Below are positions 1 through 64,000 of a stretch of DNA of 64,000 nucleotides, in pieces. Location: positions 62,001 through 126,000 of IMG/VR virus record IMGVR_UViG_3300037258_000282. One strand, 5' to 3'. The notes under the pieces were generated by a model. That model made no database searches. It worked only from the letters and a program-made list of their open reading frames with translations, and was not told the origin of the DNA. Both the position numbers and the translations under genes were made by a program. Every line of letters begins with the position of its first letter. Within the stretch, counting starts at the first letter, position 1. This DNA comes from a virus.

Positions 1-407
1 TCCCAGGAGATACACTTCTTCGGGTATGGTCCTCCGACGATATCATAGTCATTGCCCTCCATATTCTGAAGAGCCATGAGGGCCAGAACGTCCTGCGGGT
101 TGAAGCCGATATCGGCGTCGATGAACATCATGTGACCAAACGGGCGCTTCTCAACTTCAACACCCTCTTGGTTCTGGACGTTGATCGTCATGCGCATGAA
201 CTCATCGCAGCAGTAGTTTCGCGCACGAGGAATAAGCGACTCGTTGAACAAGAAGTGAAACACCAGAGGTATGTTGTAGTGCTTAAACATCGCGGACATA
301 TCGGCGCATGATTTAGCAAATATTCCAGAACACATTCCACCATACATAGGCGTGGATACGAACAGGCCTCTCTTCTGAAGCTTACTAATATCTAGAGGTA
401 TCTGCAA
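1..407 (-). CDS. Phage glycosyltransferase-like protein, C-terminus cut by the window edge
   Basis: Only the first 135 or so residues are in the window; the frame runs off the left edge. The visible part reads STPMYGG near residue 18, then MFIDADIGFN around residues 94-103, then GGPYPKK near 125. This is the pattern of GT-A type glycosyltransferases that I recognise from T4-like phages of marine bacteria; D97-A-D99 would be the metal-binding DxD. The acceptor (DNA, protein or host glycan) cannot be told. No ATG lies upstream of the conserved region, so TTG at 407 is the likely start, two codons after the stop of the gene before it in the same frame, with GGGAG about 11 bases upstream. It is the last visible gene of the modification operon. 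Confidence 0.72.
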   Translation of the reverse strand, partial: MQIPLDISKLQKRGLFVSTPMYGGMCSGIFAKSCADMSAMFKHYNIPLVFHFLFNESLIPRARNYCCDEFMRMTINVQNQEGVEVEKRPFGHMMFIDADIGFNPQDVLALMALQNMEGNDYDIVGGPYPKKCISW

Positions 408-410
408 GGC

Positions 411-707
411 TTACTTTACTCCCTTATTCTGGCTGAGCTCCATCGCGTGTAGAGCGAATAGTATGAAATGCATCGCCTTGAAGGCGTCTTTTCGAGCGGC
501 CGCGTAATCGCCCTTTTTTCCCAATCTCCAGAGATACTTCATGGCAGTATCCCTCGAGCTAGTAACGGCAGATCCGAGAGCTATCCAGGCGTCCATGCAC
601 TGAATCGCGTCTCCAGAACTATCTGTAGAATAATGCTCAGAATAAGTAGAGTCTACGATGGCCTTAAGCTGAGCTATCGTCTGATCTTCAGAGTACCTAT
701 AGTTCAT
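411..707 (-). CDS. Small DUF3310-like phage protein
   Basis: A 98-residue protein with ATG start. Its core, HYSTDSSGDAIQCMDAW followed by MKYLWRLGKKG and a helical tail, matches the pattern of the DUF3310 family as I know it (His-Tyr, an invariant 'KYLWR.GKK' segment, then a KA..YL-like helix). DUF3310 is found in many phages and in the C-terminal part of T7 gp1.7, which is linked to nucleotide metabolism; the biochemical role of stand-alone copies is not established. It overlaps the end of the cytosine methyltransferase gene by four bases (ATGA), so the two are translationally coupled, which fits a role in nucleotide or DNA modification. The family call rests on motif memory only. Confidence 0.68.
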   Translation of the reverse strand: MNYRYSEDQTIAQLKAIVDSTYSEHYSTDSSGDAIQCMDAWIALGSAVTSSRDTAMKYLWRLGKKGDYAAARKDAFKAMHFILFALHAMELSQNKGVK

Positions 708-1906
708 AAAAATATCTCCAAGTTGGATTTTATATCATCCATATCATCAAGTGACTTACTCGCGTTATGCTGGAACACGTAACTTGAGTTGATCATGTTA
801 CGACGACCCTCTAGATAAGCCCTCACTTCTAGAGCCATATCTCTCGCGGTACTCACCGGAACATTTTGACAGATATGATTCACTGACTTTTCTGGGTCGA
901 GCAGTTCAAAATCCAATGGTAAGTTCATTATGGTCATCGCCTCGCGATAGCTGATGTACCTATCTTGGTGGGGATGAGTCAGCATAGTTGGATAGTGTCC
1001 CACGAAGGCGCCTATGTGCCCCTTAGGTACGATGGTTCCTCGCCTCATTATGGAACCACCGGCCTGGAGTTTCTCATGCCTCCGAAGGCACCTGTCGCGC
1101 TCCTTGGGATATCCATTAGATCCCATCCACTCGGCTATCTCTGGATACGCGTGAGTCTTCTCTATGAATGAGACGATATCGTTGTTTCGTATTTTTGCGG
1201 ATGGAACTAGGTTGAAGAACTCTAGATGAGATATACCACCGTACATGTGCTCCAGAACAAACCGATAGTATGGATCTCTAGATGGGATCTTCCCATTGAT
1301 AGGGGTTGTCTGAAAGTTTGATCTACCGGCGGAAAGTATGGTATCCTCGATCTTCTCATGCTCTCGACTGAAGTACGACAGCTCCGGGCAGCGATCGCCC
1401 TTCCAAAAGAAGAAGAAAGCTCGAGAGCGAACTTGCGGCATCCCATGTAGTATAGACTTGGTCGAGTATACGGACATCGCGTAGCCGGCATCGTGAGCTA
1501 TCGCCCGCATACGCTCTCTGATGTCTTTACCGATATTTCCCGCGAATCCCGGCGCGTTCTCTCCCCAGAATACCTCTGGACTCATCTCAGTCAAGACATA
1601 CTGAGTCGTCTTAATCAACCACTTGTTGTTTTGATTGCTAGTTCCATATCCATGAGACAACTGAGATAAACCGGCGCATGGACACACGCTTCCAACGACG
1701 TCGAGCTTACTCGGCTTACCCCCGTCATCTAGAACGACGTATGGTACTTTAGCTCCCAGATTTTTCTCATAGTAGTTGATGAGATGCCTGTCGTTACCAT
1801 AAAATGGCTTGAACGATATAAGCTCTTCGGATAGTCTTCCGAAAGCCATATCGGAGCCCAGCGTCAGCCCACCTATAAGAGGAATTATGGTGCCGTGCTT
1901 AATCAT
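704..1906 (-). CDS. DNA (cytosine-5)-methyltransferase
   Basis: A 400-residue C5 methyltransferase that would transfer a methyl group from S-adenosylmethionine to cytosine C5. Motifs occur in the normal order: motif I GGLTLGSDMAFG (12-23), motif IV catalytic PC within CPCAGLS (P76-C77), motif VI ENAPG (116-120), motif VIII QVRSR (158-162), a target-recognition stretch, a motif IX-like segment RYISYREAMTIMNLP near residue 320 and motif X QNVPVSTARD near 355. Length is normal for the family. It overlaps the glucosyltransferase gene by eight bases. Its presence beside dCMP hydroxymethylase is odd: phage DNA with hydroxymethylated C5 cannot be methylated there, so it may act on host DNA, on unmodified sites, or have changed chemistry. 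Confidence 0.9.
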   Translation of the reverse strand: MIKHGTIIPLIGGLTLGSDMAFGRLSEELISFKPFYGNDRHLINYYEKNLGAKVPYVVLDDGGKPSKLDVVGSVCPCAGLSQLSHGYGTSNQNNKWLIKTTQYVLTEMSPEVFWGENAPGFAGNIGKDIRERMRAIAHDAGYAMSVYSTKSILHGMPQVRSRAFFFFWKGDRCPELSYFSREHEKIEDTILSAGRSNFQTTPINGKIPSRDPYYRFVLEHMYGGISHLEFFNLVPSAKIRNNDIVSFIEKTHAYPEIAEWMGSNGYPKERDRCLRRHEKLQAGGSIMRRGTIVPKGHIGAFVGHYPTMLTHPHQDRYISYREAMTIMNLPLDFELLDPEKSVNHICQNVPVSTARDMALEVRAYLEGRRNMINSSYVFQHNASKSLDDMDDIKSNLEIFL

Positions 1907-3377
1907 TAAAAAATGTACTCAAATCTGCCCTATCCATCACTTTGGAAAGATCCATTACTGTAGTTCTCTTCTTTCCCTCAAAGACCGAAAAGATCTTATC
2001 ACTAAACTGCTTAAAGCCTACGGCCGGAACCTGACCATTTGATATTAAGCTCTCCCATTTAGCGGTCACTAAGCCACCGGCCGTCTGACCATAAACGTGG
2101 TCTAGAAAGTCCCTGACGCCATTAAACTTACCTGGGTCCTTACCGATCCTGACGATATCATCGAGCATCGTCGGAAGATTGATGTTGGAGTTGAACTCAC
2201 TCTTTATGAATGCTAATCCCGACTCCCTATATTTATCCTGCTCTGATGTATTATCGGCGATATCTACCAACTTTTCTGCAGTAGCGCGAAGATCACTCTT
2301 ATCAGACCAAATAGCAAGGTGGTCTATAGAGTCGTATGTCACTCCAGAAGATGACATATTATGCGCTCCATAGTGGGAGTCAAATACTGGAATCGACCCA
2401 CACGCTATCATTTCAATTTGAGTATTCTCCATGCGATCACCATAGTTCTCTGGCTGCTTTGGAAGCCTAAAGAAAGACGCGCAAAATAGAGATTCCGCTA
2501 TATATCTCATTCCATTGGAATGAGTATACGGGCCAAATACCGGAACTTTGGGTGGATTAAAGTCGTAGTCTCCATCAAACTTTAAGGAATAGACCGTATT
2601 ATGGTGTCCCCAGTCTTCTGGAGGAGGGCCGCCTTTATAGGACGCTATGGGGCCGCCGACGATGTCAGCCTTGGCTCCAATAGACTTCTCTATGCCATGA
2701 ATCAAGCACTGGAACTTAGGGTCTATCTCGAATAAGTGATCTGCTAGGTCTAGCACTCTTCTAGGATCTTTCATCGTCGACCATCGCCCGACGTACGTCA
2801 GCCTCTTAGCCTTATCAGCGAGCTTAACTGAGTCAAAATACTTTTCCTTGAGACCATCTACGTCGGTCCATATCTTAAACCTGCGGACGCGATCTCCCAC
2901 TACCTTTGACGGAAGTATCTTTGTGATATTTTGAGCGAACCAGACTTTCTCAGAGAAGACATATATCAAGTCTGACTCATTGAGGATGGGAAGCCACAGT
3001 GGAAAACAGTCGATGTTTGGCTGAATTATCTCGTTCATCACCGAGACGACTATAGCTTGGGACGCCGATAGTGATCGAACAAGATCGTAGTAGAACGAGA
3101 TTGAGGTAGACGCAAGATGCTTAAATGATGGTATCGACTGTAGGATGACGACATCATACTCTGTCAGTCTCTTCGCTACGGTCTTCATTTCTGATGGCTT
3201 GAATCTCACTACCGTACCGGAAAATGGATGTCCTGATGCCCTGGCGAACGAGCGCTCGACCAATTCAAACACGTCGAACTGCATTCCGACTCTGATAGCC
3301 CAATTTTGAAACTCAACGCCGGACCGCTGAACTCCACATCCATCAAACCCCTTTCCAAATACCATAGCAATCTTCAT
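1899..3377 (-). CDS. agt: DNA alpha-glucosyltransferase, T4 alpha-gt homologue (GT72-like)
   Basis: A 492-residue GT-B glycosyltransferase. The N-terminus (MKIAMVFGKGFDGCGV, then SFARASGH) parallels T4 alpha-gt (MRICIFMARGLEGCGV, SFTRTSSH), and GRWSTMKDP (197-205), HGIEKS (227-232) and ENTQIEMIACGSIPVF (317-332) align with T4 GRTTTWKG, MEGLERS and EYTHLELGACGTIPVF. T4 alpha-gt moves glucose from UDP-glucose to 5-hydroxymethylcytosine in DNA. About 90 residues more than the T4 enzyme lie at the C-terminus. The start is placed at ATG 3377, with GGAGAG six bases before it, rather than at ATG 3395, which has no room for a ribosome-binding site and would add six residues missing from T4. With dCMP hydroxymethylase in the same operon the role is well supported; the sugar donor is not proven. 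Confidence 0.87.
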   Translation of the reverse strand: MKIAMVFGKGFDGCGVQRSGVEFQNWAIRVGMQFDVFELVERSFARASGHPFSGTVVRFKPSEMKTVAKRLTEYDVVILQSIPSFKHLASTSISFYYDLVRSLSASQAIVVSVMNEIIQPNIDCFPLWLPILNESDLIYVFSEKVWFAQNITKILPSKVVGDRVRRFKIWTDVDGLKEKYFDSVKLADKAKRLTYVGRWSTMKDPRRVLDLADHLFEIDPKFQCLIHGIEKSIGAKADIVGGPIASYKGGPPPEDWGHHNTVYSLKFDGDYDFNPPKVPVFGPYTHSNGMRYIAESLFCASFFRLPKQPENYGDRMENTQIEMIACGSIPVFDSHYGAHNMSSSGVTYDSIDHLAIWSDKSDLRATAEKLVDIADNTSEQDKYRESGLAFIKSEFNSNINLPTMLDDIVRIGKDPGKFNGVRDFLDHVYGQTAGGLVTAKWESLISNGQVPAVGFKQFSDKIFSVFEGKKRTTVMDLSKVMDRADLSTFFND

Positions 3378-3446
3378 CGCTCGCTCTCCATCCATTCCTG
3401 ATAAAGTTCACACGTCATATGAAGCGAAGTCATCATCTATATAACA

Positions 3447-3902
3447 TTAGTCGATGTTATCCTTCGCTCGACACACTCGATCTCTCAACTCCGACGATGA
3501 AAATGGATGCTTTCTCGAGTTAAACTCAATCGGACATAGATCGGCGCCTGTCGTCACGGACCCGAGATACTCCTCTCCAACGATCCTAACGTCCGGCTGT
3601 ATCATGAGTATCATATTCTCGAGATCTCTCTCATCACTGAAAGGAATGATCTCATCTACGTACTTACACCCGGCTACCTGAACGTACCTCTCCATCATAG
3701 ATTGAACCGGCGCATTCTTGGTCTCCGGCCTATCTATGGTCGGATCTACCAAGAGCCCTACTACAAGATAATCGCACTTCTCCTTGGCCTGCTGAAGCAT
3801 CATGACGTGCCCGGCGTGAAACAGATCGAATATCGACGACGTCAGACCTACGATAGGCTTTCTACCAAGAGCGGCCTCAAGTTTTTTCTTATCAAGAAAT
3901 AT
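3447..3902 (-). CDS. Cytidylyltransferase-like nucleotidyltransferase with an ATA start
   Basis: A 151-residue nucleotidyltransferase of the glycerol-3-phosphate cytidylyltransferase superfamily. The signature HxGH is at H29-A-G-H32 inside FDLFHAGHV, followed by CDYLVVGL, and FSSSELRDRV near the C-terminus replaces the usual ISSTxxR. Such enzymes join a phosphorylated alcohol or sugar to CTP or ATP. The first beta strand (KPIVGL) lies upstream of any ATG, GTG or TTG: TAG, ATA, TTT, CTT, GAT follow in frame, with AGGAG six bases before the ATA. ATA at 3902-3900 is therefore the best start. From the first ATG (3803) the protein would lose its active site. It overlaps the kinase gene by 11 bases. 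Substrate unknown; the kinase next door probably makes it (inference). Confidence 0.78.
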   Translation of the reverse strand: MFLDKKKLEAALGRKPIVGLTSSIFDLFHAGHVMMLQQAKEKCDYLVVGLLVDPTIDRPETKNAPVQSMMERYVQVAGCKYVDEIIPFSDERDLENMILMIQPDVRIVGEEYLGSVTTGADLCPIEFNSRKHPFSSSELRDRVCRAKDNID

Positions 3903-5097
3903 CTAACTCTCCTGTGAGTGAGAATTTATTCGTACATATCTTATGCGCGTAGACCAACCGGCGAATGGCGCAATATACTAGAGTAAGCTCCTCGACATTC
4001 TGACTGGAAGCATCAGAAGCGATAGCTCTCAACTTATACTTTATCATCCTGACTAGGTGTAGTACGGTAAGCATAACCAATAGTGGTGACGTTAAGCCAT
4101 CATTAGCCAATATATTCAGGCAGATATACTTATTATGGACAGGCCTGTAGTCGCTTCCAAGTCTCCACTCCTCATATCCTATGCATGACTGCAGTATCTT
4201 ACTAAAGTCAAGTAGATAAGAAGAGTATAGTCCGGGAGGAGAATTAGGATCTATATAGCACAACTCATCACTTTGTGTGACTATAACATTTCCAAACGTA
4301 AGGTCTCCGTGACACATCGACCTATTATCGTTCATCACTTCATGAGTTTTGAGATCATTGATCCAGTCCCAGATGTATTCCCTCTCTGGAACATCACTGA
4401 ACGCGAAGTGATCGCCGATCCTGGAGACCATCGTTTCCCAGAGAGGAATATCGCTCAAGTAGTTCGATGAGCAGTTCCTAACCGAAGAGATAAGCTCCAA
4501 CATGAGTCTCTCTATCCTAGAGTGATACTCAGTTGTTACGATCTCCTCGTTGAGAGACCTTCCCTCGACGTACTCCATATCTAAGGTATCGCCAAAGAAA
4601 GCATTTACTCTCGGCGACTTATAGAAGAAATTATTTTCTTTACGAAGCCTCGCGGCGGTCTTATACCAATCATACTGATGCCTAAGGTCTGGTCCAAACT
4701 TCAGGACTCTGTCACCAAACCTAGTTATCTTTGCGCCGGAACCACCTGAGAAATTTTCAGTCTTCATAGACACTAATTCGTCGGGTCGAATAGCCTTATC
4801 ATCAACGTAGTAGACTGCCAGTGGCTTTCCAAACTTAAGAGTGGTGTACTTAACGTCGTGTACTGACAACCACGCCTCAAGTATCGGCCTATTGTACTTC
4901 TCGATAGCCTGAATGTCCCCGTCGAACGTATACATGCCCCTAGCCGTATATAGGACTATATTTACTCCGGCGTCGTATAATTCGTTTATCCTCTGAATGA
5001 CGTCAGTCTTGGGTATCGCGTTAGCGTAGTCGCGGTGGTCTACAGTCGTCGATATAGTGTCATCGACATCGACTACTACAGTTACTGGAGCCATCAT
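3892..5097 (-). CDS. HAD phosphatase fused to an APH/choline-kinase-like kinase
   Basis: A 401-residue two-domain protein. Residues 1-110 form a HAD phosphatase like those of capsule clusters: DVDDT (10-14, nucleophile D10), LYTARG (49-54), and K91 with YYVDD (96-100). Residues about 115-390 look like an aminoglycoside/choline/ethanolamine kinase: VLKFGP (131-136), HGDLTFGN (263-270, catalytic D265 and N270) and YIDPN (281-285, metal-binding D283). Known relatives work on small sugars or amino alcohols and often sit beside a nucleotidyltransferase, exactly as here (overlap of 11 bases with the next gene). I infer that the pair makes a nucleotide-activated small molecule. The start has two ATGs in a row, with AGGGA about eight bases upstream. 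The substrate cannot be read from sequence. Confidence 0.83.
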   Translation of the reverse strand: MMAPVTVVVDVDDTISTTVDHRDYANAIPKTDVIQRINELYDAGVNIVLYTARGMYTFDGDIQAIEKYNRPILEAWLSVHDVKYTTLKFGKPLAVYYVDDKAIRPDELVSMKTENFSGGSGAKITRFGDRVLKFGPDLRHQYDWYKTAARLRKENNFFYKSPRVNAFFGDTLDMEYVEGRSLNEEIVTTEYHSRIERLMLELISSVRNCSSNYLSDIPLWETMVSRIGDHFAFSDVPEREYIWDWINDLKTHEVMNDNRSMCHGDLTFGNVIVTQSDELCYIDPNSPPGLYSSYLLDFSKILQSCIGYEEWRLGSDYRPVHNKYICLNILANDGLTSPLLVMLTVLHLVRMIKYKLRAIASDASSQNVEELTLVYCAIRRLVYAHKICTNKFSLTGELDIS

Positions 5098-5449
5098 CTA
5101 AAAATTCCCTGCACTTAGACAGTTGGTTTGCTATATACTTTTCATCGTTTATCTGTCTATTGAGACCAGATGGATGTGGAAGCTTGAAGTGTGATATATT
5201 TATGCGGGATAGACAATCGGATGCTAGATTTCCTAAGCATATTATATGACTGTGGCGCGCGACAAGCGAGAGAAGTCTCGTGAAGTCGACGTCGGACAAG
5301 CGAAACTTTCCAGAAACCAGCGAGCAGTTGGTAAAATTAAACTGCTCTACGCCGATAGACGCCATCCAGGCGTGCAGTCTGTATATAGTAGAGTTAACAG
5401 ACCTCGGATTACTTGTTCCTGGATTCTGCCCCACCACTAGTATAGTCAT
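5060..5449 (-). CDS. Uracil-DNA-glycosylase superfamily protein, MUG/TDG-like
   Basis: A short protein (129 residues) with two diagnostic motifs: GQNPG at residues 7-11, where MUG has GINPG and its Asn activates water, and LPHPSGLNR towards the C-terminus, where MUG has NPSGLSR. This places it near the mismatch-specific MUG/TDG branch, which removes uracil, 5-hydroxymethyluracil and similar bases from mispairs with G. In a phage with hydroxymethylcytosine DNA, deamination gives hydroxymethyluracil, so repair of such lesions is a plausible job (inference). Start chosen at ATG 5449, because MTILVVGQNPG is the natural N-terminus; a GTG at 5485 would add 12 residues. It overlaps the deaminase by 41 bases and the kinase by 38. 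It is shorter than MUG (about 168 residues). Confidence 0.62.
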   Translation of the reverse strand: MTILVVGQNPGTSNPRSVNSTIYRLHAWMASIGVEQFNFTNCSLVSGKFRLSDVDFTRLLSLVARHSHIICLGNLASDCLSRINISHFKLPHPSGLNRQINDEKYIANQLSKCREFLDDGSSNCSSRCR

Positions 5450-5900
5450 CGATGTGAAACACCATGCAAGATACACCGGACTCACTCAACATCTCGATGG
5501 CAAGCTCTGATGAATCTCTCCACTTGTCTGATATACTGCCTTGATAATTCATAACTACGCGCTTAATACCCACCTGTATGACCGCCTTAGCGCACTCGTG
5601 ACACACCGGAAGCCCATGGACGTAGAGATCGGCTCCGTCGAGAGACTGTCCCGTGAAACACGCGTTGTAGATGCAGTTCTGCTCGGCGTGTATGATATAT
5701 TGGTACTTAACCGCGCGATCATTAAGCCTCTGCTCAGTGTCCTTGAGACCTCTAGGAATACCATTATATCCAGACGATAGAAACTGCTTTCGATCTGGCC
5801 TGACTGCGACGCACCCTACCTTGGTCGACGGGTCCTTGGACATCTTAGACCAATTCTTGGCCTCTGAGAGAAAGTGATTATCCCACCTATTGATTATCAC
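5409..5900 (-). CDS. cd: dCMP deaminase
   Basis: A 163-residue zinc-dependent deoxycytidylate deaminase. The zinc and proton-shuttle motif HAE is at residues 71-73 (IIHAEQN), and PVCHEC gives the two zinc cysteines C100 and C103. It converts dCMP to dUMP, feeding thymidylate synthesis and drawing down unmodified dCMP. T4 encodes the same enzyme (cd) with its hydroxymethylase. Start: GTG at 5900, whose GTGA overlaps the stop of the hydroxymethylase gene, with GGAG eight bases upstream; another GTG nine bases further up has no spacing for a ribosome-binding site. The coupled order hydroxymethylase-deaminase-glycosylase suggests one pathway. Confidence 0.9.
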   Translation of the reverse strand: MIINRWDNHFLSEAKNWSKMSKDPSTKVGCVAVRPDRKQFLSSGYNGIPRGLKDTEQRLNDRAVKYQYIIHAEQNCIYNACFTGQSLDGADLYVHGLPVCHECAKAVIQVGIKRVVMNYQGSISDKWRDSSELAIEMLSESGVSCMVFHIDDYTSGGAESRNK

Positions 5901-6643
5901 TTGACCCACTCCGACGTAGGATACGCGATCCTATAATCGGTCTTAGGTATAGTGTAATATCCAGTCATATCGTAGTGATGCAGTAGGTAGAAGTCTCTCT
6001 CATAGACGTGAAGTGATCCTACCTGCCAGATCAAGTCACCAAGCGAGTAGTTATTTGACTTAAAATTATAATTTAGATCGGCCAGGAGCTTTCTCCGGAC
6101 GTGGTCCTGCCAGGCTCTGTCGTTTCTATACCCGAACGTGACGTCGTTAGACCTCATATTGACGATGGTGTGAAGCATATTTTCTCTGATGAGATACTGT
6201 ACAGTATTCGTGCAGATAAAGTCTGACATACCGTCCCAGTTGTAGTCCTCCCATATCTCAGGACGAGTATATATGGCGATGGCTCTTCTAGAATCTGGAC
6301 TGTTGATAAGCTCAGTCAGTACGTTGTCATACTGACAAAAATTTTCTCTAGAATAGAGAAGATACCCATAGTTCGAGTTGATCTTTCCATCGGAGCTCGC
6401 GACCTTCTTCCATATCTCAGGTACCTTACCAGGGATATCTGCGACGAATAGAGACTGATTCTCGTACCACTCGATCTCCCTCTCGATATACTCAGCATTT
6501 GGAGCGCCGAAGATCGTGATGTCGGAGGCCGAGAAGGAGTAGCCGATCAACTCAACTACTCTGCCGCCGGACTTATCGACTACGAACTTTTCGTCAACTA
6601 ACTTACGAGAGAGATCTTGACGAACGTTCCATATATTATTCAT
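5897..6643 (-). CDS. 42: dCMP hydroxymethylase (T4 gp42 homologue)
   Basis: A 248-residue member of the thymidylate-synthase fold, very close to T4 gp42 (246 residues) along its length: FVVDK, IFGAPNAEYIEREIEWY, SLFVADIPG, NSNYG, DSRRAIAIYTRP, CTNTVQYLIR, VNMRSNDV and VGSLHVY all have near-identical T4 counterparts. C144 is the catalytic cysteine, and D175 in GYRND matches T4 D179, which sets cytosine rather than uracil specificity. The enzyme uses methylenetetrahydrofolate to turn dCMP into 5-hydroxymethyl-dCMP, so the phage genome probably carries hydroxymethylcytosine. Start ATG 6643 overlaps the stop of the phosphoesterase gene, with GGAG five bases upstream. No dNMP kinase (gene 1) or dCTPase (gene 56) is in this window. 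Confidence 0.94.
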   Translation of the reverse strand: MNNIWNVRQDLSRKLVDEKFVVDKSGGRVVELIGYSFSASDITIFGAPNAEYIEREIEWYENQSLFVADIPGKVPEIWKKVASSDGKINSNYGYLLYSRENFCQYDNVLTELINSPDSRRAIAIYTRPEIWEDYNWDGMSDFICTNTVQYLIRENMLHTIVNMRSNDVTFGYRNDRAWQDHVRRKLLADLNYNFKSNNYSLGDLIWQVGSLHVYERDFYLLHHYDMTGYYTIPKTDYRIAYPTSEWVK

Positions 6644-7410
6644 ACTGACTCCATCTCTAATATCATCAGCCTACCATTAGAGTCTTCTACAACTGACGTT
6701 AGAGACTCAACCCAATCTCCAGTATTGATATACTCAACTCCATCTATACATTTTATAATAGCATGGTGGATGTGTCCACATATTACACCATCTACGCACA
6801 TCTGTCTAGCGTAGTCAGTAACTAATTTTTCAAACTTTGATATGAAGTTAATAACCGACTTCACTGAGTCCTTACCATATTGAGCTAATGACCAGTATGG
6901 CATTCCGAACAGCCATCTGACGTCATTCATGTACTTATTCAGGACGAATAGAGCCTCATAGAGGAAGTCGCCGAGATGCATCATCCATTTAGCTCTAGTC
7001 ATAAAGACGTCGAACTTATCTCCGTGAAGTATGAGATATCTCTTTCCAAAAGAAGTCTCAAATAACACTTCGTCAACTACAGAGATCGAGCCTAATCCTA
7101 TGTTGAACTCAGTTCTAGAAAACTTACGTAAAAACTCATCGTGATTTCCCGCGACCACATACACCTTAGTACCGAGTGAGGCCTTCTCAAGTATAAGTTG
7201 AACTATTTTAGTCTCGTACTTACTCCACCTCCACTTGGACTTCAGTGCCCACCCATCTATCACGTCGCCGACTAAGAATAGAAAGTCCGACTTCGTCGAC
7301 TTTAAGAAACTCAGCAGAGCCTTACTGTTGGCGTACTTCATCCCCAGATGCGCGTCTGAGATGAATATAGACCTATAGTATGATGGTTTAGTCAGGTCTA
7401 AAATCCTCAT
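6640..7410 (-). CDS. LpxH-like metallophosphoesterase
   Basis: A 256-residue calcineurin-fold phosphoesterase. Metal ligands appear in order: SDAHLG (18-23), GDVIDGW (48-54), GNHD (88-91), LHGDKFD (128-134), GHIHH (212-216) and NTGDW (229-233). The layout and length are those of UDP-2,3-diacylglucosamine pyrophosphatase (LpxH/LpxH2), which splits the UDP-sugar diphosphate of lipid A precursors. A phage copy could change host lipid A, or hydrolyse another nucleotide-diphosphate sugar or nucleotide. It overlaps the GT2 gene by 23 bases and the hydroxymethylase by four, so it is made together with both. The family is clear from motifs; the substrate is not. Confidence 0.85.
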   Translation of the reverse strand: MRILDLTKPSYYRSIFISDAHLGMKYANSKALLSFLKSTKSDFLFLVGDVIDGWALKSKWRWSKYETKIVQLILEKASLGTKVYVVAGNHDEFLRKFSRTEFNIGLGSISVVDEVLFETSFGKRYLILHGDKFDVFMTRAKWMMHLGDFLYEALFVLNKYMNDVRWLFGMPYWSLAQYGKDSVKSVINFISKFEKLVTDYARQMCVDGVICGHIHHAIIKCIDGVEYINTGDWVESLTSVVEDSNGRLMILEMESV

Positions 7411-8158
7411 ACTCGCGAGTCACTTCCCTACCACCCGTAACAGCCAGGTAGTTCTTGACGTACGCTAGGGTGGTGTTAAATATACCCTGCTCGCGAAGTC
7501 TACGAGACGATGAGTATATCCACATCGCCGGAATAAGTCTAACACTACCGAAATTAGACAACCTTCTAGCGAGGTCCGTGTCCTCACCGTAGAATGGAAT
7601 GTTAGTAGAATGACCACCGGCCGCCGTCAGATATTTGCGCTTGAGGATGAAGTTGCCACCCTGAAGCGTCGGACCTATAATCATATTGGCAACTATATTC
7701 ATAATGTAGAACCCGGCGGCGCCGGCCTTGACCGGAAGGCTCATATCACTAAAATACAGCGGACCAGACACGACCGCGATATTTGGGTTCTCCACGAGTT
7801 GTACGATATTGTCAAGCCAGTTAGGTGGAACTATATTATCAGCGTCGATATAGGCGTGATACTGATACCTAGCAAAATCAGCTCCACGCTGACGGGCTCT
7901 AGTGACTCCCTTTTGAGACTCGAAAACTACACTTATCGGACACATCGACCTACTATCTTCAGTCGCCACCAGAGCGGCCTCGACATACGTCCGATCTGTA
8001 GAATTATTATCTACGACGATGATCTCAAAGTCACTTATAAGCCCGTCGAGCATCTCGTCCCTTGAGAATCTCTCGCACTCATCGAGAATCGACCTGACAC
8101 ACTTAGCTATACTCTTCTCCTCGTTATACGCGGGAATTATAAAGCTGATGCCACCCAA
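7388..8158 (-). CDS. Family 2 glycosyltransferase
   Basis: A 256-residue inverting GT-A glycosyltransferase. It shows SFIIPAYNEE (5-14), VVDNNSTDRT (48-57), the DxD-type metal site IDADN (104-108) and FYGEDTDLARR (189-199), whose GED holds the probable catalytic base. It would pass a sugar from a nucleotide-sugar donor to a lipid, glycan or modified base. No transmembrane segment is evident apart from a short hydrophobic patch near 150-162. The start is TTG at 8158 with AGGAGT six bases upstream; no ATG precedes the conserved first strand. It is coupled to the LpxH-like gene, so the two may handle the same sugar. It could act on the host envelope or on hydroxymethylated DNA. Confidence 0.88.
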   Translation of the reverse strand: MGGISFIIPAYNEEKSIAKCVRSILDECERFSRDEMLDGLISDFEIIVVDNNSTDRTYVEAALVATEDSRSMCPISVVFESQKGVTRARQRGADFARYQYHAYIDADNIVPPNWLDNIVQLVENPNIAVVSGPLYFSDMSLPVKAGAAGFYIMNIVANMIIGPTLQGGNFILKRKYLTAAGGHSTNIPFYGEDTDLARRLSNFGSVRLIPAMWIYSSSRRLREQGIFNTTLAYVKNYLAVTGGREVTREYEDFRPD

Positions 8159-8188
8159 GTTTAAACTCCTAATGTTTCAATAATAAAC

Positions 8189-8860
8189 CTAGTGCCATTC
8201 CAGGTTGAGATCGTCTAAGAATTCACTCTCGACGCTCAAGTCTATGGACTCGGGCGCGGGATGCGCGGGTTTGAGCGTCGAAGTAGTCGTCGAAGTATGC
8301 GGCTTGGTGAGGAGGTCATTAAATATGTCCCTAGACTCATCTTGCCCATCCATCTTCCCCCTAAGCCATGACACAGCAAATGAGGCATAGTTTATCAAGT
8401 CTTTGTATGTGTCCTCAAGTGACTCATTATTGGGTGTATTTCCAGACTCGATCAGCGACTGAGCCCTGAACATCTTTCCCATCATGATATCATGGATGGT
8501 GTCGATTCCACGGCGGTAGTGATCCGCCTGTCTCACTCGCGAGTTAGGGTTCTGATAGTCATGAGACTTTTTTCTCATGATGTCAATGCACTCATGAAGC
8601 ACGTTCATCGCTTCTGTGTTTGAAGCGTCAGATTTCTCGATCTGTGTGATGATCTCACAGTCCCTACATATGTTTTCTTCATACTGACCTTGAAGATAGA
8701 TCGCCTGATAAATCTCCACGTCAGTCTTACCACCGAGCCATTTCTTTACTTCGGGCTCGATCCAGTCAGCGATCTGACTGGCAGACATATGGAGCATAGA
8801 GTCTAAGTTATAAAAACTGACAGCATGTTGAATAGCCTCATTCAAAGTAGTACTCATCAT
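8189..8860 (-). CDS. Nmad1 (DUF1599)-like nucleotide-modification-associated protein
   Basis: A 223-residue protein. The central part, with CIDIMRKKSHDYQNP, then HDIMMGKMFRAQSLIE and DTYKDLINYASFAVSWLRG, matches the DUF1599 / 'nucleotide modification associated domain 1' pattern that I know from phages with altered bases. That family was defined by its association with modified-DNA gene clusters; no reaction is established. The first 75 residues contain an acidic helical segment and a CRDC pair, and the last 40 a low-complexity Ser/Thr-rich tail. Two ATGs open the frame; the second (8857) is better spaced from GGAGAG. It stands 30 bases upstream of the GT2 gene in the modification operon, which supports the family call. 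Confidence 0.7.
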   Translation of the reverse strand: MMSTTLNEAIQHAVSFYNLDSMLHMSASQIADWIEPEVKKWLGGKTDVEIYQAIYLQGQYEENICRDCEIITQIEKSDASNTEAMNVLHECIDIMRKKSHDYQNPNSRVRQADHYRRGIDTIHDIMMGKMFRAQSLIESGNTPNNESLEDTYKDLINYASFAVSWLRGKMDGQDESRDIFNDLLTKPHTSTTTSTLKPAHPAPESIDLSVESEFLDDLNLEWH

Positions 8861-8881
8861 ATCTCTCCAACTCGTATATAC

Positions 8882-9292
8882 TTACGAAAATATGCCCTCG
8901 AGCATTCCATGATTGGACATGTGACTCGGGCCGCACCATCCAAATGGCTTGATGAGATCTGGCAGATTGAGGGGATTTGGTCGAGAGGGCTTTACCCCTG
9001 GAGCCTTTCTCATGTTCGCGTTGTGAACGGCGATCCAGGCCTTCGCGGTATCGACTCCAAACGTATCGAGCGTTCCAAGAGCGACTACGATAATATCTAC
9101 AAGCGCGTCGACAACGTCCTCTGCTGTCGTCGAGGAGTCCAGTTCGGCCATCTCCTCACGAAGGAAGTTCTTTCTGAACTCGAGAAGTTTCTTAAGCTGA
9201 TCTTTATCAAACTCAGCTACTCTCTTGGTGAACTCATAGAAGTCGTGCATCCCACGTATATCACCGATCATGTCGGGGTGAGAGTACGCCAT
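8882..9292 (-). CDS. MazG-like all-alpha NTP pyrophosphohydrolase
   Basis: A 136-residue protein related to phage 'phosphoribosyl-ATP pyrophosphohydrolase-like' proteins. The acidic REEMAEL segment and DVVDALVDIIVVALGTLD supply the EExxE and ExxD-type metal-binding helices of the MazG/HisE fold, and the tail KPSRPNPLNLPDLIKPFGW is typical of the phage version. Such enzymes split NTPs or dNTPs to the monophosphate. In this operon a role in removing unmodified dCTP, like T4 gp56, is possible but not shown. Start placed at ATG 9292, just after the methyltransferase stop with AGGA upstream; ATG 9313 would add seven residues and has no ribosome-binding site. Confidence 0.74.
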   Translation of the reverse strand: MAYSHPDMIGDIRGMHDFYEFTKRVAEFDKDQLKKLLEFRKNFLREEMAELDSSTTAEDVVDALVDIIVVALGTLDTFGVDTAKAWIAVHNANMRKAPGVKPSRPNPLNLPDLIKPFGWCGPSHMSNHGMLEGIFS

Positions 9293-9299
9293 ATTATTC

Positions 9300-9989
9300 C
9301 TATGCAATTCCATCTAAACTCGCTCCATTTTCTGAATTCCAATCATCTATCATAGCTTCAATATCTATCCACTTCACCAGCGTGCTATCACTCGAAGTCA
9401 TATTCTTATCCCAAATATACCAGCAGTACTCGAGCATTCCACCAGTGTGATCCCGCGCGTTCGAAGAGGCGGCCATCTCCAGCGAGCAATTTATTCTTTT
9501 GGGAAACACTAGTACAGCAGTCGGAGGATTTACACTGAAGATCGACTTATATCTGCTTTGACTATTCATGAACTGCATTCTACAGAACATCGCGACGAAC
9601 GGAACTTTACTCCTCAACGCTCTCACTAAGAACCGCTCGGCCATCCTATTCTTATAGGGTGGATTGGTGATTATGGCACTTGACCAGTTTGAAAAACTAG
9701 TAAATCTAGTATCTGAAGAGTCGAGAAAGTCTACGCCATCAAGAACTTCTACCAGAGAATTCTCATACTTAAACTTATCAGTAGATAACACGTCGTGACC
9801 TAAGCGCTTAAGCTCAGCGGAGATATGTCCCATTCCCGCGGCGGGTTCCCATATGAATTCTGGAATATAATCCCAGTTCTTAACTAGGGAGTACGTCGCG
9901 AGGGGAGGCGTGGGATAGAAATCATTATCCTGCCTCTCTACTCCCCTCTTGTTTCCAAATCCGACTGTTGTAGCGAAATATGAAGTCAA
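9300..9989 (-). CDS. SAM-dependent DNA methyltransferase-like protein (N6-adenine type)
   Basis: A 229-residue class I methyltransferase. It opens with the phage-typical DNDFYPTPPLAT (21-32), has the SAM-binding EPAAGMGH (48-55), TDKF (70-73) as the acidic strand, and the catalytic NPPY (109-112) of N6-adenine and N4-cytosine enzymes. No separate target-recognition domain is seen, so specificity is unknown. The start is TTG at 9989, whose TTGA overlaps the stop of the gene before; the ribosome-binding site is weak, suggesting translational coupling. It could protect phage DNA from host restriction or take part in base modification with the neighbouring genes. Confidence 0.8.
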   Translation of the reverse strand: MTSYFATTVGFGNKRGVERQDNDFYPTPPLATYSLVKNWDYIPEFIWEPAAGMGHISAELKRLGHDVLSTDKFKYENSLVEVLDGVDFLDSSDTRFTSFSNWSSAIITNPPYKNRMAERFLVRALRSKVPFVAMFCRMQFMNSQSRYKSIFSVNPPTAVLVFPKRINCSLEMAASSNARDHTGGMLEYCWYIWDKNMTSSDSTLVKWIDIEAMIDDWNSENGASLDGIA

Positions 9990-10492
9990 TTTTGAATTAT
10001 CCAGTCTGGAACTTCTCTGTTCTTATATTTCAATAGATGTCTCTTATGGGTGTTATAGTACTTTCTATAAGACCCTACTACGTCTTCGTCGATGACGCAG
10101 TCGTCAGCGACGCATGGCACTATCACCGAGAAGTCGACTTCTCCGACGAATTTTTTAACGTTCAGCGGAGGTGACTGCAATTGATAGAGCATAGACGAGC
10201 ACTTGTGCTCTCTCCCATATCTGAACTTATACTCCACGAGAAGCCCATGAAAATGATCCGCTAGCCACCAGTAGTTATCGACTGACTCTCGACACCACTT
10301 AGCGCACGGATGATTGACGTGCGTCTTCTTATAGAAGACCAACTCGCGTTCGTCGGGCAGAGGATCGCCGTCTGCTACTCTATGCGCCGTGGAGAGAAGC
10401 TGAGCCGTTTCTAGAACCATCTTAACGACGTGCTTATCACACATCATCCTGGCTGCCTCCCAGGGCTCCTCGTGAAGAAAAAATATGTTCAT
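9986..10492 (-). CDS. Conserved phage protein of the CDKHVVKM family, function unknown
   Basis: A 168-residue protein that starts MNIFFLHEEPWEAARMMC and continues with CDKHVVKMVLETAQLLSTAH, NHPCAKWCRES and EYKFRYGREHKC. I recognise this conserved pattern from many T4-like phages of marine bacteria and from bacterial genomes, but know no experimentally shown function. Conserved His, Cys, Glu and Arg residues suggest an enzyme, perhaps acting on nucleic acid or a small molecule. It sits just upstream of and overlaps the methyltransferase, and follows peptide deformylase after 35 bases. ATG start at 10492. Confidence 0.74.
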   Translation of the reverse strand: MNIFFLHEEPWEAARMMCDKHVVKMVLETAQLLSTAHRVADGDPLPDERELVFYKKTHVNHPCAKWCRESVDNYWWLADHFHGLLVEYKFRYGREHKCSSMLYQLQSPPLNVKKFVGEVDFSVIVPCVADDCVIDEDVVGSYRKYYNTHKRHLLKYKNREVPDWIIQN

Positions 10493-10527
10493 GTGATGAT
10501 ACTACCACCATTTTATCAGATTGTAAA

Positions 10528-11049
10528 TCACTTTCTTATGTACTTCATCAGGCCGATGCCAGAATAATCAACTTCGTGAGCGTTCTTTATCGCCCTATCC
10601 AGAGTTATCCTATTAACTAGACCCTCGAAGAACACCTTTCCATCGAGGTGCATCAGCTCGTGCTGTATGACTCTAGCCGTAATACCGGTATACTGGGCCG
10701 TGTCGACATGCGAGTTTGGTAAGGCAAACCTGAGTCTAATGTGAAGAGGTCGGCGGATTGGAACTACTAAGTGTGGATAGGTCACACACGCTTCGTTAAA
10801 CTTAAGATCTTCTGCTGAGAAAGTAAGCAGTCGCGGATTGAAGAACACGAAGTTCTCAGGAGAGCCCCTCATGGCGAATATTCTATAGGGTACGCCGACC
10901 TGATTCGACGCGAGGCCGACCGCTCCCGTTTCATACATAAAATGCACGAGCTCAGACGCGAACTCAATGGGATCGAACGGTGGGTTCGCGAAGTCAAACT
11001 CTTTAGTTGGAGTTGACAGTACTGGATCATCGTACCTCACTAGTTCCAT
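10528..11049 (-). CDS. def: Peptide deformylase
   Basis: A 173-residue deformylase, which removes the N-formyl group from new proteins using a bound Fe2+ or Zn2+. Motif 1 GAVGLASNQVG (42-52, Q50), motif 2 EACVT (86-90, metal ligand C88, where the common form is EGCLS) and motif 3 QHELMH (129-134, H130, E131, H134) are all present. Phage deformylases are known in cyanophages and other marine T4-like phages, where they are thought to help make host or phage proteins during infection. The Ala and Val-Thr changes in motif 2 are a variant also seen in divergent deformylases. ATG start at 11049, nine bases before gene 46 ends. Confidence 0.92.
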   Translation of the reverse strand: MELVRYDDPVLSTPTKEFDFANPPFDPIEFASELVHFMYETGAVGLASNQVGVPYRIFAMRGSPENFVFFNPRLLTFSAEDLKFNEACVTYPHLVVPIRRPLHIRLRFALPNSHVDTAQYTGITARVIQHELMHLDGKVFFEGLVNRITLDRAIKNAHEVDYSGIGLMKYIRK

Positions 11050-11057
11050 GACTCATC

Positions 11058-12761
11058 CTAGCATATCTGTGAGAAGTTCTTCACCTTCTCGAACCTTATG
11101 ATCTGGTTGAACCTATCTACGAGCTGCTCCTTATGAGAGATGACTACTATGTTGCTCTCTGACGAAGCCTGCCTAATTATCTCCATGACTCCATCTATGG
11201 CCGTGGCGTCGAGAGATGAGTCGAATACCTCGTCAAGTATCAGCAAGTTTGTCGACGCGGAGTTTCTCATCTTAGATATCGCCCTCCACGTGAAGAGCAG
11301 AGCTAGGTCTATTCTCTGCTTCTCGCCCTCTGAGAACGAGAAGTACGAGTACTCATCTCTGTGCCTACTTCTGATCTTCTCATCGAAATTCTCGTCTAGC
11401 TCAAACTGAACGGTCATCTCCATGACCGAAAGGTACTTGTTTATCAGCCTGTTGATAATGGGAACGTACTGCTTGACTATCTTAGCCTTTATCCCGCCAT
11501 CCTTAAGTAGGGCCGCCAGCACGTTGAAGACCTGCTGCCTATCATTAAGAGTCTTCTGACGCTGCTCGATCTCTCTAGACTCTTCCATGAGAGCGCTGAG
11601 GTTGGTCGTTAAGTCGACCTCACTTCTCTTTGATATTCTCTTAAAATCTGACTCTAGACTGCTTATGTACTCTAAAAGAGATGATAACTTCATCGATCTT
11701 CGAGCGATCTCTATGTTTATAGAGCTGACCATGGATCTTACCTCGTCCATAGCCTTGATCTTATCTTCTCTTCCCGAGATTTCTAGATCGATCTTAGATA
11801 GACCAGACTCAAGTTCGTCTAGTACTATCTGCTTTTCCCCGATAGACTCATCCCTGAAGTGCTCGTCTATAGGTCTCTTGCACGTAGGACACGTCGTATT
11901 CTTCTTGAAGAAATTAACGTCCCGGTTGATAACTGATCGATTGGCTTCGATCTTGTGCTTAAGTCCTAGCACGAGCTCAAGTTTTGACTTAGCGTCTGTA
12001 TAGTCCGGCTGAAAGAACGGCAACTTTTCACTCTTAAACTTCAGCTCGTCTATCTCTCTGGAGGTAGACTCCATCTCGGCCTGAGTGCGACTGATGAGCT
12101 CGCTTTTCTCGGCTAAGAGCAGCGCTACGTCCACCGCGCTCTCATCCTGCTGCTTGCGAACGTAATCGACCTTGGCCGCAACTATCCTCTTATCGGAGGT
12201 TATCTTTATAGCCTCTTCCTGAAGCTTCTGCACCCTATCCCTAAGCAGTGAGTTCATCTTAGTAAACACCTGCAGGTCGAGGATGTCTTCGACTATCTCT
12301 CTCCTCCTTCCAGCTGGAAGCTGCATGAACGGCTGAAAGGTCGCGGCTCCAAGTACTACCACCTGAGAGAAGGTCTTATGACTCATCTTGAGTATAGACT
12401 TCTCAAATACCGTCTGATAGTCGCGAGCGTCGGCAGACTGATTCAAGAGTGAACCAGACACGTAGAGTTCGAATACGCTCGGGCGCATGCCGCGAACGAC
12501 CTTATAGTTGCTCGCGCTGATAGTGAACTCCAACTCTACTACGAGGTTCTTTCCCGTGATAGAGTTTATAAGCTGAGGCTTGTTTATATTTCTAAACGGC
12601 TTTCCGAATAGAGCGAATGAGATCGCATCCATAAGCGAGCTCTTACCCGAGCCGTTATTACCCAAGATAAGAGTAGACGAGTGAGAGTCTAGCTCTATCT
12701 CAGTAAAGTCATTGCCAGTCGAAAGTAAGTTCTTATATCGCACTCTACTAAAAGATATCAC
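11058..12761 (-). CDS. 46: Recombination nuclease subunit, SbcC/Rad50-like ATPase (gp46)
   Basis: A 567-residue SMC-type ATPase. Walker A GNNGSGKSS is at 34-42, a long coiled coil spans about 170-400 with the zinc hook CPTC at 291-294, the ABC signature FSEGEKQRIDLA at 476-487, and Walker B LLILDE at 506-511. With gp47 it forms the T4 exonuclease complex that processes DNA ends for recombination-dependent replication and degrades host DNA. Length fits T4 gp46 (560). Start GTG at 12761, with GGAG seven bases upstream, five bases from the gene 47 stop, as in T4 where 47 and 46 are adjacent. Confidence 0.95.
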   Translation of the reverse strand: MISFSRVRYKNLLSTGNDFTEIELDSHSSTLILGNNGSGKSSLMDAISFALFGKPFRNINKPQLINSITGKNLVVELEFTISASNYKVVRGMRPSVFELYVSGSLLNQSADARDYQTVFEKSILKMSHKTFSQVVVLGAATFQPFMQLPAGRRREIVEDILDLQVFTKMNSLLRDRVQKLQEEAIKITSDKRIVAAKVDYVRKQQDESAVDVALLLAEKSELISRTQAEMESTSREIDELKFKSEKLPFFQPDYTDAKSKLELVLGLKHKIEANRSVINRDVNFFKKNTTCPTCKRPIDEHFRDESIGEKQIVLDELESGLSKIDLEISGREDKIKAMDEVRSMVSSINIEIARRSMKLSSLLEYISSLESDFKRISKRSEVDLTTNLSALMEESREIEQRQKTLNDRQQVFNVLAALLKDGGIKAKIVKQYVPIINRLINKYLSVMEMTVQFELDENFDEKIRSRHRDEYSYFSFSEGEKQRIDLALLFTWRAISKMRNSASTNLLILDEVFDSSLDATAIDGVMEIIRQASSESNIVVISHKEQLVDRFNQIIRFEKVKNFSQIC

Positions 12762-12765
12762 CCAC

Positions 12766-13833
12766 TTACTCCATCGACATCGACTCGTTATAGAGTTCTA
12801 CCAACCCAGCCTCTATCTTAGCCACGTCGGCTTCCGAAAACTGCTGTCTGTCGACGTATCTCATGCATATCTGTAGAGTCGACTCGGACTCATGTACTAT
12901 CTCTTCGAAGTCATCGTCGTCTTCACCTCCTAGAGATATAGAGAACGTATCTTCCACTACCTGAAGATCATATACTCCCGCGGCCTCCACGGCGTCGAAA
13001 AACTTATCGAAGGCATACGCGTCTGTCTTACTCTCCACTACTATCTTGACGTAACAGTCCCTAAGGAGTGAGAAGTCTCGATCAAGTTGATCTCCCTGCG
13101 TGTCATTATATCTTAACTTCTTAAACGCCTCGTGTGGATTTCTCACGAATTCCATCTCGCGAGTATCAGTGTCAAACACGTGAAAGCCACGCGAGTCGCC
13201 GTGATCTGCCCAAGTATAGTAGCCGGCTGAGCCTAGGTAGAAGATATGTCCATCTGAAGACTTATGGTGAAAGTGCCCTGAATAAACGGCGTCGAACTTT
13301 TGAAATACGTCTCTACTCATGCCGTCAGTAGACACTGATCCACGATACATCTCAAAGCCCGCGATCTCGAGATGACCAAAGCACACGCGCGCCTCGGTCG
13401 AGGCGATCTCTCTGATGGACCTCTCGCGATTGTCGTCGCATATCCACGGCACCATCAGCATGGGAACTCCCCCGAGACTTATGGTCTGAGCGGTATCATA
13501 TATGCTGACTGGATGATGCCCGAGAAGTTCTATAACTGAGGATACCTCGTTGGTGTTCTTATACGTAACGTCGTGATTACCTAGAGTAATATGCAGGTCT
13601 ATGCCGCGATCGAGTATCGGCTGAGTAAAGTCCTGCCTAAGGGCTCTTGCGGTCGCTATAGAGACGTACTTCCTCCGATCCAGGACGTCTCCAACGTGAA
13701 TTACGGTACGTATCCCGTGCTCGTCTAGGTATGGAAAGAACGTCTCTCGAAAGAAGGCCCCGCTCTTAGCGAGCAGTAGGCTGTTGTCGTTTCTCACTCC
13801 AACGTGAGTGTCGGCTATCACGGCTATCTTCAC
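12766..13833 (-). CDS. 47: Recombination nuclease subunit, SbcD/Mre11-like (gp47)
   Basis: A 355-residue metallophosphoesterase nuclease. Metal-binding motifs are IADTHVG (6-12), VGDVLD (47-52), GNHD (85-88), and later CFGHLE and YSGHFHHK; an acidic C-terminal part (DDDDFEE) precedes the end. It is the nuclease partner of gp46 and has about the T4 length (339). Start is GTG at 13833; no clear Shine-Dalgarno sequence precedes it. The order 55-47-46 on the same strand resembles T4. Confidence 0.95.
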   Translation of the reverse strand: MKIAVIADTHVGVRNDNSLLLAKSGAFFRETFFPYLDEHGIRTVIHVGDVLDRRKYVSIATARALRQDFTQPILDRGIDLHITLGNHDVTYKNTNEVSSVIELLGHHPVSIYDTAQTISLGGVPMLMVPWICDDNRERSIREIASTEARVCFGHLEIAGFEMYRGSVSTDGMSRDVFQKFDAVYSGHFHHKSSDGHIFYLGSAGYYTWADHGDSRGFHVFDTDTREMEFVRNPHEAFKKLRYNDTQGDQLDRDFSLLRDCYVKIVVESKTDAYAFDKFFDAVEAAGVYDLQVVEDTFSISLGGEDDDDFEEIVHESESTLQICMRYVDRQQFSEADVAKIEAGLVELYNESMSME

Positions 13834-13881
13834 TGATCTTTACGTCGCTCGCGTTCTATCCACACTGAGATTACTATATCA

Positions 13882-14403
13882 CTAAGAGGTCGCGGTGTCA
13901 ACCTTAGTCTTCTTCTTGATCTTGCTCTTTTCCATCGTGCTCTCAAACGATCTTATCACCTCTTCATGAGATAAATTTCTAGACACTTCTCCAGAATTTA
14001 CCATGTCATTCAGCAAGGTAGTCTCGAAGTATTTATGCTTGACGTAGTTCTGCTTCTTCTCCTTCGAGATCCTCCTGATATACGCGTTCCAGGCGATCTT
14101 AGTAAAGTATGCGAACGGATTGTTAGTCTTATCTGGGTTAAAGTTATCGACCGCCGCGATGCAGTCTAAGATTCCATCTCCGACGAGATCGTAGGTGTAT
14201 CCCGCGAAGTTTCCCTTCTTAGATAAATTCGCACAGATGAGCATTATCGCCCTACCTATGTAGTCAGGAACGATGGGCCTAGACTTCTCTGTCGCGTCGG
14301 CCTCAGCGATCATCTTCCGGTATTTCACCATCGCGTCGTAGAGATCGCGATTATTGATGTAGTTTCTAGTCTTCTTCTTGACCTGAGTCTTGATCTGCTG
14401 CAA
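13882..14403 (-). CDS. 55: Late-transcription sigma factor (gp55)
   Basis: A 173-residue divergent sigma factor. The stretch GDGILDCIAAVDNFNPDKTNNPFAYFTKIAWNAYIR contains a region-2-like helix set as in T4 gp55 (185 residues), which directs RNA polymerase to TATAAATA late promoters with gp45 and gp33. Such promoters are present in the structural half of this window, in agreement. The tail is lysine-rich. Start TTG at 14403, with GAGAGGG seven bases upstream and no ATG near the conserved N-terminus. The 388 bases before the gene hold the putative structured RNA. Confidence 0.9.
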   Translation of the reverse strand: MQQIKTQVKKKTRNYINNRDLYDAMVKYRKMIAEADATEKSRPIVPDYIGRAIMLICANLSKKGNFAGYTYDLVGDGILDCIAAVDNFNPDKTNNPFAYFTKIAWNAYIRRISKEKKQNYVKHKYFETTLLNDMVNSGEVSRNLSHEEVIRSFESTMEKSKIKKKTKVDTATS

Positions 14404-14503
14404 TAGTTAACCCTCTCTTAAAAAAAGAAATACTTTATCCCACTTATACGTAGTAGTGTGATGAATTTGTCACAGTTTTTTCCAAAAAGTCAAAGTTTTG
14501 CTA

Positions 14504-14532
14504 TTGACAAATCTGAGGTTTGACGGTATAAT
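14504..14532 (+). promoter_or_regulatory. Consensus sigma-70 promoter on the plus strand
   Basis: TTGACA at 14504-14509 and TATAAT at 14527-14532 are separated by exactly 17 bases, a perfect match to the bacterial housekeeping consensus. It points rightward, against every protein gene around it, so its product starts near 14540 and covers the hairpin-rich gap. It would be used by unmodified host RNA polymerase, that is, early in infection. Confidence 0.8.
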
Positions 14533-14540
14533 CGTCTCTT

Positions 14541-14772
14541 ACTACAGAGAGACAAACGACGAATTACCACTGAGCCGAGGACGCCGAAGGCGGACTCACG
14601 GAGGGCGACTCCGCCCGACGTCGACTGAACCACTCTCACTGAGACCACTGCGACTACCTTACGATCAACGTCAGCCAAGATGTGGGCTCTTCTGTAAAGA
14701 GCCCCTAGCGGGGCCACTGGCGGATCCATTGAACACTGGAGGGCAGGCCCTCCAGGACGCCTTGCGGCGTCA
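14541..14772 (+). ncRNA. Putative structured non-coding RNA
   Basis: Between genes 55 and uvsW lie 388 bases with no credible protein gene. Downstream of the consensus plus-strand promoter the sequence is a chain of GC-rich hairpins: CGCC-GAA-GGCG (14582-14592), GGGCG-ACTC-CGCCC (14603-14616), TCTC-ACT-GAGA (14634-14644), an 8-bp stem (14684-14704), CTGGAGGG-CAGG-CCCTCCAG (14736-14755) and GACGCC-TTGC-GGCGTC (14757-14772 within one base). I see no tRNA or tmRNA features and match it to no RNA family I know. No T-run follows the last hairpin, so the 3' end is uncertain and the RNA could extend antisense into uvsW. Hairpins are strand-symmetric; the strand is taken from the promoter. Confidence 0.5.
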
Positions 14773-14791
14773 TACCTGAGATCTTCTAGAA

Positions 14792-16243
14792 TCATATCGA
14801 GATATTATAGGTCTTAAATGGAAATTCTTCTGAAGCGTAGATCTTAAGTCTCTCGATCATGTGAAGGATGGTAAAATTCTTATGAGACTTCCACGATAGA
14901 TCGTCGGCGACGTCGTAGAGCTTCGCGTGACTCTTGGTATCGTGAAGCCTCAGCATCCTACCGATAGACTGAAGATTCTTGATCTTTCCCTTAGAAGGAG
15001 ACGCAAATATCACGTTGTGAAGCTTCTTAATATTAGTACCCGTCGAGAAAGTTCCATCAGACGCTACTATGATCGCGTCGTCTTCTGTCTCGATTATCTT
15101 ACGAATCTCATCTCTATCTAATCCATCTACCTCTCCGGATATATAGTAGACGTTCCTGTCACTACCTACTTCGTCTCGTATCATGTCATACAAGACCTTT
15201 CCATGCTTCTCCACGAAATGAAACATCACGAGAGTATTTCCCTTGAGTGATATAGCTAGATTCCTGATAAAGCAGTTTCTCTCTCTACACCTCACGAGAT
15301 GATCCATCTCCTCTGGATACTTCATCTTGAAGCAGGATTTTCTAACGTCATCTGAGTACTGAAGCACCAAGACCTTTATCTGAAGCTTAGATATCTTATC
15401 GTCATCCATAAGCTTCTTGGAGGTAGTCACTCGATAGGTAGGTCCAAATAGACCGTTTAGAACCATCTCATTACACTTGGTCCCATCAAGCGTTCCAGTA
15501 AAGCCGTACCTATACTTGACTTTAGTGCACTTCTCCATGATCCCAGTTATAGACTTAGCTTTCGCGAGATGAGCCTCATCGCCAACTACGCAAGAGAACT
15601 GATCGAACCACTCCTGCGGCATCTGAAATATACTCTGCCAGGTCGACACTATCACGTCACGATCAGTACTCTTATCGGCTCCAGCCATTATCTTATGACA
15701 GTAGTCCTCAGGAGCCCCATACTCAGTAAAATCTGACTCCATCTGATGCACGAGTTGAGTCGTCGGAACTATTATCAGCTTTCTTCCAGATACGTATCGA
15801 CATATGAGATATATCATCATCGACTTTCCAGATGCGGTTGGAGAGACGTAGAGCTCGCGCCTCTTCCTCACCGCCCTGACGAAAGTAGAGAACTGATAGT
15901 CGCGTAGCTCAAACTTCTCTGGAATCTTCAGCGTCTTGATGAAGTCCGCCGCCTCCTTTCCTGAGAATTGATCTTCAGTAAAGTCGGAAGACTTGTCGAA
16001 CTGATACCCACTCGACTTACAGAACTCTCCTATGGAATCTGCTAGCCCAGCGTATATCACGCACGTCATGGGGTTGAACAGGCGTATGCGCCCGTCCCAG
16101 ATTCCCCTCTTGTACAGGGGGGTGAACTTGTACCCCGGCACCATGAAGGAGAACGCGTCGCGAAGCTCGAATGCTGTAGATGGCTCGCAGTATATCTTCA
16201 AGTAGACCTCGTTGATCTTTACTATAGATACTACTTCTGTCAA
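14792..16243 (-). CDS. uvsW: RNA-DNA and DNA helicase UvsW
   Basis: A 483-residue superfamily 2 helicase. The N-terminal domain (ELRDAFSF, then GYKF and WDGRIRLF) matches T4 UvsW (ELRDFFSF, GYRF, WDGRIRLL). Walker A PTASGKS (135-141), DEAH (222-225), FTGTLDG and the C-terminal SIGRMLR follow. In T4 it unwinds R-loops and branched DNA and shifts origin replication to recombination-dependent replication. The start is TTG at 16243, with GGAAGG six bases upstream and just after the preceding stop; a longer frame would overlap the preceding gene and add residues absent from T4. Its 3' end abuts the structured-RNA region. Confidence 0.94.
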   Translation of the reverse strand: MTEVVSIVKINEVYLKIYCEPSTAFELRDAFSFMVPGYKFTPLYKRGIWDGRIRLFNPMTCVIYAGLADSIGEFCKSSGYQFDKSSDFTEDQFSGKEAADFIKTLKIPEKFELRDYQFSTFVRAVRKRRELYVSPTASGKSMMIYLICRYVSGRKLIIVPTTQLVHQMESDFTEYGAPEDYCHKIMAGADKSTDRDVIVSTWQSIFQMPQEWFDQFSCVVGDEAHLAKAKSITGIMEKCTKVKYRYGFTGTLDGTKCNEMVLNGLFGPTYRVTTSKKLMDDDKISKLQIKVLVLQYSDDVRKSCFKMKYPEEMDHLVRCRERNCFIRNLAISLKGNTLVMFHFVEKHGKVLYDMIRDEVGSDRNVYYISGEVDGLDRDEIRKIIETEDDAIIVASDGTFSTGTNIKKLHNVIFASPSKGKIKNLQSIGRMLRLHDTKSHAKLYDVADDLSWKSHKNFTILHMIERLKIYASEEFPFKTYNISI

Positions 16244-16244
16244 C

Positions 16245-16436
16245 TCATTCCTTCCACGTAAACTTATATGGCAACTCGCTGGGTCCAACCGCCGTGTTGT
16301 ACTTCTCGCAGTACTTATTTCTGCATCTCTTATAATATAAGTGAATCATCCTCGAATAGTCTATCTCGTGAGAGATCTTATAACTCGTGTTGCACGTTGG
16401 GCAATTAGACTCCCGCGCGAAATTTTTCATATTCAA
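16245..16436 (-). CDS. Small zinc-ribbon protein
   Basis: A 63-residue protein with CPTC (12-15) and CRNKYC (38-43), giving four cysteines in the pattern of a zinc ribbon. It lies between uvsY and uvsW and overlaps uvsY by 32 bases, the place where T4 has small genes of unknown role (uvsW.1, uvsY.-1). Start TTG at 16436 with AAGGAA five bases upstream; ATG at 16430 is the alternative. A nucleic-acid-binding or transcription role is possible, but nothing shows it. Confidence 0.75.
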   Translation of the reverse strand: MNMKNFARESNCPTCNTSYKISHEIDYSRMIHLYYKRCRNKYCEKYNTAVGPSELPYKFTWKE

Positions 16437-16839
16437 TAAAGTTCCTTATATTCCACCCGCGCTCTCTGAAGGTCTTTATTATCGAGTCGAGAGCCGAGAT
16501 CTTCTCCTGCTGAATTCCGATCTTGAATGAGAGAGCCATGATATCTGGATCAGCGTCCATATACATCGGTAGGTCCGACTTAAGTATCATACCCTTAGGA
16601 GGCAGCTTCCAACCCTTGGATAGCGTCTCCTGAGTGTGGCCCTGAGTGTAGAACTCATGCTTAGCCAGCTTCAACTCAGCGTACTCATACTCTAGAACGC
16701 GGACGCGCATCTTCTCCCCGACGTACATAGAGTAATATTTGTGATGAAGCTTAGCTATTCCCAGAGAGGACTCACCGAGGTTGGTCCTGTCTATCTCGGA
16801 GTCCTTACTCCAATTTTCCATTATGTCGTCTATAGTCAT
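16405..16839 (-). CDS. uvsY: Recombination mediator UvsY
   Basis: A 144-residue protein matching T4 UvsY (137 residues) in length, position next to uvsW and in shared segments: IDRTNLG near the start (T4 IDSTKL), a Tyr/Lys-rich middle with EFYTQGH (T4 DYYSGRG), and the end FIEYEKFRAGV (T4 IQDMRAFEAGK). UvsY loads the UvsX recombinase onto gp32-covered single-stranded DNA. ATG start; the 64 bases before it hold no gene. Confidence 0.88.
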   Translation of the reverse strand: MTIDDIMENWSKDSEIDRTNLGESSLGIAKLHHKYYSMYVGEKMRVRVLEYEYAELKLAKHEFYTQGHTQETLSKGWKLPPKGMILKSDLPMYMDADPDIMALSFKIGIQQEKISALDSIIKTFRERGWNIRNFIEYEKFRAGV

Positions 16840-16903
16840 GAATCACATCTACTCGACCAAACCTTACTACTCTATCATGAGTTTAGGTATATGTCAACGT
16901 CTC

Positions 16904-17428
16904 TCAGTCGATGAGCGTCTTTATCGAGTAGTATATGTACTGAAACGTCGCGTCTGCCGTACAGAAGTCGATGTCAGAGACGTCGGTCATTAATCTAATC
17001 GACGACAGTCTTACTGGAAACGCGTCGTGAAATATCACCTGGATGTTCGGCTTCTTCTGTCCAGTGAGTATCGTTAGAGATATATCAGACTTAACTCCAA
17101 GCTGCGAGTAGGGTGGCTCTTGCTCCAGCTGCTTATAGTCATGGTACTCTAACTTATGGGCGCCCTTCATCCAATTGTATATCTCGAGCCAATTGTTGAG
17201 GTTCTCATCTACCTTGAACGTGAACTCATACTCATCGTATAGGAGGTGGTCGCCTGGCTTAGGTATCTCTACCAGAGGAGTGGGAACCATGGGAGACTGA
17301 GACGCTATTCCGGGAAGCATCGTCTTCTGAACGAAGTAGTTGACGTTGGGAGCTCTAAGAATATTAAACTTAAATCCCGTGGGATTGAGAAAATTAAACG
17401 TCTGAGGCACTTGCGAGAGAGCGGTCAT
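16904..17428 (-). CDS. Conserved T4-like virion protein, probably tail-associated
   Basis: A 174-residue protein. The pattern FNFLNPTGFKFNILRAPNVNYF, then TMLPGI, LVEIPKPGDHLLYDEYEFTFKVDENLNNWLEIYNWM, is one I recall from T4-like phages of cyanobacteria and alphaproteobacteria, where it is usually annotated as a virion or tail protein; tube-like beta folds are likely. The exact role is not known to me. Start ATG at 17428 with AGGAG five bases upstream; ATG or GTG codons further up have no ribosome-binding site. A late promoter (17500-17507) and a UUCG hairpin (17461-17476) precede it, consistent with late expression. Confidence 0.72.
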   Translation of the reverse strand: MTALSQVPQTFNFLNPTGFKFNILRAPNVNYFVQKTMLPGIASQSPMVPTPLVEIPKPGDHLLYDEYEFTFKVDENLNNWLEIYNWMKGAHKLEYHDYKQLEQEPPYSQLGVKSDISLTILTGQKKPNIQVIFHDAFPVRLSSIRLMTDVSDIDFCTADATFQYIYYSIKTLID

Positions 17429-17453
17429 TAGAACTCCTTTCCAATATTTAGAC

Positions 17454-17476
17454 AAAAAAAGGGACCCGAAGGTCCC
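17454..17476 (-). terminator. UUCG hairpin with T-run, terminator or mRNA 5' stabiliser
   Basis: On the minus strand GGGACC-TTCG-GGTCCC is followed by seven T residues. This is the C(UUCG)G tetraloop hairpin known from T4 intercistronic regions. It would end transcription of the homing endonuclease gene. It lies about 25-45 bases downstream of a late promoter, so it may instead cap and stabilise the late mRNA. Confidence 0.75.
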
Positions 17477-17499
17477 TAGTTACATTAACGATTTTTAGA

Positions 17500-17507
17500 T
17501 ATTTATA
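17500..17507 (-). promoter_or_regulatory. T4-type late promoter TATAAATA
   Basis: Exact TATAAATA on the minus strand, overlapping the last codons of the homing endonuclease gene. It is 72 bases upstream of the start of the virion protein gene at 17428, which otherwise would be cut off from late transcription by the terminator before the capsid gene's neighbour. Confidence 0.6.
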
Positions 17508-18897
17508 CGTATACGTACTTTGCGCTCCCGCAGTCCCATATCCTGTCGTAGCCCTCATCCAACATGATCTGCCACTCAGTTAGATCCTCAGAGTAGCTTG
17601 GAAATGCCTTCAGCTTGTGCTTCTGAAACCTAACTCTGGATGACAGGCCGGATGGATACCTCCTGTCAAAATACCAGTAGTTCGGCGGCGTGTCGGCCAC
17701 TCTCGAGAAGCCACATCTCTCATACACTCTCCCAGATCCAAAGCGCAGGTCCGCGTAGGTCATTATTCCGGTTGGTTCGTACTCTTCTATGAACCAACCG
17801 AAGAGTCTCGACGCGCCACCGGCGACCTGAGTGTTGGCGACCGTGGTCATGCGGATGCACTCCCAGTCTATAGTCTTATCAAAGCGAGACTTTCCCATGG
17901 TTAGCGTCTGAAGTAGCTCTCCGTCGCGCTCAAGCCCGAGGTGGACACTTCCCGGACGATGACCATGAGAGTGGTTCTTAGACGCGAACTCTGCGGCTAT
18001 TTTAGAATCTAAATGCAGAACCGCGCACTCTCTGGCGCCGACTCTCCTGGAGCACATACCGAGCTTGACGCGAATCAGTGACTTTGTCAGATCGAGGTCG
18101 TCGGTCTCGAATACGGTAATCAGGTCGTATCCAGCCGCCGCGCATAGATCTCTCTTCGTCTTATGGTAGCTCTTGGCCCTCTCTCCGGTAAACTCAGAGT
18201 GCCAGTATAGGCCGCAGTACTCTATGGCTAACTTCCTGGAGTGGCACACTACGTCGAGCTCATACGGTGGGATCACGGTTCTATCAGAGGACTCCCAGAT
18301 GAGTTCCGGAGACAGAGACTGGCAAAAGTTGAACAAGGCGATCTCCGCGACAGATCGAGATGGATTGATTGTAGTTATGTCATACTCCTTGACTAGTCTC
18401 TTTATAGATGTACCTGAGAGGTCGAAGTGTCTGCCTAGTTGCGTTAGATTCTTATACTCATCATAGGCGGTGATAAACTCCTCTTTGGTGGGGATCATCC
18501 TCTGCCACGCTTTGACCTTTGCAATCTTTATTGACTCTGATAGAGTGTTTCTCGTTATATTATATCCATCGAGCCAATTGTAGATAGTATCTTGGCCTAC
18601 ATGAAACATTTTAGTAAGAGCGTGAATAGAGTTATTTTTACAGAGAGATTCAAGCTCTTCTCTAGATGGAGGATCATTTTCTACCAGATGTCTCTGGGAT
18701 GCTTCAGTCGAAGCCTGCTTGTGGTCTTTTACGGGTATGCCATATGACTGAAGCCAATGTCTTATAGTTACGTGCGTGGTATCATATATCTTCGCCATCG
18801 ATGATAGGGTAGAGCCAAACCTGAAGTACTTATCTATGAGCTCTTCTCTTGATGGTTTAGTGAATCGCTTTCCGACGCCAGTTCCTGTAGAAGTCAT
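17503..18897 (-). CDS. Free-standing homing endonuclease (Hef-like, Vsr/EDxHD fold)
   Basis: A 464-residue mobile endonuclease. Three tandem helix-turn-helix repeats (about 15-57, 75-118, 132-175) each begin REEL/KEEF and end in a W- or K-containing recognition helix, suiting a long recognition site. Residues about 178-275 carry a Vsr-like nuclease core (YELDVVCHSRKLAIEYCG, LYWHSE, YHKTKRDLCAAAGYDLITVFE), as in Hef-type enzymes of T4-like phages. The C-terminal part (SHGHRPGSVHLGLE, VAGGASRLFGWFIEEY, DLRFGSGRVYERCGF, PNYWYF) is the acetyltransferase-like domain that often accompanies this core. It sits alone between two late genes, with its own sigma-70 promoter and a terminator on either side, as a self-contained insertion. 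Confidence 0.85.
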   Translation of the reverse strand: MTSTGTGVGKRFTKPSREELIDKYFRFGSTLSSMAKIYDTTHVTIRHWLQSYGIPVKDHKQASTEASQRHLVENDPPSREELESLCKNNSIHALTKMFHVGQDTIYNWLDGYNITRNTLSESIKIAKVKAWQRMIPTKEEFITAYDEYKNLTQLGRHFDLSGTSIKRLVKEYDITTINPSRSVAEIALFNFCQSLSPELIWESSDRTVIPPYELDVVCHSRKLAIEYCGLYWHSEFTGERAKSYHKTKRDLCAAAGYDLITVFETDDLDLTKSLIRVKLGMCSRRVGARECAVLHLDSKIAAEFASKNHSHGHRPGSVHLGLERDGELLQTLTMGKSRFDKTIDWECIRMTTVANTQVAGGASRLFGWFIEEYEPTGIMTYADLRFGSGRVYERCGFSRVADTPPNYWYFDRRYPSGLSSRVRFQKHKLKAFPSYSEDLTEWQIMLDEGYDRIWDCGSAKYVYV

Positions 18898-18927
18898 CTG
18901 CTATCTCAACTATTTCTAACAGTTGAC

Positions 18928-18956
18928 ATTTTATAACATCTATTAGTTGTTGTCAA
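18928..18956 (-). promoter_or_regulatory. Sigma-70-like promoter of the homing endonuclease
   Basis: On the minus strand TTGACA (18956-18951) and TAAAAT (18933-18928) are 17 bases apart. It lies 31 bases before the ATG of the homing endonuclease, giving it host-polymerase-driven expression independent of the late genes around it. Confidence 0.6.
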
Positions 18957-18957
18957 T

Positions 18958-18987
18958 AAAAAAGAGGACCCGCGGGTCCTCTTTTTT
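18958..18987 (-). terminator. Bidirectional rho-independent terminator after the capsid gene
   Basis: A 24-base perfect palindrome built on GAGGACCC-GGGTCCTC, flanked by six A on one side and six T on the other, so it can end transcription in both directions. It lies 23 bases after the major capsid gene and before the promoter of the homing endonuclease. Confidence 0.9.
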
Positions 18988-19009
18988 ATTATAATATGTG
19001 ATAAAAATA

Positions 19010-20398
19010 TCACATAAGATTGTTGATAATCAACCTTCTGTAGTACAGGTTGATCGATAGAGTGGAGGCTCCACCAGAACCCTTCACTAGACCCTGAGCA
19101 TATGGATTTGCCACAATACCATATCGGGTTTTAAAACCAATTTTTGGCTGGAATGAGTCCTGATCGACCGCGCGGACCATCTGCAGTGGAACGTATGGGC
19201 AGTAGAAGAGACCCGCGTCGAATGCGCTACTGCCCTTGTAACCGATCGTCGCGTAGTTACCACCCAGAGCGTATGGATCGATGTATACCTTAAACCTGCC
19301 GTTGAGAACTCCGGCGAAGGTGTTGCCAGTGTCGTCAACCTGTAGGTTGTTGGAGTTCAGGGCGGGGGTATAGTCGAGGACGCCGGCCATCTGAAGGGCG
19401 GAAGCCACGTCAGACGAACAGATGACCACGTTACCCTTACCACGCCTAGTGTCCTTCGCGATGTGGTTGGCCTCGCGCTCGAGCTGGAACATCAGACCCT
19501 TGAACTTCTCAACAGACCAGCGGCCGTTTGAGTCGGTGTCGAGGTCGAATACGCCGGGAGTCGTGGTGTTGTCAGCCGCACCCTGAACCGCGTTGATGTT
19601 GATAGTGCGAACCACCTCGCGGTTGATCTCAGCCAGGATCTCAGCAGACAGGATGTTCGAAAGCTCAGTCTCGGCATCCAGACCGTGGATCGCCTTGAGG
19701 TCCTGCGCCAGTTCCATCGAGTACTCGGCCTTGAGCGCCCTGGTGTTGGCGGTCACGGCCACCTTCTCGATGGTGAACGTCATCTGAGGGAAGGCTGAGT
19801 TTGAGTCGGCGCCTAGGGCCTCACCCTGGGCGGTCGTCATTCCCTGTCCGGTGTTATAGGTCGACAGTGACGTCAGAGGAGAGGTGTTGGTCGCGCCTGG
19901 AATCGTTCCAGTGAAGTTCTGTCCGAACGAGTTGTTACCCGATACTACGGACGAGAACGAGGTGTTCACCTCATTGTAGAACGTTTCGTTGGTCTGCGTC
20001 GCGCCGGTGGATAGGTCCGAACCCTGGTTGGTGTAGCGAGAGCGCATTGCGAAGATAAGTCCGGTAGGTCCGGTCATTGGCTGCACGCCGCAGATGTCAT
20101 ATGCGATCAAGTTAGGCATCGCCCTACGAACCAGCGAGATGAGGATAGGATCGAACGTATCGATACCACCGGTTCCAGCAGTAGAAGAGGATGTTCCCAT
20201 GAAGTTCGCGGGAACAAGGGAACTGGTCTCAGTTAGTGACTGATATCCAGTCATCGCGTGAGCCTCTTGAAGAGCCTTCTGAGTGTTCTCAAGCATCACG
20301 GCGGTGACCGAGCGCCTGTGCTGATCCTTGATGGGAGTTAGCTCTTCGATATCGAGCACCGGTCCCCACTTCTTTTGGATCTCTTCTCCTAGAAACAT
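19010..20398 (-). CDS. 23: Major capsid protein (gp23)
   Basis: A 462-residue HK97-fold major capsid protein of the T4 type. The start KKWGPVLD, the segment FDPILISLVRRAMPNLIAYDICGVQPMTGPTGLIFAMRS, YSMELAQDLKAIHGLDAETELSNILSAEILAEINREVV and the end with QMVRAVDQDSFQPKIGFKTRYGIVANP are classic gp23 landmarks. T4 gp23 is cut by gp21 at residue 65; the likely propeptide here is the first 60 or so residues, though the exact site is not read. A late promoter (20440-20447) lies 42 bases upstream, and a strong terminator follows. Gene order 21-22-23 is as in T4. Confidence 0.96.
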   Translation of the reverse strand: MFLGEEIQKKWGPVLDIEELTPIKDQHRRSVTAVMLENTQKALQEAHAMTGYQSLTETSSLVPANFMGTSSSTAGTGGIDTFDPILISLVRRAMPNLIAYDICGVQPMTGPTGLIFAMRSRYTNQGSDLSTGATQTNETFYNEVNTSFSSVVSGNNSFGQNFTGTIPGATNTSPLTSLSTYNTGQGMTTAQGEALGADSNSAFPQMTFTIEKVAVTANTRALKAEYSMELAQDLKAIHGLDAETELSNILSAEILAEINREVVRTININAVQGAADNTTTPGVFDLDTDSNGRWSVEKFKGLMFQLEREANHIAKDTRRGKGNVVICSSDVASALQMAGVLDYTPALNSNNLQVDDTGNTFAGVLNGRFKVYIDPYALGGNYATIGYKGSSAFDAGLFYCPYVPLQMVRAVDQDSFQPKIGFKTRYGIVANPYAQGLVKGSGGASTLSINLYYRRLIINNLM

Positions 20399-20439
20399 CC
20401 TAGTTTTCCTTTCTTGTTATTCTTTAATCTACTTCAGGT

Positions 20440-20447
20440 TATTTATA
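20440..20447 (-). promoter_or_regulatory. Late promoter TATAAATA of the capsid gene
   Basis: Exact T4 late-promoter octamer on the minus strand, 42 bases before the gp23 ATG, in a non-coding gap. gp55, which reads such sites, is encoded in the window. Confidence 0.85.
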
Positions 20448-20452
20448 TACTC

Positions 20453-21679
20453 TCACTTCTTGACGGTACGCCTGATGGCGGTCACGTAGCGAGATACATC
20501 TAGATCGGTCGACTTGACCTCAGTGTCAGATTCCTCCTCAAAGGTTTCCTCGGTCAGGCTCCTCGCGGAGGCCCTCTTCTTCCCGAAGAAATTTTCCTTA
20601 ATGAGAAGCAGCTTCTTTGAGTATGCCTCAGCGTTGCCAGTAAACTCCACTCCCTCCGCGAACGTCTCAAACTTCTCGCGGTCGACCTGAGTCATTCCCT
20701 CGGTGACAGTATCGACGATCTCGACGATCTGTGAGTCTACCGCGACATTCTTCAGCTCGGCGTTCTCGACGATGAGTGAGTCTACCCTACCCTGCAGTTC
20801 GTCTACCTCCTCCTCGAAAGCTCTCAGGAGGTCGACCTTCTCCTCGGGAACGTCGACGTAGTGCTCTACGAAAACCTTCTTCAGGCTCTCGATAAACTCT
20901 TCGGTGATGTCAGAACGCAGCGTAGACTTGATCTCCACCTCGTTCTCACTCATCCAGTTCTCCACCACGTAGTCCATGTAGGCGTCTATCTTGGAGGTGG
21001 TCTCTTCTACGAACTCCGCGACTTCTTCAGCTAGAACGGCCTCGTAGGCCTCCTCAAGCTCCGCTTCAAAGACGGTAGCCCTGGCAGCTACGGCCGCCTC
21101 AAATAGAGTCGTCACCTTATCCTTGAACTCTTCAGTCAGAGTCTCACCATCAAATAGGGCGGCGACGTCCTCCTTGCAGTCCAACTTAGGCATAGGCATC
21201 TTGACCTTTGGACCAGAGCTCGACACTGCCGCCGAAGGCTTGGCGTTGATAGAACTTTTGTTCTTATCTGAGTCGTTGGGAGCTCCGTCTCCCCACTTCC
21301 CGAATTGGGCCATGGTCTTAGTGAACCAATCCGTCATGTCGGACTTACTCATAGAACCCATGAGTCCGAGCATTCCCTGCATCATCGAAACCTTCGATGA
21401 AGTTAGAGCCTTGGGATCTGATATAGCGCGCGCGGCTGGGTGCAGGGAAGACGCAGACATCGTCTCTTCGTCCACCACTTGTTCATCCTCCTCGGGAGCA
21501 GCTTCGTCCTCAGTATCTACTTCAGACGAGTCCTCAACCTCAGCCTCTACTTCAGGCTCATCCTCGACCTCTACTTCGGTCTCTACTTCATCCTGAGCTT
21601 CCGGCTTCCCGGACTCGACGACACTTTTTGAGGCCTCCGCGAGAGTAGCCCTGATGATGTCTTGCATTCTCGTCTTCAT
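20453..21679 (-). CDS. 22: Prohead core scaffolding protein (gp22)
   Basis: A 408-residue, strongly acidic protein. Residues about 28-76 are a low-complexity Glu/Val/Asp-rich stretch; residues about 200-300 are helical and coiled-coil prone (FEEEVDELQGRVDSL); the C-terminal part (DREKFETFAEGVEF, YSKKLLLIKENFF) resembles the conserved end of gp22-type scaffolds. In T4 gp22 forms the prohead core and is chopped by gp21 before DNA packaging. T4 gp22 is 269 residues, so this one is longer. ATG start; a GATAAATA late-promoter variant lies 26 bases upstream. Confidence 0.88.
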   Translation of the reverse strand: MKTRMQDIIRATLAEASKSVVESGKPEAQDEVETEVEVEDEPEVEAEVEDSSEVDTEDEAAPEEDEQVVDEETMSASSLHPAARAISDPKALTSSKVSMMQGMLGLMGSMSKSDMTDWFTKTMAQFGKWGDGAPNDSDKNKSSINAKPSAAVSSSGPKVKMPMPKLDCKEDVAALFDGETLTEEFKDKVTTLFEAAVAARATVFEAELEEAYEAVLAEEVAEFVEETTSKIDAYMDYVVENWMSENEVEIKSTLRSDITEEFIESLKKVFVEHYVDVPEEKVDLLRAFEEEVDELQGRVDSLIVENAELKNVAVDSQIVEIVDTVTEGMTQVDREKFETFAEGVEFTGNAEAYSKKLLLIKENFFGKKRASARSLTEETFEEESDTEVKSTDLDVSRYVTAIRRTVKK

Positions 21680-21704
21680 ATCTAGTCTCCCGGTAATTAT
21701 GGAT

Positions 21705-21712
21705 TATTTATC
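21705..21712 (-). promoter_or_regulatory. Late promoter variant GATAAATA before gene 22
   Basis: Minus-strand GATAAATA, one base from the T4 late consensus, 26 bases upstream of the gp22 ATG in the gap after gene 21. Spacing agrees with the other late promoters in the window. Confidence 0.55.
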
Positions 21713-21719
21713 AAAGTAC

Positions 21720-22397
21720 TTAACTTAACGCTAGAGAGCTAATAAAGTTTTCAAATAGAGCTATTTTTCTTTCTTCTATCTCTCTTAATGACATTTTTTT
21801 TATGGTATTTTTTAGAGTGTTAACTCTCTCTTCAATCCATTCATCCTTCTCACTATCATACCAGAACTCTACCCCCTCCATGATACCCTCGACAAACGCC
21901 TTGGGAGCAGATGGGTCGGCTACTATGTCTCCTGGAGTCGCGAGCTTAAAGTCTTTCTGGACTATCATCGCTCCATCTTTACCCGGCACGACCGAACCCA
22001 TGCCGCGGGTAGAAACTCCAAGCTTTCCTCCAGACTTAAGTATTCCCTTGGCTACACTTCCCATTGGAGTCTCACATAGCATGGCCTTACCGTGATAGTT
22101 ACTTCCATCGCGATACAGCTCAGTCATTATATGAGATACGCGGTCGAGGTTGATCTGCGGACCGATCGGATGACCGAGCTCACCGAATGATCTTCCGGTA
22201 TTGACGTTTTCCTTGATGTGTCGCTCTATCTCCTTGCCGACGTTCTGCATGGGGTATATCCTTCCATTGCGATTCTTGATGTCGCACTGGATGAATATTC
22301 CCTTGATGAAGTGGCGAGGTATAGTTCCTGGCTTGCCACTCTTATCCGTCTCGATGAGGTGCTCTACAGACTCGTTGAGCTCGGTTATAAGCTTCAA
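21720..22397 (-). CDS. 21: Prohead core protease (gp21)
   Basis: A 225-residue herpesvirus-assemblin-like serine protease. Landmarks of gp21 are FIKGIFIQCDIKNRNGRIYP, GRSFGELGHP (H in the catalytic set), LGVSTRGMGSV (nucleophile serine in the VSTRG segment), FKLATPGDIVADPSAP. It cleaves gp22, gp23 and other prohead proteins during head maturation. Start TTG at 22397, with GGGGG six bases upstream and immediately after the stop of the preceding gene; a longer frame from 22442 would overlap that gene by 44 bases without homology to T4. Confidence 0.93.
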   Translation of the reverse strand: MKLITELNESVEHLIETDKSGKPGTIPRHFIKGIFIQCDIKNRNGRIYPMQNVGKEIERHIKENVNTGRSFGELGHPIGPQINLDRVSHIMTELYRDGSNYHGKAMLCETPMGSVAKGILKSGGKLGVSTRGMGSVVPGKDGAMIVQKDFKLATPGDIVADPSAPKAFVEGIMEGVEFWYDSEKDEWIEERVNTLKNTIKKMSLREIEERKIALFENFISSLALS

Positions 22398-22398
22398 C

Positions 22399-23031
22399 TC
22401 ATACCCCCTTATATCCGACCGCAGAGATCTTGACGTTAGCACCCGTCACTACTGGGGCTATGTATATTCCGTTTCCAGTCGTCACCTGTCGGAGTGGAAC
22501 TGGGAAGTGTATAGGATTCGCTAGATAGTTGGCAGGGGCTGGAACTACCGCCAGCGTAGTTCCAGACGAGCCATCCTGAATCAAGATCTCTGTGTTGGCC
22601 CCAAGCCCGTTCGACACGATGATGGTCGTTATGTAGTTGCGAAGCCCCGCGCCCGGAGACGCGATCAGTTGAACAGAGGAAGTTCCGGTCTGCGCCGACG
22701 TGATGGTGCCTGAAACGAAGTTCTCGGGGTTGGCGTATGGCAGCACTATGGCCTTACCCACGAGATCAGTCACCATCTTAGCGACCGCTCCATTGGATGC
22801 GGCCGACTGCTCCGCGTTGACGGCTATTCCAAAGTTATCTACTGGAACTAGATTAGTGTTCGACACCGCCGCTCCATTGGAGAAGGCGAGTGCCGTATTG
22901 ACTATAACGTTTCCAGAGAAGTCTCCCAGCGAGTTGATTATCCCGCCGGTAGAATTCGCGAACATGACGACGTCGAACCAGTTCGCGGTGGAATTTCCAT
23001 AGGCGTTAGTAGATAGGCTGAACTGAGCCAT
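22399..23031 (-). CDS. Putative virion (head) structural protein
   Basis: A 210-residue protein I cannot assign to a T4 gene. The first half is Asn/Ala/Val-rich (FSNGAAVSNTNLVPVDN, NAEQSAASNGA). The second half, with ITTIIVSNGLGANTEILIQDGSSGTTL, NPIHFPVPLRQVTTGNGIYI and ANVKISAVGYKG, looks like a compact beta-sandwich domain that I have seen in phage decoration and tail proteins. It sits inside the head-gene cluster between 21 and the prohead proteins, so a capsid decoration or head role is likely. ATG start; the stop is two bases before the gp21 start. Confidence 0.68.
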   Translation of the reverse strand: MAQFSLSTNAYGNSTANWFDVVMFANSTGGIINSLGDFSGNVIVNTALAFSNGAAVSNTNLVPVDNFGIAVNAEQSAASNGAVAKMVTDLVGKAIVLPYANPENFVSGTITSAQTGTSSVQLIASPGAGLRNYITTIIVSNGLGANTEILIQDGSSGTTLAVVPAPANYLANPIHFPVPLRQVTTGNGIYIAPVVTGANVKISAVGYKGV

Positions 23032-23040
23032 GCCAGATCC

Positions 23041-24876
23041 TTATATATTTGCCGGAGTATCGGCCGAGTGAAACCCGAACCCGCCAGGATATGAATCCAT
23101 GGGAGGAGATGTAGAAGTAGATGGAAGTGTCATAGGAGAGTCAGGACCAGTAGTTTCATCGAGAGGATGATCCTTGAGGACTCCTATCATCTTCTTGAGT
23201 GACGCGTGACCCTTACCCTCAAACCCAGTAGGCTTAAACTCATCGTACTTTCTCGAGAAGTGCGCCCAGGTCTTGTCAGGAGACCTAACCACAACCTTAT
23301 GTTCATATCGGCCATTTCCGGTCATGTGGTGCCTCTTATAGATGTGGTCGGCGCCTAGGACGTCCTTACCTTCCCGAAAATTCTTATGCTCAAGCTTGCC
23401 GCACATGTTCCAACCACACTCAGAGAGGCAGTCGTGGTGCATCTTTACGTCTGATTCTGGAGCGGCCACGTGCTCGACTATGACCTCCTCAGTTGCTGGA
23501 ACTTTGGCTCGTCCGAAGATCTTTCTATCCGCGTGGTGCATTCCCATGACTCGCTTATCGGCGTTTTTCTTGTAGAACGCGCCCTCTCTCTTCCAGTCGT
23601 CTGATGTACCCGATATATGCTTGGCGCGCGGGACTACCGTCTTGTACTTAGCATTTCTATCAGCGTTGTCAGCTCTGGATACGGATAGTTTAGTATCACG
23701 TGAGGCCGCATCTAGATAAGACCTCAGTATGCCCTTGGATACCTCTTGAACACCCTCGGCGTCCTCTGAGTGCATCTTTCCACCTGCAGTTATCTTTCCG
23801 ACCGCCGTTTTAATTCCCGCACTCCTGTTGGCGATCTTTCTCGTCTTATATGGAGTGCTCTTCTCGTCCTGCTTACTCCTAAGTGTGGCTCGATCCATCG
23901 CGCCCTTCGTCACGTAGTTCTTCAAAGTTTCTCTCGAGAGTTCTTGGACGTCCTCCGCGCTCTCGTGATGCGCCATATTACTGAATTTCTTCGCTCCGAA
24001 TTTCTTTCGTCCTATAGAGGCGGCGAGAGCCTCTGGATCCTTGACTCCCTTCTCATGCGAGAGCTTTCCCTTAAGCTTAGCGAAGCCCAGGTGCTCCTCA
24101 CCAACATCTTGACCCTCTTTAACGTGCTTGGTATGCGCGTGAGTTCCCCTAAACGTCGCGGATGGCGCGAGAGACTTAGGATCGACCTTACTGATAATTA
24201 CCGGCGCGATCTTCTCTCCAGTCTGAGCGGCTTTCTTAAAGTCTGAACTCTTGATACCGGATGTCACTCCAGGCGCTATCTTCTTAACCTTAGAATAATC
24301 TATGTTCATTCCCTTGGTCAGATCTACCTTGGCCTCTGATCGAAAAGCGGCGAACTTCTTCACGCGCTGGTCGTGGCCACCATTGAGCTGACGCACTGAC
24401 GCGTCTACTTTAGTCCTCTTGGCATCAGACACGGCGTCGTCTGGCTGCTTAAGTGGAGTAGTTCCAGAGGCCTCACTGATCTTGTGGTGGTTGGTGGCGG
24501 CTGAGTTGAATTTCTTCGCTCCGTACTTCTTACGCCCGATAGCCGCGGCCAGTCCAGCGGGATCAGTGACGCCCTTCTCATGAGAGAGCTTATTCTTCAG
24601 CTTCGTGAAGCCCAGGTGCTCCTCATATTGGTCTTCCTTGGACTTTAACTTATCATTTTTCTTATCGTCGAGAGACTTCTTGACGTTGTCAGCCGCATAG
24701 ACATCTCCGGTGTTACCCGCGCGATCGTCGAACTTGGCGGTCTTGTGCTTCTTGACGAAGGCCTGACCTCCAGTTGACTTAGGATCGTAGTCTACTCCAG
24801 GCTTAGTTCCAGTAGAACCTGGAACTACCTTAGATCCAGCACTTCCCTTTAGGATGTCTTGCAGAGACTTGGCCAT
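23041..24876 (-). CDS. Repeat-containing prohead core or internal head protein
   Basis: A 611-residue, lysine- and histidine-rich protein. A 39-residue module (EEHLGF.KLK.KLSHEKGV.DP..LAA.IGRKK.GAKKF) occurs at 85-123 and again at 260-298, and a second type of repeat (ELSRETLKNYV.., EVSKGILRSYL..) at about 311 and 371. I know the IGRKKYG module from prohead proteins of T4-like phages. It lies between genes 21 and 67, so it is probably packed into the prohead core, cut by gp21, and perhaps injected with DNA, like T4 internal proteins. No enzymatic motif is seen. ATG start. Confidence 0.72.
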   Translation of the reverse strand: MAKSLQDILKGSAGSKVVPGSTGTKPGVDYDPKSTGGQAFVKKHKTAKFDDRAGNTGDVYAADNVKKSLDDKKNDKLKSKEDQYEEHLGFTKLKNKLSHEKGVTDPAGLAAAIGRKKYGAKKFNSAATNHHKISEASGTTPLKQPDDAVSDAKRTKVDASVRQLNGGHDQRVKKFAAFRSEAKVDLTKGMNIDYSKVKKIAPGVTSGIKSSDFKKAAQTGEKIAPVIISKVDPKSLAPSATFRGTHAHTKHVKEGQDVGEEHLGFAKLKGKLSHEKGVKDPEALAASIGRKKFGAKKFSNMAHHESAEDVQELSRETLKNYVTKGAMDRATLRSKQDEKSTPYKTRKIANRSAGIKTAVGKITAGGKMHSEDAEGVQEVSKGILRSYLDAASRDTKLSVSRADNADRNAKYKTVVPRAKHISGTSDDWKREGAFYKKNADKRVMGMHHADRKIFGRAKVPATEEVIVEHVAAPESDVKMHHDCLSECGWNMCGKLEHKNFREGKDVLGADHIYKRHHMTGNGRYEHKVVVRSPDKTWAHFSRKYDEFKPTGFEGKGHASLKKMIGVLKDHPLDETTGPDSPMTLPSTSTSPPMDSYPGGFGFHSADTPANI

Positions 24877-24882
24877 CTGATG

Positions 24883-25065
24883 TCACTCTTCCCTTGAGTT
24901 GTCTGGCGCCTTATGAGCGAACATGTCCTTGGCGACATCGATCTTCAGTTCGTTGACGCCGTCCTCTAGGCGAGGAGTTATCAGCTGAGCGAACGCGTTC
25001 TCGAAGTCTATAGGTCTCTGCTCGACCGCAGCACCGATTAAGTCGTAAACGGTATATTTATTCAT
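24883..25065 (-). CDS. 67: Small prohead core protein (gp67-like)
   Basis: A 60-residue acidic protein directly downstream of the portal gene, where T4 has gene 67. PIDFENAFAQLITPRLEDGVNELKIDVAKDMF has the composition and ending (helix, Val-Ala, acidic) of gp67-type prohead core proteins. T4 gp67 is 80 residues and is cleaved to head peptides. ATG start; 13 bases from the portal stop. The assignment rests on place, size and pattern. Confidence 0.68.
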   Translation of the reverse strand: MNKYTVYDLIGAAVEQRPIDFENAFAQLITPRLEDGVNELKIDVAKDMFAHKAPDNSREE

Positions 25066-25078
25066 TATACTTCCTCAC

Positions 25079-28000
25079 TTACTGTCCCTTGATATCTTGC
25101 CCAGCGGTACCTTTCGTCGCGCCGATAGACTTGGCTATCTCTGGATTCTTAGCTAGAATTTGCACCGCCGCCTTATACTTAGACTGATCCTGCATCGAGC
25201 GATTTTCCTTAGATTTCTTCTTCATCATCTCTATCGTCTGCTTGGCCTTTCTAACCTCTTCATACTTCTTGGCCTTATCGTCATCCACCATAGCATCGGA
25301 ATCTGAACCAACGTCCTGGGGCACATCATCTGGATTCTCATCTGGATTCTCATCTGGGTTCATCATATCTTGTGGCTGCCACCTCGGATCACCGGAGTCG
25401 AGCTCGGCCTGTATCTCGGCGTCCATCTTTTCGATGTCCTCATCTGACTGCTGGAGGACGTTCTTACGAACCCACTCATTAGAATAGTACTTACCTACCA
25501 TGTCCTGAAGATTTCTAGCGAGCTCAACTCTAGAAGTCAGTACCTCACCATCTTTTAGTTCAGTGAAGTAGTTATCCTTTGAGTAGTTATACTTTACTCT
25601 CTGCTCTATATCCTGCCAGTCCTCAAGAGACATAACCCCCTTGAGGACTAACTGCTTCTCGAGAAGCTTATTGAATATGATCGAGAAGCGTGAGCGAAGT
25701 CTTATGATGAACCGAGCAAACTTTACCTCGTCGCGCGTTACTTCGGTCGCCCTTCCCACGGAGAAAAGTGCGTCCGAGTTCAGTCGGGAGACAGGTACGT
25801 TGAGAGTCTGTAGAAACTTCTTCTGAAAGTATAAGACGTCGTCCATCTGCCCGAGGTTTTGACCTCCCGGCAGGGTAGTAACCTCAGTTCCACGCCCGCC
25901 CTCTCTTCTCGGAAGCCAGTAATCTTCAAGAGTTGTATTCTTTGAATAAATCCCACAGTCAAGCTGAAAGGTATGATGGCTATCATATGCCTCTTTTTCA
26001 AAGTCAATAGTCAGGCACCCGACGTCCATCTTCTCGTTGAGGAATTCTACAGATACGACCCTGTGGTTGTGCAGTTGCTCGGCGTGATACCCTCTAGAGC
26101 CAAAGTCTCCCTTGATGTTATTTCTATCTAATCCACTGGCGCGGCAGAAAGCGCTGAGATTCTCAATTATCTCAATCTGTCCGTCAGGAGCAGTGATCTT
26201 CCATGACTTACACGCAACAGAAGTTCTATTTTTAGCCGCTACAGATAGTGACTCTCTCCACTGTGTATTATTTGACATATCAACGTATCGCTTTAGCGTA
26301 CTGCGTTGCTTTTTATTATGTACTATTTTCGAAGCAAACTGAGCTGAGTAGCTCTTCCAGTTCTTATGTCCGAGGCGCCCGCACACTTTAAGCAGGTCGC
26401 GATACAGGAACTTCCAGGGCACGATAGCCCTCTTGGGCATGATGGTGTCGGCATTAGCGCTCATCCACGCCGCATGATCGATCTTCTCATTGATTAGTTT
26501 TAGAGCTTCCGCTCCTCTCATCTGGTCTCTGGCGCACTTCTCTACTACACCGTATATCTCGTCGGTGTATAATAGAGTTCGAGCCTCGGCATTCTTTATC
26601 TTCAACTCATCGCTGTTACAGAACACCGAGTGGTACTTCCAGTGATCCCTGTTGTTCATCATGACAAGGTTCTCTGGATTATTGTTGTATCTATTTAAGT
26701 CGAAGTGGTGAACTGTCCTCTTGTTTAGGTGGTTCAAGTCAGCATCATAAGAGAATTCCTCGCGAAGCCCGTTCTCGTCTTTCCACTTAGATACCGCGCG
26801 ATGAGTAAATACCCACTTCTTACTGTCATTTTGATATATCTGCTCGTACTCTCTTCCACCATCTTCTATGGGAGACATCCTCCTATAGCCTGGAATGATC
26901 GACTCACCAATCGCGAGGTGCTGAGCCTCGACGAACCCCTTGTTCCAAACTGGAAACTTGTGATCTGGTGTGCAGACAACGCTCTTGCCATTGTCAAGAG
27001 TGACGCGAACTACGTCGGAGTCTCTCTTAGTGATGCCAGCCCACTCTACTGGTCCTGGCGCGAATTTACCAGTCATGGGATCGCATGAGTATACCCAGTT
27101 CTTCTTACCAGCCTCGTACTCGGCGATTATCTCTTCTAGCGGAAGAGTGCGACCATCCAGCAGTGGTATTCTCGTATCTAACGCGAGACACATGAACTTG
27201 CGATCGTCACGAACCTCACCAGACGCGGCGTCATATATGAGACGATTCTTGTGCTTCACCATGATCTCGCGGACGTACTGCTCCGCCTTGATCTTTGGAA
27301 GATTACCGACGTCGATGTACCATATTCTTCTCTCGGGGGCTCTCGCGATCCTGTATATGACCATGGAGTCTTCGAGCGTCCTAAGCTGGTTCAGAGACTT
27401 AATGCCCTTATGCAGATAGGACAGGACCATGGTCCCACCGTTATCTGTCAGCCCGGATACTACGTGAAGTATGGAATCTACCGCGATCTTTAGGCCGTTA
27501 GTCGCAGGGCCAGATGGCTTATTTCCGTAGTTGAACCCCTTATCGTTGAACACGAAGTACTCGTTAGCAACGCGAGTGATCGTGGCGTCACCGCCTCCGA
27601 TACCTCCAGATGAGCCTCCCTGAACTCGCTTTCGAGCGACCTCGCGAATCTTACGGATCTTTCTCGGATCTATGTATCGAAGTTCCTTGATGCCACCAGA
27701 CGTATCGTTCTCATCTATGATGACGTGATAGTATAGGCGCCCATCGATATACCAGCGCCTGAGAATGTCGTACGCGTATTTGTTAAAATCGAGAAGGTCT
27801 AGGCAGTTGTGAAACTCCTCGATTATGACCTTCTTAATATTATCAGAGATATTGACTTTATCTAGATTTATATCTACGATGGTCTCTTCGTCGATAGACA
27901 TAGCTTCATTGACTATCTCATCGATAGCCGAATCGCACTCCGGCTGGAGCGACATCTCTCGATATTTAGTGACGAGTTCGGCCTCAGTTCGAACAGTTCC

Positions 28001-28138
28001 ATCTAGATCGATGTACGTTCCGAACGAGCCACCGGCCGCGACGATAACAGCTCCGTCCTCATTATCCCTCGGGGCGAATGAGACTAGCTGCTTGTCTAGC
28101 GGTACTTTTCTCTTAAACTCAAATCCGAATAGCATCAT
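25079..28138 (-). CDS. 20: Portal vertex protein (gp20) interrupted by an intein
   Basis: A 1019-codon frame coding for a 601-residue portal after removal of a 418-residue intein (317-734). Extein landmarks: CDSAIDEIVNEA (68-79), YYHVIID (136-142), IYRIARAPERRIWYIDVGNLPKIKAEQY (261-288), RDDRKFM just before the intein and TTLEDYWLPRREGG just after it, a junction that rebuilds the invariant gp20 segment RKFM.MLEDYWLPRREGG. The portal is the dodecameric DNA gate and head-tail connector. The C-terminus is Asp/Pro-rich with a short PDEN repeat and a lysine-rich helix. ATG start. Confidence 0.95.
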   Translation of the reverse strand: MMLFGFEFKRKVPLDKQLVSFAPRDNEDGAVIVAAGGSFGTYIDLDGTVRTEAELVTKYREMSLQPECDSAIDEIVNEAMSIDEETIVDINLDKVNISDNIKKVIIEEFHNCLDLLDFNKYAYDILRRWYIDGRLYYHVIIDENDTSGGIKELRYIDPRKIRKIREVARKRVQGGSSGGIGGGDATITRVANEYFVFNDKGFNYGNKPSGPATNGLKIAVDSILHVVSGLTDNGGTMVLSYLHKGIKSLNQLRTLEDSMVIYRIARAPERRIWYIDVGNLPKIKAEQYVREIMVKHKNRLIYDAASGEVRDDRKFMCLALDTRIPLLDGRTLPLEEIIAEYEAGKKNWVYSCDPMTGKFAPGPVEWAGITKRDSDVVRVTLDNGKSVVCTPDHKFPVWNKGFVEAQHLAIGESIIPGYRRMSPIEDGGREYEQIYQNDSKKWVFTHRAVSKWKDENGLREEFSYDADLNHLNKRTVHHFDLNRYNNNPENLVMMNNRDHWKYHSVFCNSDELKIKNAEARTLLYTDEIYGVVEKCARDQMRGAEALKLINEKIDHAAWMSANADTIMPKRAIVPWKFLYRDLLKVCGRLGHKNWKSYSAQFASKIVHNKKQRSTLKRYVDMSNNTQWRESLSVAAKNRTSVACKSWKITAPDGQIEIIENLSAFCRASGLDRNNIKGDFGSRGYHAEQLHNHRVVSVEFLNEKMDVGCLTIDFEKEAYDSHHTFQLDCGIYSKNTTLEDYWLPRREGGRGTEVTTLPGGQNLGQMDDVLYFQKKFLQTLNVPVSRLNSDALFSVGRATEVTRDEVKFARFIIRLRSRFSIIFNKLLEKQLVLKGVMSLEDWQDIEQRVKYNYSKDNYFTELKDGEVLTSRVELARNLQDMVGKYYSNEWVRKNVLQQSDEDIEKMDAEIQAELDSGDPRWQPQDMMNPDENPDENPDDVPQDVGSDSDAMVDDDKAKKYEEVRKAKQTIEMMKKKSKENRSMQDQSKYKAAVQILAKNPEIAKSIGATKGTAGQDIKGQ
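25327..25362 (-). repeat. Short tandem repeat in the portal gene
   Basis: Three 12-base units (catctggattct on the plus strand, the third diverged) encode PDEN-PDEN-PDDV in the acidic C-terminal tail of the portal protein. Confidence 0.7.
25937..27190 (-). mobile_element. Intein with HNH homing endonuclease in the portal gene
   Basis: A 418-residue in-frame insertion. It begins with Cys317 (block A, CLALDTRIPLLDGRTLPLEEI), has block B TPDH (390-393), an HNH endonuclease domain with TVHHFDLNRYNNNPENLVMMNN and HWKYH (about 475-503), and ends with a block F/G region AYDSHHTFQLDCGIYSKN, Asn734, followed by Thr as the +1 nucleophile. Splicing restores the portal sequence exactly. The penultimate residue is Lys instead of the usual His. 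The HNH domain would make the intein mobile between portal genes. Confidence 0.9.
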
Positions 28139-28164
28139 AACGGAAAGTGACTCCTATGACGCTA

Positions 28165-28803
28165 TTATGACTGCCCACCAGTAGGATCTACAGTGATGGC
28201 CGCGGTCGTATTGGAGATCTCCCACCAGTCATAAGAGAAAGTAACGTCGAATACCTCTATCTGGTTGGTCTGATCCCATCCGAGTCTGATCTCTGCGACG
28301 TTGTTGGGCCATGCACCCATGATGGCGTATGTTACGATCTGCGATCCGGTTTTCGAGAACTGAGTGACGTCCATCTCTACCTTGTATGAAGTTCCAGAGC
28401 TTCCACCCGTGGTAGTCGTTGTATTGGTTCCAATACCTGGAGTTGGCCCACCGGACTCAGATAGAAAGTTAGGATTGCGGACGTTACCGACCATGGCGTT
28501 TATGTAGTTCGACCACGCCTCAAACGTCGAGCGAAGGAGAAAGTCCTCGTCGTTCTGGATAGTTACGGTCCAATCCGGAAAGGTCCTATCTCCAGCCGCC
28601 TTCATGGTCCGCCCAAAGTACGGTACGGGAATATTTCCTATAGTCGCCGGTGGAATCGACCCCGCCTGGCAGGCAAATTGGAACTTCTGAGGAGCTCCAG
28701 GAGCAGAGAACGGAGGAAGATTGAGAGTGCAGCTGAAGAGTGAGGGACGAGCACCGTCGAGAACTAGTCCCTGCTGTCTGAATGTGGCTATGTTGAATGG
28801 CAG
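28165..28803 (-). CDS. 19: Tail tube protein (gp19) with a CTG start
   Basis: A 212-residue tube protein. AGDRTFPDWTVTIQNDEDF, MGAWPNNVAEIRLGWD and VFDVTFSYDWWE are the conserved gp19 landmarks (T4: AGDRTFDDWTVTVMNDE, GLWPTNVGELQLDWD, TFEVTLALDYWE). The conserved N-terminal part (FRQQGLVLDGARPSLFSCTLNLPPF) lies upstream of the first ATG (28605). A TAG closes the frame at 28834-28836, and no ATG, GTG or TTG follows it; CTG at 28803 with GGGAG eight bases upstream gives PFNIATFRQ, matching the start MPFNVSTFKQ of the tube-like gene at 63947. I therefore take CTG as start. AATAAATA lies 32 bases upstream. T4 gp19 is 163 residues; the extra length is a Thr/Gly-rich loop. Confidence 0.85.
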   Translation of the reverse strand: MPFNIATFRQQGLVLDGARPSLFSCTLNLPPFSAPGAPQKFQFACQAGSIPPATIGNIPVPYFGRTMKAAGDRTFPDWTVTIQNDEDFLLRSTFEAWSNYINAMVGNVRNPNFLSESGGPTPGIGTNTTTTTGGSSGTSYKVEMDVTQFSKTGSQIVTYAIMGAWPNNVAEIRLGWDQTNQIEVFDVTFSYDWWEISNTTAAITVDPTGGQS

Positions 28804-28817
28804 TGGAGTTACTCCCG

Positions 28818-29012
28818 TTAGATGACGTATGTACTATTTATTCTCTTCTGATGTGAGGCAGACATCTTGGTCCTAGTCTCATCAGATATCTTGGTACCTA
28901 ATTTTCTCAGTCTCATCTTCTCTCTAGCCTCTGTGGAGTGCCTATTACCGGTATTATCGGTCGGAATGCCAGAGCTCCAGACTCTAATGTATTTTTTTAT
29001 CAAAGGTACCAA
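28818..29012 (-). pseudogene. Remnant of a NUMOD3-type homing endonuclease
   Basis: A 64-codon frame between genes 18 and 19. Its STEAREKMRLRKLGTKISDETRTKMSASHQKR segment is two copies of the NUMOD3 DNA-binding motif found at the C-terminus of GIY-YIG and HNH homing endonucleases. The nuclease part is absent and the only start is a TTG without a good ribosome-binding site, so it looks like the tail of a deleted mobile gene. It ends 14 bases before the CTG start of gene 19 and may be why that gene lacks an ATG. Confidence 0.65.
28835..28842 (-). promoter_or_regulatory. Late promoter variant AATAAATA before gene 19
   Basis: Minus-strand AATAAATA, one base from the late consensus, 32 bases upstream of the inferred CTG start of gp19. 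It lies in the last codons of the endonuclease remnant. Confidence 0.45.
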
Positions 29013-29067
29013 AAATATTTAGTAGGTGAAGAAATCCTACTAAGTTGTTGATTTCAAATTGGTTTTA

Positions 29068-31200
29068 TTATCCCGAGAAGTTGCCAACTACCTCTGCGAA
29101 GGCCACTCCGGTCGGAACAGCTACAAAATTAAGTTGTATAAAGTTAATTGAGCGCGATGGCTTGACGTATATGTCGGCCACAAACTGATTTGAGTCAATT
29201 ACCTGAGCCGTGTTGTTGGTGGTATCGCAGACAACTTCGAAGTCAAAGATACCATCGAGAGCCTTGATTCCCGCAAGATATGGAGTCACCATATTGACGA
29301 ACGCCGCGCGGGTAAACGCGTCATTTAGCTGGAATAGGGTATACTTCGCGGCTATAGAGATGGCCTTCTCTATGGTGATGAACAGGCGCCTGACGTTGAT
29401 GCGATCGAAGGCCGACGGCTGCGACAGCATCGTCTTGTCTCCGTAGAGGATCGTTCCCTGAGCCGGGAAAGTCACTACCGGATCTATGCCGTTTGGATAC
29501 AGGAGATTCCTATCCGAGAGGGCCGGATTGAAGCGCATCTTGACGACGTTGTTTATCTGACCGCGGTTGAAGCCGGCCGGTGAGTCCCAAGGATATCCGA
29601 TGGAATCATTCCTCACGCAGAGCCCGGCGATGTCTCCGTTGGTCGGAACCCACCTATAGACGTCATTATACCTATCGTACTGGTACTTATACCCGGAATC
29701 GATCAGGGCATAGGAAGTAGACGAGAGGATGTTCCTCCAGTTTATGAGCGCTACGGCCTCATTATTATAGTTGTTAGTGATGACCGCGTCGTCTGGAGTG
29801 ATAAACACCACGCAGTCTAGGCGAAATTGGGCGATATTCTGGATCAGCCACTCACTTAGGAGGAAGTTGTTGATCTGCATGCCGGATCCATCTAGGGCTA
29901 CCGTAGCTCCACCGATAGGTCTTCCCTGAAGGATCAGAGACACGTCGATGTCTTCGGTCGACTGAAACTTCAGGTAGCCGTTGGTGATGGTCGCCAGCGA
30001 GGCGTTGGACTCGCCGACTCCGTCTTGGCCGGAGTTAAAGGCGATCGTAAGTGGAAAGCTGTCTGACGAGCTGAGGAGCGACGTGGAGATCGCGGAGTTG
30101 GCCGCGTGATCTGGGCGATCGTTTACTCCCCAGGCGTACTGAGAGTTCTGGTTGAGGACGGTCTTCCAGAAGTTCGTCACACCACCTACGGTCAGCGCGT
30201 CGGTCGCGCGAGATAGGTTGGTGTAGGTCTCGAGAATGGTTCCAGGGACTCCCGAGAAATCTCCGTTCTCATCTTGAATGACCACGTGCATTCCATCGAT
30301 GATCGACGCGTTGGACGTCTTCGTCGCCATATACGGCGTCTGCTGAGGTGGAACTCCGATGACGTTCTGAAATTCCCAGAACCTAGTGATGAAGTTGGTG
30401 TTCGCCGCGGCAGATGAGTTGATCGAGAAGTCCGTCGATACGATATACTTCGAGGTCAGTCCGACAGATACGGTCGAGATATTCGAAGTCGCGTTCGTGG
30501 TAAGTACCGGAGCTGATATCGTCGCGATCTGAGAGTACTGCGTTCCGACAGAGGTATTTCCCAGCACTATGTAGTCGCCAACAGAGAAGTTAGAGATCAG
30601 CGTGTTGACCGCCGCAGTTATCTGCGTTCCGTTAGCGCCGACCATCACGAGTGATACGGCGTTAGATCCAGTATTGATCGACGCGGTAGTCACTACAGCG
30701 TTTGAAGATACGGCGTTTGGAAGAAAGACGTTTGAGGTATAGGCATTGACCGAGTCGCACACCGACACGAGAAGTGAATTTCCGAGCCCGCCCGGCCACT
30801 TAGCGATGAACATCGCGTTAGTGTCGAATGATACGACGTTCTCAAATTGAGCCTCGTTAGTGACCACGCAAAGCGCGACGTTAGCGACCGGTCCGGTGTT
30901 GGCGATAGCGTTGAGAGCGGCATTGGCGTCACCAGAGGTCGTGTTGGCCGCGCGAACGACGAAGAGCTGATTACCATAGGACAGGAAGTTAGCCGCGGTA
31001 AACCAAGTCTGGAAGTTGTTCTGGTTAGGAGATCCAAAGGTCGACACTAGAGTCGACTCGGAGTTGATCTGAATGGCCTCTCCAACTGGTCCCCAGCTGA
31101 AGATACCGGCAATCGCTCCCTGAGTAGTGCCTACCGCCGGAACTATGGTAGTTAGGTCAAACTCAGTTACGTTTACGCCGGGAGATAGTTGAGTCGCCAT
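29068..31200 (-). CDS. 18: Contractile tail sheath protein (gp18)
   Basis: A 710-residue sheath protein (T4: 659). It begins with the usual SPGVNVTEFD and GAIAGIFSWGP, and the C-terminal domain carries GYPWDSPAGFNRGQI, NLLYPNGIDPVV, DRINVRRLFITIEKAI and FVADIYVKPSRSINFIQLNFVAVPTGVAF, all typical of T4-like sheaths. The sheath subunits surround the gp19 tube and contract on infection. ATG start with a TATAAATA late promoter 56 bases upstream; a small hairpin (28-base region near 29022-29040) follows the stop and may be a weak terminator. Confidence 0.95.
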   Translation of the reverse strand: MATQLSPGVNVTEFDLTTIVPAVGTTQGAIAGIFSWGPVGEAIQINSESTLVSTFGSPNQNNFQTWFTAANFLSYGNQLFVVRAANTTSGDANAALNAIANTGPVANVALCVVTNEAQFENVVSFDTNAMFIAKWPGGLGNSLLVSVCDSVNAYTSNVFLPNAVSSNAVVTTASINTGSNAVSLVMVGANGTQITAAVNTLISNFSVGDYIVLGNTSVGTQYSQIATISAPVLTTNATSNISTVSVGLTSKYIVSTDFSINSSAAANTNFITRFWEFQNVIGVPPQQTPYMATKTSNASIIDGMHVVIQDENGDFSGVPGTILETYTNLSRATDALTVGGVTNFWKTVLNQNSQYAWGVNDRPDHAANSAISTSLLSSSDSFPLTIAFNSGQDGVGESNASLATITNGYLKFQSTEDIDVSLILQGRPIGGATVALDGSGMQINNFLLSEWLIQNIAQFRLDCVVFITPDDAVITNNYNNEAVALINWRNILSSTSYALIDSGYKYQYDRYNDVYRWVPTNGDIAGLCVRNDSIGYPWDSPAGFNRGQINNVVKMRFNPALSDRNLLYPNGIDPVVTFPAQGTILYGDKTMLSQPSAFDRINVRRLFITIEKAISIAAKYTLFQLNDAFTRAAFVNMVTPYLAGIKALDGIFDFEVVCDTTNNTAQVIDSNQFVADIYVKPSRSINFIQLNFVAVPTGVAFAEVVGNFSG

Positions 31201-31212
31201 GCCTCTTTCCTT

Positions 31213-31235
31213 TCAGTAGTTTAAACTACAACTGA
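31213..31235 (-). repeat. Inverted repeat in the gene 18 leader
   Basis: GTAGTTTAAACTAC (31216-31229) is a perfect palindrome, and flanking TCAG and CTGA extend it with one bulged base. It lies between the late promoter and the gp18 ATG, so it would form a hairpin in the 5' leader and could affect mRNA stability or ribosome access. Confidence 0.5.
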
Positions 31236-31255
31236 TTATTATTCTAATTTCCGAG

Positions 31256-31263
31256 TATTTATA
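31256..31263 (-). promoter_or_regulatory. Late promoter TATAAATA of the tail sheath gene
   Basis: Exact late-promoter octamer on the minus strand in the 95-base gap between genes 17 and 18, 56 bases before the gp18 ATG. A second, weaker GATAAATA copy lies at 31290-31297 over the gene 17 stop. Confidence 0.8.
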
Positions 31264-31295
31264 ATACTGAGGCTTTCACTACAGTTCCGTATTTA

Positions 31296-32948
31296 TCAGA
31301 ATTTCTCCTGCTTATAGTACATCCAGTTGTCACCGTCGTATGGTCTGACGTTTGGATCCGGCTCATCCCTGCCGTCATACACGAATAGAAATTGGGCTAG
31401 ATCCTGCTCGATCTCTTCGTCTGTCTTATCTCTAAGCTTCTGCATGGTATGGATGTTGGCATAGTCCTTGAAGTATCCTTGATCTGACAGCCATGAGAAG
31501 AGCACGAGACCCATGACCAAGTCGTCGTGCTTTCCCGGCTCGGCCTCATATGAATCTTTCTTCTTTGAGAACGTCGAGAGCTCCTCGATAGTGTTAAAAT
31601 CATTTATGATGAGCTGATTCTGCTCCACGAGAAGCTTTAATATCGAGCAACCTATGTTCTTAACTACTTTAGTAGTCCTGATACCCTTATCAATCTGCTT
31701 TCCACCGAAGCCAGAGGTGATCCTCTTTCCAGACCTTCCGGCATTCTCAGTAAAGAGAACGTTGTCATAGTTGAAGTCATAGTGCAGGGAGGTAGAGACC
31801 TGCTCACCGATATCGTTGATCTCTACTAGAACTGCCGAATTGTTGTAGGCGATCGCGACTCTATGCACTATGGCGGCGTAGTCCAATGGAGTGATGTAGT
31901 TGTCTCTATACACCGCGACCTGCTCATATGGCATCTCGGTGACGTCGATAAGTTGAAACGCAGAGTAGTCTAGACCTTTTCCACGTGAGACGTCGCAGAC
32001 CATCATGTAGATCCTATTAGGTCGCGGAGAGACATACACGTGAAGTCCCTCGGAAGCGGTCTCTGGACTCTTCCATATGAGCTCCTTGAGCTTCCATCCC
32101 GCGATAAGCGTTCCAGATGAACCTTGAAATTCGCACTCCATCTCTTGGGCGAATTTCTGAAGATCTCCATTCATTCCATCGAGAGTGTCTTTCTTCCACT
32201 TCTCGTCCCTTCCCGGAACGTCCTTCCAGTGGACTCTCAGAGGCTTGAACTGATTTTTTCTCTCCTTGGCTCCTACCCAAAACTTATGAAAGTGATTGAG
32301 TCCAAATGGCGTGGAGACCAAGATGATCTTTGAGTCGACGCCGGACGAGATAGTCGGATAGACTGAGGTGTAGAACTCATCCCACTTCTCGATGTGAGCC
32401 GCCTCGTCGACGAAGAGAAGTGATATGGAGTATCCTCGGATCGCGTCTTTTGTAGTAGTAGAAGCTATAACGCGAGAGTTGTTGTCTAGCTCAAACGATC
32501 CCTCGTTCCACTTCAGAACTCCATGCTGAAGCCACTTGGGAAGATGCTCGTATGCGAGCTGAATGCGTCCTAGTATCTCGCGAGCGACCTCTCCCTTGTT
32601 GGCTAGCAGCGCGACGGTCTTCTCTGACTGAAACAGAACGTACCACAGTATGAAGCCGCACGTAGTGGTTGACTTGCCACTTTGACGCGCGGAAGTTATA
32701 ATATTGAACCTCTCATTTTTGAAGTTCAACAACATCTGCTTCTGATAGTCATATAGCTTAAAGTGCACGAGTCCCTTATCTAGAGATACGATCTTCATGT
32801 AGGTCTCTACGAAGTAGATGGGATCCTCGGAGCACTTGACGTACTCTTGAATAAGTTCCGGCGTCCACTCTATCTGCTGATTAGCTCTCTTTAAGAGTGG
32901 ATTTCCGTTGTAGGCTTTTACTAGGTCGAAATTTCGATCATCCTGCAT
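31296..32948 (-). CDS. 17: Terminase large subunit (gp17)
   Basis: A 550-residue packaging motor (T4: 610). ATPase motifs: SARQSGKS (86-93, Walker A), LLFVDEA (177-183, Walker B), LVSTP as coupling motif. Nuclease domain acidic residues: VCDVSRGKGLDYS (D319), VEINDIG, and HDDLVMGLVLF near the C-terminus. It drives DNA into the prohead through the gp20 portal and cuts concatemers. Start chosen at ATG 32948, nine bases after AGAGG; ATG 32957 has no spacing for a ribosome-binding site. It overlaps gene 16 by 11 bases, as in T4 where 16 and 17 overlap. Confidence 0.95.
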   Translation of the reverse strand: MQDDRNFDLVKAYNGNPLLKRANQQIEWTPELIQEYVKCSEDPIYFVETYMKIVSLDKGLVHFKLYDYQKQMLLNFKNERFNIITSARQSGKSTTTCGFILWYVLFQSEKTVALLANKGEVAREILGRIQLAYEHLPKWLQHGVLKWNEGSFELDNNSRVIASTTTKDAIRGYSISLLFVDEAAHIEKWDEFYTSVYPTISSGVDSKIILVSTPFGLNHFHKFWVGAKERKNQFKPLRVHWKDVPGRDEKWKKDTLDGMNGDLQKFAQEMECEFQGSSGTLIAGWKLKELIWKSPETASEGLHVYVSPRPNRIYMMVCDVSRGKGLDYSAFQLIDVTEMPYEQVAVYRDNYITPLDYAAIVHRVAIAYNNSAVLVEINDIGEQVSTSLHYDFNYDNVLFTENAGRSGKRITSGFGGKQIDKGIRTTKVVKNIGCSILKLLVEQNQLIINDFNTIEELSTFSKKKDSYEAEPGKHDDLVMGLVLFSWLSDQGYFKDYANIHTMQKLRDKTDEEIEQDLAQFLFVYDGRDEPDPNVRPYDGDNWMYYKQEKF

Positions 32949-33357
32949 ACTTACCATCCTCTTGAGGTGACTCTACGACCTTCATCTCTATGATCTTCTG
33001 CTCGTCCTTAACTCCAGCTATCATCTTCGCGAGTTCTGCCGTAGAGAGAAATAGGTTGTTGTTCGTGATGTTTTTAGTCGAAGTGATCGGAGCGTCGGCG
33101 TTGCGAATAGATCTGATCTTTATCTGAAGATCAAGAAGGTCCTTGTTAGCCATCACTATAGTCGAGACTAGCCCGGAGAGAACCTCATATGAGCGCGGAT
33201 GCTGCGACTGCTGGGCTAGATTAGAGAGTTCGTGAAGAGAGGTCTTGGCGGTCTCTATAACTTCTAATAGATTAGCTCTCGCGGTCTCAAAGTCTCTCGA
33301 TGCCGAGTCGTTGTTTACTTCATCAAGCAGGTTAGAGATCTCATCACTTTCGCTCAT
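32938..33357 (-). CDS. 16: Terminase small subunit (gp16)
   Basis: A 139-residue helical protein at the T4 position of gene 16 (164 residues in T4). The middle, with ARANLLEVIETAKTSLHELSNLAQQSQHPRSYEVLSGLV, and TVMANKDLLDLQ-like helices are typical of gp16, which forms rings, binds DNA and stimulates gp17. The end FLSTAELAKMI is also conserved in this family. ATG start overlaps the gene 15 stop (ATGA). Confidence 0.9.
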   Translation of the reverse strand: MSESDEISNLLDEVNNDSASRDFETARANLLEVIETAKTSLHELSNLAQQSQHPRSYEVLSGLVSTIVMANKDLLDLQIKIRSIRNADAPITSTKNITNNNLFLSTAELAKMIAGVKDEQKIIEMKVVESPQEDGKYAG

Positions 33358-34160
33358 ACGTCAGTTTCCATTATAGTAGAGATGAACCCATAGTCGTCAG
33401 TTATGGAGATCTCTTGATATGGAATCGTTAGAGACGCGTTTGAAGTCGGCTGACCATTAGCGAGAAGACCAGGATAATACTGAAAGCTTGCAGATGGAGT
33501 CAAGTTAGCCGCCGCATCTCCAACTATGATAGATGTGTTAGTGAATTGAATTGGGAAGGCCTGCTTTATCGGCCCGTACATATATCCCTTGACCTGAAGA
33601 CTAAACTCCCAGATTATAGCTCTTCTCTTATTGAAGTCACCGTCGTAATTATCAGATACCGCGACGTCTGATATGACTACTGGAATATTTCTAGAGTCAC
33701 TCATCTCGGGGACCAGATTTATAGATAGGGTCCAATCTGGAGTAAAGTATGGAAGTATCTGCTCGATGATCTTCGTACCGTCCTCAGCGTTCTTCACGTA
33801 GACGTAGCACTTGAAGTTGATGTTATAGGGAACTGGGTTATACTGAACGCTGAGGCGGTTAGCCGCAGAGCCCGGCCGTATGTTTCGATTTATAGTCTCA
33901 AGCTTTCTCGACGCGTCGTACTCTAGTCCCACCAGCTCATACGACATCACGGGAAGTATCACGGCGGCTGGCCTAGAGATGTCGGGATCTTGGTCGACTC
34001 TGGCCATCATCTTATCTTTGGGAGCGTACATAACCGGCACGGTTAGGAGCTCAGTAGTCGAGCCACCGACTGTCCTGACTATCTTGATGTCGTTGAGAAG
34101 AACTCCTACTAGAACTACATACTTTCTGATGAGTCCGAAATAATACGACTGGCCAAAAAT
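33354..34160 (-). CDS. 15: Tail completion and sheath stabiliser protein (gp15), ATT start
   Basis: A 268-residue protein (T4 gp15: 272). Shared landmarks include QYNPVPYNINF (T4 QYNPSPIKMIY), IIEQILPYFTPDW (IVEQILPYFQPHF) and WEFSLQVKGYMYGP (WSLTFEVNGWMYPP). The frame opens after a TAG with GAG GTT TGT ATT TTT GGC; ATT at 34160 has a perfect AGGAGG five bases upstream, and the product then begins MFGQSYYFGLIRKYVVLVG, matching T4 MFGYFYNSSFRRYATLMG. No ATG, GTG or TTG gives this N-terminus; the first ATG (34040 region) would remove 40 residues. gp15 forms the ring that ends the tail and joins it to the neck. Confidence 0.9.
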   Translation of the reverse strand: MFGQSYYFGLIRKYVVLVGVLLNDIKIVRTVGGSTTELLTVPVMYAPKDKMMARVDQDPDISRPAAVILPVMSYELVGLEYDASRKLETINRNIRPGSAANRLSVQYNPVPYNINFKCYVYVKNAEDGTKIIEQILPYFTPDWTLSINLVPEMSDSRNIPVVISDVAVSDNYDGDFNKRRAIIWEFSLQVKGYMYGPIKQAFPIQFTNTSIIVGDAAANLTPSASFQYYPGLLANGQPTSNASLTIPYQEISITDDYGFISTIMETDV

Positions 34161-34195
34161 ACAAACCTCCTATGACTGAATGAAAGAGAGTGTGG

Positions 34196-34978
34196 TTAAA
34201 AAATTCCGCCTGATGGTTGGACTGAGTCTGGAACTTCTCCCTCCTCAACGTCGTCCTCAGAGAACGGATTCTCAACCGTCCAGTTGATTACCTCATCTCC
34301 CTCAGTATCGATCTCGCGAGAGTCATCGAACGCCATCCTCTTGTCGGGCCCAGAACTGGCCTGCTGGATGATGTTGTCGTCCGTATCCGTGAGGTAGTTG
34401 CCCAGAGTGTCGAGAATGGCCCAGTCATAGATGTTGTTGTCGAACATCGCCTGTATCTTATCGATCTGAGGCACCCCAGTGTTGAATATCTCAGACGAGT
34501 ACTCGAACAGTTGGCACGTCATCTGCCAGGTATATAGCTTACCGAGCTGATAGAAGGTCTCAAACTTCTGAACGAAGGTTATCTGAAAGCACTTATCGTT
34601 CAATGGAAAGTATATGAGGTCTCCCTCGTTTGGTCTTACCTGTCCAGTGACTGACGATACTATCTGCTTGAAGACTTTTCGAGGAACAGACAGCGTAACC
34701 TGATCTCGGATCTCTAGCCCGGCGAACTTAGACATAAACGAGCCATCGCCCTCGAATTGATCGGCTGACTCTATGTATAGGCAGAGAGGAATGGCCTGAC
34801 TATATGTGGACTGATCGTCGGCCCCGAGAAGTCTATCCTTGTTTACTATTCCGCGTGGGAGGTACATCATGTCCTCACCATATATTCCGGTCGCCTCAAT
34901 AATCAAGCTCTCGAGCAGGTCCTGCTCCTTAGAGGCCTTGTAGTTATTAAAAAAAAGTGAACTCCCGCTTATCGGCAT
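34196..34978 (-). CDS. 14: Neck protein (gp14)
   Basis: A 260-residue protein (T4: 256). EQDLLESLIIEATGIYGEDMMYLPR, FEGDGSFMSKFAGLEIRDQVTLSVPRKVF, RPNEGDLIYFP and LYTWQMTCQLFEYSSE are standard gp14 landmarks. It forms the connector between portal and tail with gp13. The C-terminal 40 residues are acidic with Pro. ATG start; the stop is 35 bases before the ATT start of gene 15. Confidence 0.94.
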   Translation of the reverse strand: MPISGSSLFFNNYKASKEQDLLESLIIEATGIYGEDMMYLPRGIVNKDRLLGADDQSTYSQAIPLCLYIESADQFEGDGSFMSKFAGLEIRDQVTLSVPRKVFKQIVSSVTGQVRPNEGDLIYFPLNDKCFQITFVQKFETFYQLGKLYTWQMTCQLFEYSSEIFNTGVPQIDKIQAMFDNNIYDWAILDTLGNYLTDTDDNIIQQASSGPDKRMAFDDSREIDTEGDEVINWTVENPFSEDDVEEGEVPDSVQPSGGIF

Positions 34979-35016
34979 CGAGATCTCTTAAACCTTGCTC
35001 TTAATTAACATAAAAA

Positions 35017-35754
35017 TTAGTTAATCATATCTACAACCGGAAGCGAGTAGTTCATGATGAGATCATGCTCGAGCTTCTCTCGCTCCTCTGTGGCCTCATT
35101 GTAGATCTTCTGCCCGTTGAACATCACGCCTCCAGGTAGCTTCATGCCGGTGAACTTAGACAGGTTAGAGCCCCAGTTCTGCTTTATGAGGCAAGTCGCG
35201 TATCTCGTGAGCCAGCGATCTCCCCACATCTTGGGATACTCATCTGGATCTATCACTTTATACGCCCTGAATATCAAGAAGTCGCCGACGTTGACGATAT
35301 TCCAGTCCATGTCTATGTAGACGCGATTCTGGTGCCTGTTATATCTAAGTGGCTGCAGTCCGACTAGAATCTGCTCCAAGAACTGTATTCCCTGGAGAGC
35401 CACATAGTATGGAGTCATAGATACCGACGTCAGGGTATAGAGGTCGTTTAGGGCGATCTGATACCTGATATTGAACAAGTTGTTCGTGTTCAGGGCCTCT
35501 CCGATGGGAAATATGTCGACGACTCCAACGAAGTTATCTGGGAGCGTTACGTACCTATTGGTGATGTCCTGCTGCTGAACCTTATAGGCGTAGTTCTCTG
35601 CCGTAACTCCGTCGAAGTGATAGTCCGCGAACATCTGGAGGGCCTCGTCGATCCTGTCCTCGACCTGATCGTCGTCGACGTTGATCTCAACGACAGGATG
35701 ACCGAGCTTCCTCAGGCAAAAAGTCTTAAATTGTTGCCTATTGACAGGTATCAT
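35017..35754 (-). CDS. 13: Neck protein (gp13)
   Basis: A 245-residue protein (T4: 309). The N-terminus FKTFCLRKLGHPVVEINVDDDQVEDRIDEAL, then FADYHFDG, is the conserved gp13 signature, and the later WGDRWLTRYATCLIKQNWGSNLSKF and LPGGVMFNG are also shared by the family. It assembles on the portal after packaging to seal the head and bind the tail. ATG start. Confidence 0.94.
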   Translation of the reverse strand: MIPVNRQQFKTFCLRKLGHPVVEINVDDDQVEDRIDEALQMFADYHFDGVTAENYAYKVQQQDITNRYVTLPDNFVGVVDIFPIGEALNTNNLFNIRYQIALNDLYTLTSVSMTPYYVALQGIQFLEQILVGLQPLRYNRHQNRVYIDMDWNIVNVGDFLIFRAYKVIDPDEYPKMWGDRWLTRYATCLIKQNWGSNLSKFTGMKLPGGVMFNGQKIYNEATEEREKLEHDLIMNYSLPVVDMIN

Positions 35755-35759
35755 TTATA

Positions 35760-36302
35760 CTATTCCCCGAACAGTGGTGTTAGGGCTTTGTCTGCTCTGG
35801 TGGTGAACGTCTCGCGATCGGCTATACCGTTAGTACCGCCGTTGATCCTCCTCGTGATAGTCTCGAGATCGTCTGCGTCGGCGTACTTCGAGAGGTCTCT
35901 AGACTTCCAGTACTCGCAGGCCGTTCGAACGGCGATCTCTGGAGTCGCGGCCAGGTCTGGGTTGGACACTAAGTCCACTCCTAGAGTGTGTGTCATCGCC
36001 ATGTAGTTCAATCTTCCGGTAAGTTGGAAGATTCCACGACCCTTGAAGCGCGGCCCATCTCCAGCCTCGACGTTTCCGAGATCCTTCCTTCCCTCATACT
36101 CTCTGCCAGACGCGTACTCTACTAAAGTCCTAAATCCAGCGGTCTCTTCGGCAGACTGCCCGAGAAAGTGGTCCAGCCTGAGTAGAGTGTCGATTCCATA
36201 CTCAGGTAGGTATCTGTTGAGGTGTGGGGTAAGATCTACGATGAGCTCTCGTGAGGCCTGCGGGGCGATCTCAAGTAGTATCTCAGAAGTAAGTTGTATC
36301 AT
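35760..36302 (-). CDS. Endolysin, GH19 chitinase-like muramidase
   Basis: A 180-residue single-domain lysozyme of the glycoside hydrolase 19 type. HFLGQSAEETAGFRTLVEYASG contains the catalytic Glu pair region, RFKGRGIFQLTGRLNY the conserved GRG.IQLTGR core, and ITRRINGGTNGIADR the C-terminal NGG helix. It cuts peptidoglycan glycan strands at the end of infection. No signal peptide or membrane anchor is visible, so it needs a holin, which I do not see in the window. T4 has an unrelated lysozyme (gene e). It lies five bases before gene 13 ends its upstream frame, an unusual place inside the neck cluster. Confidence 0.9.
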   Translation of the reverse strand: MIQLTSEILLEIAPQASRELIVDLTPHLNRYLPEYGIDTLLRLDHFLGQSAEETAGFRTLVEYASGREYEGRKDLGNVEAGDGPRFKGRGIFQLTGRLNYMAMTHTLGVDLVSNPDLAATPEIAVRTACEYWKSRDLSKYADADDLETITRRINGGTNGIADRETFTTRADKALTPLFGE

Positions 36303-36314
36303 ACATAAGCTCCA

Positions 36315-36833
36315 TTATGCCCAATAGATGCTGGACCCATTGCTGTGAAGGGTAGTTCCATTCGCTCCGAAGCTTCCGTTGGCCACGATCCCACCTGAGA
36401 TTAGGATGCTTCCATTAGTATAGACCTCGAAAGTCGTGTTCGAGCTGGTATTTTGAACTTGAATCGCTACGTTTGCTCCAGAGACCACCAGCAGCGTTCC
36501 CTGCTCCGACATTCTTCCCACGAGACCGGAAGCGTTGGCCCAGTGCACGATGTCTCCATTATTTGAAGTTATCGTAAGGCCCTGTCCATTGAGAGAGATG
36601 ATCTCGCACGCCAGCCCAAAATTAGTTTGAAAATATCCGGCCTGCCCTGAGTTACTGAACCCCTCCACTCCAGTTCCAGATACCGAGACGCCGATAGCTC
36701 CAGCACTGGTATTCGAGTACCCAGACGTACCGATGCCGTCAGTAGACACGCCGACGATCGCGGCGTTCGCCTGCGACTGCGCCTCTAGCGCGTTGTTGAA
36801 TAGGTTCTTCACTTGAAAAGTTAGGGTAGTCAT
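36315..36833 (-). CDS. Fibre-like virion protein
   Basis: A 172-residue protein rich in Gly, Ser, Asn and Thr. After a helical start (KNLFNNALEAQSQANAAIVG) come short repeats (GTSGYSNTSAGAIGVSVSGTGVEGF) and the closing GSFGANGTTLHSNGSSIYW, a segment also found in other fibre genes of this phage (for example near 50830 and 52520). It is most likely a fibre or fibre tip, perhaps trimeric. No T4 counterpart recognised. A late promoter lies 26 bases upstream. Confidence 0.68.
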   Translation of the reverse strand: MTTLTFQVKNLFNNALEAQSQANAAIVGVSTDGIGTSGYSNTSAGAIGVSVSGTGVEGFSNSGQAGYFQTNFGLACEIISLNGQGLTITSNNGDIVHWANASGLVGRMSEQGTLLVVSGANVAIQVQNTSSNTTFEVYTNGSILISGGIVANGSFGANGTTLHSNGSSIYWA

Positions 36834-36858
36834 TAGACCTCTTTCGCGTACTTTTAGA

Positions 36859-36866
36859 TATTTATA
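36859..36866 (-). promoter_or_regulatory. Late promoter TATAAATA
   Basis: Exact late octamer on the minus strand at the 3' end of the tailspike gene, 26 bases before the ATG of the fibre-like gene at 36833. Confidence 0.7.
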
Positions 36867-38814
36867 GGTTGCTGGCGATCACTTTGCCAGTTCCAGTACC
36901 AAGATCGTTCACAGTATTGGCCCTCAGCCCATAACCCCTGTTTCCAACGATGACGTAGTTGTTGGACCCTCCAGAGGTTACGGTGATGCCAAATGAGTTG
37001 TTCCCGGTTACGGTAGGATACGCCGCTCCTAAGACGTTGTTGATAATAGAGAAGTTGTTTATGGCCGCCGCCACGTTGATGCACGGGTACGTATTGGCCG
37101 ATCGAGTGCCATTTTGAACTATGATGTTGTCCGATATCAGATAGTCGATTCCACCCTGAAGATTTATAGCTGACATGGAGTTGTTCTGAATCAGGTTGCC
37201 GACGATGCGGTTTGGTCCTATGACTGCAGTAGACTTCATGATTATTCCACTAGAAAAGATGGCTCCCTGTATGGTACAATCAGAGATCATGACGTCAGTG
37301 CACGTGGCAAAAGACAGCGGTGTAGAGATAGGATTTGAGAACGTAGACTTGTTGATGTATATACCAGAGGCCGCGGCCGCGTTGGTGGTGGCCGTATCTA
37401 CCACGCTTATTGAAGATAATAGATTATTTACTATGGTAGAATCTATTATGGTATTGTACGTATAGTTGTCGATTAGGATTCCAATGGCTGACGTCGACAT
37501 GATAGGTCGATACGACATGGTATTGGAAGTCTGCGTGTTGGTCTGCCAGCCTAATGCAGTCGGTGCGGTGGGAAGTCCAACTCCTGAAGTTCCAGCGACC
37601 GTGACCTGAAAGTACCAGCTAGATGAGCTAAACACGTCTCCCAAACTGTATGCCGTAGAGTTCGCGTATGCGGCCTTATAGTTGAGCGTAGTTGGAGTAT
37701 TTGCCGCATATGAATATGGATTGTCTATGAGACAGTTTCGTATCTTACTATTATACACTCCTACCGTCGAGTTTCCCTGAAGCTCGATGCCGTAAAATCC
37801 AGTAGCATTTAATACCGTTATATTATCCACGATAGTGTTGTTACACATTCTGAGAAATACCCCAGAAAAACCTCCATTAATATATAGATCTCTAAGCACG
37901 CAGTTATTCGCGCCGAATAGTTGGATCTCATAGCCGGAGGTCTTGAATACGCTTGGAACGAAGGCCATTTCAGTTAGCATGCACTGCGATCCATCTATCT
38001 GAAACGTTACTCCCGTAGTGGCCGCCGTCTGAATTACTGTCGTATTAAGTCCAGAACCAAGCAGACATATGTTGTTAGAAGTTATGGCGGACGGGTTGTT
38101 TATTGGATATACTCCCGGAGGAAAGAATATGATCGCTCCGTTAGTGAGTGAGTTTACGGCCGTCACTATATTGTTGAAGTTAGTCGTGTTGATGGCGGCA
38201 TTGTTCTGCGGGGTGACGTTATAGTCAGTGATGACGTTTATCCACGGAATGATATCGACACCATTGATCGAGTACGTCGTAGCGTTTATCGACGTATTTA
38301 CCGTCGAGTTTCCTATCGAAGAAGATGCTGGAGTTAGATTAAAAGTAGACGTAGAGTTCGCTACTGTTATAGCGACAGACGTTAAGACCACATTTGCGGT
38401 CGTATTGCTGATAGAGATTGAGTTTATTCCGATGACTGCTTTAGTCGTCGAATTGCTGATGCTGAGAGTCATCGGAGTCGTGGTTACTGTAGACGTAGAG
38501 TTAGCTATACTCTCTGACGACGAGTTTCTAGAAGAGTTAGCGATCGTATTTCCGATGAATAGGACAGAAGTGTTGACGGTGACGTTGGCTCCAACTGTCA
38601 TACCGCCGTTCACGTTGAGATTGACTAAGTTTGATCCGATCTCAAAGTACGCCGATCCATTGGACGAAAACATCTTGAAGTCTATTAGGTTGAGCGCTAG
38701 TTCGCCGGTAGATATATACGAAGAGTTTGCGTTATACGACCCGGCGGTAGTATTGGGAGTTTTTCCCGTAGTTGAGGTACGCTTTATATAAAGCGGCAGT
38801 GGATCTGTTGCCAA
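36862..38814 (-). CDS. Tailspike with right-handed beta-helix (pectate-lyase-like)
   Basis: A 650-residue protein. The first 60 residues (PLYIKRTSTTGKTP, YISTGELALNLID) are a fibre-attachment motif of phages. Residues about 60-200 are repeats of NST-type beta segments. From about 205 (DYNVTPQNNAAINTTNFNNIVTAVN, IIFFPPGVYPI) it reads as a parallel beta-helix: CVLRDLYINGG, NNTIVDNITV, SKIRNCLID, NTIIDSTIVNN, CTDVMISDCTI, IVGNLIQNNSM, LISDNIIVQNG. Such folds in phages bind or depolymerise surface polysaccharide. Catalytic residues cannot be named. Start TTG at 38814, with AGGAG six bases upstream. An inverted repeat lies at 38832-38847. Confidence 0.82.
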   Translation of the reverse strand: MATDPLPLYIKRTSTTGKTPNTTAGSYNANSSYISTGELALNLIDFKMFSSNGSAYFEIGSNLVNLNVNGGMTVGANVTVNTSVLFIGNTIANSSRNSSSESIANSTSTVTTTPMTLSISNSTTKAVIGINSISISNTTANVVLTSVAITVANSTSTFNLTPASSSIGNSTVNTSINATTYSINGVDIIPWINVITDYNVTPQNNAAINTTNFNNIVTAVNSLTNGAIIFFPPGVYPINNPSAITSNNICLLGSGLNTTVIQTAATTGVTFQIDGSQCMLTEMAFVPSVFKTSGYEIQLFGANNCVLRDLYINGGFSGVFLRMCNNTIVDNITVLNATGFYGIELQGNSTVGVYNSKIRNCLIDNPYSYAANTPTTLNYKAAYANSTAYSLGDVFSSSSWYFQVTVAGTSGVGLPTAPTALGWQTNTQTSNTMSYRPIMSTSAIGILIDNYTYNTIIDSTIVNNLLSSISVVDTATTNAAAASGIYINKSTFSNPISTPLSFATCTDVMISDCTIQGAIFSSGIIMKSTAVIGPNRIVGNLIQNNSMSAINLQGGIDYLISDNIIVQNGTRSANTYPCINVAAAINNFSIINNVLGAAYPTVTGNNSFGITVTSGGSNNYVIVGNRGYGLRANTVNDLGTGTGKVIASNL

Positions 38815-38831
38815 TGTTGGCTCCTATTCAT

Positions 38832-38847
38832 GCGAGTATATACTCGC
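38832..38847. repeat. Perfect 16-bp palindrome before the tailspike gene
   Basis: GCGAGTATATACTCGC reads the same on both strands and sits 17 bases upstream of the tailspike TTG start, next to its AGGAG. It has no T-run on either side, so it is not a clear terminator; it could be a leader hairpin near the ribosome-binding site or a protein-binding site. Confidence 0.55.
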
Positions 38848-38857
38848 GTTTCTACTA

Positions 38858-39070
38858 TCAGAACGAAGAGTCGTCCTTCTTCGTCTTCTTCTTGACGTCT
38901 TCTAACCGCTTCTCTAGAGCGATCTTCTCATCACTTAAGACTCTAACGGCATTCTCAGCTATAGTCAGACGAGTCGTAAACATGAGTTCGTTTCTCATCA
39001 GTTCGGCGATCTTATCATTCATCACCTGTATATAGGTGTTGATGAACACCTCGTTCATCGGCTGGTCCAT
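38858..39070 (-). CDS. Small coiled-coil protein
   Basis: A 70-residue protein: MNEVFINTYIQVMNDKIAELMRNELMFTTRLTIAENAV followed by a heptad-like LEKRLEDVKKK and a charged tail. I recognise this type from fibre clusters of T4-like marine phages, function unknown. It may be an assembly factor or a trimerisation aid for the fibres. ATG start; 23 bases before the next gene. Confidence 0.72.
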   Translation of the reverse strand: MDQPMNEVFINTYIQVMNDKIAELMRNELMFTTRLTIAENAVRVLSDEKIALEKRLEDVKKKTKKDDSSF

Positions 39071-39093
39071 TTCAAACTTCCTTTCATTGAATA

Positions 39094-40437
39094 TTAGAAG
39101 CTACCACCGTCTAGCGTTCCATAGGCCGGCAGGTTGTTGGTGATCTGTAGAACATACCCATTAGATCCAACTCCAAGTCTAGATAGGGCCGATGGGGCCG
39201 CAGTAGCGGCATAGAGGATGTCTCCTGCGGCATACGATCCTCCGGCCACACCAGTACCTCCGTAGGTCGCCAGAAGGGCAGTCGTCAGAGTGAGTGAGTT
39301 GGCCACGATCGTTGACGAGACGGTCGAGTTCGCCGTGATGTTGACTACGGTAGAGTTGACGACTAAGCCACCGATAGTCAGGGCGGCGAGAGTCAGAGCT
39401 CCAGTCGTCAGAGTGTTTGCCGTGATGCTGACTGGAAGCGTCGAGTTCGCCGTTACGGTAACTCCTGTGGAGTTAACTACGAATGCTCCGCCAGCTCCAT
39501 ATGGAACTAGGTAAGACTGGAGAAAGCCAACCGCGGCATTAGCTGACGCGATGTCGAATGTCGAGTGAGTATTTGGGCTCGTGTTTGACACTCCGAGCCA
39601 GAAGAATGGGGCCACGTTGGTGGACTTAGACGCTATCCTACCGAAGATGTTGTAGTATGGCGTCGATGGGCCGGATGAGTTCGCGGGAGACCACCATCCA
39701 GTATCTATGGTATCCGACGTGAGAGCCGAGAGGTTAGAGCCAAGCTCTATGAAGTTGGCGTTGACTATAAGCTCGGTCGTATTGACGAGCTCTACAGTTC
39801 CGGCGACCGTTAGGTTTCCAGATAGGGTCATATTCACGCCCTGGATGGTCGCTCCCGATACCGCCAGGTTCGATGAGATGACGGTATTAGTGCCAGCTAG
39901 GGTATTATTTCCAGTTAGAGTCTGACTCGCTACAGTCGTGACTACGTTCGACGCCGGAACCGATCCGATGTAGTTGGCGGAGTTAGCCACGATGTTAGGC
40001 TGAGAGGCAGTCTGGAGCGTTCCATAGATGTTTGTAGTCGAGATCGACGCCGCGTTTAGTGTAGTCGTACCACCGGTGTTGGCCAGTATAAGTTGAACTA
40101 GAACGTTCGCGGTAGAGTTACCAACCAGCATTCCCATCGGGTTGGTGTTTCCCGTGATGACGTGGTAGGTCGTGTTGCTTGTCTGAGTAGTAGACGAGTC
40201 ATTGACCGTCAGGATCGCTATTCCAGATATTCCAAATGTCGAGTTGACTACGAGTGCCTGGTTAGCGGTCGCGGTTCCCGGAGTCCTCTGTCCGGCGATG
40301 GGAACTATGGTCGCTCCATCGGTAGAACCTATATAGAGAACCTCTACAACGTTAGAATAAGCTAGCTCTCCAGGATTGAGCGACGCTGGAATAGAGTTTC
40401 CCGCCGAGCGCTTGATCTGAATTAAGTTGTTAGCCAT
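39094..40437 (-). CDS. Tail fibre protein
   Basis: A 447-residue protein beginning NNLIQIKRSAGNSIPASLNPGELAYSN, the attachment motif of many phage fibres (a related IKR...GELAL motif opens the tailspike). The rest is repeats of beta segments rich in Thr, Asn, Val and Ser (TANSTLPVSITANTLT, NITANSTVSSTIVAN), typical of a fibrous trimer. It ends with a Gly-rich segment and PAYGTLDGGSF. No enzyme motif seen. ATG start; AATAAATA lies 29 bases upstream. Confidence 0.8.
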   Translation of the reverse strand: MANNLIQIKRSAGNSIPASLNPGELAYSNVVEVLYIGSTDGATIVPIAGQRTPGTATANQALVVNSTFGISGIAILTVNDSSTTQTSNTTYHVITGNTNPMGMLVGNSTANVLVQLILANTGGTTTLNAASISTTNIYGTLQTASQPNIVANSANYIGSVPASNVVTTVASQTLTGNNTLAGTNTVISSNLAVSGATIQGVNMTLSGNLTVAGTVELVNTTELIVNANFIELGSNLSALTSDTIDTGWWSPANSSGPSTPYYNIFGRIASKSTNVAPFFWLGVSNTSPNTHSTFDIASANAAVGFLQSYLVPYGAGGAFVVNSTGVTVTANSTLPVSITANTLTTGALTLAALTIGGLVVNSTVVNITANSTVSSTIVANSLTLTTALLATYGGTGVAGGSYAAGDILYAATAAPSALSRLGVGSNGYVLQITNNLPAYGTLDGGSF

Positions 40438-40465
40438 TAGATGTCCTCTGTCGTGGTGTCGATGT

Positions 40466-40473
40466 TATTTATT
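40466..40473 (-). promoter_or_regulatory. Late promoter variant AATAAATA
   Basis: Minus-strand AATAAATA in the 93-base gap before the tail fibre gene, 29 bases from its ATG. Nothing else is evident in that gap apart from an A/T-rich run. Confidence 0.45.
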
Positions 40474-40530
40474 AGTTACAAGTTTTTTTTCATCAACTGT
40501 TCATTATAAGCGTCGCAGAGTCATTTATGC

Positions 40531-40716
40531 TTAAAAAAATCCACCATCAACTGAGAATAGCGTATTGATGAATCCATCCGAGCCGCCTTGAACTATGACC
40601 GAGGGATAGCTTTTCACCGTGATGGTCTGAGTGTTAGCTTTCTGAACGCGAACTTGCTGAGCGGGCGGCTGCCTCACCACTATCTTTACGTCTCCAGTGA
40701 GCCCTCCGCCGCTCAT
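40531..40716 (-). CDS. Small fibre-cluster protein, function unknown
   Basis: A 61-residue protein with VRVQKANTQTITVKSYPSVIVQG and the ending FSVDGGFF, which resembles the last residues of the fibre gene before it (LDGGSF). ATG start; its stop codon is followed by a 93-base gap. It is likely a small structural or connector protein of the fibre complex, but I know no defined family. Confidence 0.6.
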   Translation of the reverse strand: MSGGGLTGDVKIVVRQPPAQQVRVQKANTQTITVKSYPSVIVQGGSDGFINTLFSVDGGFF

Positions 40717-40719
40717 AGC

Positions 40720-41112
40720 TTAATCCGATATTTGACTAGTATTATTTGAGTATATCTGCGAGAATGTATAGGTGTTTGGGTATGAAGCTCCAGTAACGGC
40801 TGGAGTGACCTCCACGTAGCCGTCGACGACTCTAGTCACCTGATTTGCCGTAGCTATCTGTACGTCGTATACGTACTTTCCAGGAAATATAGAGTTAGTC
40901 ACCGCGGCATTCATAGTGAGAACTATGCCTCCGGAGATGTTGTTTATAGTGGCTTGAAATGGAATAATATTAGTCGACGTGTACCATCTCTGCATGACGG
41001 CATTGACCGTATATCCCATGAGATTGATTATATCGCCGATGTTGTCAGTGACGATAATGTCAGTCGAGAAGCTAGCTCCCTGATCTATCACTAGGTCGTA
41101 TCTTATCGCCAT
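40720..41112 (-). CDS. Conserved phage structural protein, beta-rich
   Basis: A 130-residue protein: YDLVIDQGASFSTDIIVTDNIGDIINLMGYTVNAVM, then GKYVYDVQIATANQVTRVVDGYVEVTP. This is the pattern of small tail-fibre-associated proteins common in T4-like marine phages (opening LVIDQGS.F, ending RV.EG...VTP). It looks like an immunoglobulin-like beta sandwich. Function unknown; it overlaps the next gene's end by one base and is made with the fibre genes. Confidence 0.72.
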   Translation of the reverse strand: MAIRYDLVIDQGASFSTDIIVTDNIGDIINLMGYTVNAVMQRWYTSTNIIPFQATINNISGGIVLTMNAAVTNSIFPGKYVYDVQIATANQVTRVVDGYVEVTPAVTGASYPNTYTFSQIYSNNTSQISD

Positions 41113-41717
41113 TACGCGCCGGTCCTCACGAAGTTGACTACGACGGAGTTAGATACCGGCGTAAACTGCAGCTGCAGGGTCGTCGCGTTAGCGGTAGCTG
41201 AGAACTCGCCCATATAGCTGTTCGTATACATCTGAGCCCATTCGGACATATACGCATTTTGCCCATCGTTTGTCGTGAGGACCTTAGAGGCGTAATAGTT
41301 GTTGGCGAGCTCGTCCTTTATCGCGACCATATATTCAGCCGCGTGAAGTCCGGAGAGTGAGTAGCTGTCGACAGTTTGAGTCGTAGTGCCCGATAGAGTC
41401 ACTGAAGAGGTGTATAGAACCGTAGATACTACTTGAACCCAAGATCCATTGGCGTTCAAAAAATACTGACCGTTGGACACCTGTGAGGTCGACGGCACGG
41501 AGACAGTGACGTTAGAAGTTGAGTTAGCGACTTCTAGAGTGCCGTTGGTATAGAGTCCACCGGCCGAAAAGGTTCCAACTAGCGCCGCATTGCCTGGAGT
41601 CGCCGCGGTGTTGGCGGTCATGACTATAGTAGACATGGCGTTGGCTATGGCGTCTGTCTGCGTCAGCCAGAACTCAAACGTGTTGGTCAGTGCGGTATTT
41701 GCTATCGATATTGTCAT
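41112..41717 (-). CDS. Putative fibre or baseplate structural protein
   Basis: A 201-residue protein with FEFWLTQTDAIANAMSTIVMTAN at the start, which resembles the repeated unit 'T..TF..WL..TN...' of phage fibre proteins, then YTNGTLEVANSTSNVTV, and a C-terminal domain with YSLSGLHAAEYMVAIKDELANNYYASKVL and VNFVRTGA, seen in other phage virion proteins. No T4 gene equivalent recognised. ATG start; stop overlaps the next start. Confidence 0.68.
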   Translation of the reverse strand: MTISIANTALTNTFEFWLTQTDAIANAMSTIVMTANTAATPGNAALVGTFSAGGLYTNGTLEVANSTSNVTVSVPSTSQVSNGQYFLNANGSWVQVVSTVLYTSSVTLSGTTTQTVDSYSLSGLHAAEYMVAIKDELANNYYASKVLTTNDGQNAYMSEWAQMYTNSYMGEFSATANATTLQLQFTPVSNSVVVNFVRTGA

Positions 41718-41929
41718 GCGCCTAACTTTTCCAGTATTAACTTTAGTGTCGTCTTGATCTCCGCGACATCTCCCTCTAGAACCCTTAGTTTATCTACGGC
41801 TCTATTCACCTTATTGGTGTGGGCTTTCTTCATCTTATACTCACGAAGTTTCTCTAAGTCTACACTTAAGATTGCTCCAGTGTGGATGTCCATGGACAGT
41901 CCCGGTCGATCAGTAGGCACTAACTTCAT
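41714..41929 (-). CDS. Small coiled-coil virion-associated protein
   Basis: A 71-residue protein: LVPTDRPGLSMDIHTGAIL followed by a charged helix (LEKLREYKMKKAHTNKVNRAVDKLRVLEGDVAEIKTTLKLILEKLGA) with heptad spacing. I recall similar small proteins from structural clusters of cyanophage-like T4 phages, without known role. ATG start, with no obvious ribosome-binding site in the 15 bases after the preceding gene. Confidence 0.68.
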   Translation of the reverse strand: MKLVPTDRPGLSMDIHTGAILSVDLEKLREYKMKKAHTNKVNRAVDKLRVLEGDVAEIKTTLKLILEKLGA

Positions 41930-41946
41930 GAGATATTTATCGGGTA

Positions 41947-44697
41947 TTATAGTTGAAGTGCGAGAGCTCTAACGTCTTTAAGTATCGGCACCTGAGCCGA
42001 AGAGTCAGCCTGAAGAACTACCTTGATCTTAAACTGTATGTAACTTTGATACAGGCTTCCCGTACTTCCCAGATATGTCAAGCCGTCGTCAGTCTGAACG
42101 TAGGCAGAGGCTCCAGCATTCGACGTCTGCCACGGAGTTCCTACCGTCAGTAACTCATCGTCTGTGACAGACACTACTGCCTGCTCATCTCCGTCGATCT
42201 GAATGATGGTTCCCGGCTGAAAGTTCAAAGTGAAGTCAGTGCTAGAGCCGACGATCTGGTTGTTGGTCGTCGAGGTAGTTACCGTTCCGTTGACTAAAGT
42301 ATTGGATCCAGTTGAGAGCCAAGCTGTAGTCGGCGGCAGCACCAGATAGTAGGTACTGTTGGTGTAGTTTCCATTGAACGGCTCATTTAGAGTCAGAACT
42401 GAGTTGCTCGATATAGAAGTGATCTGCCGAGCGGACTCAGTGAACGTCGAGTTTCCCAGCATGTTGATGAACCAACCAACTGCCAGTTCGTTCTCAAATC
42501 TCGTTCCATTTCCAGAGACGTTGACTGAGTTGTTCGGCGAGGTTATCGTTCCAGTAGTAGCTATCGAAGAGTAGTTATGCGCAGTTGAGAAAGTATAGTC
42601 ATTGAACGACGATGGATTAGCCGGATTAGAGTAGAAATCTGGAGTCTGATTTATCAGCGGGGTCCAAGTCTTAGCAGAGATTGGATCTGGATCATATGAA
42701 TTCTTAAACTTCACGTATACCAGGACGTCAGTTCCAGGAGGCCTATACGCAGTCAGCAGTATCTGAATGTCCTGTGAGTCTTGCCCCGTCGCGAGAGTCA
42801 CTGGAACGGATACGTACTTAGACTTCTCATTTCCAGTGCTGAAGAACTCATTATAGTCAAAGCCAAGCGGGTCGACTAGATTTTCAATAACGAGCTGCTT
42901 GTTCTTTACCATGTCTATCACGGGAGATAAGAACTGACTGTCTGTAGTCATCCTAGCGTGAATAGTCATAGACTTCGCACCGGCCATAAACTGCTTCTCG
43001 TTAGAATATCCCGCGACTATCCTCTCCTTATCGTAGAGATTGGTCTCATATCCAACGCTTATCGGCTGAAAGCCCGTGTCGAGCTCGTAGGTATTACTCG
43101 TGCCGGAATATTCAAACGTGACGCTAGTTCCCGCTGGAGCTATCGTCGCGAAGTTTCCAACGATCGAGTCTACTACTGGATTGAGAAGACCAGATACCTG
43201 CGCCGTCGCCACTAGAGTAGACGTGTTGGGTGAGGAGGCTAGAGATGAATTCGCGAACCTATGAAATTGAATAAAGGAAGTGCCAAAGAAAGTTCCAGAG
43301 CTCGATCCCATGTGAAGCTCTTCGTTGTTTGGGTCGATATAGAATACTACTGCGTTAGCCGCAGAGTCTATCGTGCTGACGGTAGAGTTTCCCGCGGCAA
43401 ATACTATATCTCCGGGAAGAACTTGAGACGCCGTGTTGGGATAGCTGACGTTGTATATCGACAGGTAGTCTGTGTTGGCGTTGTTGAAGTACGCGTCGCC
43501 TCCAGTAGACGTGAAGTTCGAGACAAACAGCTTGAACTTCACGTACTCAGTCTGAAGTGCGGTCCACGCCGTCGCGGTCGCCCCATAGAAGGCCGTACCT
43601 CCGACTCCAGGCTGAGAGAACATCTGAAGCCCGGTGGATACGTCGACGTCGCCTATGTTGGCGGTCCACACCTGATAATCTGGATCGTCTGAATCTGGAG
43701 CGATGACGAGAGCGTATTGCTGCCCGTTCTGCATGAATACTGGGGACTCGAAGAAGAAGCTCGTGCCAACAGTTCCAGTATTAGAAACGCTGACGTTGGC
43801 CATAGGCATGTGAACTTGAGAGAATGGAAGTATCGAATTCGTGTCTGGATATCCGTTAGTCACGTCGCAGAGGTAGACGCTAACGCCGTTATTGGCCGTA
43901 AGTGATGTCTGGTTAAAGTATAGTACTACGTACGTTCCAAATACTCCATCTTCCTGATTCGGCGTGACGATGGTAAACACCTGAGCCAGTGGATCTGCTC
44001 CAGATCCAGGTCCGCATCCTCCCCCGTGCGGCCATCCAGTATAGGACGGCGTATAGGACACTACCTTAGTTGGGCTCGGTGGAGCTACGGTGACGGTTGA
44101 ATTCGACGTCGTCACTATCGACGTGACGGTATTAACTACTGGAATAGACGATAGTAGTGGGTTGACCGTGGTTAGAGTTACCGTCTGCTTCGTTACAGAC
44201 AGATTCGACGCAGTATACTGAGCGGATGCCATGGAAGTTATGGCCGCCGCACCTAGTACGAGATTGCTGACGTCAGCGGCCTCGAGAGTGCACACTCCCG
44301 TCTTAAAAGTTGCGTCTGGAATATTGAACTGACCGGTCAGAGTGCCATTAGCGTCAGTCGTTAGAGTAGTTCCCCACGTTCCTCCGACTTGAACTTGAGT
44401 ATAATCAGAGGTGTCTGTGACGTTTACCGCATACGTGCCGTCTGGATTACGTATTCCGGGAGCGCAGTATTGATCTACGTTGATGTTGTTGAAGAACACG
44501 TGCATCTGAGCGGACGGACGAAGACCGACCGCGACAAACGAGATGATGGTTGCCCGAATGTATGGCTGCAGCGATACGTCCGTGACGTAGTTTCCTACGG
44601 TCACGGTATTGCTCTGTGGACTTACTGAAAGCTGATAGCCGCTCTGAGTAGACGTAGTCGTCGTAGTAGACGTTGTGGTCGAAGTGGTTGTTGCCAA
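41947..44697 (-). CDS. Large tail/baseplate-associated structural protein with Thr-rich N-terminus
   Basis: A 916-residue protein. The first 18 residues are almost only Thr and Ser. It continues with blocks seen in large virion proteins of T4-like marine phages: YIRATIISFVAVGLRPSAQMHVFFNN, VYLCDVTNGYPDTNSILPFSQV, GQQYALVIAPDSDDPDYQVW, VNLYDKERIVAGYSNEK-like, and AYRPPGTDVLVYVKFKN. No enzymatic motif seen; probably part of the baseplate rim or a fibre attachment. Start TTG at 44697; GGGAG lies 12 bases upstream, a long spacing. A CATAAATA late-promoter variant is 37 bases upstream. Confidence 0.78.
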   Translation of the reverse strand: MATTTSTTTSTTTTTSTQSGYQLSVSPQSNTVTVGNYVTDVSLQPYIRATIISFVAVGLRPSAQMHVFFNNINVDQYCAPGIRNPDGTYAVNVTDTSDYTQVQVGGTWGTTLTTDANGTLTGQFNIPDATFKTGVCTLEAADVSNLVLGAAAITSMASAQYTASNLSVTKQTVTLTTVNPLLSSIPVVNTVTSIVTTSNSTVTVAPPSPTKVVSYTPSYTGWPHGGGCGPGSGADPLAQVFTIVTPNQEDGVFGTYVVLYFNQTSLTANNGVSVYLCDVTNGYPDTNSILPFSQVHMPMANVSVSNTGTVGTSFFFESPVFMQNGQQYALVIAPDSDDPDYQVWTANIGDVDVSTGLQMFSQPGVGGTAFYGATATAWTALQTEYVKFKLFVSNFTSTGGDAYFNNANTDYLSIYNVSYPNTASQVLPGDIVFAAGNSTVSTIDSAANAVVFYIDPNNEELHMGSSSGTFFGTSFIQFHRFANSSLASSPNTSTLVATAQVSGLLNPVVDSIVGNFATIAPAGTSVTFEYSGTSNTYELDTGFQPISVGYETNLYDKERIVAGYSNEKQFMAGAKSMTIHARMTTDSQFLSPVIDMVKNKQLVIENLVDPLGFDYNEFFSTGNEKSKYVSVPVTLATGQDSQDIQILLTAYRPPGTDVLVYVKFKNSYDPDPISAKTWTPLINQTPDFYSNPANPSSFNDYTFSTAHNYSSIATTGTITSPNNSVNVSGNGTRFENELAVGWFINMLGNSTFTESARQITSISSNSVLTLNEPFNGNYTNSTYYLVLPPTTAWLSTGSNTLVNGTVTTSTTNNQIVGSSTDFTLNFQPGTIIQIDGDEQAVVSVTDDELLTVGTPWQTSNAGASAYVQTDDGLTYLGSTGSLYQSYIQFKIKVVLQADSSAQVPILKDVRALALQL

Positions 44698-44733
44698 GGC
44701 GCTAAGCGTCTCCCGATATGCCGCTGTTAAGCG

Positions 44734-44741
44734 TATTTATG
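44734..44741 (-). promoter_or_regulatory. Late promoter variant CATAAATA
   Basis: Minus-strand CATAAATA in the 50-base gap between two large structural genes, 37 bases before the TTG start at 44697. Confidence 0.4.
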
Positions 44742-44746
44742 TTGGA

Positions 44747-47700
44747 TCAGCCGACGAATAACCCGTTGTTATAGGTCACCGGCGTTCCGTTATTGATGAA
44801 TGGACTAGTCCACGTTGAAGACGGCGTCGACGTCGCAGCCGTAGAAGTGGTAGAAGTATTGGTGGTGACTATGGTATTTGATACTGTAGACGTCGCGGTC
44901 CTCCAGTCACCCCAGATGCTCGCGTATGGACTGTTGGCGAACTGGTTCCAGGCCGAGGTGTTATTGATCGTTATCGAGGCTGAGCCCGTCGTGTTAGTGT
45001 CTATCTCGTTGTTGTACGATGGAAGGAGAGTCATCACTCCATTCCACGCGTAGGCCACGAGGGCCGCGGACCTGTACTTAGTCGCGAAGCTCTGATTCAG
45101 GAACTCTTGATGCGTGTATGGAAGTATCGTCACTCTACCGCGTCGAACGGTATTCACGGCCTCAGCATAGTTAAAGTTAACCGCAACGTTAGTCCTCACG
45201 ATCTTTGGCCGAGCCACTGAATTAACTGAATCGATGGCGACAGAGAACTCATGGTCAGACACGTCGCAGTAGCTGAAGTCGTTTAGTGGATCGGCGAATA
45301 TTCCATTCTTAAATCTGTCATTTCCACTCGCGTCTAGAACAGTAACGCTCATCGCAGACTGCTGAAGCATGTTCAGAGACACGCAGTATTCCAGGTTAGT
45401 TATCCTAGAGTCTAGCGTACCGATATCTTTCATCGTGTACCTTCTATTGGTCACGAGAGAAGTAGACATATACTTTGAAACGTCTCTAGATATACTTTTA
45501 GAGCTCTTGTTCTCAATGGTGAGCGCATCGACTTGATCTGAAGTCAGAGACGGGTATGGGGGCACGGCGATGACGGCGAGGGCCATGGCGTTGTCTGGAA
45601 ACAGCGGAGGCTGCGGCGATACTGACGACACTCCCTCTTTGATCTTTAGGATATTATCTGGAGTGATGTACACCAGATCATTCCTCGGAAGATACGCGGT
45701 GAAGTCAGACTGCATGTTCCATCCCCAGGCTGGGTTGTTGATCCCAGTTCCAGGTATATTGAACGATACGTTGGCAAGCGGATTTGTAGTCGCGTAAGTT
45801 ATGGCGGTCGCGACAGCCGCGGCGTTAGTAGTGTCGACGTACCCGGTGTCGTTGGCGGTAGATACTGCTGGAGTCCTAAAGTCAACGTAATCTCTGAGAG
45901 GTCTCTGAACTCCCTGAGAGTCTACATAGACCGGTATCTCGGTCGTGGTTATGGCCGTAGCGTTAGCGGTATTCGCGTCGTCGATCGGATAGGACTCGAC
46001 GGTAAAGAAGCCTACTCCAGGCGAGTTGTTGATAGAAAAGTAGTCGAGTTGCACTAGCAGGTATGGATTATCACTCTGCGAATACGAAGAGGTTGGATAC
46101 AGGTATCCAGGACCATAGTTAGTGTCTGTTCCACCTGAGTCGAATACGAACTGAGAGGTTATGAGTGAGCCACTCGTGCCGTACGACCCGTTGGCCGAGC
46201 CATACACGGCAGTGATGGCGTGTACGTCGGGGAATCCCAGGCAGAATGGCCCGGCCGGATTCGCGGAGCTTGCCGTGTTTATCGCGACGAAGCGATTCTT
46301 GTTTATGATCTTAGCGGCTGGATGAACGCCAGTTCTTAGAACGTCGAAGTCGACCACGCACGTCAGCGCGCTCACCGGAGCGTCTCCGTTGCCATAGCTG
46401 AACGCCACGCTAAACGACGTAGAGTTCGTGATCTCAACTAGACCCGTAACGTCTCTGTTAAACGATGAGATCGGAAGTATCGCTCCAGCTGGCCAGTACT
46501 TATAGTACGTCTGACCCGATGCGTTCGCCGAGAAGGCGGCATCTACGTAGAGTTGAGAGGAGTTCTTGACGCTGGTGATGGTACGAACGGTAGAACCAAC
46601 GAGTATCTGACTTCCCTTGATGAAGTTTTGATCGAATGTCGTACTGCTTCCAGTCACGAGAGTGTTTGCAGAACTTACCGTAATCGTTCCAGATAGCGCT
46701 GAAGAAAGATTGTTAGAGGTATTTACCAGTGTGAAGTTCTTGGCTTCTGGGTCAGTGAGAACCCCGATTCCATATGGAAGTACGTCTACTCCTCCTGAAG
46801 CAGAGGTAGTTATGGTATAAGTTCCTATTCCAGCGGTGATAGTCAGCGGAACGGAAGCCCTATATACGTACTCGGTATTTACGTTGTTAGACTGATCGCG
46901 AAGATTTTCTAGACCAGATACGCCAAAGGTGTACAGCTGCTCTGAAATAGTTGGGTTTATGATCCCGTTGAAGACCATGTCTCCAACTCCCATCACGCTT
47001 CCGTTATAGTAGACTATGGACTGGATATCAGTCGTGGATGCTCCAGAATTCATCGCGATATTGTATAGATGCAGGGCGTACTGACACCCCGCATTTCCAG
47101 GAGTTCCATCATTATACGAGAAGCACCTTACGGTAGCGGTTCCTATCTGATTTCCTACGGGAGATAGAGAGGTAAACGCCCTATTAGTTACGGCAAACTG
47201 AGCGGTGTCGTAGAGTCTGACGGTCTGTGCGGAAGTAAAAGCGAAGTTACCCGCCACCTGATCCAGGACGGCATAGCCACCATAGTTGAAGCTGATCTGC
47301 TGAGAGTTGAAAGTATTGGTGTCTACTCCCCTTCGCATCTGAACGTACGCGGTCTTGATGACCTCTACTGGGTATCCCTGGGCGTATCCCTTGCCGGTTC
47401 CTATCCTAGCCAGCGCGTTGTCAGGAGCGAGGTTCGCGGAGACAGAATTTGAAGAGGTGATGGTATCGATCGCAAATGGATTTACGACGAAGTTTCCGGC
47501 CTCATCATATACTCTAGAAGCTATGGCGCTTCCGATAGTTGAGTATAGTTGAGATTGGCTGTTAGTAGCAGATACCAGCGAGCCATATGAGTAGGTCGCG
47601 ATTGGATTGAATCCAACGGTATTGGCCGCAGTATTTGGATCTAGCGTCAGGAGTCCGCATGAGATCTTAAGTCTATCAGCTCCGGGCGCGTTGACGTTGG

Positions 47701-48421
47701 TATATCCAAGCGCGTTGTCCAGGAGAGATGGATCCTGCGCGTAGGTCACGATAGTTTCTGTCGCTACGAACCCAACGACCGAATTTCCAGCATCAGTCCC
47801 ATAGGCATTGACTATTCCAAAGGTCGGCTCTAGGATCTTAACGAACGTGCCGTTGATGAACACCACGCCGTCGGCCACTGAGATTCCATGCGCGTTTCCA
47901 TTCGTTATCGTAGAGGCGTTTGAAGTGTAGGTGTTGACTACGAATAGGTTTGAGCCATTAGCAACGCTCGAAAATACGAGCTGCTCGTTGTTTCCAAACG
48001 TCTGAGACGCGTCGTTGCCGGTATTGAGGTAGTTCAGATATACGATCTGAGTATTTGGATAATTTGACTGGAGGCCGGGGGTCGCGAACACTACTCGGGC
48101 TTGAAGGTTAGACGTTAGGCTCGTCACTAGCGCGTTGACAGAAGATACTACGTCGTAACTAGCCCCATTAGAGGCCGCGTCTGACAACCTGACGTAGGGA
48201 AGGTTGGCCACGTCGTAGATCGCGCCACCGGTAACGATATCTCCATTCTGAAACGCCCAGTCTGCGAATGACTCTACTTGATTCTGAAGTATCGTCTGAA
48301 GTTGAGTCAGCTCACGCGCCTGAACTGCCTGCGACGGCTTGAATAGAACCCGATAATATAGGTTATTGGCGTCGAAGTCGTCGTACCAGGGGGCTACGTT
48401 GAGATTAGTGGAGATCGGCAA
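44747..48421 (-). CDS. Very large virion protein, DUF4815-like
   Basis: A 1224-residue protein, the largest uninterrupted product in the window. It starts NLNVAPWYDDFDANNLYYRVLFKPSQAVQARELTQLQTILQNQVESF, the signature of DUF4815-type virion proteins of T4-like phages. Later parts (GYAQGYPVEVIKT, RPLRDYVDFRTPAV, KSISRDVSKYMSTSLVTNRRYTMKDIGTLDSRITNLEYCVSLNMLQ, then ASIWGDWRTATSTV near the end) also fit that family. Its place next to baseplate genes suggests a baseplate or long-fibre attachment protein. Start TTG at 48421, with AAGGAAG eight bases upstream. Confidence 0.82.
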   Translation of the reverse strand: MPISTNLNVAPWYDDFDANNLYYRVLFKPSQAVQARELTQLQTILQNQVESFADWAFQNGDIVTGGAIYDVANLPYVRLSDAASNGASYDVVSSVNALVTSLTSNLQARVVFATPGLQSNYPNTQIVYLNYLNTGNDASQTFGNNEQLVFSSVANGSNLFVVNTYTSNASTITNGNAHGISVADGVVFINGTFVKILEPTFGIVNAYGTDAGNSVVGFVATETIVTYAQDPSLLDNALGYTNVNAPGADRLKISCGLLTLDPNTAANTVGFNPIATYSYGSLVSATNSQSQLYSTIGSAIASRVYDEAGNFVVNPFAIDTITSSNSVSANLAPDNALARIGTGKGYAQGYPVEVIKTAYVQMRRGVDTNTFNSQQISFNYGGYAVLDQVAGNFAFTSAQTVRLYDTAQFAVTNRAFTSLSPVGNQIGTATVRCFSYNDGTPGNAGCQYALHLYNIAMNSGASTTDIQSIVYYNGSVMGVGDMVFNGIINPTISEQLYTFGVSGLENLRDQSNNVNTEYVYRASVPLTITAGIGTYTITTSASGGVDVLPYGIGVLTDPEAKNFTLVNTSNNLSSALSGTITVSSANTLVTGSSTTFDQNFIKGSQILVGSTVRTITSVKNSSQLYVDAAFSANASGQTYYKYWPAGAILPISSFNRDVTGLVEITNSTSFSVAFSYGNGDAPVSALTCVVDFDVLRTGVHPAAKIINKNRFVAINTASSANPAGPFCLGFPDVHAITAVYGSANGSYGTSGSLITSQFVFDSGGTDTNYGPGYLYPTSSYSQSDNPYLLVQLDYFSINNSPGVGFFTVESYPIDDANTANATAITTTEIPVYVDSQGVQRPLRDYVDFRTPAVSTANDTGYVDTTNAAAVATAITYATTNPLANVSFNIPGTGINNPAWGWNMQSDFTAYLPRNDLVYITPDNILKIKEGVSSVSPQPPLFPDNAMALAVIAVPPYPSLTSDQVDALTIENKSSKSISRDVSKYMSTSLVTNRRYTMKDIGTLDSRITNLEYCVSLNMLQQSAMSVTVLDASGNDRFKNGIFADPLNDFSYCDVSDHEFSVAIDSVNSVARPKIVRTNVAVNFNYAEAVNTVRRGRVTILPYTHQEFLNQSFATKYRSAALVAYAWNGVMTLLPSYNNEIDTNTTGSASITINNTSAWNQFANSPYASIWGDWRTATSTVSNTIVTTNTSTTSTAATSTPSSTWTSPFINNGTPVTYNNGLFVG

Positions 48422-48432
48422 GTGCTGCTTCC

Positions 48433-49965
48433 TTACAGGCTAATCACGACGCGATAAAGTTCGCTCTCGGTATTAGACCTATTGATGTTGTTGATATTAG
48501 TAATATAGAGTGGTCTCACGTCTTTAGCATAGATCTGTCCTACAGTATTTATTACTAGAATCGAGTTCGCGTAGTTAGAGTTCGCGACGATAACCTCGTT
48601 ATTCTGAAAGTTCTTATCTCCAGTGAGATATATCGTGTTTCCGACGATGTTAGCGATAGTTCCGAGGGCGCCAGAGTTAACTCCCTGCACTTCAGAGCTG
48701 ATGACGAACGCGTTAGTAGCGATAGTTCCACTCAAGACTTGGCTAAAGGTCGAATTGGTATATAGATTAGAGCTCTTAGATCCGTCTGGATTAGCGGCAT
48801 AAGGATTCTTAATGATTCCTATCTTGTTGTAGAGTATTCCATCTACCGGAATAGTGTTGCTCTCCGTGTTGGCGAACGCGAACGTTATCCCGATTCCCTG
48901 GAGGCTTAGCTCGGTGGATGGATCGGCACCGTGACCGCCTGGAGGTGGAACTATCGGATAGATATTTGCTCCGGATCCTACGGTCGGTGAGGCGATGAAG
49001 GCGTTAGCCCACGAGACGTTAGATCCTGGATCTACGACTACTACGCTTATGATCGTCTGAGCCGAGGTATTCACGACTGAGTAGGCCAGAACGTTAGTAC
49101 TTCCATCAGAGTCGACATACACTTGTGGGGCGATATGCGCGGTAGTGGTGCCACCTACTACAGTTCCAGTCTCTAAGTTTTGATTGAGAGTGAGAAAGTT
49201 TCCATTGACTGGATCATACGTGTGACTAACCACGATCCTAAGTTGATCGGTAAACGACGGAGTGTGGATATATATACCGCAGTTATTGAAGAACCCGCTC
49301 GTGCCAGACGCGTTTGTCGAGAGCTGAAGCACGACGTTGTTTCCATCTACTCCAACCACCGTCCCATCATACGTGGTAGTATACCCGCCTCCGCCGTTAG
49401 TTACGGGTATCACGTCGACGCCACAATACGTAGACGCCGTAGTCTGTATAGCTGAGTTGGAGACGATCGGAGCGTAGACTCCGATGCTGAAAGTCTGAAA
49501 GATATAGTTCGGAATGGAGGTAATATATCTCCACTTATACCCATCTCCAGTCTGAAAAGTCGTCGTCTGAATCGTGGACGGCTCGACCGTCGACGGGACG
49601 CCATTAGCGTTGTCGATGCACTTGAACACTGAGTATGGAGCGCCGACTCTAGGCAGCGTGAAGACGTAGAAGTCATTATCCACTAAGGTCTGAGTGTTGT
49701 CGTACCTAGAGTAGATAGTGTTGGCAACCCATAGGTTGCTGTATACCATAGGAGATATATCGGCGCCGACCAAGAGTTTTCCAAACTCCATCTGCCAGTC
49801 GTTAGTAAACTGCTCGGCGTAGTCGGTAGTCGTTACCGGCCGCGCGTTTCCAGATATAGCCACAGGGCTGGCACCGAAGCCATAGTAGAAAGAGTTATTG
49901 GAGTTTATCGCGGAGGTAAACTCATCTATCATCGCCTTCTTATAGGCCGCTAGGGTCAGTCCCAT
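48433..49965 (-). CDS. Baseplate-associated virion structural protein
   Basis: A 510-residue protein. NNSFYYGFGASPVAISGNARPV at the start and VFTLPRVGAPYSVFKCIDNANGVPST, GDGYKWRYITSIPNY in the first third are conserved in T4-like marine phages, where the protein is annotated as virion or baseplate component. The end is beta-rich with DVRPLYITNINNINRSNTESELYRVVI. No clear T4 equivalent; gene order places it with gp8-gp10-like wedge proteins. ATG start; its first codons overlap the S74 gene by ten bases. Confidence 0.75.
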   Translation of the reverse strand: MGLTLAAYKKAMIDEFTSAINSNNSFYYGFGASPVAISGNARPVTTTDYAEQFTNDWQMEFGKLLVGADISPMVYSNLWVANTIYSRYDNTQTLVDNDFYVFTLPRVGAPYSVFKCIDNANGVPSTVEPSTIQTTTFQTGDGYKWRYITSIPNYIFQTFSIGVYAPIVSNSAIQTTASTYCGVDVIPVTNGGGGYTTTYDGTVVGVDGNNVVLQLSTNASGTSGFFNNCGIYIHTPSFTDQLRIVVSHTYDPVNGNFLTLNQNLETGTVVGGTTTAHIAPQVYVDSDGSTNVLAYSVVNTSAQTIISVVVVDPGSNVSWANAFIASPTVGSGANIYPIVPPPGGHGADPSTELSLQGIGITFAFANTESNTIPVDGILYNKIGIIKNPYAANPDGSKSSNLYTNSTFSQVLSGTIATNAFVISSEVQGVNSGALGTIANIVGNTIYLTGDKNFQNNEVIVANSNYANSILVINTVGQIYAKDVRPLYITNINNINRSNTESELYRVVISL

Positions 49966-50276
49966 ATATGCTCTCTCTTTATCTGCTTTTTCAACGCGAT
50001 GACCTCGTCGTGCAGCTCCTGCAAGGCTTTAACGATAAGTGGTATGAGCTTATCGTTGTTTATCATCCACGGCTTGAGTACTGGATCTATGCCGCCAACT
50101 CTAACCGCGCGTGGGAACGCGTCGTTCATCTCCTGAGCTATGAAGCTCGTTAGATCGACGCTTGGATCGCGCTTGAAGTTAAAGTCTACGACTCGTATCT
50201 TTAGGAGATTTTCAAGACCAAACTCAGTGTCTCTAATATTTTCCTTAAGTCTTATATCCGATTGAGTGTTTGTCAT
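49956..50276 (-). CDS. Stand-alone S74 intramolecular chaperone domain
   Basis: A 106-residue protein consisting almost only of a peptidase S74 / endosialidase-type chaperone domain: SDIRLKENIRDTEFGLENLLKIRVVDFNF (the Ser-Asp of SDIRLKENI is the self-cleavage site in fused forms), FIAQEMNDAFP, VLKPWMINNDKLIPLIVKALQEL and a terminal coiled coil. Normally this domain is the C-terminus of a tail fibre and is cut off after folding the trimer. Here it is a separate gene just downstream of a fibre gene (50291-51091), which lacks it, so it may act in trans. ATG start. Confidence 0.85.
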   Translation of the reverse strand: MTNTQSDIRLKENIRDTEFGLENLLKIRVVDFNFKRDPSVDLTSFIAQEMNDAFPRAVRVGGIDPVLKPWMINNDKLIPLIVKALQELHDEVIALKKQIKREHIWD

Positions 50277-50290
50277 CTAGGTACTCTCCA

Positions 50291-51091
50291 TCAGTAGGAA
50301 TTGTTAGCTAGTACTCTAGCTTTGACGGTGCAGGCCGCTATGTTGTCTGTAAGCACGTACACGTGAACATTCGCGTTTACCAGCGTAACGTTAGTATCTT
50401 GGACTTGCTGTGGGTAGTATGAGTTGATATGTCCCCAGATCCTATTATCGTTCGTATTACTCACCGCGGCCACGACTGTCATGACGAGCTCCTGGCATGA
50501 CGTAAAGTCCCACGTCGCTCCAGAAGTCCCGGAAGCCGCCATAGAGCTTCCCGTGTGGTAGAATATATAGTTACCATCGCTCTGAGCCGTAACCCAGTAC
50601 GCTAGGGTGTTTCCATCCGACTGAACTCCTAGAGAGGCGCTGTTTCCGGCATACTTGAAGATGAAGCCATCGACATCTATCCTTCCAGTGTTGGCTAGAA
50701 CGAACACTTGGTCAGATTTGTAGAAGCTATTGCCAGCGTTGTTGCCGAATGGATTATTGGCAGATCCGGAAAAGGTCACAGCCACGAAACCATCTGAGAG
50801 GTCGGTGGGAGAGCCCCAGTATACGGTATTTCCGGAGCTCGTGAGAACCTGCAGCCCAGTCCCATTAGAGCCATTGGCGGTTATAGTGTTGACCACTAGA
50901 GTAGTGACCTGAATGGTCGTCGTGTTTATCGATGAGTTGATGGAAGAATTTCCCACCGTTACGGACTGAGATACTACGGCGTTAGTATACAATTCTGTAA
51001 AGTTCGAGTTGATCTTCTGGCCTCCCGTGCGAAGCGGGTCGCCAGTTCCATCATTATTAGCCGCACCTAAACCTATGAGTTGTTGTGACAT
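50291..51091 (-). CDS. Tail fibre protein, paralogous N-terminus A
   Basis: A 266-residue fibre. Its N-terminus (MSQQLIGLGAANNDGTGDPLRTGG, KINSNFTELYTNAVVS) is nearly the same as that of the gene at 52090-52767, so the two share an attachment domain. A short repeat region (NSSINSSINTTTIQVTTLVVN) and TANGSNGTGLQVLTSSGNTVYW follow. The C-terminal half (from YKYAG-like FIFKYAGNSASLGV) is a different, beta-rich domain that probably binds the host or next fibre part. ATG start. Confidence 0.8.
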   Translation of the reverse strand: MSQQLIGLGAANNDGTGDPLRTGGQKINSNFTELYTNAVVSQSVTVGNSSINSSINTTTIQVTTLVVNTITANGSNGTGLQVLTSSGNTVYWGSPTDLSDGFVAVTFSGSANNPFGNNAGNSFYKSDQVFVLANTGRIDVDGFIFKYAGNSASLGVQSDGNTLAYWVTAQSDGNYIFYHTGSSMAASGTSGATWDFTSCQELVMTVVAAVSNTNDNRIWGHINSYYPQQVQDTNVTLVNANVHVYVLTDNIAACTVKARVLANNSY

Positions 51092-51103
51092 AAAAGTTCC
51101 CGC

Positions 51104-52090
51104 TTAAGCTACTGCTAGAAGTATACCGCCGTTTATCAACTGCGTGAAGTAAGTGATGATTATCATTCCATTAGCGCCGTCCCCTCCATACCCAGCCGTA
51201 CTGGAAGCCGCCCCGCCGCAACCTCCTCCTCCTCCGAATAGACCTCCCCCTCCTCCGTTGGCTCCATAGGTCGCGGCTCCACCGCCTCCCCCTCCTCCTC
51301 CCCCACCGCCAGGTCCGAATACGAAACCATTTGAAGTTAGAGAATATCCGACTCCACCGCCACCTTCACCACCGTACCCAGCGGTAGTTCCCTCTCCGCC
51401 GCCGCCCCCTCCGCCAGACCCATTCGCTCCGGGACTACCGCTTCCTCCTCCCGCCGCGCCGCCTGTTCCTCCGGCAGTTCCATCGTATGCCGTACCACCA
51501 TTGCCACCAGTACCAGTGACCGTAGAGTTAGCTCCAGCCGTCCCACCATCGGCCGCGCCCCCAGCTCCAGCCCCACCGCCTCCGGTTGAGATCGCCCCGC
51601 CGTTCGCCCCGGGACCATGCTGTCCCCCCGCCCCTCCGCCGCCCGCGCCAGCATAGTACGTTAGATACTCATTTGGACCTCCCCACCCTCCACCCTGAGC
51701 TCCGGTAGATGGTACGCATAGAGAGACGTTCCCTCCGATTTGATCTCCGCTTCCTCCTGGAGCAAACAGAAGTGGCCCACCTGAATTTCCAATACCTATC
51801 CCAAAGGACGTATCTGTCCCAGTGACTCCAGAATAGATTCCGCTCGTATTTGAGCCCGCGCCCCCAAGTCCAACGCTATAGGATATCGTCTGATAGTGCG
51901 TAAGAGTGGGATTCTTAAGAATAGAATAGGCCCCACCTCCGCCTCCCACTCCTCCAGTAGTATCGGCTAAACCGCTTCCGCCTCCACCGCCGCCGCCGAT
52001 TCCCTCGACCGTAATATTGGCGCCGAGATTTACATCTGGAGTCACGACCCAAGTGTTTCCAGACGTGAGGATTATAACTTTCTGTGCCAT
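51104..52090 (-). CDS. Glycine-rich adhesin-like fibre tip protein
   Basis: A 328-residue protein of which about residues 30-300 are dominated by Gly runs (up to eleven in a row) broken by Ala, Ser, Thr and Asn. The start VIILTSGNTWVVTPDVNLGANITVEGIGGGG and the end GGDGANGMIIITY are typical of phage glycine-rich domains. Polyglycine sandwiches of this kind form the receptor-binding tip (gp38-type adhesin) in S16-like phages. It lies between two fibre genes with related N-termini, which suits a tip shared by them. ATG start overlaps the stop of the gene before by one base. Confidence 0.78.
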   Translation of the reverse strand: MAQKVIILTSGNTWVVTPDVNLGANITVEGIGGGGGGGSGLADTTGGVGGGGGAYSILKNPTLTHYQTISYSVGLGGAGSNTSGIYSGVTGTDTSFGIGIGNSGGPLLFAPGGSGDQIGGNVSLCVPSTGAQGGGWGGPNEYLTYYAGAGGGGAGGQHGPGANGGAISTGGGGAGAGGAADGGTAGANSTVTGTGGNGGTAYDGTAGGTGGAAGGGSGSPGANGSGGGGGGGEGTTAGYGGEGGGGVGYSLTSNGFVFGPGGGGGGGGGGGAATYGANGGGGGLFGGGGGCGGAASSTAGYGGDGANGMIIITYFTQLINGGILLAVA

Positions 52091-52767
52091 CAGGAGTATG
52101 CCTGTCCGGCGACAGTACCATATATAGTACTACCACCATTAAAGCTCATCAAAACGATGAGATCTTTGCCGCTTCCTCCTGTAGTTATCGTCGGAGCTGA
52201 ACCTCCCGGCCAAACCGTTCCGGGGGGCCACCCCGTTATGTCAAATGATCCAGTATTTTCTATCTCGAGAGTCAGTCTCGCCACTTGGTTAGAGGTGGGC
52301 CAGCTCGAGACGTTTATTACGGCATCCCCGGTCAGAGATATTCTCTGAAACTCTCCGTTAGCCCTATTGATCGTGACGCTTCCATTTACAGATATCTGAC
52401 CTCCGCATGGGAGGTCAACTTTATTAGAGTTTATAAAGAAGCCAGACGAATCATATACTAAGGCCTGAGAGACTATAGGGTTAGCTATATTGAACACCTG
52501 CGGAGACCAGAATACGCCCGAGCCGTTGCTGGTCATAGACGCATTATTAGTTCCAACTGAACCATTCGCGACTATCGACGAGACTACGATCGCAGTACTG
52601 TTTACGAATGAATTTACCGTGGAGTTGCCGACCGTAACAGACACCGAGATCACGGCGTTCGTATAGAGCTCCGTGAAGTTGGCGTTGATCTTCATCCCGC
52701 CGGTCCTCAGCGGATCGCCGGTTCCATCGTTATTAGCCGATCCAATACCGATTAGCTGCTGAGACAT
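52090..52767 (-). CDS. Tail fibre protein, paralogous N-terminus B
   Basis: A 225-residue fibre with the same N-terminal domain as the gene at 50291-51091 (GIGSANNDGTGDPLRTGG, KINANFTELYTNAVIS). TVGNSTVNSFVNST, GSVGTNNASMTSNGSGVFW and a C-terminal beta domain (INRANGEFQRISLTGDAVINVSSWP, RLTLEIENTGSFDITGWPPGTVWPGG) follow; the latter resembles fibre domains of other T4-like phages. ATG start; GATAAATA late-promoter variant 29 bases upstream. Confidence 0.8.
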   Translation of the reverse strand: MSQQLIGIGSANNDGTGDPLRTGGMKINANFTELYTNAVISVSVTVGNSTVNSFVNSTAIVVSSIVANGSVGTNNASMTSNGSGVFWSPQVFNIANPIVSQALVYDSSGFFINSNKVDLPCGGQISVNGSVTINRANGEFQRISLTGDAVINVSSWPTSNQVARLTLEIENTGSFDITGWPPGTVWPGGSAPTITTGGSGKDLIVLMSFNGGSTIYGTVAGQAYS

Positions 52768-52795
52768 TCAGGTGTTAAATCCCTACTTTTTTTGA

Positions 52796-52803
52796 TATTT
52801 ATC
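52796..52803 (-). promoter_or_regulatory. Late promoter variant GATAAATA
   Basis: Minus-strand GATAAATA spanning the stop of the wedge gene, 29 bases before the ATG of the fibre gene at 52767. An A-run follows it on the minus strand. Confidence 0.5.
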
Positions 52804-54988
52804 AGGTAGCGTCGAACGTTACGTAGGTCTCGTCGAGTAGGAATACGGTAGAATCCCACCTAACATCACCCGTGGGTATCGAATTTCCCGCCACAGTTGG
52901 ATCCGCAAGGACACTCATCGGAGAGCTCTCTACTATATTCAAGCAGAACTCACCGAACATCTCTGATCCCGCAGGATGAAACGTGTTGTATAGTATATCC
53001 CTATACTGCTGGAGCTGGATAGCGGCCTGAAGCTGGTATGAAAATACTTGATAAAAGTAGCTATCCTGAATGTACTTATCGGAGTTTAGAAACCCCTGAG
53101 TGGTATCCCAGTATCCAGGCGCGACTCCAACGCCGGACTTAACTACGCTTCCCATGACGCCAGAGAAAGTATCGACTTGAATGAGAGATGACACTAAGTT
53201 GGCACCGGAGCCAGTCTTAGACATAACGAAAGTCTGAGGAGAAGCCGGATATCCAGAACCACGATAAGTCATCGCGGTGTTTACTACGGAGCCATTTCCA
53301 TCGGTTATTACGTATCCGACCGCCCTATCGGTATTATTGTCAGAGAAAGAGAGAACGTCTCCATTAGAGTACTTGCTTCCTCCCAAGATGATCTCTGGAT
53401 CGGCTATACTATTGTAGAGATACGCGGTGATAGACTCACCAGTCTGATAACCTCTACCAGAATCATGGGCCTTGACGGTAAGCACTATCGTGTTGGACGA
53501 TCTCAGATCGGTGTTTACCATGGCTCTAGAGTTAGCATATCCAAACTGAGCGAAGGCTAGATCTGGACACACCTCATATATGGCGCTCGTGGTAGAGTTA
53601 CTCTTCGGATAGTCCCAGAGGGTTATAGAAGTGTCGTTTGTCACCGCATATATCACGTGCTTCTCGAGGACGATACTCGCAGAATTAGGAGCTATCGCCA
53701 CTAAGTCGTCGTCGCTAAACGCGGACGTGAAGTACGTACCGACGCCGGTTATTATCTTCGAGTTGCTTACCCAGCTTACATTACCCTGAAGTGGAGCTGA
53801 GTCTATTACAGTTCTAACTGAAACATAGGGATTGTCTACGTAGTTGTTTCCCGCTATCTCATATGCTAGAGAGTTTATACTTCCAAATGTCTCGGCCGCG
53901 AAAGAGAGAGCAGAATCTATCGGAGAACTTATGTTAGCCGCCGCGTTTCCCACGAATCCAAACGTCGGGGAGTTCAACACGACGTTAGCGTAAGGCGCTA
54001 TGATATCTGAATTGAACGTGATGGAAGTCGTATTAGTCATCGTTCCGATCTGAAACGACGCTCCATGACCGGTATTGTCAGACGACTGATTGTATATGTA
54101 TATGCCCGCGTTGGCCTGTTGATCGAATCCTCCAGAGACCAAGTCAAAGAATACGGACCCGAATAGGCTCTCAGTGGCGGTGATCCTCAGAAGTCCGCCG
54201 ATACCATGAGATATGATGCTGCTATTAGCGTCGGTATGCTGGACTTGCAGGACTTGCCCCACTGAAAAGTCGATACCACCCTGAGTGATCTCGAGGCTGT
54301 CTAGTGATCCCACTATGGTTGGGGCCGAAGTTACGAGCATATCGTCTCTTCCAGCGTAGTCAGAGAGCAACAGCAGCTTCTCTCCTACTTCAAAAGACTT
54401 ATTGGGTGGAGACATATTCGATATATTGAATACCGTCAGAAGAGTCTGATTTATAGGCTCCTTCGTAGCGCTCTCTACTACAGCGGTTACTCCAGACGAC
54501 AGTCCTATGACTGCCTGTCCAAGATATGAGTCCAGTATTATATCGTCTACTGAATTTCCTATCAACTCCAGATACATGGGTTGCTTCCAAGTTCCATCTG
54601 ATGGAAGCAGCATGTCGTACGACGGGATGTATACCTCTACGTCCTCGTTGTATATGAGCTTAAATAAAAGTTTAAAGCAGGTTATAGATCCCTTCGCCCG
54701 ATAGACGTCGAGGATATGCTTCAGCAGATACCTCTTGTTTATTATGACGTTGAATGGGATTCCATAGAGGTACTCAGACTGAAAGTGAGATAGAAACTCG
54801 TCTAAAGTATTATCGATGTCGCGATAGTTTAATAGGTTTCGGGCCGCGCCGAGGGGATTACCAGTCTGCGACATCCACTCATAGTAGGCCTGCATGAACA
54901 GGATAAAGTTGGGTCCGTAACTTTGAAAGAAAGCCGGAAACTGTGACTTTACGAATGGAGTTACGTCTTGTTGTATCCCAAAGTCCAT
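52802..54988 (-). CDS. Baseplate wedge-associated structural protein (gene 7 position)
   Basis: A 728-residue protein next to gene 6. The start (VTPFVKSQFPAFFQSYGPNFILFMQAYYEWM, NLLNYRDIDNTLDEFLSHFQSEYL, KRYLLKHILDVYRAKGSITCFKLLFKLIYNEDVEVY) is highly conserved in T4-like marine phages, where it is a virion protein lying after gp6; it occupies the place of T4 gp7 but I see no clear gp7 identity. Middle repeats are beta-rich. The C-terminus (YSYQLQAAIQLQQYRDILYNTFHPAGSEMFGEF) is also conserved. Start ATG 54988, whose TGATG overlaps the gp6 stop. Confidence 0.8.
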   Translation of the reverse strand: MDFGIQQDVTPFVKSQFPAFFQSYGPNFILFMQAYYEWMSQTGNPLGAARNLLNYRDIDNTLDEFLSHFQSEYLYGIPFNVIINKRYLLKHILDVYRAKGSITCFKLLFKLIYNEDVEVYIPSYDMLLPSDGTWKQPMYLELIGNSVDDIILDSYLGQAVIGLSSGVTAVVESATKEPINQTLLTVFNISNMSPPNKSFEVGEKLLLLSDYAGRDDMLVTSAPTIVGSLDSLEITQGGIDFSVGQVLQVQHTDANSSIISHGIGGLLRITATESLFGSVFFDLVSGGFDQQANAGIYIYNQSSDNTGHGASFQIGTMTNTTSITFNSDIIAPYANVVLNSPTFGFVGNAAANISSPIDSALSFAAETFGSINSLAYEIAGNNYVDNPYVSVRTVIDSAPLQGNVSWVSNSKIITGVGTYFTSAFSDDDLVAIAPNSASIVLEKHVIYAVTNDTSITLWDYPKSNSTTSAIYEVCPDLAFAQFGYANSRAMVNTDLRSSNTIVLTVKAHDSGRGYQTGESITAYLYNSIADPEIILGGSKYSNGDVLSFSDNNTDRAVGYVITDGNGSVVNTAMTYRGSGYPASPQTFVMSKTGSGANLVSSLIQVDTFSGVMGSVVKSGVGVAPGYWDTTQGFLNSDKYIQDSYFYQVFSYQLQAAIQLQQYRDILYNTFHPAGSEMFGEFCLNIVESSPMSVLADPTVAGNSIPTGDVRWDSTVFLLDETYVTFDAT

Positions 54989-56835
54989 CAACTCGTCCCG
55001 GTGTTAATCGAGATGATCACGTCGTTTGGATCTATAGTGAGGATCTGATCTTGCTCTATCACTATATCGTCGTTCTGAAGTTGGGCATACAGGCTTATAT
55101 AGCTACCGACGTACTGCGACACCTGTATGATATTGAGTGAGATAACTCCATTTGAGTAGTTGACGGTGCCCACTGAGTCGTTGATGTTGGTGACGATTCC
55201 AGAGTTCTTTGAGTATATTATGAGATTTCCATAGTTGTCGTCTCTAATTATTGAGTTTGGAAACGTGTTTCCCTGTGGATTCACGTACGTGAACGCCGTA
55301 GAGAATACTACCGGCTGCGCTGAGCCGAGTGGCAGCTTTGAGATCTCATACTGATGACTTGGAGTCTGTATGGCATTATTGAAGTCTATCGTAGTCTGAA
55401 AGTCGATGTTGATCTGTGGCGAGAGCCTCTTTATCATCAGAGCCGTCGTGTCATTACTGATGATAGATGGATCAGTGTCGTCTATGGCCGCGATAAACTT
55501 AGAATATCGAAAGTCGCCGTTGAATTTTTGCAGGTTGTTCGCTGAGTATTCAGTTATAGTGTCTAGTACGAGAGTCTGCAGGTCGGCGGAAGTCAGACTA
55601 GTCGACATAGGTGAGAAGGTGACGTTGGAGGTGACTCCAATGAAGAAATAGTTGGGATCTGTCACTATCACTCTTATGGGAACGCAGTCTAGACTTATCA
55701 GATAGTTGATAACGTTAGATTTAATATAGTCTGGAGCGACCGACGATGAGCCGGTCGGCTTAAGGCACGCCGCGACGAATCCGTACTTCTTGGGATTAAG
55801 CTGCTCTCCGCCATAAGTGTTTACGTCTGAGATCTCTCCTGAGAATTGAGCCATAATCAGTGACTTGAAGTCATCGGAAGCTACTGCTCGCTCCTGCGTA
55901 GCGTAGAACCTCGGGGCATTGAACTTTATCGAGTTGAGACTCTCTTGGCTGGTCCCACCAGACGAGTTGACAATCACGACGATAGGACCAGAAATAGAGG
56001 CGGTCCCACCGTTGAAGGCCCCTAAATTCTGAATCGTCACGAAACTTGATATACCGTCTGCCGTGTTTCCAGAAGCTACCCTGTAGCTTGCCGTAACTAG
56101 AGATCCATTGAATGGAACATAGCCCAGTAGGCCGTCTCCAAACACTACCTCATATTGTCCGTCTTGAGCTCCCTGCACGAAGTAGACCTCGGAGTTGGCG
56201 TTGAGCCCGTATAAGTTGAGCGCTCGCGCGTACTCGACTCCGGTATTTGAGGTATTCGAGGAGTTTTCAAATACCGTAACCGTCAGTGAAGATACGTCTA
56301 TACCTGGGTTCGAGAGTAAGAATATCTGCTGCTCGCTAGTCGCGTCTATGACGAATGAGTCAGTGATATACTGACCCTCGAAGATCTGCAGGTTTGATAC
56401 CTGATACGTAGAGTTAGATGAGACGAATGACTGATCTGCAGATGTCGAAAACGTGTAGTTTCCATTGGCGTTCGTGCCCGAGAATAGCGTTCCAGCCGGA
56501 ATGACGAATGGATTAGATATTCCATTGGTGACTACGGTAAATGATATGTTAGCTTCAGACGAAGCCGCTGACGTAGGTAGGTAATTAAGCTCCTTGGCTC
56601 TCGACACGGCTGAGTTCAACTTCTGAGCTGAGTCGAGAAACATCTCAGATAGAACCATGTTAAGATAGAACGAGTTTAGATACGTGTTGTATGACAACGC
56701 GTCCAGTAGGACGTTCAGAGCTGCTGAGTTAAAGTTATAGTCCTGCAGCGTGTCCTGAGAAGTCAGGTACTGCTCTAGTTGAGTCTTCAGAGTGTTGAAG
56801 TCAAGCGACGAGAGTATTAGTGCGCTGTTGGCCAT
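54988..56835 (-). CDS. 6: Baseplate wedge protein (gp6)
   Basis: A 615-residue wedge protein (T4: 660). The opening LDFNTLKTQLEQYLTSQDTLQDYNF, then ALNVLLDALSYNTYLNSFYLNMVLSEMFLDSAQKLNSAVSRAKELNYLP, is the gp6 signature, and ERAVASDDFKSLIMAQF with NTYGGEQLNPKKYG are shared by the J-type/gp6 family. gp6 forms the inner ring and scissor-like dimers of the baseplate. ATG start; AATAAATA 51 bases upstream, inside the end of gene 25. Confidence 0.94.
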   Translation of the reverse strand: MANSALILSSLDFNTLKTQLEQYLTSQDTLQDYNFNSAALNVLLDALSYNTYLNSFYLNMVLSEMFLDSAQKLNSAVSRAKELNYLPTSAASSEANISFTVVTNGISNPFVIPAGTLFSGTNANGNYTFSTSADQSFVSSNSTYQVSNLQIFEGQYITDSFVIDATSEQQIFLLSNPGIDVSSLTVTVFENSSNTSNTGVEYARALNLYGLNANSEVYFVQGAQDGQYEVVFGDGLLGYVPFNGSLVTASYRVASGNTADGISSFVTIQNLGAFNGGTASISGPIVVIVNSSGGTSQESLNSIKFNAPRFYATQERAVASDDFKSLIMAQFSGEISDVNTYGGEQLNPKKYGFVAACLKPTGSSSVAPDYIKSNVINYLISLDCVPIRVIVTDPNYFFIGVTSNVTFSPMSTSLTSADLQTLVLDTITEYSANNLQKFNGDFRYSKFIAAIDDTDPSIISNDTTALMIKRLSPQINIDFQTTIDFNNAIQTPSHQYEISKLPLGSAQPVVFSTAFTYVNPQGNTFPNSIIRDDNYGNLIIYSKNSGIVTNINDSVGTVNYSNGVISLNIIQVSQYVGSYISLYAQLQNDDIVIEQDQILTIDPNDVIISINTGTS

Positions 56836-56838
56836 AGA

Positions 56839-57264
56839 CTACCTTGTTCTGGAAATAAAAAGTTTTAGACTTCCTGGTTCAGGGATATTTATTAGTGAGA
56901 AAGTTATGTTGACGTTGAACCCATCGTTATCGGGATCTGCTATGACTGAAATATTGAGAAGTTGAGCTCTCGGCTCATACAGAGACATCGAGAGCGCGAT
57001 CTTACGTATGATATCCTGCTGAACGAACGGCGTGTAGTTCTCGAAGAGCATTCCGGTTATTCCAGATCCAAAGAATGGATCAAATAGTCTCTCTCCGGGG
57101 TTAGTCAGAAGCATGTTCTTGAGAGCCTGTCTAATAGAGTCCTGGTTCTTTAGTACGACCAGAGAGTTAGACATCGGGTGCTGAAGAAAGTTGTCGTCAA
57201 AGTCAGAGTATACGTTCAGCTTTCTAGACTGCGCGGTTATCAGATCTGCTCGAGTTACGGCCAT
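56839..57264 (-). CDS. 25: Baseplate wedge protein (gp25)
   Basis: A 141-residue member of the gp25/gpW family (T4: 132). QDSIRQALKNMLLTNPGERLFDPFFGSGITGMLFENYTP holds the typical NPGER...FG.G......E core. It sits in the wedge with gp6 and gp53 in all contractile injection systems and helps start sheath assembly. ATG start; three bases separate its stop from the gp6 start. Confidence 0.95.
   Translation of the reverse strand: MAVTRADLITAQSRKLNVYSDFDDNFLQHPMSNSLVVLKNQDSIRQALKNMLLTNPGERLFDPFFGSGITGMLFENYTPFVQQDIIRKIALSMSLYEPRAQLLNISVIADPDNDGFNVNITFSLINIPEPGSLKLFISRTR
56886..56893 (-). promoter_or_regulatory. Late promoter variant AATAAATA before gene 6
   Basis: Minus-strand AATAAATA inside the last codons of gene 25, 51 bases before the gp6 ATG. 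It is inside coding sequence and could be chance. Confidence 0.3.
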
Positions 57265-57275
57265 ATTTTTCCTCC

Positions 57276-58145
57276 CTATGGCGTGACGAAGAATGGAGTC
57301 ACTTGACTGGTAGCGGTAGGCTCAAGCACGACAGATCCATCTGAATTCGTCGACTCCAGCATCAAGTTCTGAACGTTGACGTCTCCATTTGGTGCATATA
57401 TATTGACGTTGCTCTGCGCGGCATACACGTTGATGTCACCGACATGGGTTACTATAGTTATCCCTCCAGTATCTATCACTATCTTATTACTTCCAACTAT
57501 TAGCTCTATCGCCGTGGCAGAAGTCAGAGATATAGTCCCATTAGCGTTATACGACACGGAACCATTCGCCGTATGCCCCTCATTTCCACCGACCTTGACT
57601 GAATATTCTTGAGTGGCGTCGTGATGTATAGTTCCCACTGCGGTAACTGAGAAGTCCTGGTCGACCGAGTGGTGCTCTCCACCCTGCACCACGGTAAAGG
57701 ATTGATCTCCCTGCATGGCGTGATGACCATCGCCGTTGGCTGACAGCGTCATGTGGTTTTCAGCCGTCGCGCAGATGGCTGGACCATTTATCGCCGTATA
57801 GTCTGATCCGGCGGCTATCTCAGTATGCCTTCCAGTTCCTATGTTGACTCTATGACTGCCTCCTATCGCGGCGTCGACGTGCCCGGCTATAGATGAAGTA
57901 TGTGACGCGGAGGCAGACTTGACTCCACCATGCACCATCTCATTCATATTTCCATCTTTATCGAGCATCCTAGTCGTATAGCTTCCGTCCTCAGTCACTC
58001 TCGCTACTATAGAACCGACGTTGCTCGGATCGATCGAAGAGCTGTCTTGATCTCCCAGTGGGTGAGTGGAGTTCCATATAAGGTACTCATCTGGAAGTGG
58101 AAAGTGGGGATCAGTTCTAGTGTTTTGTACAGTAGGAAGTGCCAT
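57276..58145 (-). CDS. Beta-helical tail spike protein (gp5 C-terminal-like)
   Basis: A 289-residue protein. After a short N-terminal region (FPLPDEYLIWNSTHPLGDQDSSS, VGSIVARVTEDGSYTTRMLDKDGN) it is a long run of short beta repeats: HRVNIGTGRHTEIAAGSDY, NHMTLSANGDGHHAM, EHHSVDQDFSVTAVG, NEGHTANGSVSYNANGTISLTSATAIELIVG, GDINVYAAQSNVNIYAPNGDVNVQ. This is the pattern of the intertwined beta-helix of T4 gp5 or VgrG, the membrane-piercing needle. It is separate from the OB-fold gene at 59522-59836. Start ATG at 58145 in a TGATG overlap with the gene before. Confidence 0.8.
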   Translation of the reverse strand: MALPTVQNTRTDPHFPLPDEYLIWNSTHPLGDQDSSSIDPSNVGSIVARVTEDGSYTTRMLDKDGNMNEMVHGGVKSASASHTSSIAGHVDAAIGGSHRVNIGTGRHTEIAAGSDYTAINGPAICATAENHMTLSANGDGHHAMQGDQSFTVVQGGEHHSVDQDFSVTAVGTIHHDATQEYSVKVGGNEGHTANGSVSYNANGTISLTSATAIELIVGSNKIVIDTGGITIVTHVGDINVYAAQSNVNIYAPNGDVNVQNLMLESTNSDGSVVLEPTATSQVTPFFVTP

Positions 58146-59479
58146 CACTTAGTCCTAGTAGATTGAATGCTGACTCCAGATATGATAGACGTTAGAGACG
58201 CGCCGACCGGCATCGAAGACACCGCAGAGGCGAGACTTCCAGCTACACTTTGGGCCTGCTCACTCATGGTTGAGCCAAACATATTAGCGATGTTAAATGC
58301 CATTCGTCCGAGAGACATGACCTTAGTGGCGTTCTGAAGCATGGTCTGCATCGTACTCTGATTAAGTACAGTTCTGGGAACGTGCTCTGGAAGTACTGTA
58401 CTTATCGCTGGAGCGATGTTCGGAATGAGAGTTCCAACGCTTCCAAGAATTCCAGACAGCGTGGTTCCTAGGATCTTTTGAAGTCCCTGATCGGTGGCAG
58501 ACGCTTGAGCCGATAATATTATGGCGGATAGCTGCGCGAGACCAAGCTGTCGTATCTCGAAGAGTATCGAGCTCACTAAGTTATTGGCGATCTCCACGTT
58601 CTCACTTCCCGTGAGAGCTGGAATAGTGGCCAGTTGATCTGCCACGGTAGAGTCAAGTATAGAAATAACGGTCTGAACTGTCGCTGAGCCGGTATTTAAA
58701 GTTTGAGTAGTCGATTGGCCTACTGGAAGTGACGCGATCGTCTGGGCCAGAGACGACACTTGGAGGCCCAAGAGTGGCCCTCCGATAGTCGCCGCAGTAT
58801 TAGCTATCGCCGCGACACTGTTCGAGCTTACGGCCGCAGAGATCGCGGAAGATAGGGCAGAGGCGGCCGAGACAGACGCCGAAGATAATGCCCCGGTCCC
58901 AGTTCCTGAGAGCATTCCACCTATAGCCTCGTTTAGTAGGTACTGAGATGGAGCTGAGAGAGTTGGAGATATCGCGTTGAGTTGATTGAGAACGCTCGAC
59001 ATACCGATAGTTCCCGATAGAGACTGAAGTGCTCCCGTAAGACCACCTGATACCATCTGAGCTATCCCGCCCGTAGACGAGACTGAGCTCATCGTTCTGA
59101 GAAGTATCATCGCGTCGAGGGCCTTTCGCACGACGCCGACGACGTTCGATGGATCTACAGACTTTATGGCCTGAAGAACGTACTGTTCAGAACTTGCGGA
59201 TGCAGAAGTCGGGTTATTTGCCGACATATTCGATGGATACTGCTGAGATATGACCATCTGAGCGCGCTTCTGGGCGTTGTCAGAAGTATCCGAAGGAACT
59301 GTTCCCTGGTTTCCGATGTTGGCGTTTAAGCCGACACTTCCAGGATCATAGGATTTCTTCAGTAGAGATCCCTTGACCGTCGTCGTTATAACTCCAACTA
59401 TGGCAGAGTTGAAAGTATTGCCGTAGGTCAGTGGTTCCGACCTCTTAGTTACGTCGAACTGTCCGTCTTGCTCAAGCAA
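58145..59479 (-). CDS. Ala/Ser-rich protein of the baseplate hub cluster
   Basis: A 444-residue protein, very rich in Ser, Ala, Thr and small hydrophobic residues (SASVSAASALSSAISAAVSSNSVAA, GPLLGLQVSSLAQTIASL). Long helices, possibly coiled or membrane-active, are likely. It starts with EQDGQFDVTKRSEPLTYGNTF. It stands between the hub OB-fold gene and the beta-helix gene, so a hub-internal or tape-measure-like or membrane-penetrating role is possible; no family recognised. Start TTG at 59479, with AAGGA nine bases upstream. Confidence 0.7.
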   Translation of the reverse strand: MLEQDGQFDVTKRSEPLTYGNTFNSAIVGVITTTVKGSLLKKSYDPGSVGLNANIGNQGTVPSDTSDNAQKRAQMVISQQYPSNMSANNPTSASASSEQYVLQAIKSVDPSNVVGVVRKALDAMILLRTMSSVSSTGGIAQMVSGGLTGALQSLSGTIGMSSVLNQLNAISPTLSAPSQYLLNEAIGGMLSGTGTGALSSASVSAASALSSAISAAVSSNSVAAIANTAATIGGPLLGLQVSSLAQTIASLPVGQSTTQTLNTGSATVQTVISILDSTVADQLATIPALTGSENVEIANNLVSSILFEIRQLGLAQLSAIILSAQASATDQGLQKILGTTLSGILGSVGTLIPNIAPAISTVLPEHVPRTVLNQSTMQTMLQNATKVMSLGRMAFNIANMFGSTMSEQAQSVAGSLASAVSSMPVGASLTSIISGVSIQSTRTK

Positions 59480-59521
59480 GTTTTATATTCCTTATAGAGA
59501 TTAATCGTACATATCAAACGT

Positions 59522-59836
59522 TCAAGTGGAACTTCTTCCAGCACGATGAAAGGACCCTAGAATGAATGGGATTTGCTTCGTCTCTGGATCTAAAAAACAG
59601 CCGAACACGTGGGTTCCAGGAAGATACTTATTAGTGACTCCAACTCCATTCAGTGACGGAACGTTGTTGTGCACTGAGTGGCACCAGATGAGATCCTCAT
59701 CTGGTATAGGATTAGGTCCGGCATTCTGGTGTCCGTGTATCATTACTTTTACCTTATGGGCGTTGTCCGGGTCCTGAATGTCTAGAACCTCGCCGACGAA
59801 GAACGGCGTGAAGCCGCTACCAGATTGAGCGGTCAT
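59522..59836 (-). CDS. Baseplate hub OB-fold protein (gp5 N-terminal-like)
   Basis: A 104-residue protein: PFFVGEVLDIQDPDNAHKVKVMIHGHQNAGPNPIPDEDLIWCHSV, then LPGTHVFGCFLDPETKQIPFILGSF. This is the OB-fold domain of gp5/VgrG spike proteins (VVED..DPL..GRVKVRI.G......IPDEDLPWA). In T4 it is followed in the same protein by a lysozyme and the beta-helix; here it is alone. It would link the gp27-like hub to the needle. Start ATG 59836 overlaps the hub stop (ATGA), with GGAGGG upstream. Confidence 0.85.
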   Translation of the reverse strand: MTAQSGSGFTPFFVGEVLDIQDPDNAHKVKVMIHGHQNAGPNPIPDEDLIWCHSVHNNVPSLNGVGVTNKYLPGTHVFGCFLDPETKQIPFILGSFHRAGRSST

Positions 59837-61026
59837 CCCTGCTGATACCCTCCCTTGATGCACTCGAGGTTGCAGAGATATCTGGGCTGAACGTCGGGTC
59901 TTCGAATATCATGAGTGAGCTTAGATATCAGCCATCTTCCATACATCTGCTGTTCCCTTCCAGGATTTACGACCGCTATTACTTGAGGAATGTCGCAGAA
60001 GACAGTCTTTCCAGCCATCAGTACCGGATCTCCAATGCAACTCATCCTCATAAGCTGCTCCATCATCTGGGCCTTGTTTGTCATCTTATTTGGAATAGTG
60101 TCAGGCATGAAGCTCTTCGGAACATTCTGATTAGTGATATTGGGATTGACGTACCTGAAGATCGGCCGATTGGCGCCGGAGAACAGCGACGTAAAGCTCG
60201 ATAGAGTCGTTATCACCGTAGACGCAAGTTCAGTCACACCAGCTGGCGTAAAGTCTTGCTGCTTGAATTCGTGAGTATGAGTGTTGAACGTGAGAACCCG
60301 CTGTGCTATAGTTCCAGCCGACACACGGTTCATCGCGTCCATACTCTGAAGTACCTCCCAGGAGAGTATGTTGTCGTCGAGATTCGAGAAGAAGTCATGC
60401 CCGACCGTGTTTATCTGTGTGAATGTCTTAACGTCACCGGATCTAGTCATTCCCTCTATGGTCTGAAAGTTATATCCTCCGGCGTTCTGGAAGAACATAT
60501 AGTTTGATGAGCTCTGGTTCTGCTGAGAGACGGCCTCCTTTCTGAGCATCTCTATAGCTTCAAATACTGTTTGATTGGTGATGTTCATGTTTCGATTGCC
60601 TATGGTCTGCTCTACCGCTATGCCTGAACCTATCTTTTCAAAGATACTCTGAACCATAGACGATATCTGAGTGTTGAATGCCTGCTGAACCGTCGTGGCA
60701 GCTCCAGTCAGCACTTCCGTACCTACGCACACTAACTTATAGGTCTTGGCGTGAAGGGCTCCATGAGACTCTATCTCTCGAACTGAGTTGAGCGTGAGAT
60801 CGTAGTTAGCAGTCGCGCCATTTGGCTTAGAGAAGTTTAAGTTTACGCTCTCTCCACCAGACAGGTTGTATCCAGATATGGAGTCCGTAGAGTCTACTAC
60901 CTCTATCTCGGCCATGACTCCCGGAGTGAAGATGGTCTCCATGATCTGAGCAGAGAGAAAGTTTATTCTGGAGATGTCCCACCCTCCTACAGTGAGGGCG
61001 TTTATCTGTGCGTCACCAACGCTCAT
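59833..61026 (-). CDS. 27: Baseplate hub protein (gp27-like)
   Basis: A 397-residue hub protein (T4 gp27: 391). NALTVGGWDISRINFLSAQIMETIFTPGVMAEIEVVDSTD and GGESVNLNFSKPNG at the start are the first tube-like domain; FEAIEMLRKEAVSQ, NYMFFQNAGGYNFQTIEGM and the end GREQQMYGRWLISKLTHDIRR are also hub features. gp27 trimers join the tube to the spike. It couples to the OB-fold gene by ATGA. The family (gp27/gpD/VgrG) is clear by pattern and place. Confidence 0.86.
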   Translation of the reverse strand: MSVGDAQINALTVGGWDISRINFLSAQIMETIFTPGVMAEIEVVDSTDSISGYNLSGGESVNLNFSKPNGATANYDLTLNSVREIESHGALHAKTYKLVCVGTEVLTGAATTVQQAFNTQISSMVQSIFEKIGSGIAVEQTIGNRNMNITNQTVFEAIEMLRKEAVSQQNQSSSNYMFFQNAGGYNFQTIEGMTRSGDVKTFTQINTVGHDFFSNLDDNILSWEVLQSMDAMNRVSAGTIAQRVLTFNTHTHEFKQQDFTPAGVTELASTVITTLSSFTSLFSGANRPIFRYVNPNITNQNVPKSFMPDTIPNKMTNKAQMMEQLMRMSCIGDPVLMAGKTVFCDIPQVIAVVNPGREQQMYGRWLISKLTHDIRRPDVQPRYLCNLECIKGGYQQG

Positions 61027-61919
61027 TACACCACCGGAGTGTTAGACTGAAGTAGACCCTTCACCATAGTCACGAAGTTACTCAGGTACTGCGGTTGAAG
61101 TACGTTTATGATCTTGTTACCCTCGTTCTTAGCGTTTTCCCAATCATAATAAGTAAGTGGAGCCCAGTATGCCTGCGTATCCTCAGGTATGTTGTTGGAT
61201 ACTATAGCGAAGCTGGTAGTAGTGACGCTAACTCCACTCTGAAGGCCGGTAACAGTCGATCCATTCGCTACGGAAAAGCCATTAGAAGATCCATATGGAA
61301 ATTGTATGTGCTGAAGTATTAGAAAAGTTGGATCTGACTGCAGCACCTGGGCGTTTAAGTTTCCGGAAACCTGCGATATGTTCACTACCTCGTCAAAGAT
61401 GAACTTAGCGGTATCTCCATTCACTCCTACGTTTATCACAAAATTGGTAGTCGTAGTCCAGTCAGTGTTGGCTCTCGAATAGCTACTTGGATTAGCCGAG
61501 GTAGTGTAGTTAGGCTGCCAGTAACTCTGCTGATTCGCCGTCAGCGCCTCGTATCCAGCTGGAGTTATCGTACTCTGATCCAACCAGTTGTTTATAAAGT
61601 ACTTTATTCTCTGCTGCGCGATTGGAACAGAGCCATACTTGTCAATAATGAACGAGTTGAACTGGTCGGTGGATAGATACCAATCAAAATATGGATCAAT
61701 TATACCATTGCAGAGATATAAGACCCAAGACGCGTACGGATCTCCATATGCCGCATACGCGATGTTGTCTGGTCTGATTCCCTCGTTGAGCGTCAGCGGG
61801 TAGTAGAGGAAGGGGTTGCTGGTAGTCGTATTAGACACCACTACTCTCTCAGTTATATCTACCGCGACGCTATTAGAATATACGGTGTTGGAAAAGTTGG
61901 TAAAGTACGTAAGGGCCAC
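61026..61919 (-). CDS. 53: Baseplate wedge protein (gp53)
   Basis: A 297-residue wedge protein (T4: 196). YYPLTLNEGIRPDNIAYAAYGDPYASWVLYLCNGIIDPYFDWYLSTDQFNSFIIDKYGS matches T4 gp53 (YYIKGSPRPEELANAIYGNPQLYWVLLMCNDNYDPYYGW in the same place). The rest is longer and beta-rich; the end (DWENAKNEGNKIINVLQPQYLSNF) is conserved. gp53 caps the wedge and clamps gp6 and gp25. Start GTG at 61919, with GGGGG seven bases upstream. Confidence 0.9.
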   Translation of the reverse strand: MALTYFTNFSNTVYSNSVAVDITERVVVSNTTTSNPFLYYPLTLNEGIRPDNIAYAAYGDPYASWVLYLCNGIIDPYFDWYLSTDQFNSFIIDKYGSVPIAQQRIKYFINNWLDQSTITPAGYEALTANQQSYWQPNYTTSANPSSYSRANTDWTTTTNFVINVGVNGDTAKFIFDEVVNISQVSGNLNAQVLQSDPTFLILQHIQFPYGSSNGFSVANGSTVTGLQSGVSVTTTSFAIVSNNIPEDTQAYWAPLTYYDWENAKNEGNKIINVLQPQYLSNFVTMVKGLLQSNTPVV

Positions 61920-62849
61920 TCACTGTCCCCCTGCGAACGTAGTTGGAGAGGATCCGATGTTCAAAAATGAGTTGAGTATGCTCTTAACTCCAGAAGTTAT
62001 CGTATTCTGAAGCTGCTCTATAGTGATATTGTTTACGGTAGTTCCAGTAAAGTCTGAATTAAGCCAGAATTCTACTTCCATCAGTGATATCCTGATCTCG
62101 GCCATAGTCGGCCCCTTCGTCGATCCAAAGAATGACGGCTGTCCCGCGGGAGTCCAATTGACTGAGAATGATTCTATTACGGCTGGCTTGAATATATACG
62201 TAAAGTTATTAGGATCATTGTTGGACACGACTATTAGCACGAGGCTTGGATAGGTCAGGAGCAGTCCTCCTGTAGCCGTTCCAGGAAGCTGGTTGGCCTT
62301 GAAAGTGTTCGCTATCGAGTTAAGAATCTGAGTCTCTCCAGGACTTACTGGAGTTAGCTGCCATGCAAACGAGTGCTTCTTAAATGATGGGGCCTCAAAC
62401 ATCACAGTCATAAATGGGTTTAGAGTCGCACCGAGAGCCTGAAGTGGATACTTTCCCAGGTTGGCAACGTCTGCCCCACCGAACTTATTAGCTAGCTTAC
62501 CAACGACAGATCCTCCTAGTGCCGCCGCAGCTCCGCCTATGGGATTACTGCTCCCAACTTGATTCATAGACATACCTATGGCTAGACCCATCTCAGTGGC
62601 GTTGAACCTCACGTCCTGTTGATCTACCATATTATTAGGAAGTGGAAGTCTTATAGTACCTAAGTCAGTGAGATTGACGTTGTTGTTGAACGTTACGGGA
62701 GTGTACTGATAGAATGAAAATGACATCCAGTATGGAAACGCGGACGAGCTTCCCAGATCGGATGGGAAGTTAAGCCCTCCGGTCGGGGATAAGTTAGCGT
62801 TGTTATTGAATACTGCGGTCAGATTAACTGCCGAAGCTGGAGTCGCCAT
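61920..62849 (-). CDS. 48: Baseplate tail-tube cap protein (gp48-like)
   Basis: A 309-residue protein (T4 gp48: 364). RLPLPNNMVDQQDVRFNATEMGLAIG, AALGGSVVGKLANKFGG, GATLNPFMTVMFEAPSFKKHSFAWQLTPVSPGETQILNSI and ESFSVNWTPAGQPSFFGSTKGPTMAEIRISLMEVEFW are landmarks of gp48-type tube caps in T4-like phages. It is built on the hub and starts tube growth with gp54. Start ATG 62849, five bases after AAGGA; upstream ATGs would overlap the plus-strand gene 4 region, and a minus-strand GATAAATA lies 33 bases before this start. Confidence 0.85.
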   Translation of the reverse strand: MATPASAVNLTAVFNNNANLSPTGGLNFPSDLGSSSAFPYWMSFSFYQYTPVTFNNNVNLTDLGTIRLPLPNNMVDQQDVRFNATEMGLAIGMSMNQVGSSNPIGGAAAALGGSVVGKLANKFGGADVANLGKYPLQALGATLNPFMTVMFEAPSFKKHSFAWQLTPVSPGETQILNSIANTFKANQLPGTATGGLLLTYPSLVLIVVSNNDPNNFTYIFKPAVIESFSVNWTPAGQPSFFGSTKGPTMAEIRISLMEVEFWLNSDFTGTTVNNITIEQLQNTITSGVKSILNSFLNIGSSPTTFAGGQ

Positions 62850-62867
62850 TGGTATCCTTGAGTTTCC

Positions 62868-62875
62868 TATAAATA
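62868..62875 (+). promoter_or_regulatory. Late promoter TATAAATA for gene 4
   Basis: Exact late octamer on the plus strand, 33 bases before the ATG of gene 4. It is the only plus-strand match in the window and lies where gene direction flips. Confidence 0.8.
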
Positions 62876-62881
62876 CCATAT

Positions 62882-62889
62882 TATTTATC
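62882..62889 (-). promoter_or_regulatory. Divergent late promoter variant GATAAATA
   Basis: Minus-strand GATAAATA, 33 bases before the gp48-like ATG at 62849, facing away from the plus-strand TATAAATA seven bases to its left. The pair drives the two structural operons in opposite directions. Confidence 0.6.
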
Positions 62890-62907
62890 AAGAATCTGGA
62901 AGAGTAG

Positions 62908-63348
62908 ATGCAGGGGCGTTTTAAGTTAAAGCACCCAGAAAAATATAAGGGAAATGCTTCCAACGTAGTGTATCGAAGCAGTTGGGAGCTGAAAATTATG
63001 ATTCATCTCGATCATGATACCACTGTATCGAAGTGGAGCTCTGAGGAAAATGTAATAGCATACAGGTCTCCAGTAGACGGTCGACTTCACAGGTACTTTG
63101 TGGACTTTATGGTTGAAAGAGTAGACTCTTCTGGAAATAGAACTACTACTCTGATAGAGGTCAAACCTGAGAAAGAGACCGTACCTCCTAAAGTTACTAA
63201 GAACAAAAAATCAAGACACTTCATAACTGAGTCTATGACGTATGCCAAAAACTTAGCGAAGTGGGAGGCGGCTAAGAAGTACTGTGAGAGTCGTGGGTGG
63301 AAGTTCGTGATACTAACTGAGCGACATCTGTTCGGAAAGAAGAGCTAG
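62908..63348 (+). CDS. 4: Head completion protein (gp4)
   Basis: A 146-residue protein (T4 gp4: 150). KHPEKYKGNASNVVYRSSWEL, WSSEENVIAYRSPVDGRLHRYFVDF, LIEVKP and AKWEAAKKYCESRGWKFVILTE match T4 almost word for word (HKYKGDASNIICRSSWE, WQSESVVIPYWSPVDGRPHRYFVD, LIEIKP, AKWEAAKKYCEKRGLKFKIITE). The E, D and EVKP pattern is that of a restriction-like nuclease fold. It acts on filled heads before tail joining. ATG start with GGAAGAG just upstream. Confidence 0.96.
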   Translation: MQGRFKLKHPEKYKGNASNVVYRSSWELKIMIHLDHDTTVSKWSSEENVIAYRSPVDGRLHRYFVDFMVERVDSSGNRTTTLIEVKPEKETVPPKVTKNKKSRHFITESMTYAKNLAKWEAAKKYCESRGWKFVILTERHLFGKKS

Positions 63349-63947
63349 TGGCAGATAATTTTCTTACGACTCTAAAGAAGAGAGCCAGGGGATTAGTACG
63401 AGTAGGCACCAAGAAGGCCTCTGACTGGTTCAGAGAGGCCGTAAAGGCGCTGTCTAAACCATCTGCCAGGCAGCTGATCGACCAGGCTGGTCCCTTTAAG
63501 AGATTCGAGACTCTATCTAAGAACTCGATAGGAAAGATGTATCTCTTTCAATATGATCCCAAACTTAAAGAAGTGTTACCATACTACGACATATATCCCC
63601 TGATATTTCCGATACAATACTACTCTGATGGCTTCCTAGGAATAAACTTACACTACCTTCCGATAACTCTTCGCATGAAGCTCATGAGAGAGCTCTACAC
63701 TATCGCTAACAACAAGAAGTTCGATAAGACTACAAAACTGCAGATCTCATACTCACTGCTGAATGGAGCGGCTAGGTTCTCCTACTTTAGACCGTGCGTC
63801 AAGAGATATCTGTTCAGCCACATCAGGTCGCCGTTCTTGTATATATCACCGGATGAGTGGGATATAGTACTATCTCTGCCGATCCAGAAGTTCAAGAAGG
63901 CCACGGCCGAGAAGGTATGGGAAGACTCGAGGAGGGCCGTTCAGTAA
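63348..63947 (+). CDS. Conserved T4-like protein next to gene 4, function unknown
   Basis: A 199-residue basic protein. WFREAVKALSKPSARQLI, then GKMYLFQYDPKLKEVLPYYDIYPLIFPI, GFLGINLHYLPITLRMKLM, TKLQISYSLLNGAARFSYFRPCVKRYL and EWDIVLSLPIQKF form a pattern I know from T4-like phages of marine bacteria, always near head-completion genes. It may take the place of T4 gp2 (DNA end protector), but I see no T4 similarity to prove it. Start GTG at 63348, overlapping the gene 4 stop (TAGTG). Confidence 0.75.
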   Translation: MADNFLTTLKKRARGLVRVGTKKASDWFREAVKALSKPSARQLIDQAGPFKRFETLSKNSIGKMYLFQYDPKLKEVLPYYDIYPLIFPIQYYSDGFLGINLHYLPITLRMKLMRELYTIANNKKFDKTTKLQISYSLLNGAARFSYFRPCVKRYLFSHIRSPFLYISPDEWDIVLSLPIQKFKKATAEKVWEDSRRAVQ

Positions 63948-64000
63948 TGCCGTTCAACGTAAGCACCTTCAAGCAGAACATATCTACATATGGCATCATT
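63947..64000 (+). CDS. Start of a tail-tube or tube-initiator protein, cut by the window edge
   Basis: Only 18 codons are visible (MPFNVSTFKQNISTYGII); the ATG overlaps the preceding stop (TAATG), so it is coupled. The start MPFNVSTFKQ resembles the inferred start of gp19 here (PFNIATFRQ), pointing to a tube paralogue such as the gp54 tube initiator. Too short for a firm call. Confidence 0.55.
   Translation, partial: MPFNVSTFKQNISTYGII

Follow-up and report, generated by a model that had tools for sequence, protein, structure and literature searches.

The stretch of DNA analysed here, called the window throughout, is 64,000 nucleotides long and corresponds to bases 62001–126000 of a 152,589-base virus record that represents a T4-like phage. 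Within it, a leftward run of genes comprises 23, uvsY, uvsW, 55, 47 and 46, in that order. The uvsW helicase gene (14792–16288, minus strand), whose product matches UvsW of T4-like phages, ends at 14792, and gene 55, which encodes the late sigma factor (13882–14403, minus strand), begins at 14403, leaving a gap of 388 bases that holds a promoter and a hairpin-rich stretch; uvsY follows on the other side of uvsW (16405–16839, minus strand). The element in the gap is single-copy, as judged by self-comparison of the genome. The best full-length match to UvsW among viral contigs is 57% identical and the best match to the major capsid protein 82%, and a search of bacterial genome contigs with UvsW found nothing.

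Several other features of this genome were recorded along the way. A permuted tmRNA of the alphaproteobacterial type (RF01849, RF04321), located at L036:9855–10142 on the minus strand (genome positions ~135355–135642) and with the predicted tag ANDNFACEARLAA, points to an alphaproteobacterial host. The genome also carries ~26 tRNA genes (L032:8210–16351, L033:11644–11918 and L036), most of which are clustered at 8–16 kb, and a non-coding tandem array at L032:4079–4331 with units of the AGCTCTAG/GGTCAGAG type and periods of 12, 25, 37 and 87. In the window, the portal gene gp20 (25079–28138, minus strand) contains an intein: the encoded Portal_T4 domain (Pfam) is split by an Intein_splicing domain over residues 325–712. 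Gene 23 is separated from the next structural gene by a free-standing homing-endonuclease-like gene (PHROG 3339; 17503–18897, minus strand), which has a promoter of its own (11/12) at 18956 and a strong terminator hairpin at 17460–17477. Genes for a C-5 cytosine DNA methylase (704–1906) and a peptide deformylase (10528–11049) are found on the same strand.

The promoter in the gap (14504–14532, plus strand) agrees with the sigma-70 consensus TTGACA-17-TATAAT at all 12 positions. It is the sole perfect match in the window, for which shuffled sequences predict 0.01, and the perfect right-facing promoter named in the preliminary description is thus confirmed. The genome as a whole has a second perfect site, and nine others reach 11/12; those of the perfect and 11-of-12 sites that are intergenic lie mostly upstream of genes on the same strand. 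The minus strand carries all of genes 46, 47, 55, uvsW, uvsY and 23, which makes the promoter antisense to its surroundings, as had also been claimed. It stands opposite uvsW and reads toward the 3′ end of that gene at 14792 with no terminator in between. The 3′ end of uvsW is consequently the first target of the predicted antisense transcript, uvsY is located farther along the path, and gene 55 lies behind the promoter, outside the path. A dyad, GTCTCT-8-AGAGAC (14534–14553, plus strand), spans the predicted start site at ~14539–14541.

Behind the promoter, the predicted antisense RNA begins with a hairpin-rich untranslated leader of ~250 nt (14539–14791, plus strand). The hairpins, all on the plus strand, are CGCC-GAA-GGCG at 14582–14592 (pair probability 1.0; a GAG/CTC extension carries it to 14577–14597), GGGCG-ACTC-CGCCC at 14603–14616 (pair probability 0.99), a pair of mutually exclusive forms within 14684–14714, namely GGGCTCTT-CTGTA-AAGAGCCC (14684–14704) or GCCCC-TAGC-GGGGC (14701–14714), and two perfect hairpins, CTGGAGGG-CAGG-CCCTCCAG at 14736–14755 and GACGCC-TTGC-GGCGTC at 14756–14771, the latter of which has a GCAA tetraloop when read on the minus strand. 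Thus the region is indeed hairpin-rich, although the earlier count of at least six was slightly overstated, since the number of local GC hairpins with good support is five, one of them with a competing alternative form. The base composition is unlike that of the neighbours, as first described, with a GC content of ~0.53–0.58 at 14500–14799 vs 0.38–0.47 just outside.

The plus strand of 14539–14791 is predicted to fold with −92.0 kcal/mol (z = −3.3), better than 400 of 400 dinucleotide shuffles, and the minus strand likewise beats 400 of 400 (z = −2.9); since both strands fold well, folding is silent on which of them is functional. Of the 68 perfect GC hairpins with arms of at least six bases in the 152.6-kb genome, three fall within 90 bases here, so that this cluster ranks in the top two for density. 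Once folding energy is corrected for composition, the region is unexceptional, with many other stretches of the genome scoring better. The plus strand shows no intrinsic terminator in the vicinity of the leader, and there is thus no indication of a discrete small RNA; farther on, behind gene 23, a strong hairpin between A and T runs at ~18958–18988 could terminate the antisense RNA in this genome. No family matched the region in an Rfam search at E ≤ 5, in line with the earlier statement that no known RNA family was recognized, and at the gathering cut-off the window and most of the genome returned only tRNAs and tmRNA. Compared by BLAST with phages, plasmids and E. coli, the interval gave chance matches or none, and an exact search of viral contigs for the first hairpin gave two matches, both within coding sequence of unrelated phages. 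As a sequence, then, the predicted hairpin-rich non-coding RNA is real, so far in this phage only.

The promoter has a much wider distribution, being conserved among the cyanophage-like T4 phages at the border of gene 55 with uvsW or with the small gene after it. In relatives, uvsW is followed by gene 55 either directly or with a small gene of ~130 codons in between, and many of them carry a consensus sigma-70 promoter in the gap in the same antisense orientation. The promoter is kept at gap sizes from 42 bp to several hundred bp, being present even where the gap is only 42–56 bases. Conservation was assessed at 76 non-redundant loci in a 210-base segment around the start of gene 55, with dinucleotide shuffles providing the expectation: 23 of the 76 loci have an antisense site of at least 11/12, where 0.45 would be expected, and in 10 loci the site is perfect, where 0 would be. 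When upstream regions of different genes in these loci were compared for antisense sites of at least 11/12, gene 55 had them in 17 of 69 cases, as opposed to 2/59 for uvsW, 3/55 for uvsY, 1/60 for gp47, 2/52 for the gp19-like gene and 1/33 for the capsid gene mcp.

Named phages give the same picture. With the uvsW-55 order, 17 of 18 have an antisense site of at least 10/12, and 15 of 18 one of at least 11/12. The 17 are phiM12, phiN3, phiM7, DLP_6, Mosig, HTVC008M, P-SSM2, S-CAM7, P-HM1, P-TIM68, S-RIM14, ACG-2014a, ACG-2014d, ACG-2014f, S-RIM2, S-P4 and Sf-CH11, and their hosts are rhizobial, Stenotrophomonas, Pelagibacter and cyanobacterial; Melnitz is the sole exception. In nearly all of those with a site of at least 11/12, it is the only such site on the antisense strand in the 6–19 kb examined. 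None of three T4-related phages lacking the uvsW-55 order (SV76, Vibrio CZ01 and RL2RES) has the antisense promoter. Four relatively close relatives (L081, L089, L093 and L096), in which uvsW and gene 55 are spaced by at most 16 bases or overlap, are also without it, and hence the promoter is not essential. Our literature search, whose coverage did not extend to the Syn9 transcriptome, yielded no paper describing an antisense promoter between uvsW and gene 55. Judged by sequence comparison, the promoter is real and part of a conserved antisense element, and the recurrence of the same backward promoter at the same spot in many distant phages makes it probable that transcription in this direction is a genuine control device that they share.

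Conservation includes the start site. The trinucleotide TGT is found ~5–9 bases behind the −10 box (TGT starting at 5, 6 or 7) in 33 of 40 loci, for which shuffles predict 2.6, compared with 13 of 140 at the same position in other strong promoters of the same loci. Examples with the motif are the uvsW/55 antisense promoters at L154:14979–15006 (phiM12) and L155:4420–4447. The promoter of the present phage has no TGT there, and the dyad GTCTCT-8-AGAGAC stands in its place. TGT often centres a short dyad, such as AACGG-TGT-CCGTT in Mosig, and phiM12 has CAGGA-ATG-TCCTG at its start site. A start-site dyad was considered as a general rule and rejected; stems of at least five bases occur in 5 of 30 cases where 1.3 are expected, which is only mildly above chance, so that the conserved item is the TGT and not the dyad.

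What follows the promoter is different from phage to phage. The first 250 bases of the relatives' antisense transcripts mostly fold like shuffled sequence (z mostly −1 to 0.5, with four beyond −2 and the lowest at −2.5), which makes the strong hairpin array special to the present lineage: the stems are not conserved in related phages, the promoter is. By the criterion that the preliminary description itself set for refutation, this counts against the stems but not against the promoter. Its hairpin-rich non-coding RNA or sponge therefore lacks support as a conserved entity, having no terminator, no homologue and no similarly structured counterpart in relatives. In phiM12, a 48-codon frame with a plausible ribosome-binding site comes immediately after the promoter, where a hypothetical gene of 50 codons is annotated (L154:14772–14924, minus strand), and phiM7 carries this small gene behind its antisense promoter as well; the product may thus differ between lineages. 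The antisense transcripts of Mosig and S-CAM7, a Pelagibacter phage and a cyanophage, have in common a stretch of 16–20 bases, AAGACACTTTAAGTAC, which is located near L155:4385–4410 and L159:4375–4400, beside the small gene's stop. Antisense terminators are nearly absent from the relatives, and the RNA should accordingly enter the antisense strand of uvsW in most phages.

We propose, with a probability of about one half, that the conserved element is an early promoter for the host sigma-70 polymerase that damps the uvsW block by antisense transcription, and that in this lineage it has acquired a structured leader. Host RNA polymerase would start near 14540, make the ~250-nt untranslated leader of GC hairpins and continue into uvsW, perhaps as far as uvsY. 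Collision with polymerases on the sense strand, together with duplex formation, would hold down expression of the uvsW-uvsY block during early infection, and the promoter would also separate this block from gene 55. The block would be released once late transcription, which depends on gene 55, replaces that from the waning host-type promoters. The leader may stabilise the untranslated RNA or shield it from Rho. Damping early in infection would be reasonable given that the UvsW of T4 is made late and removes R-loops at origins; the late timing of uvsW in the present phages is our assumption, carried over from T4. Antisense control of uvsW had been suggested in the preliminary description, and the promoter's retention in very divergent phages, including those with a gap of only 42–56 bp and no hairpin array, gives it strong indirect support, while the regulation itself is something we infer. 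For gene 55, which the same description also named as a target of antisense control, there is no support, since the promoter points away from it. Somewhat more speculatively, the dedicated antisense promoter at the uvsW/55 boundary, TTGACA-16/17-TATAAT-N4-5-TGT, may be an early-to-late timing switch shared by the cyanophage-like T4 phages, whose cargo varies with the lineage, e.g., the 48-aa frame in phiM12 and the hairpin RNA here; we hold this broader view tentatively.

Other explanations deserve consideration, the strongest of which makes the antisense RNA a by-product. The site could be one half of a divergent promoter pair serving mainly gene 55, whose expression would be tuned through supercoiling or through competition between polymerases. 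Gene 55 does have a sigma-70-type promoter on the sense strand, adjoining the antisense one back to back, in most of the named phages that were checked, and the −35 boxes of the two overlap in several cyanophages. However, the antisense promoter is kept in the window, phiM12, phiN3, phiM7 and DLP_6, where there is no good adjoining sense promoter, and competition alone has no need of the TGT that is conserved at the start site; we regard such a pair as an improbable explanation. Rather less probable is a replication origin of the T4 oriE/oriF kind, at which the promoter transcript would persist as an R-loop and prime leading-strand synthesis. There is precedent in T4, where origin transcripts persist as R-loops that UvsW removes, and a strong promoter opposing late genes next to uvsW, followed by a GC-rich leader and having a conserved start site, would suit an origin. 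Nevertheless, GC skew and fourfold-site skew are unchanged at this point of the genome (76.5 kb), the interval is without iterons or a repeat array, and the conserved part consists of the promoter and start site, not of a downstream unwinding element.

The remaining alternatives concern the product. A discrete, structured small RNA processed from the leader and acting as regulator, decoy or sponge would account for the strong promoter ahead, for a fold that surpasses every shuffle and for the dense cluster of perfect hairpins; it is at odds with the missing terminator, with the lack of a homologue or Rfam match, with the want of comparably structured counterparts in relatives and, for a CsrA sponge, with the absence of the GGA-in-loop pattern, and we think it about as doubtful as the origin. 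Least credible is a small protein gene, encoded either by a 101-aa frame on the minus strand, in the place of the relatives' 130-aa gene, or by a plus-strand frame of 93 aa. In its favour, the minus frame spans the entire gap uninterrupted and begins at the uvsW stop with an ATGA overlap, and relatives do carry a gene in that position. Yet its codon score is −0.138 and that of the plus frame −0.168, both under the 1st percentile (−0.10) of real coding stretches of 101 codons; searches of Pfam and PHROG with the two frames gave nothing above the cut-off and one weak Pfam match below it; and the plus frame, just past the promoter, has neither an ATG nor a visible ribosome-binding site. Both frames had initially been read as non-coding, and these scores agree. 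Taken together, an origin, a protein gene and a sponge RNA are less supported than the early antisense promoter.

If early antisense damping is real, a regulatory element has been kept in place in phages that infect cyanobacteria, Pelagibacter, rhizobia and Stenotrophomonas, despite flanking genes that share ~40–55% identity in the present comparisons. It would also offer a testable answer to how the recombination/late block is timed in phages without the T4 middle-mode proteins, among which are the cyanomyoviruses (PMC2984593).

Parallels to several known systems can be drawn. The leader resembles CsrB/RsmZ in having several hairpins in ~250 nt; unlike those RNAs, its loops (GAA, ACTC, CTGTA/TAGC, CAGG and TTGC) in no case present GGA, and no Rfam match was obtained. 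The early transcripts repEA/repEB of T4 origin E start from an early promoter that is reversed within a late-gene region, and the promoter described here is set opposite its surroundings in the same way. The window differs from origin E in having no convincing small frame, iterons or skew change, whereas phiM12 has its 48-aa frame in the corresponding position. Lambda (paQ) and P22 (sar) also have antisense promoters directed at late genes. The likeness to these lies in a host-polymerase promoter that opposes a late-gene region and would yield untranslated antisense RNA; the phages, genes and sequences are different, and no terminated short RNA is predicted at uvsW/55. A further parallel is CfrI, an antisense RNA of ~225 nt from the cyanophage S-PM2 (Millard et al. 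2010; cited in PMC2984593 and PMC5931967), which is likened here by its published description as an antisense RNA in a cyanophage-like T4 phage. According to that description, CfrI is found at psbA and a homing endonuclease gene, whereas the present site is at uvsW/55 and conserved over many genera, and the antisense leader of this phage differs from CfrI in its GC-rich hairpins.
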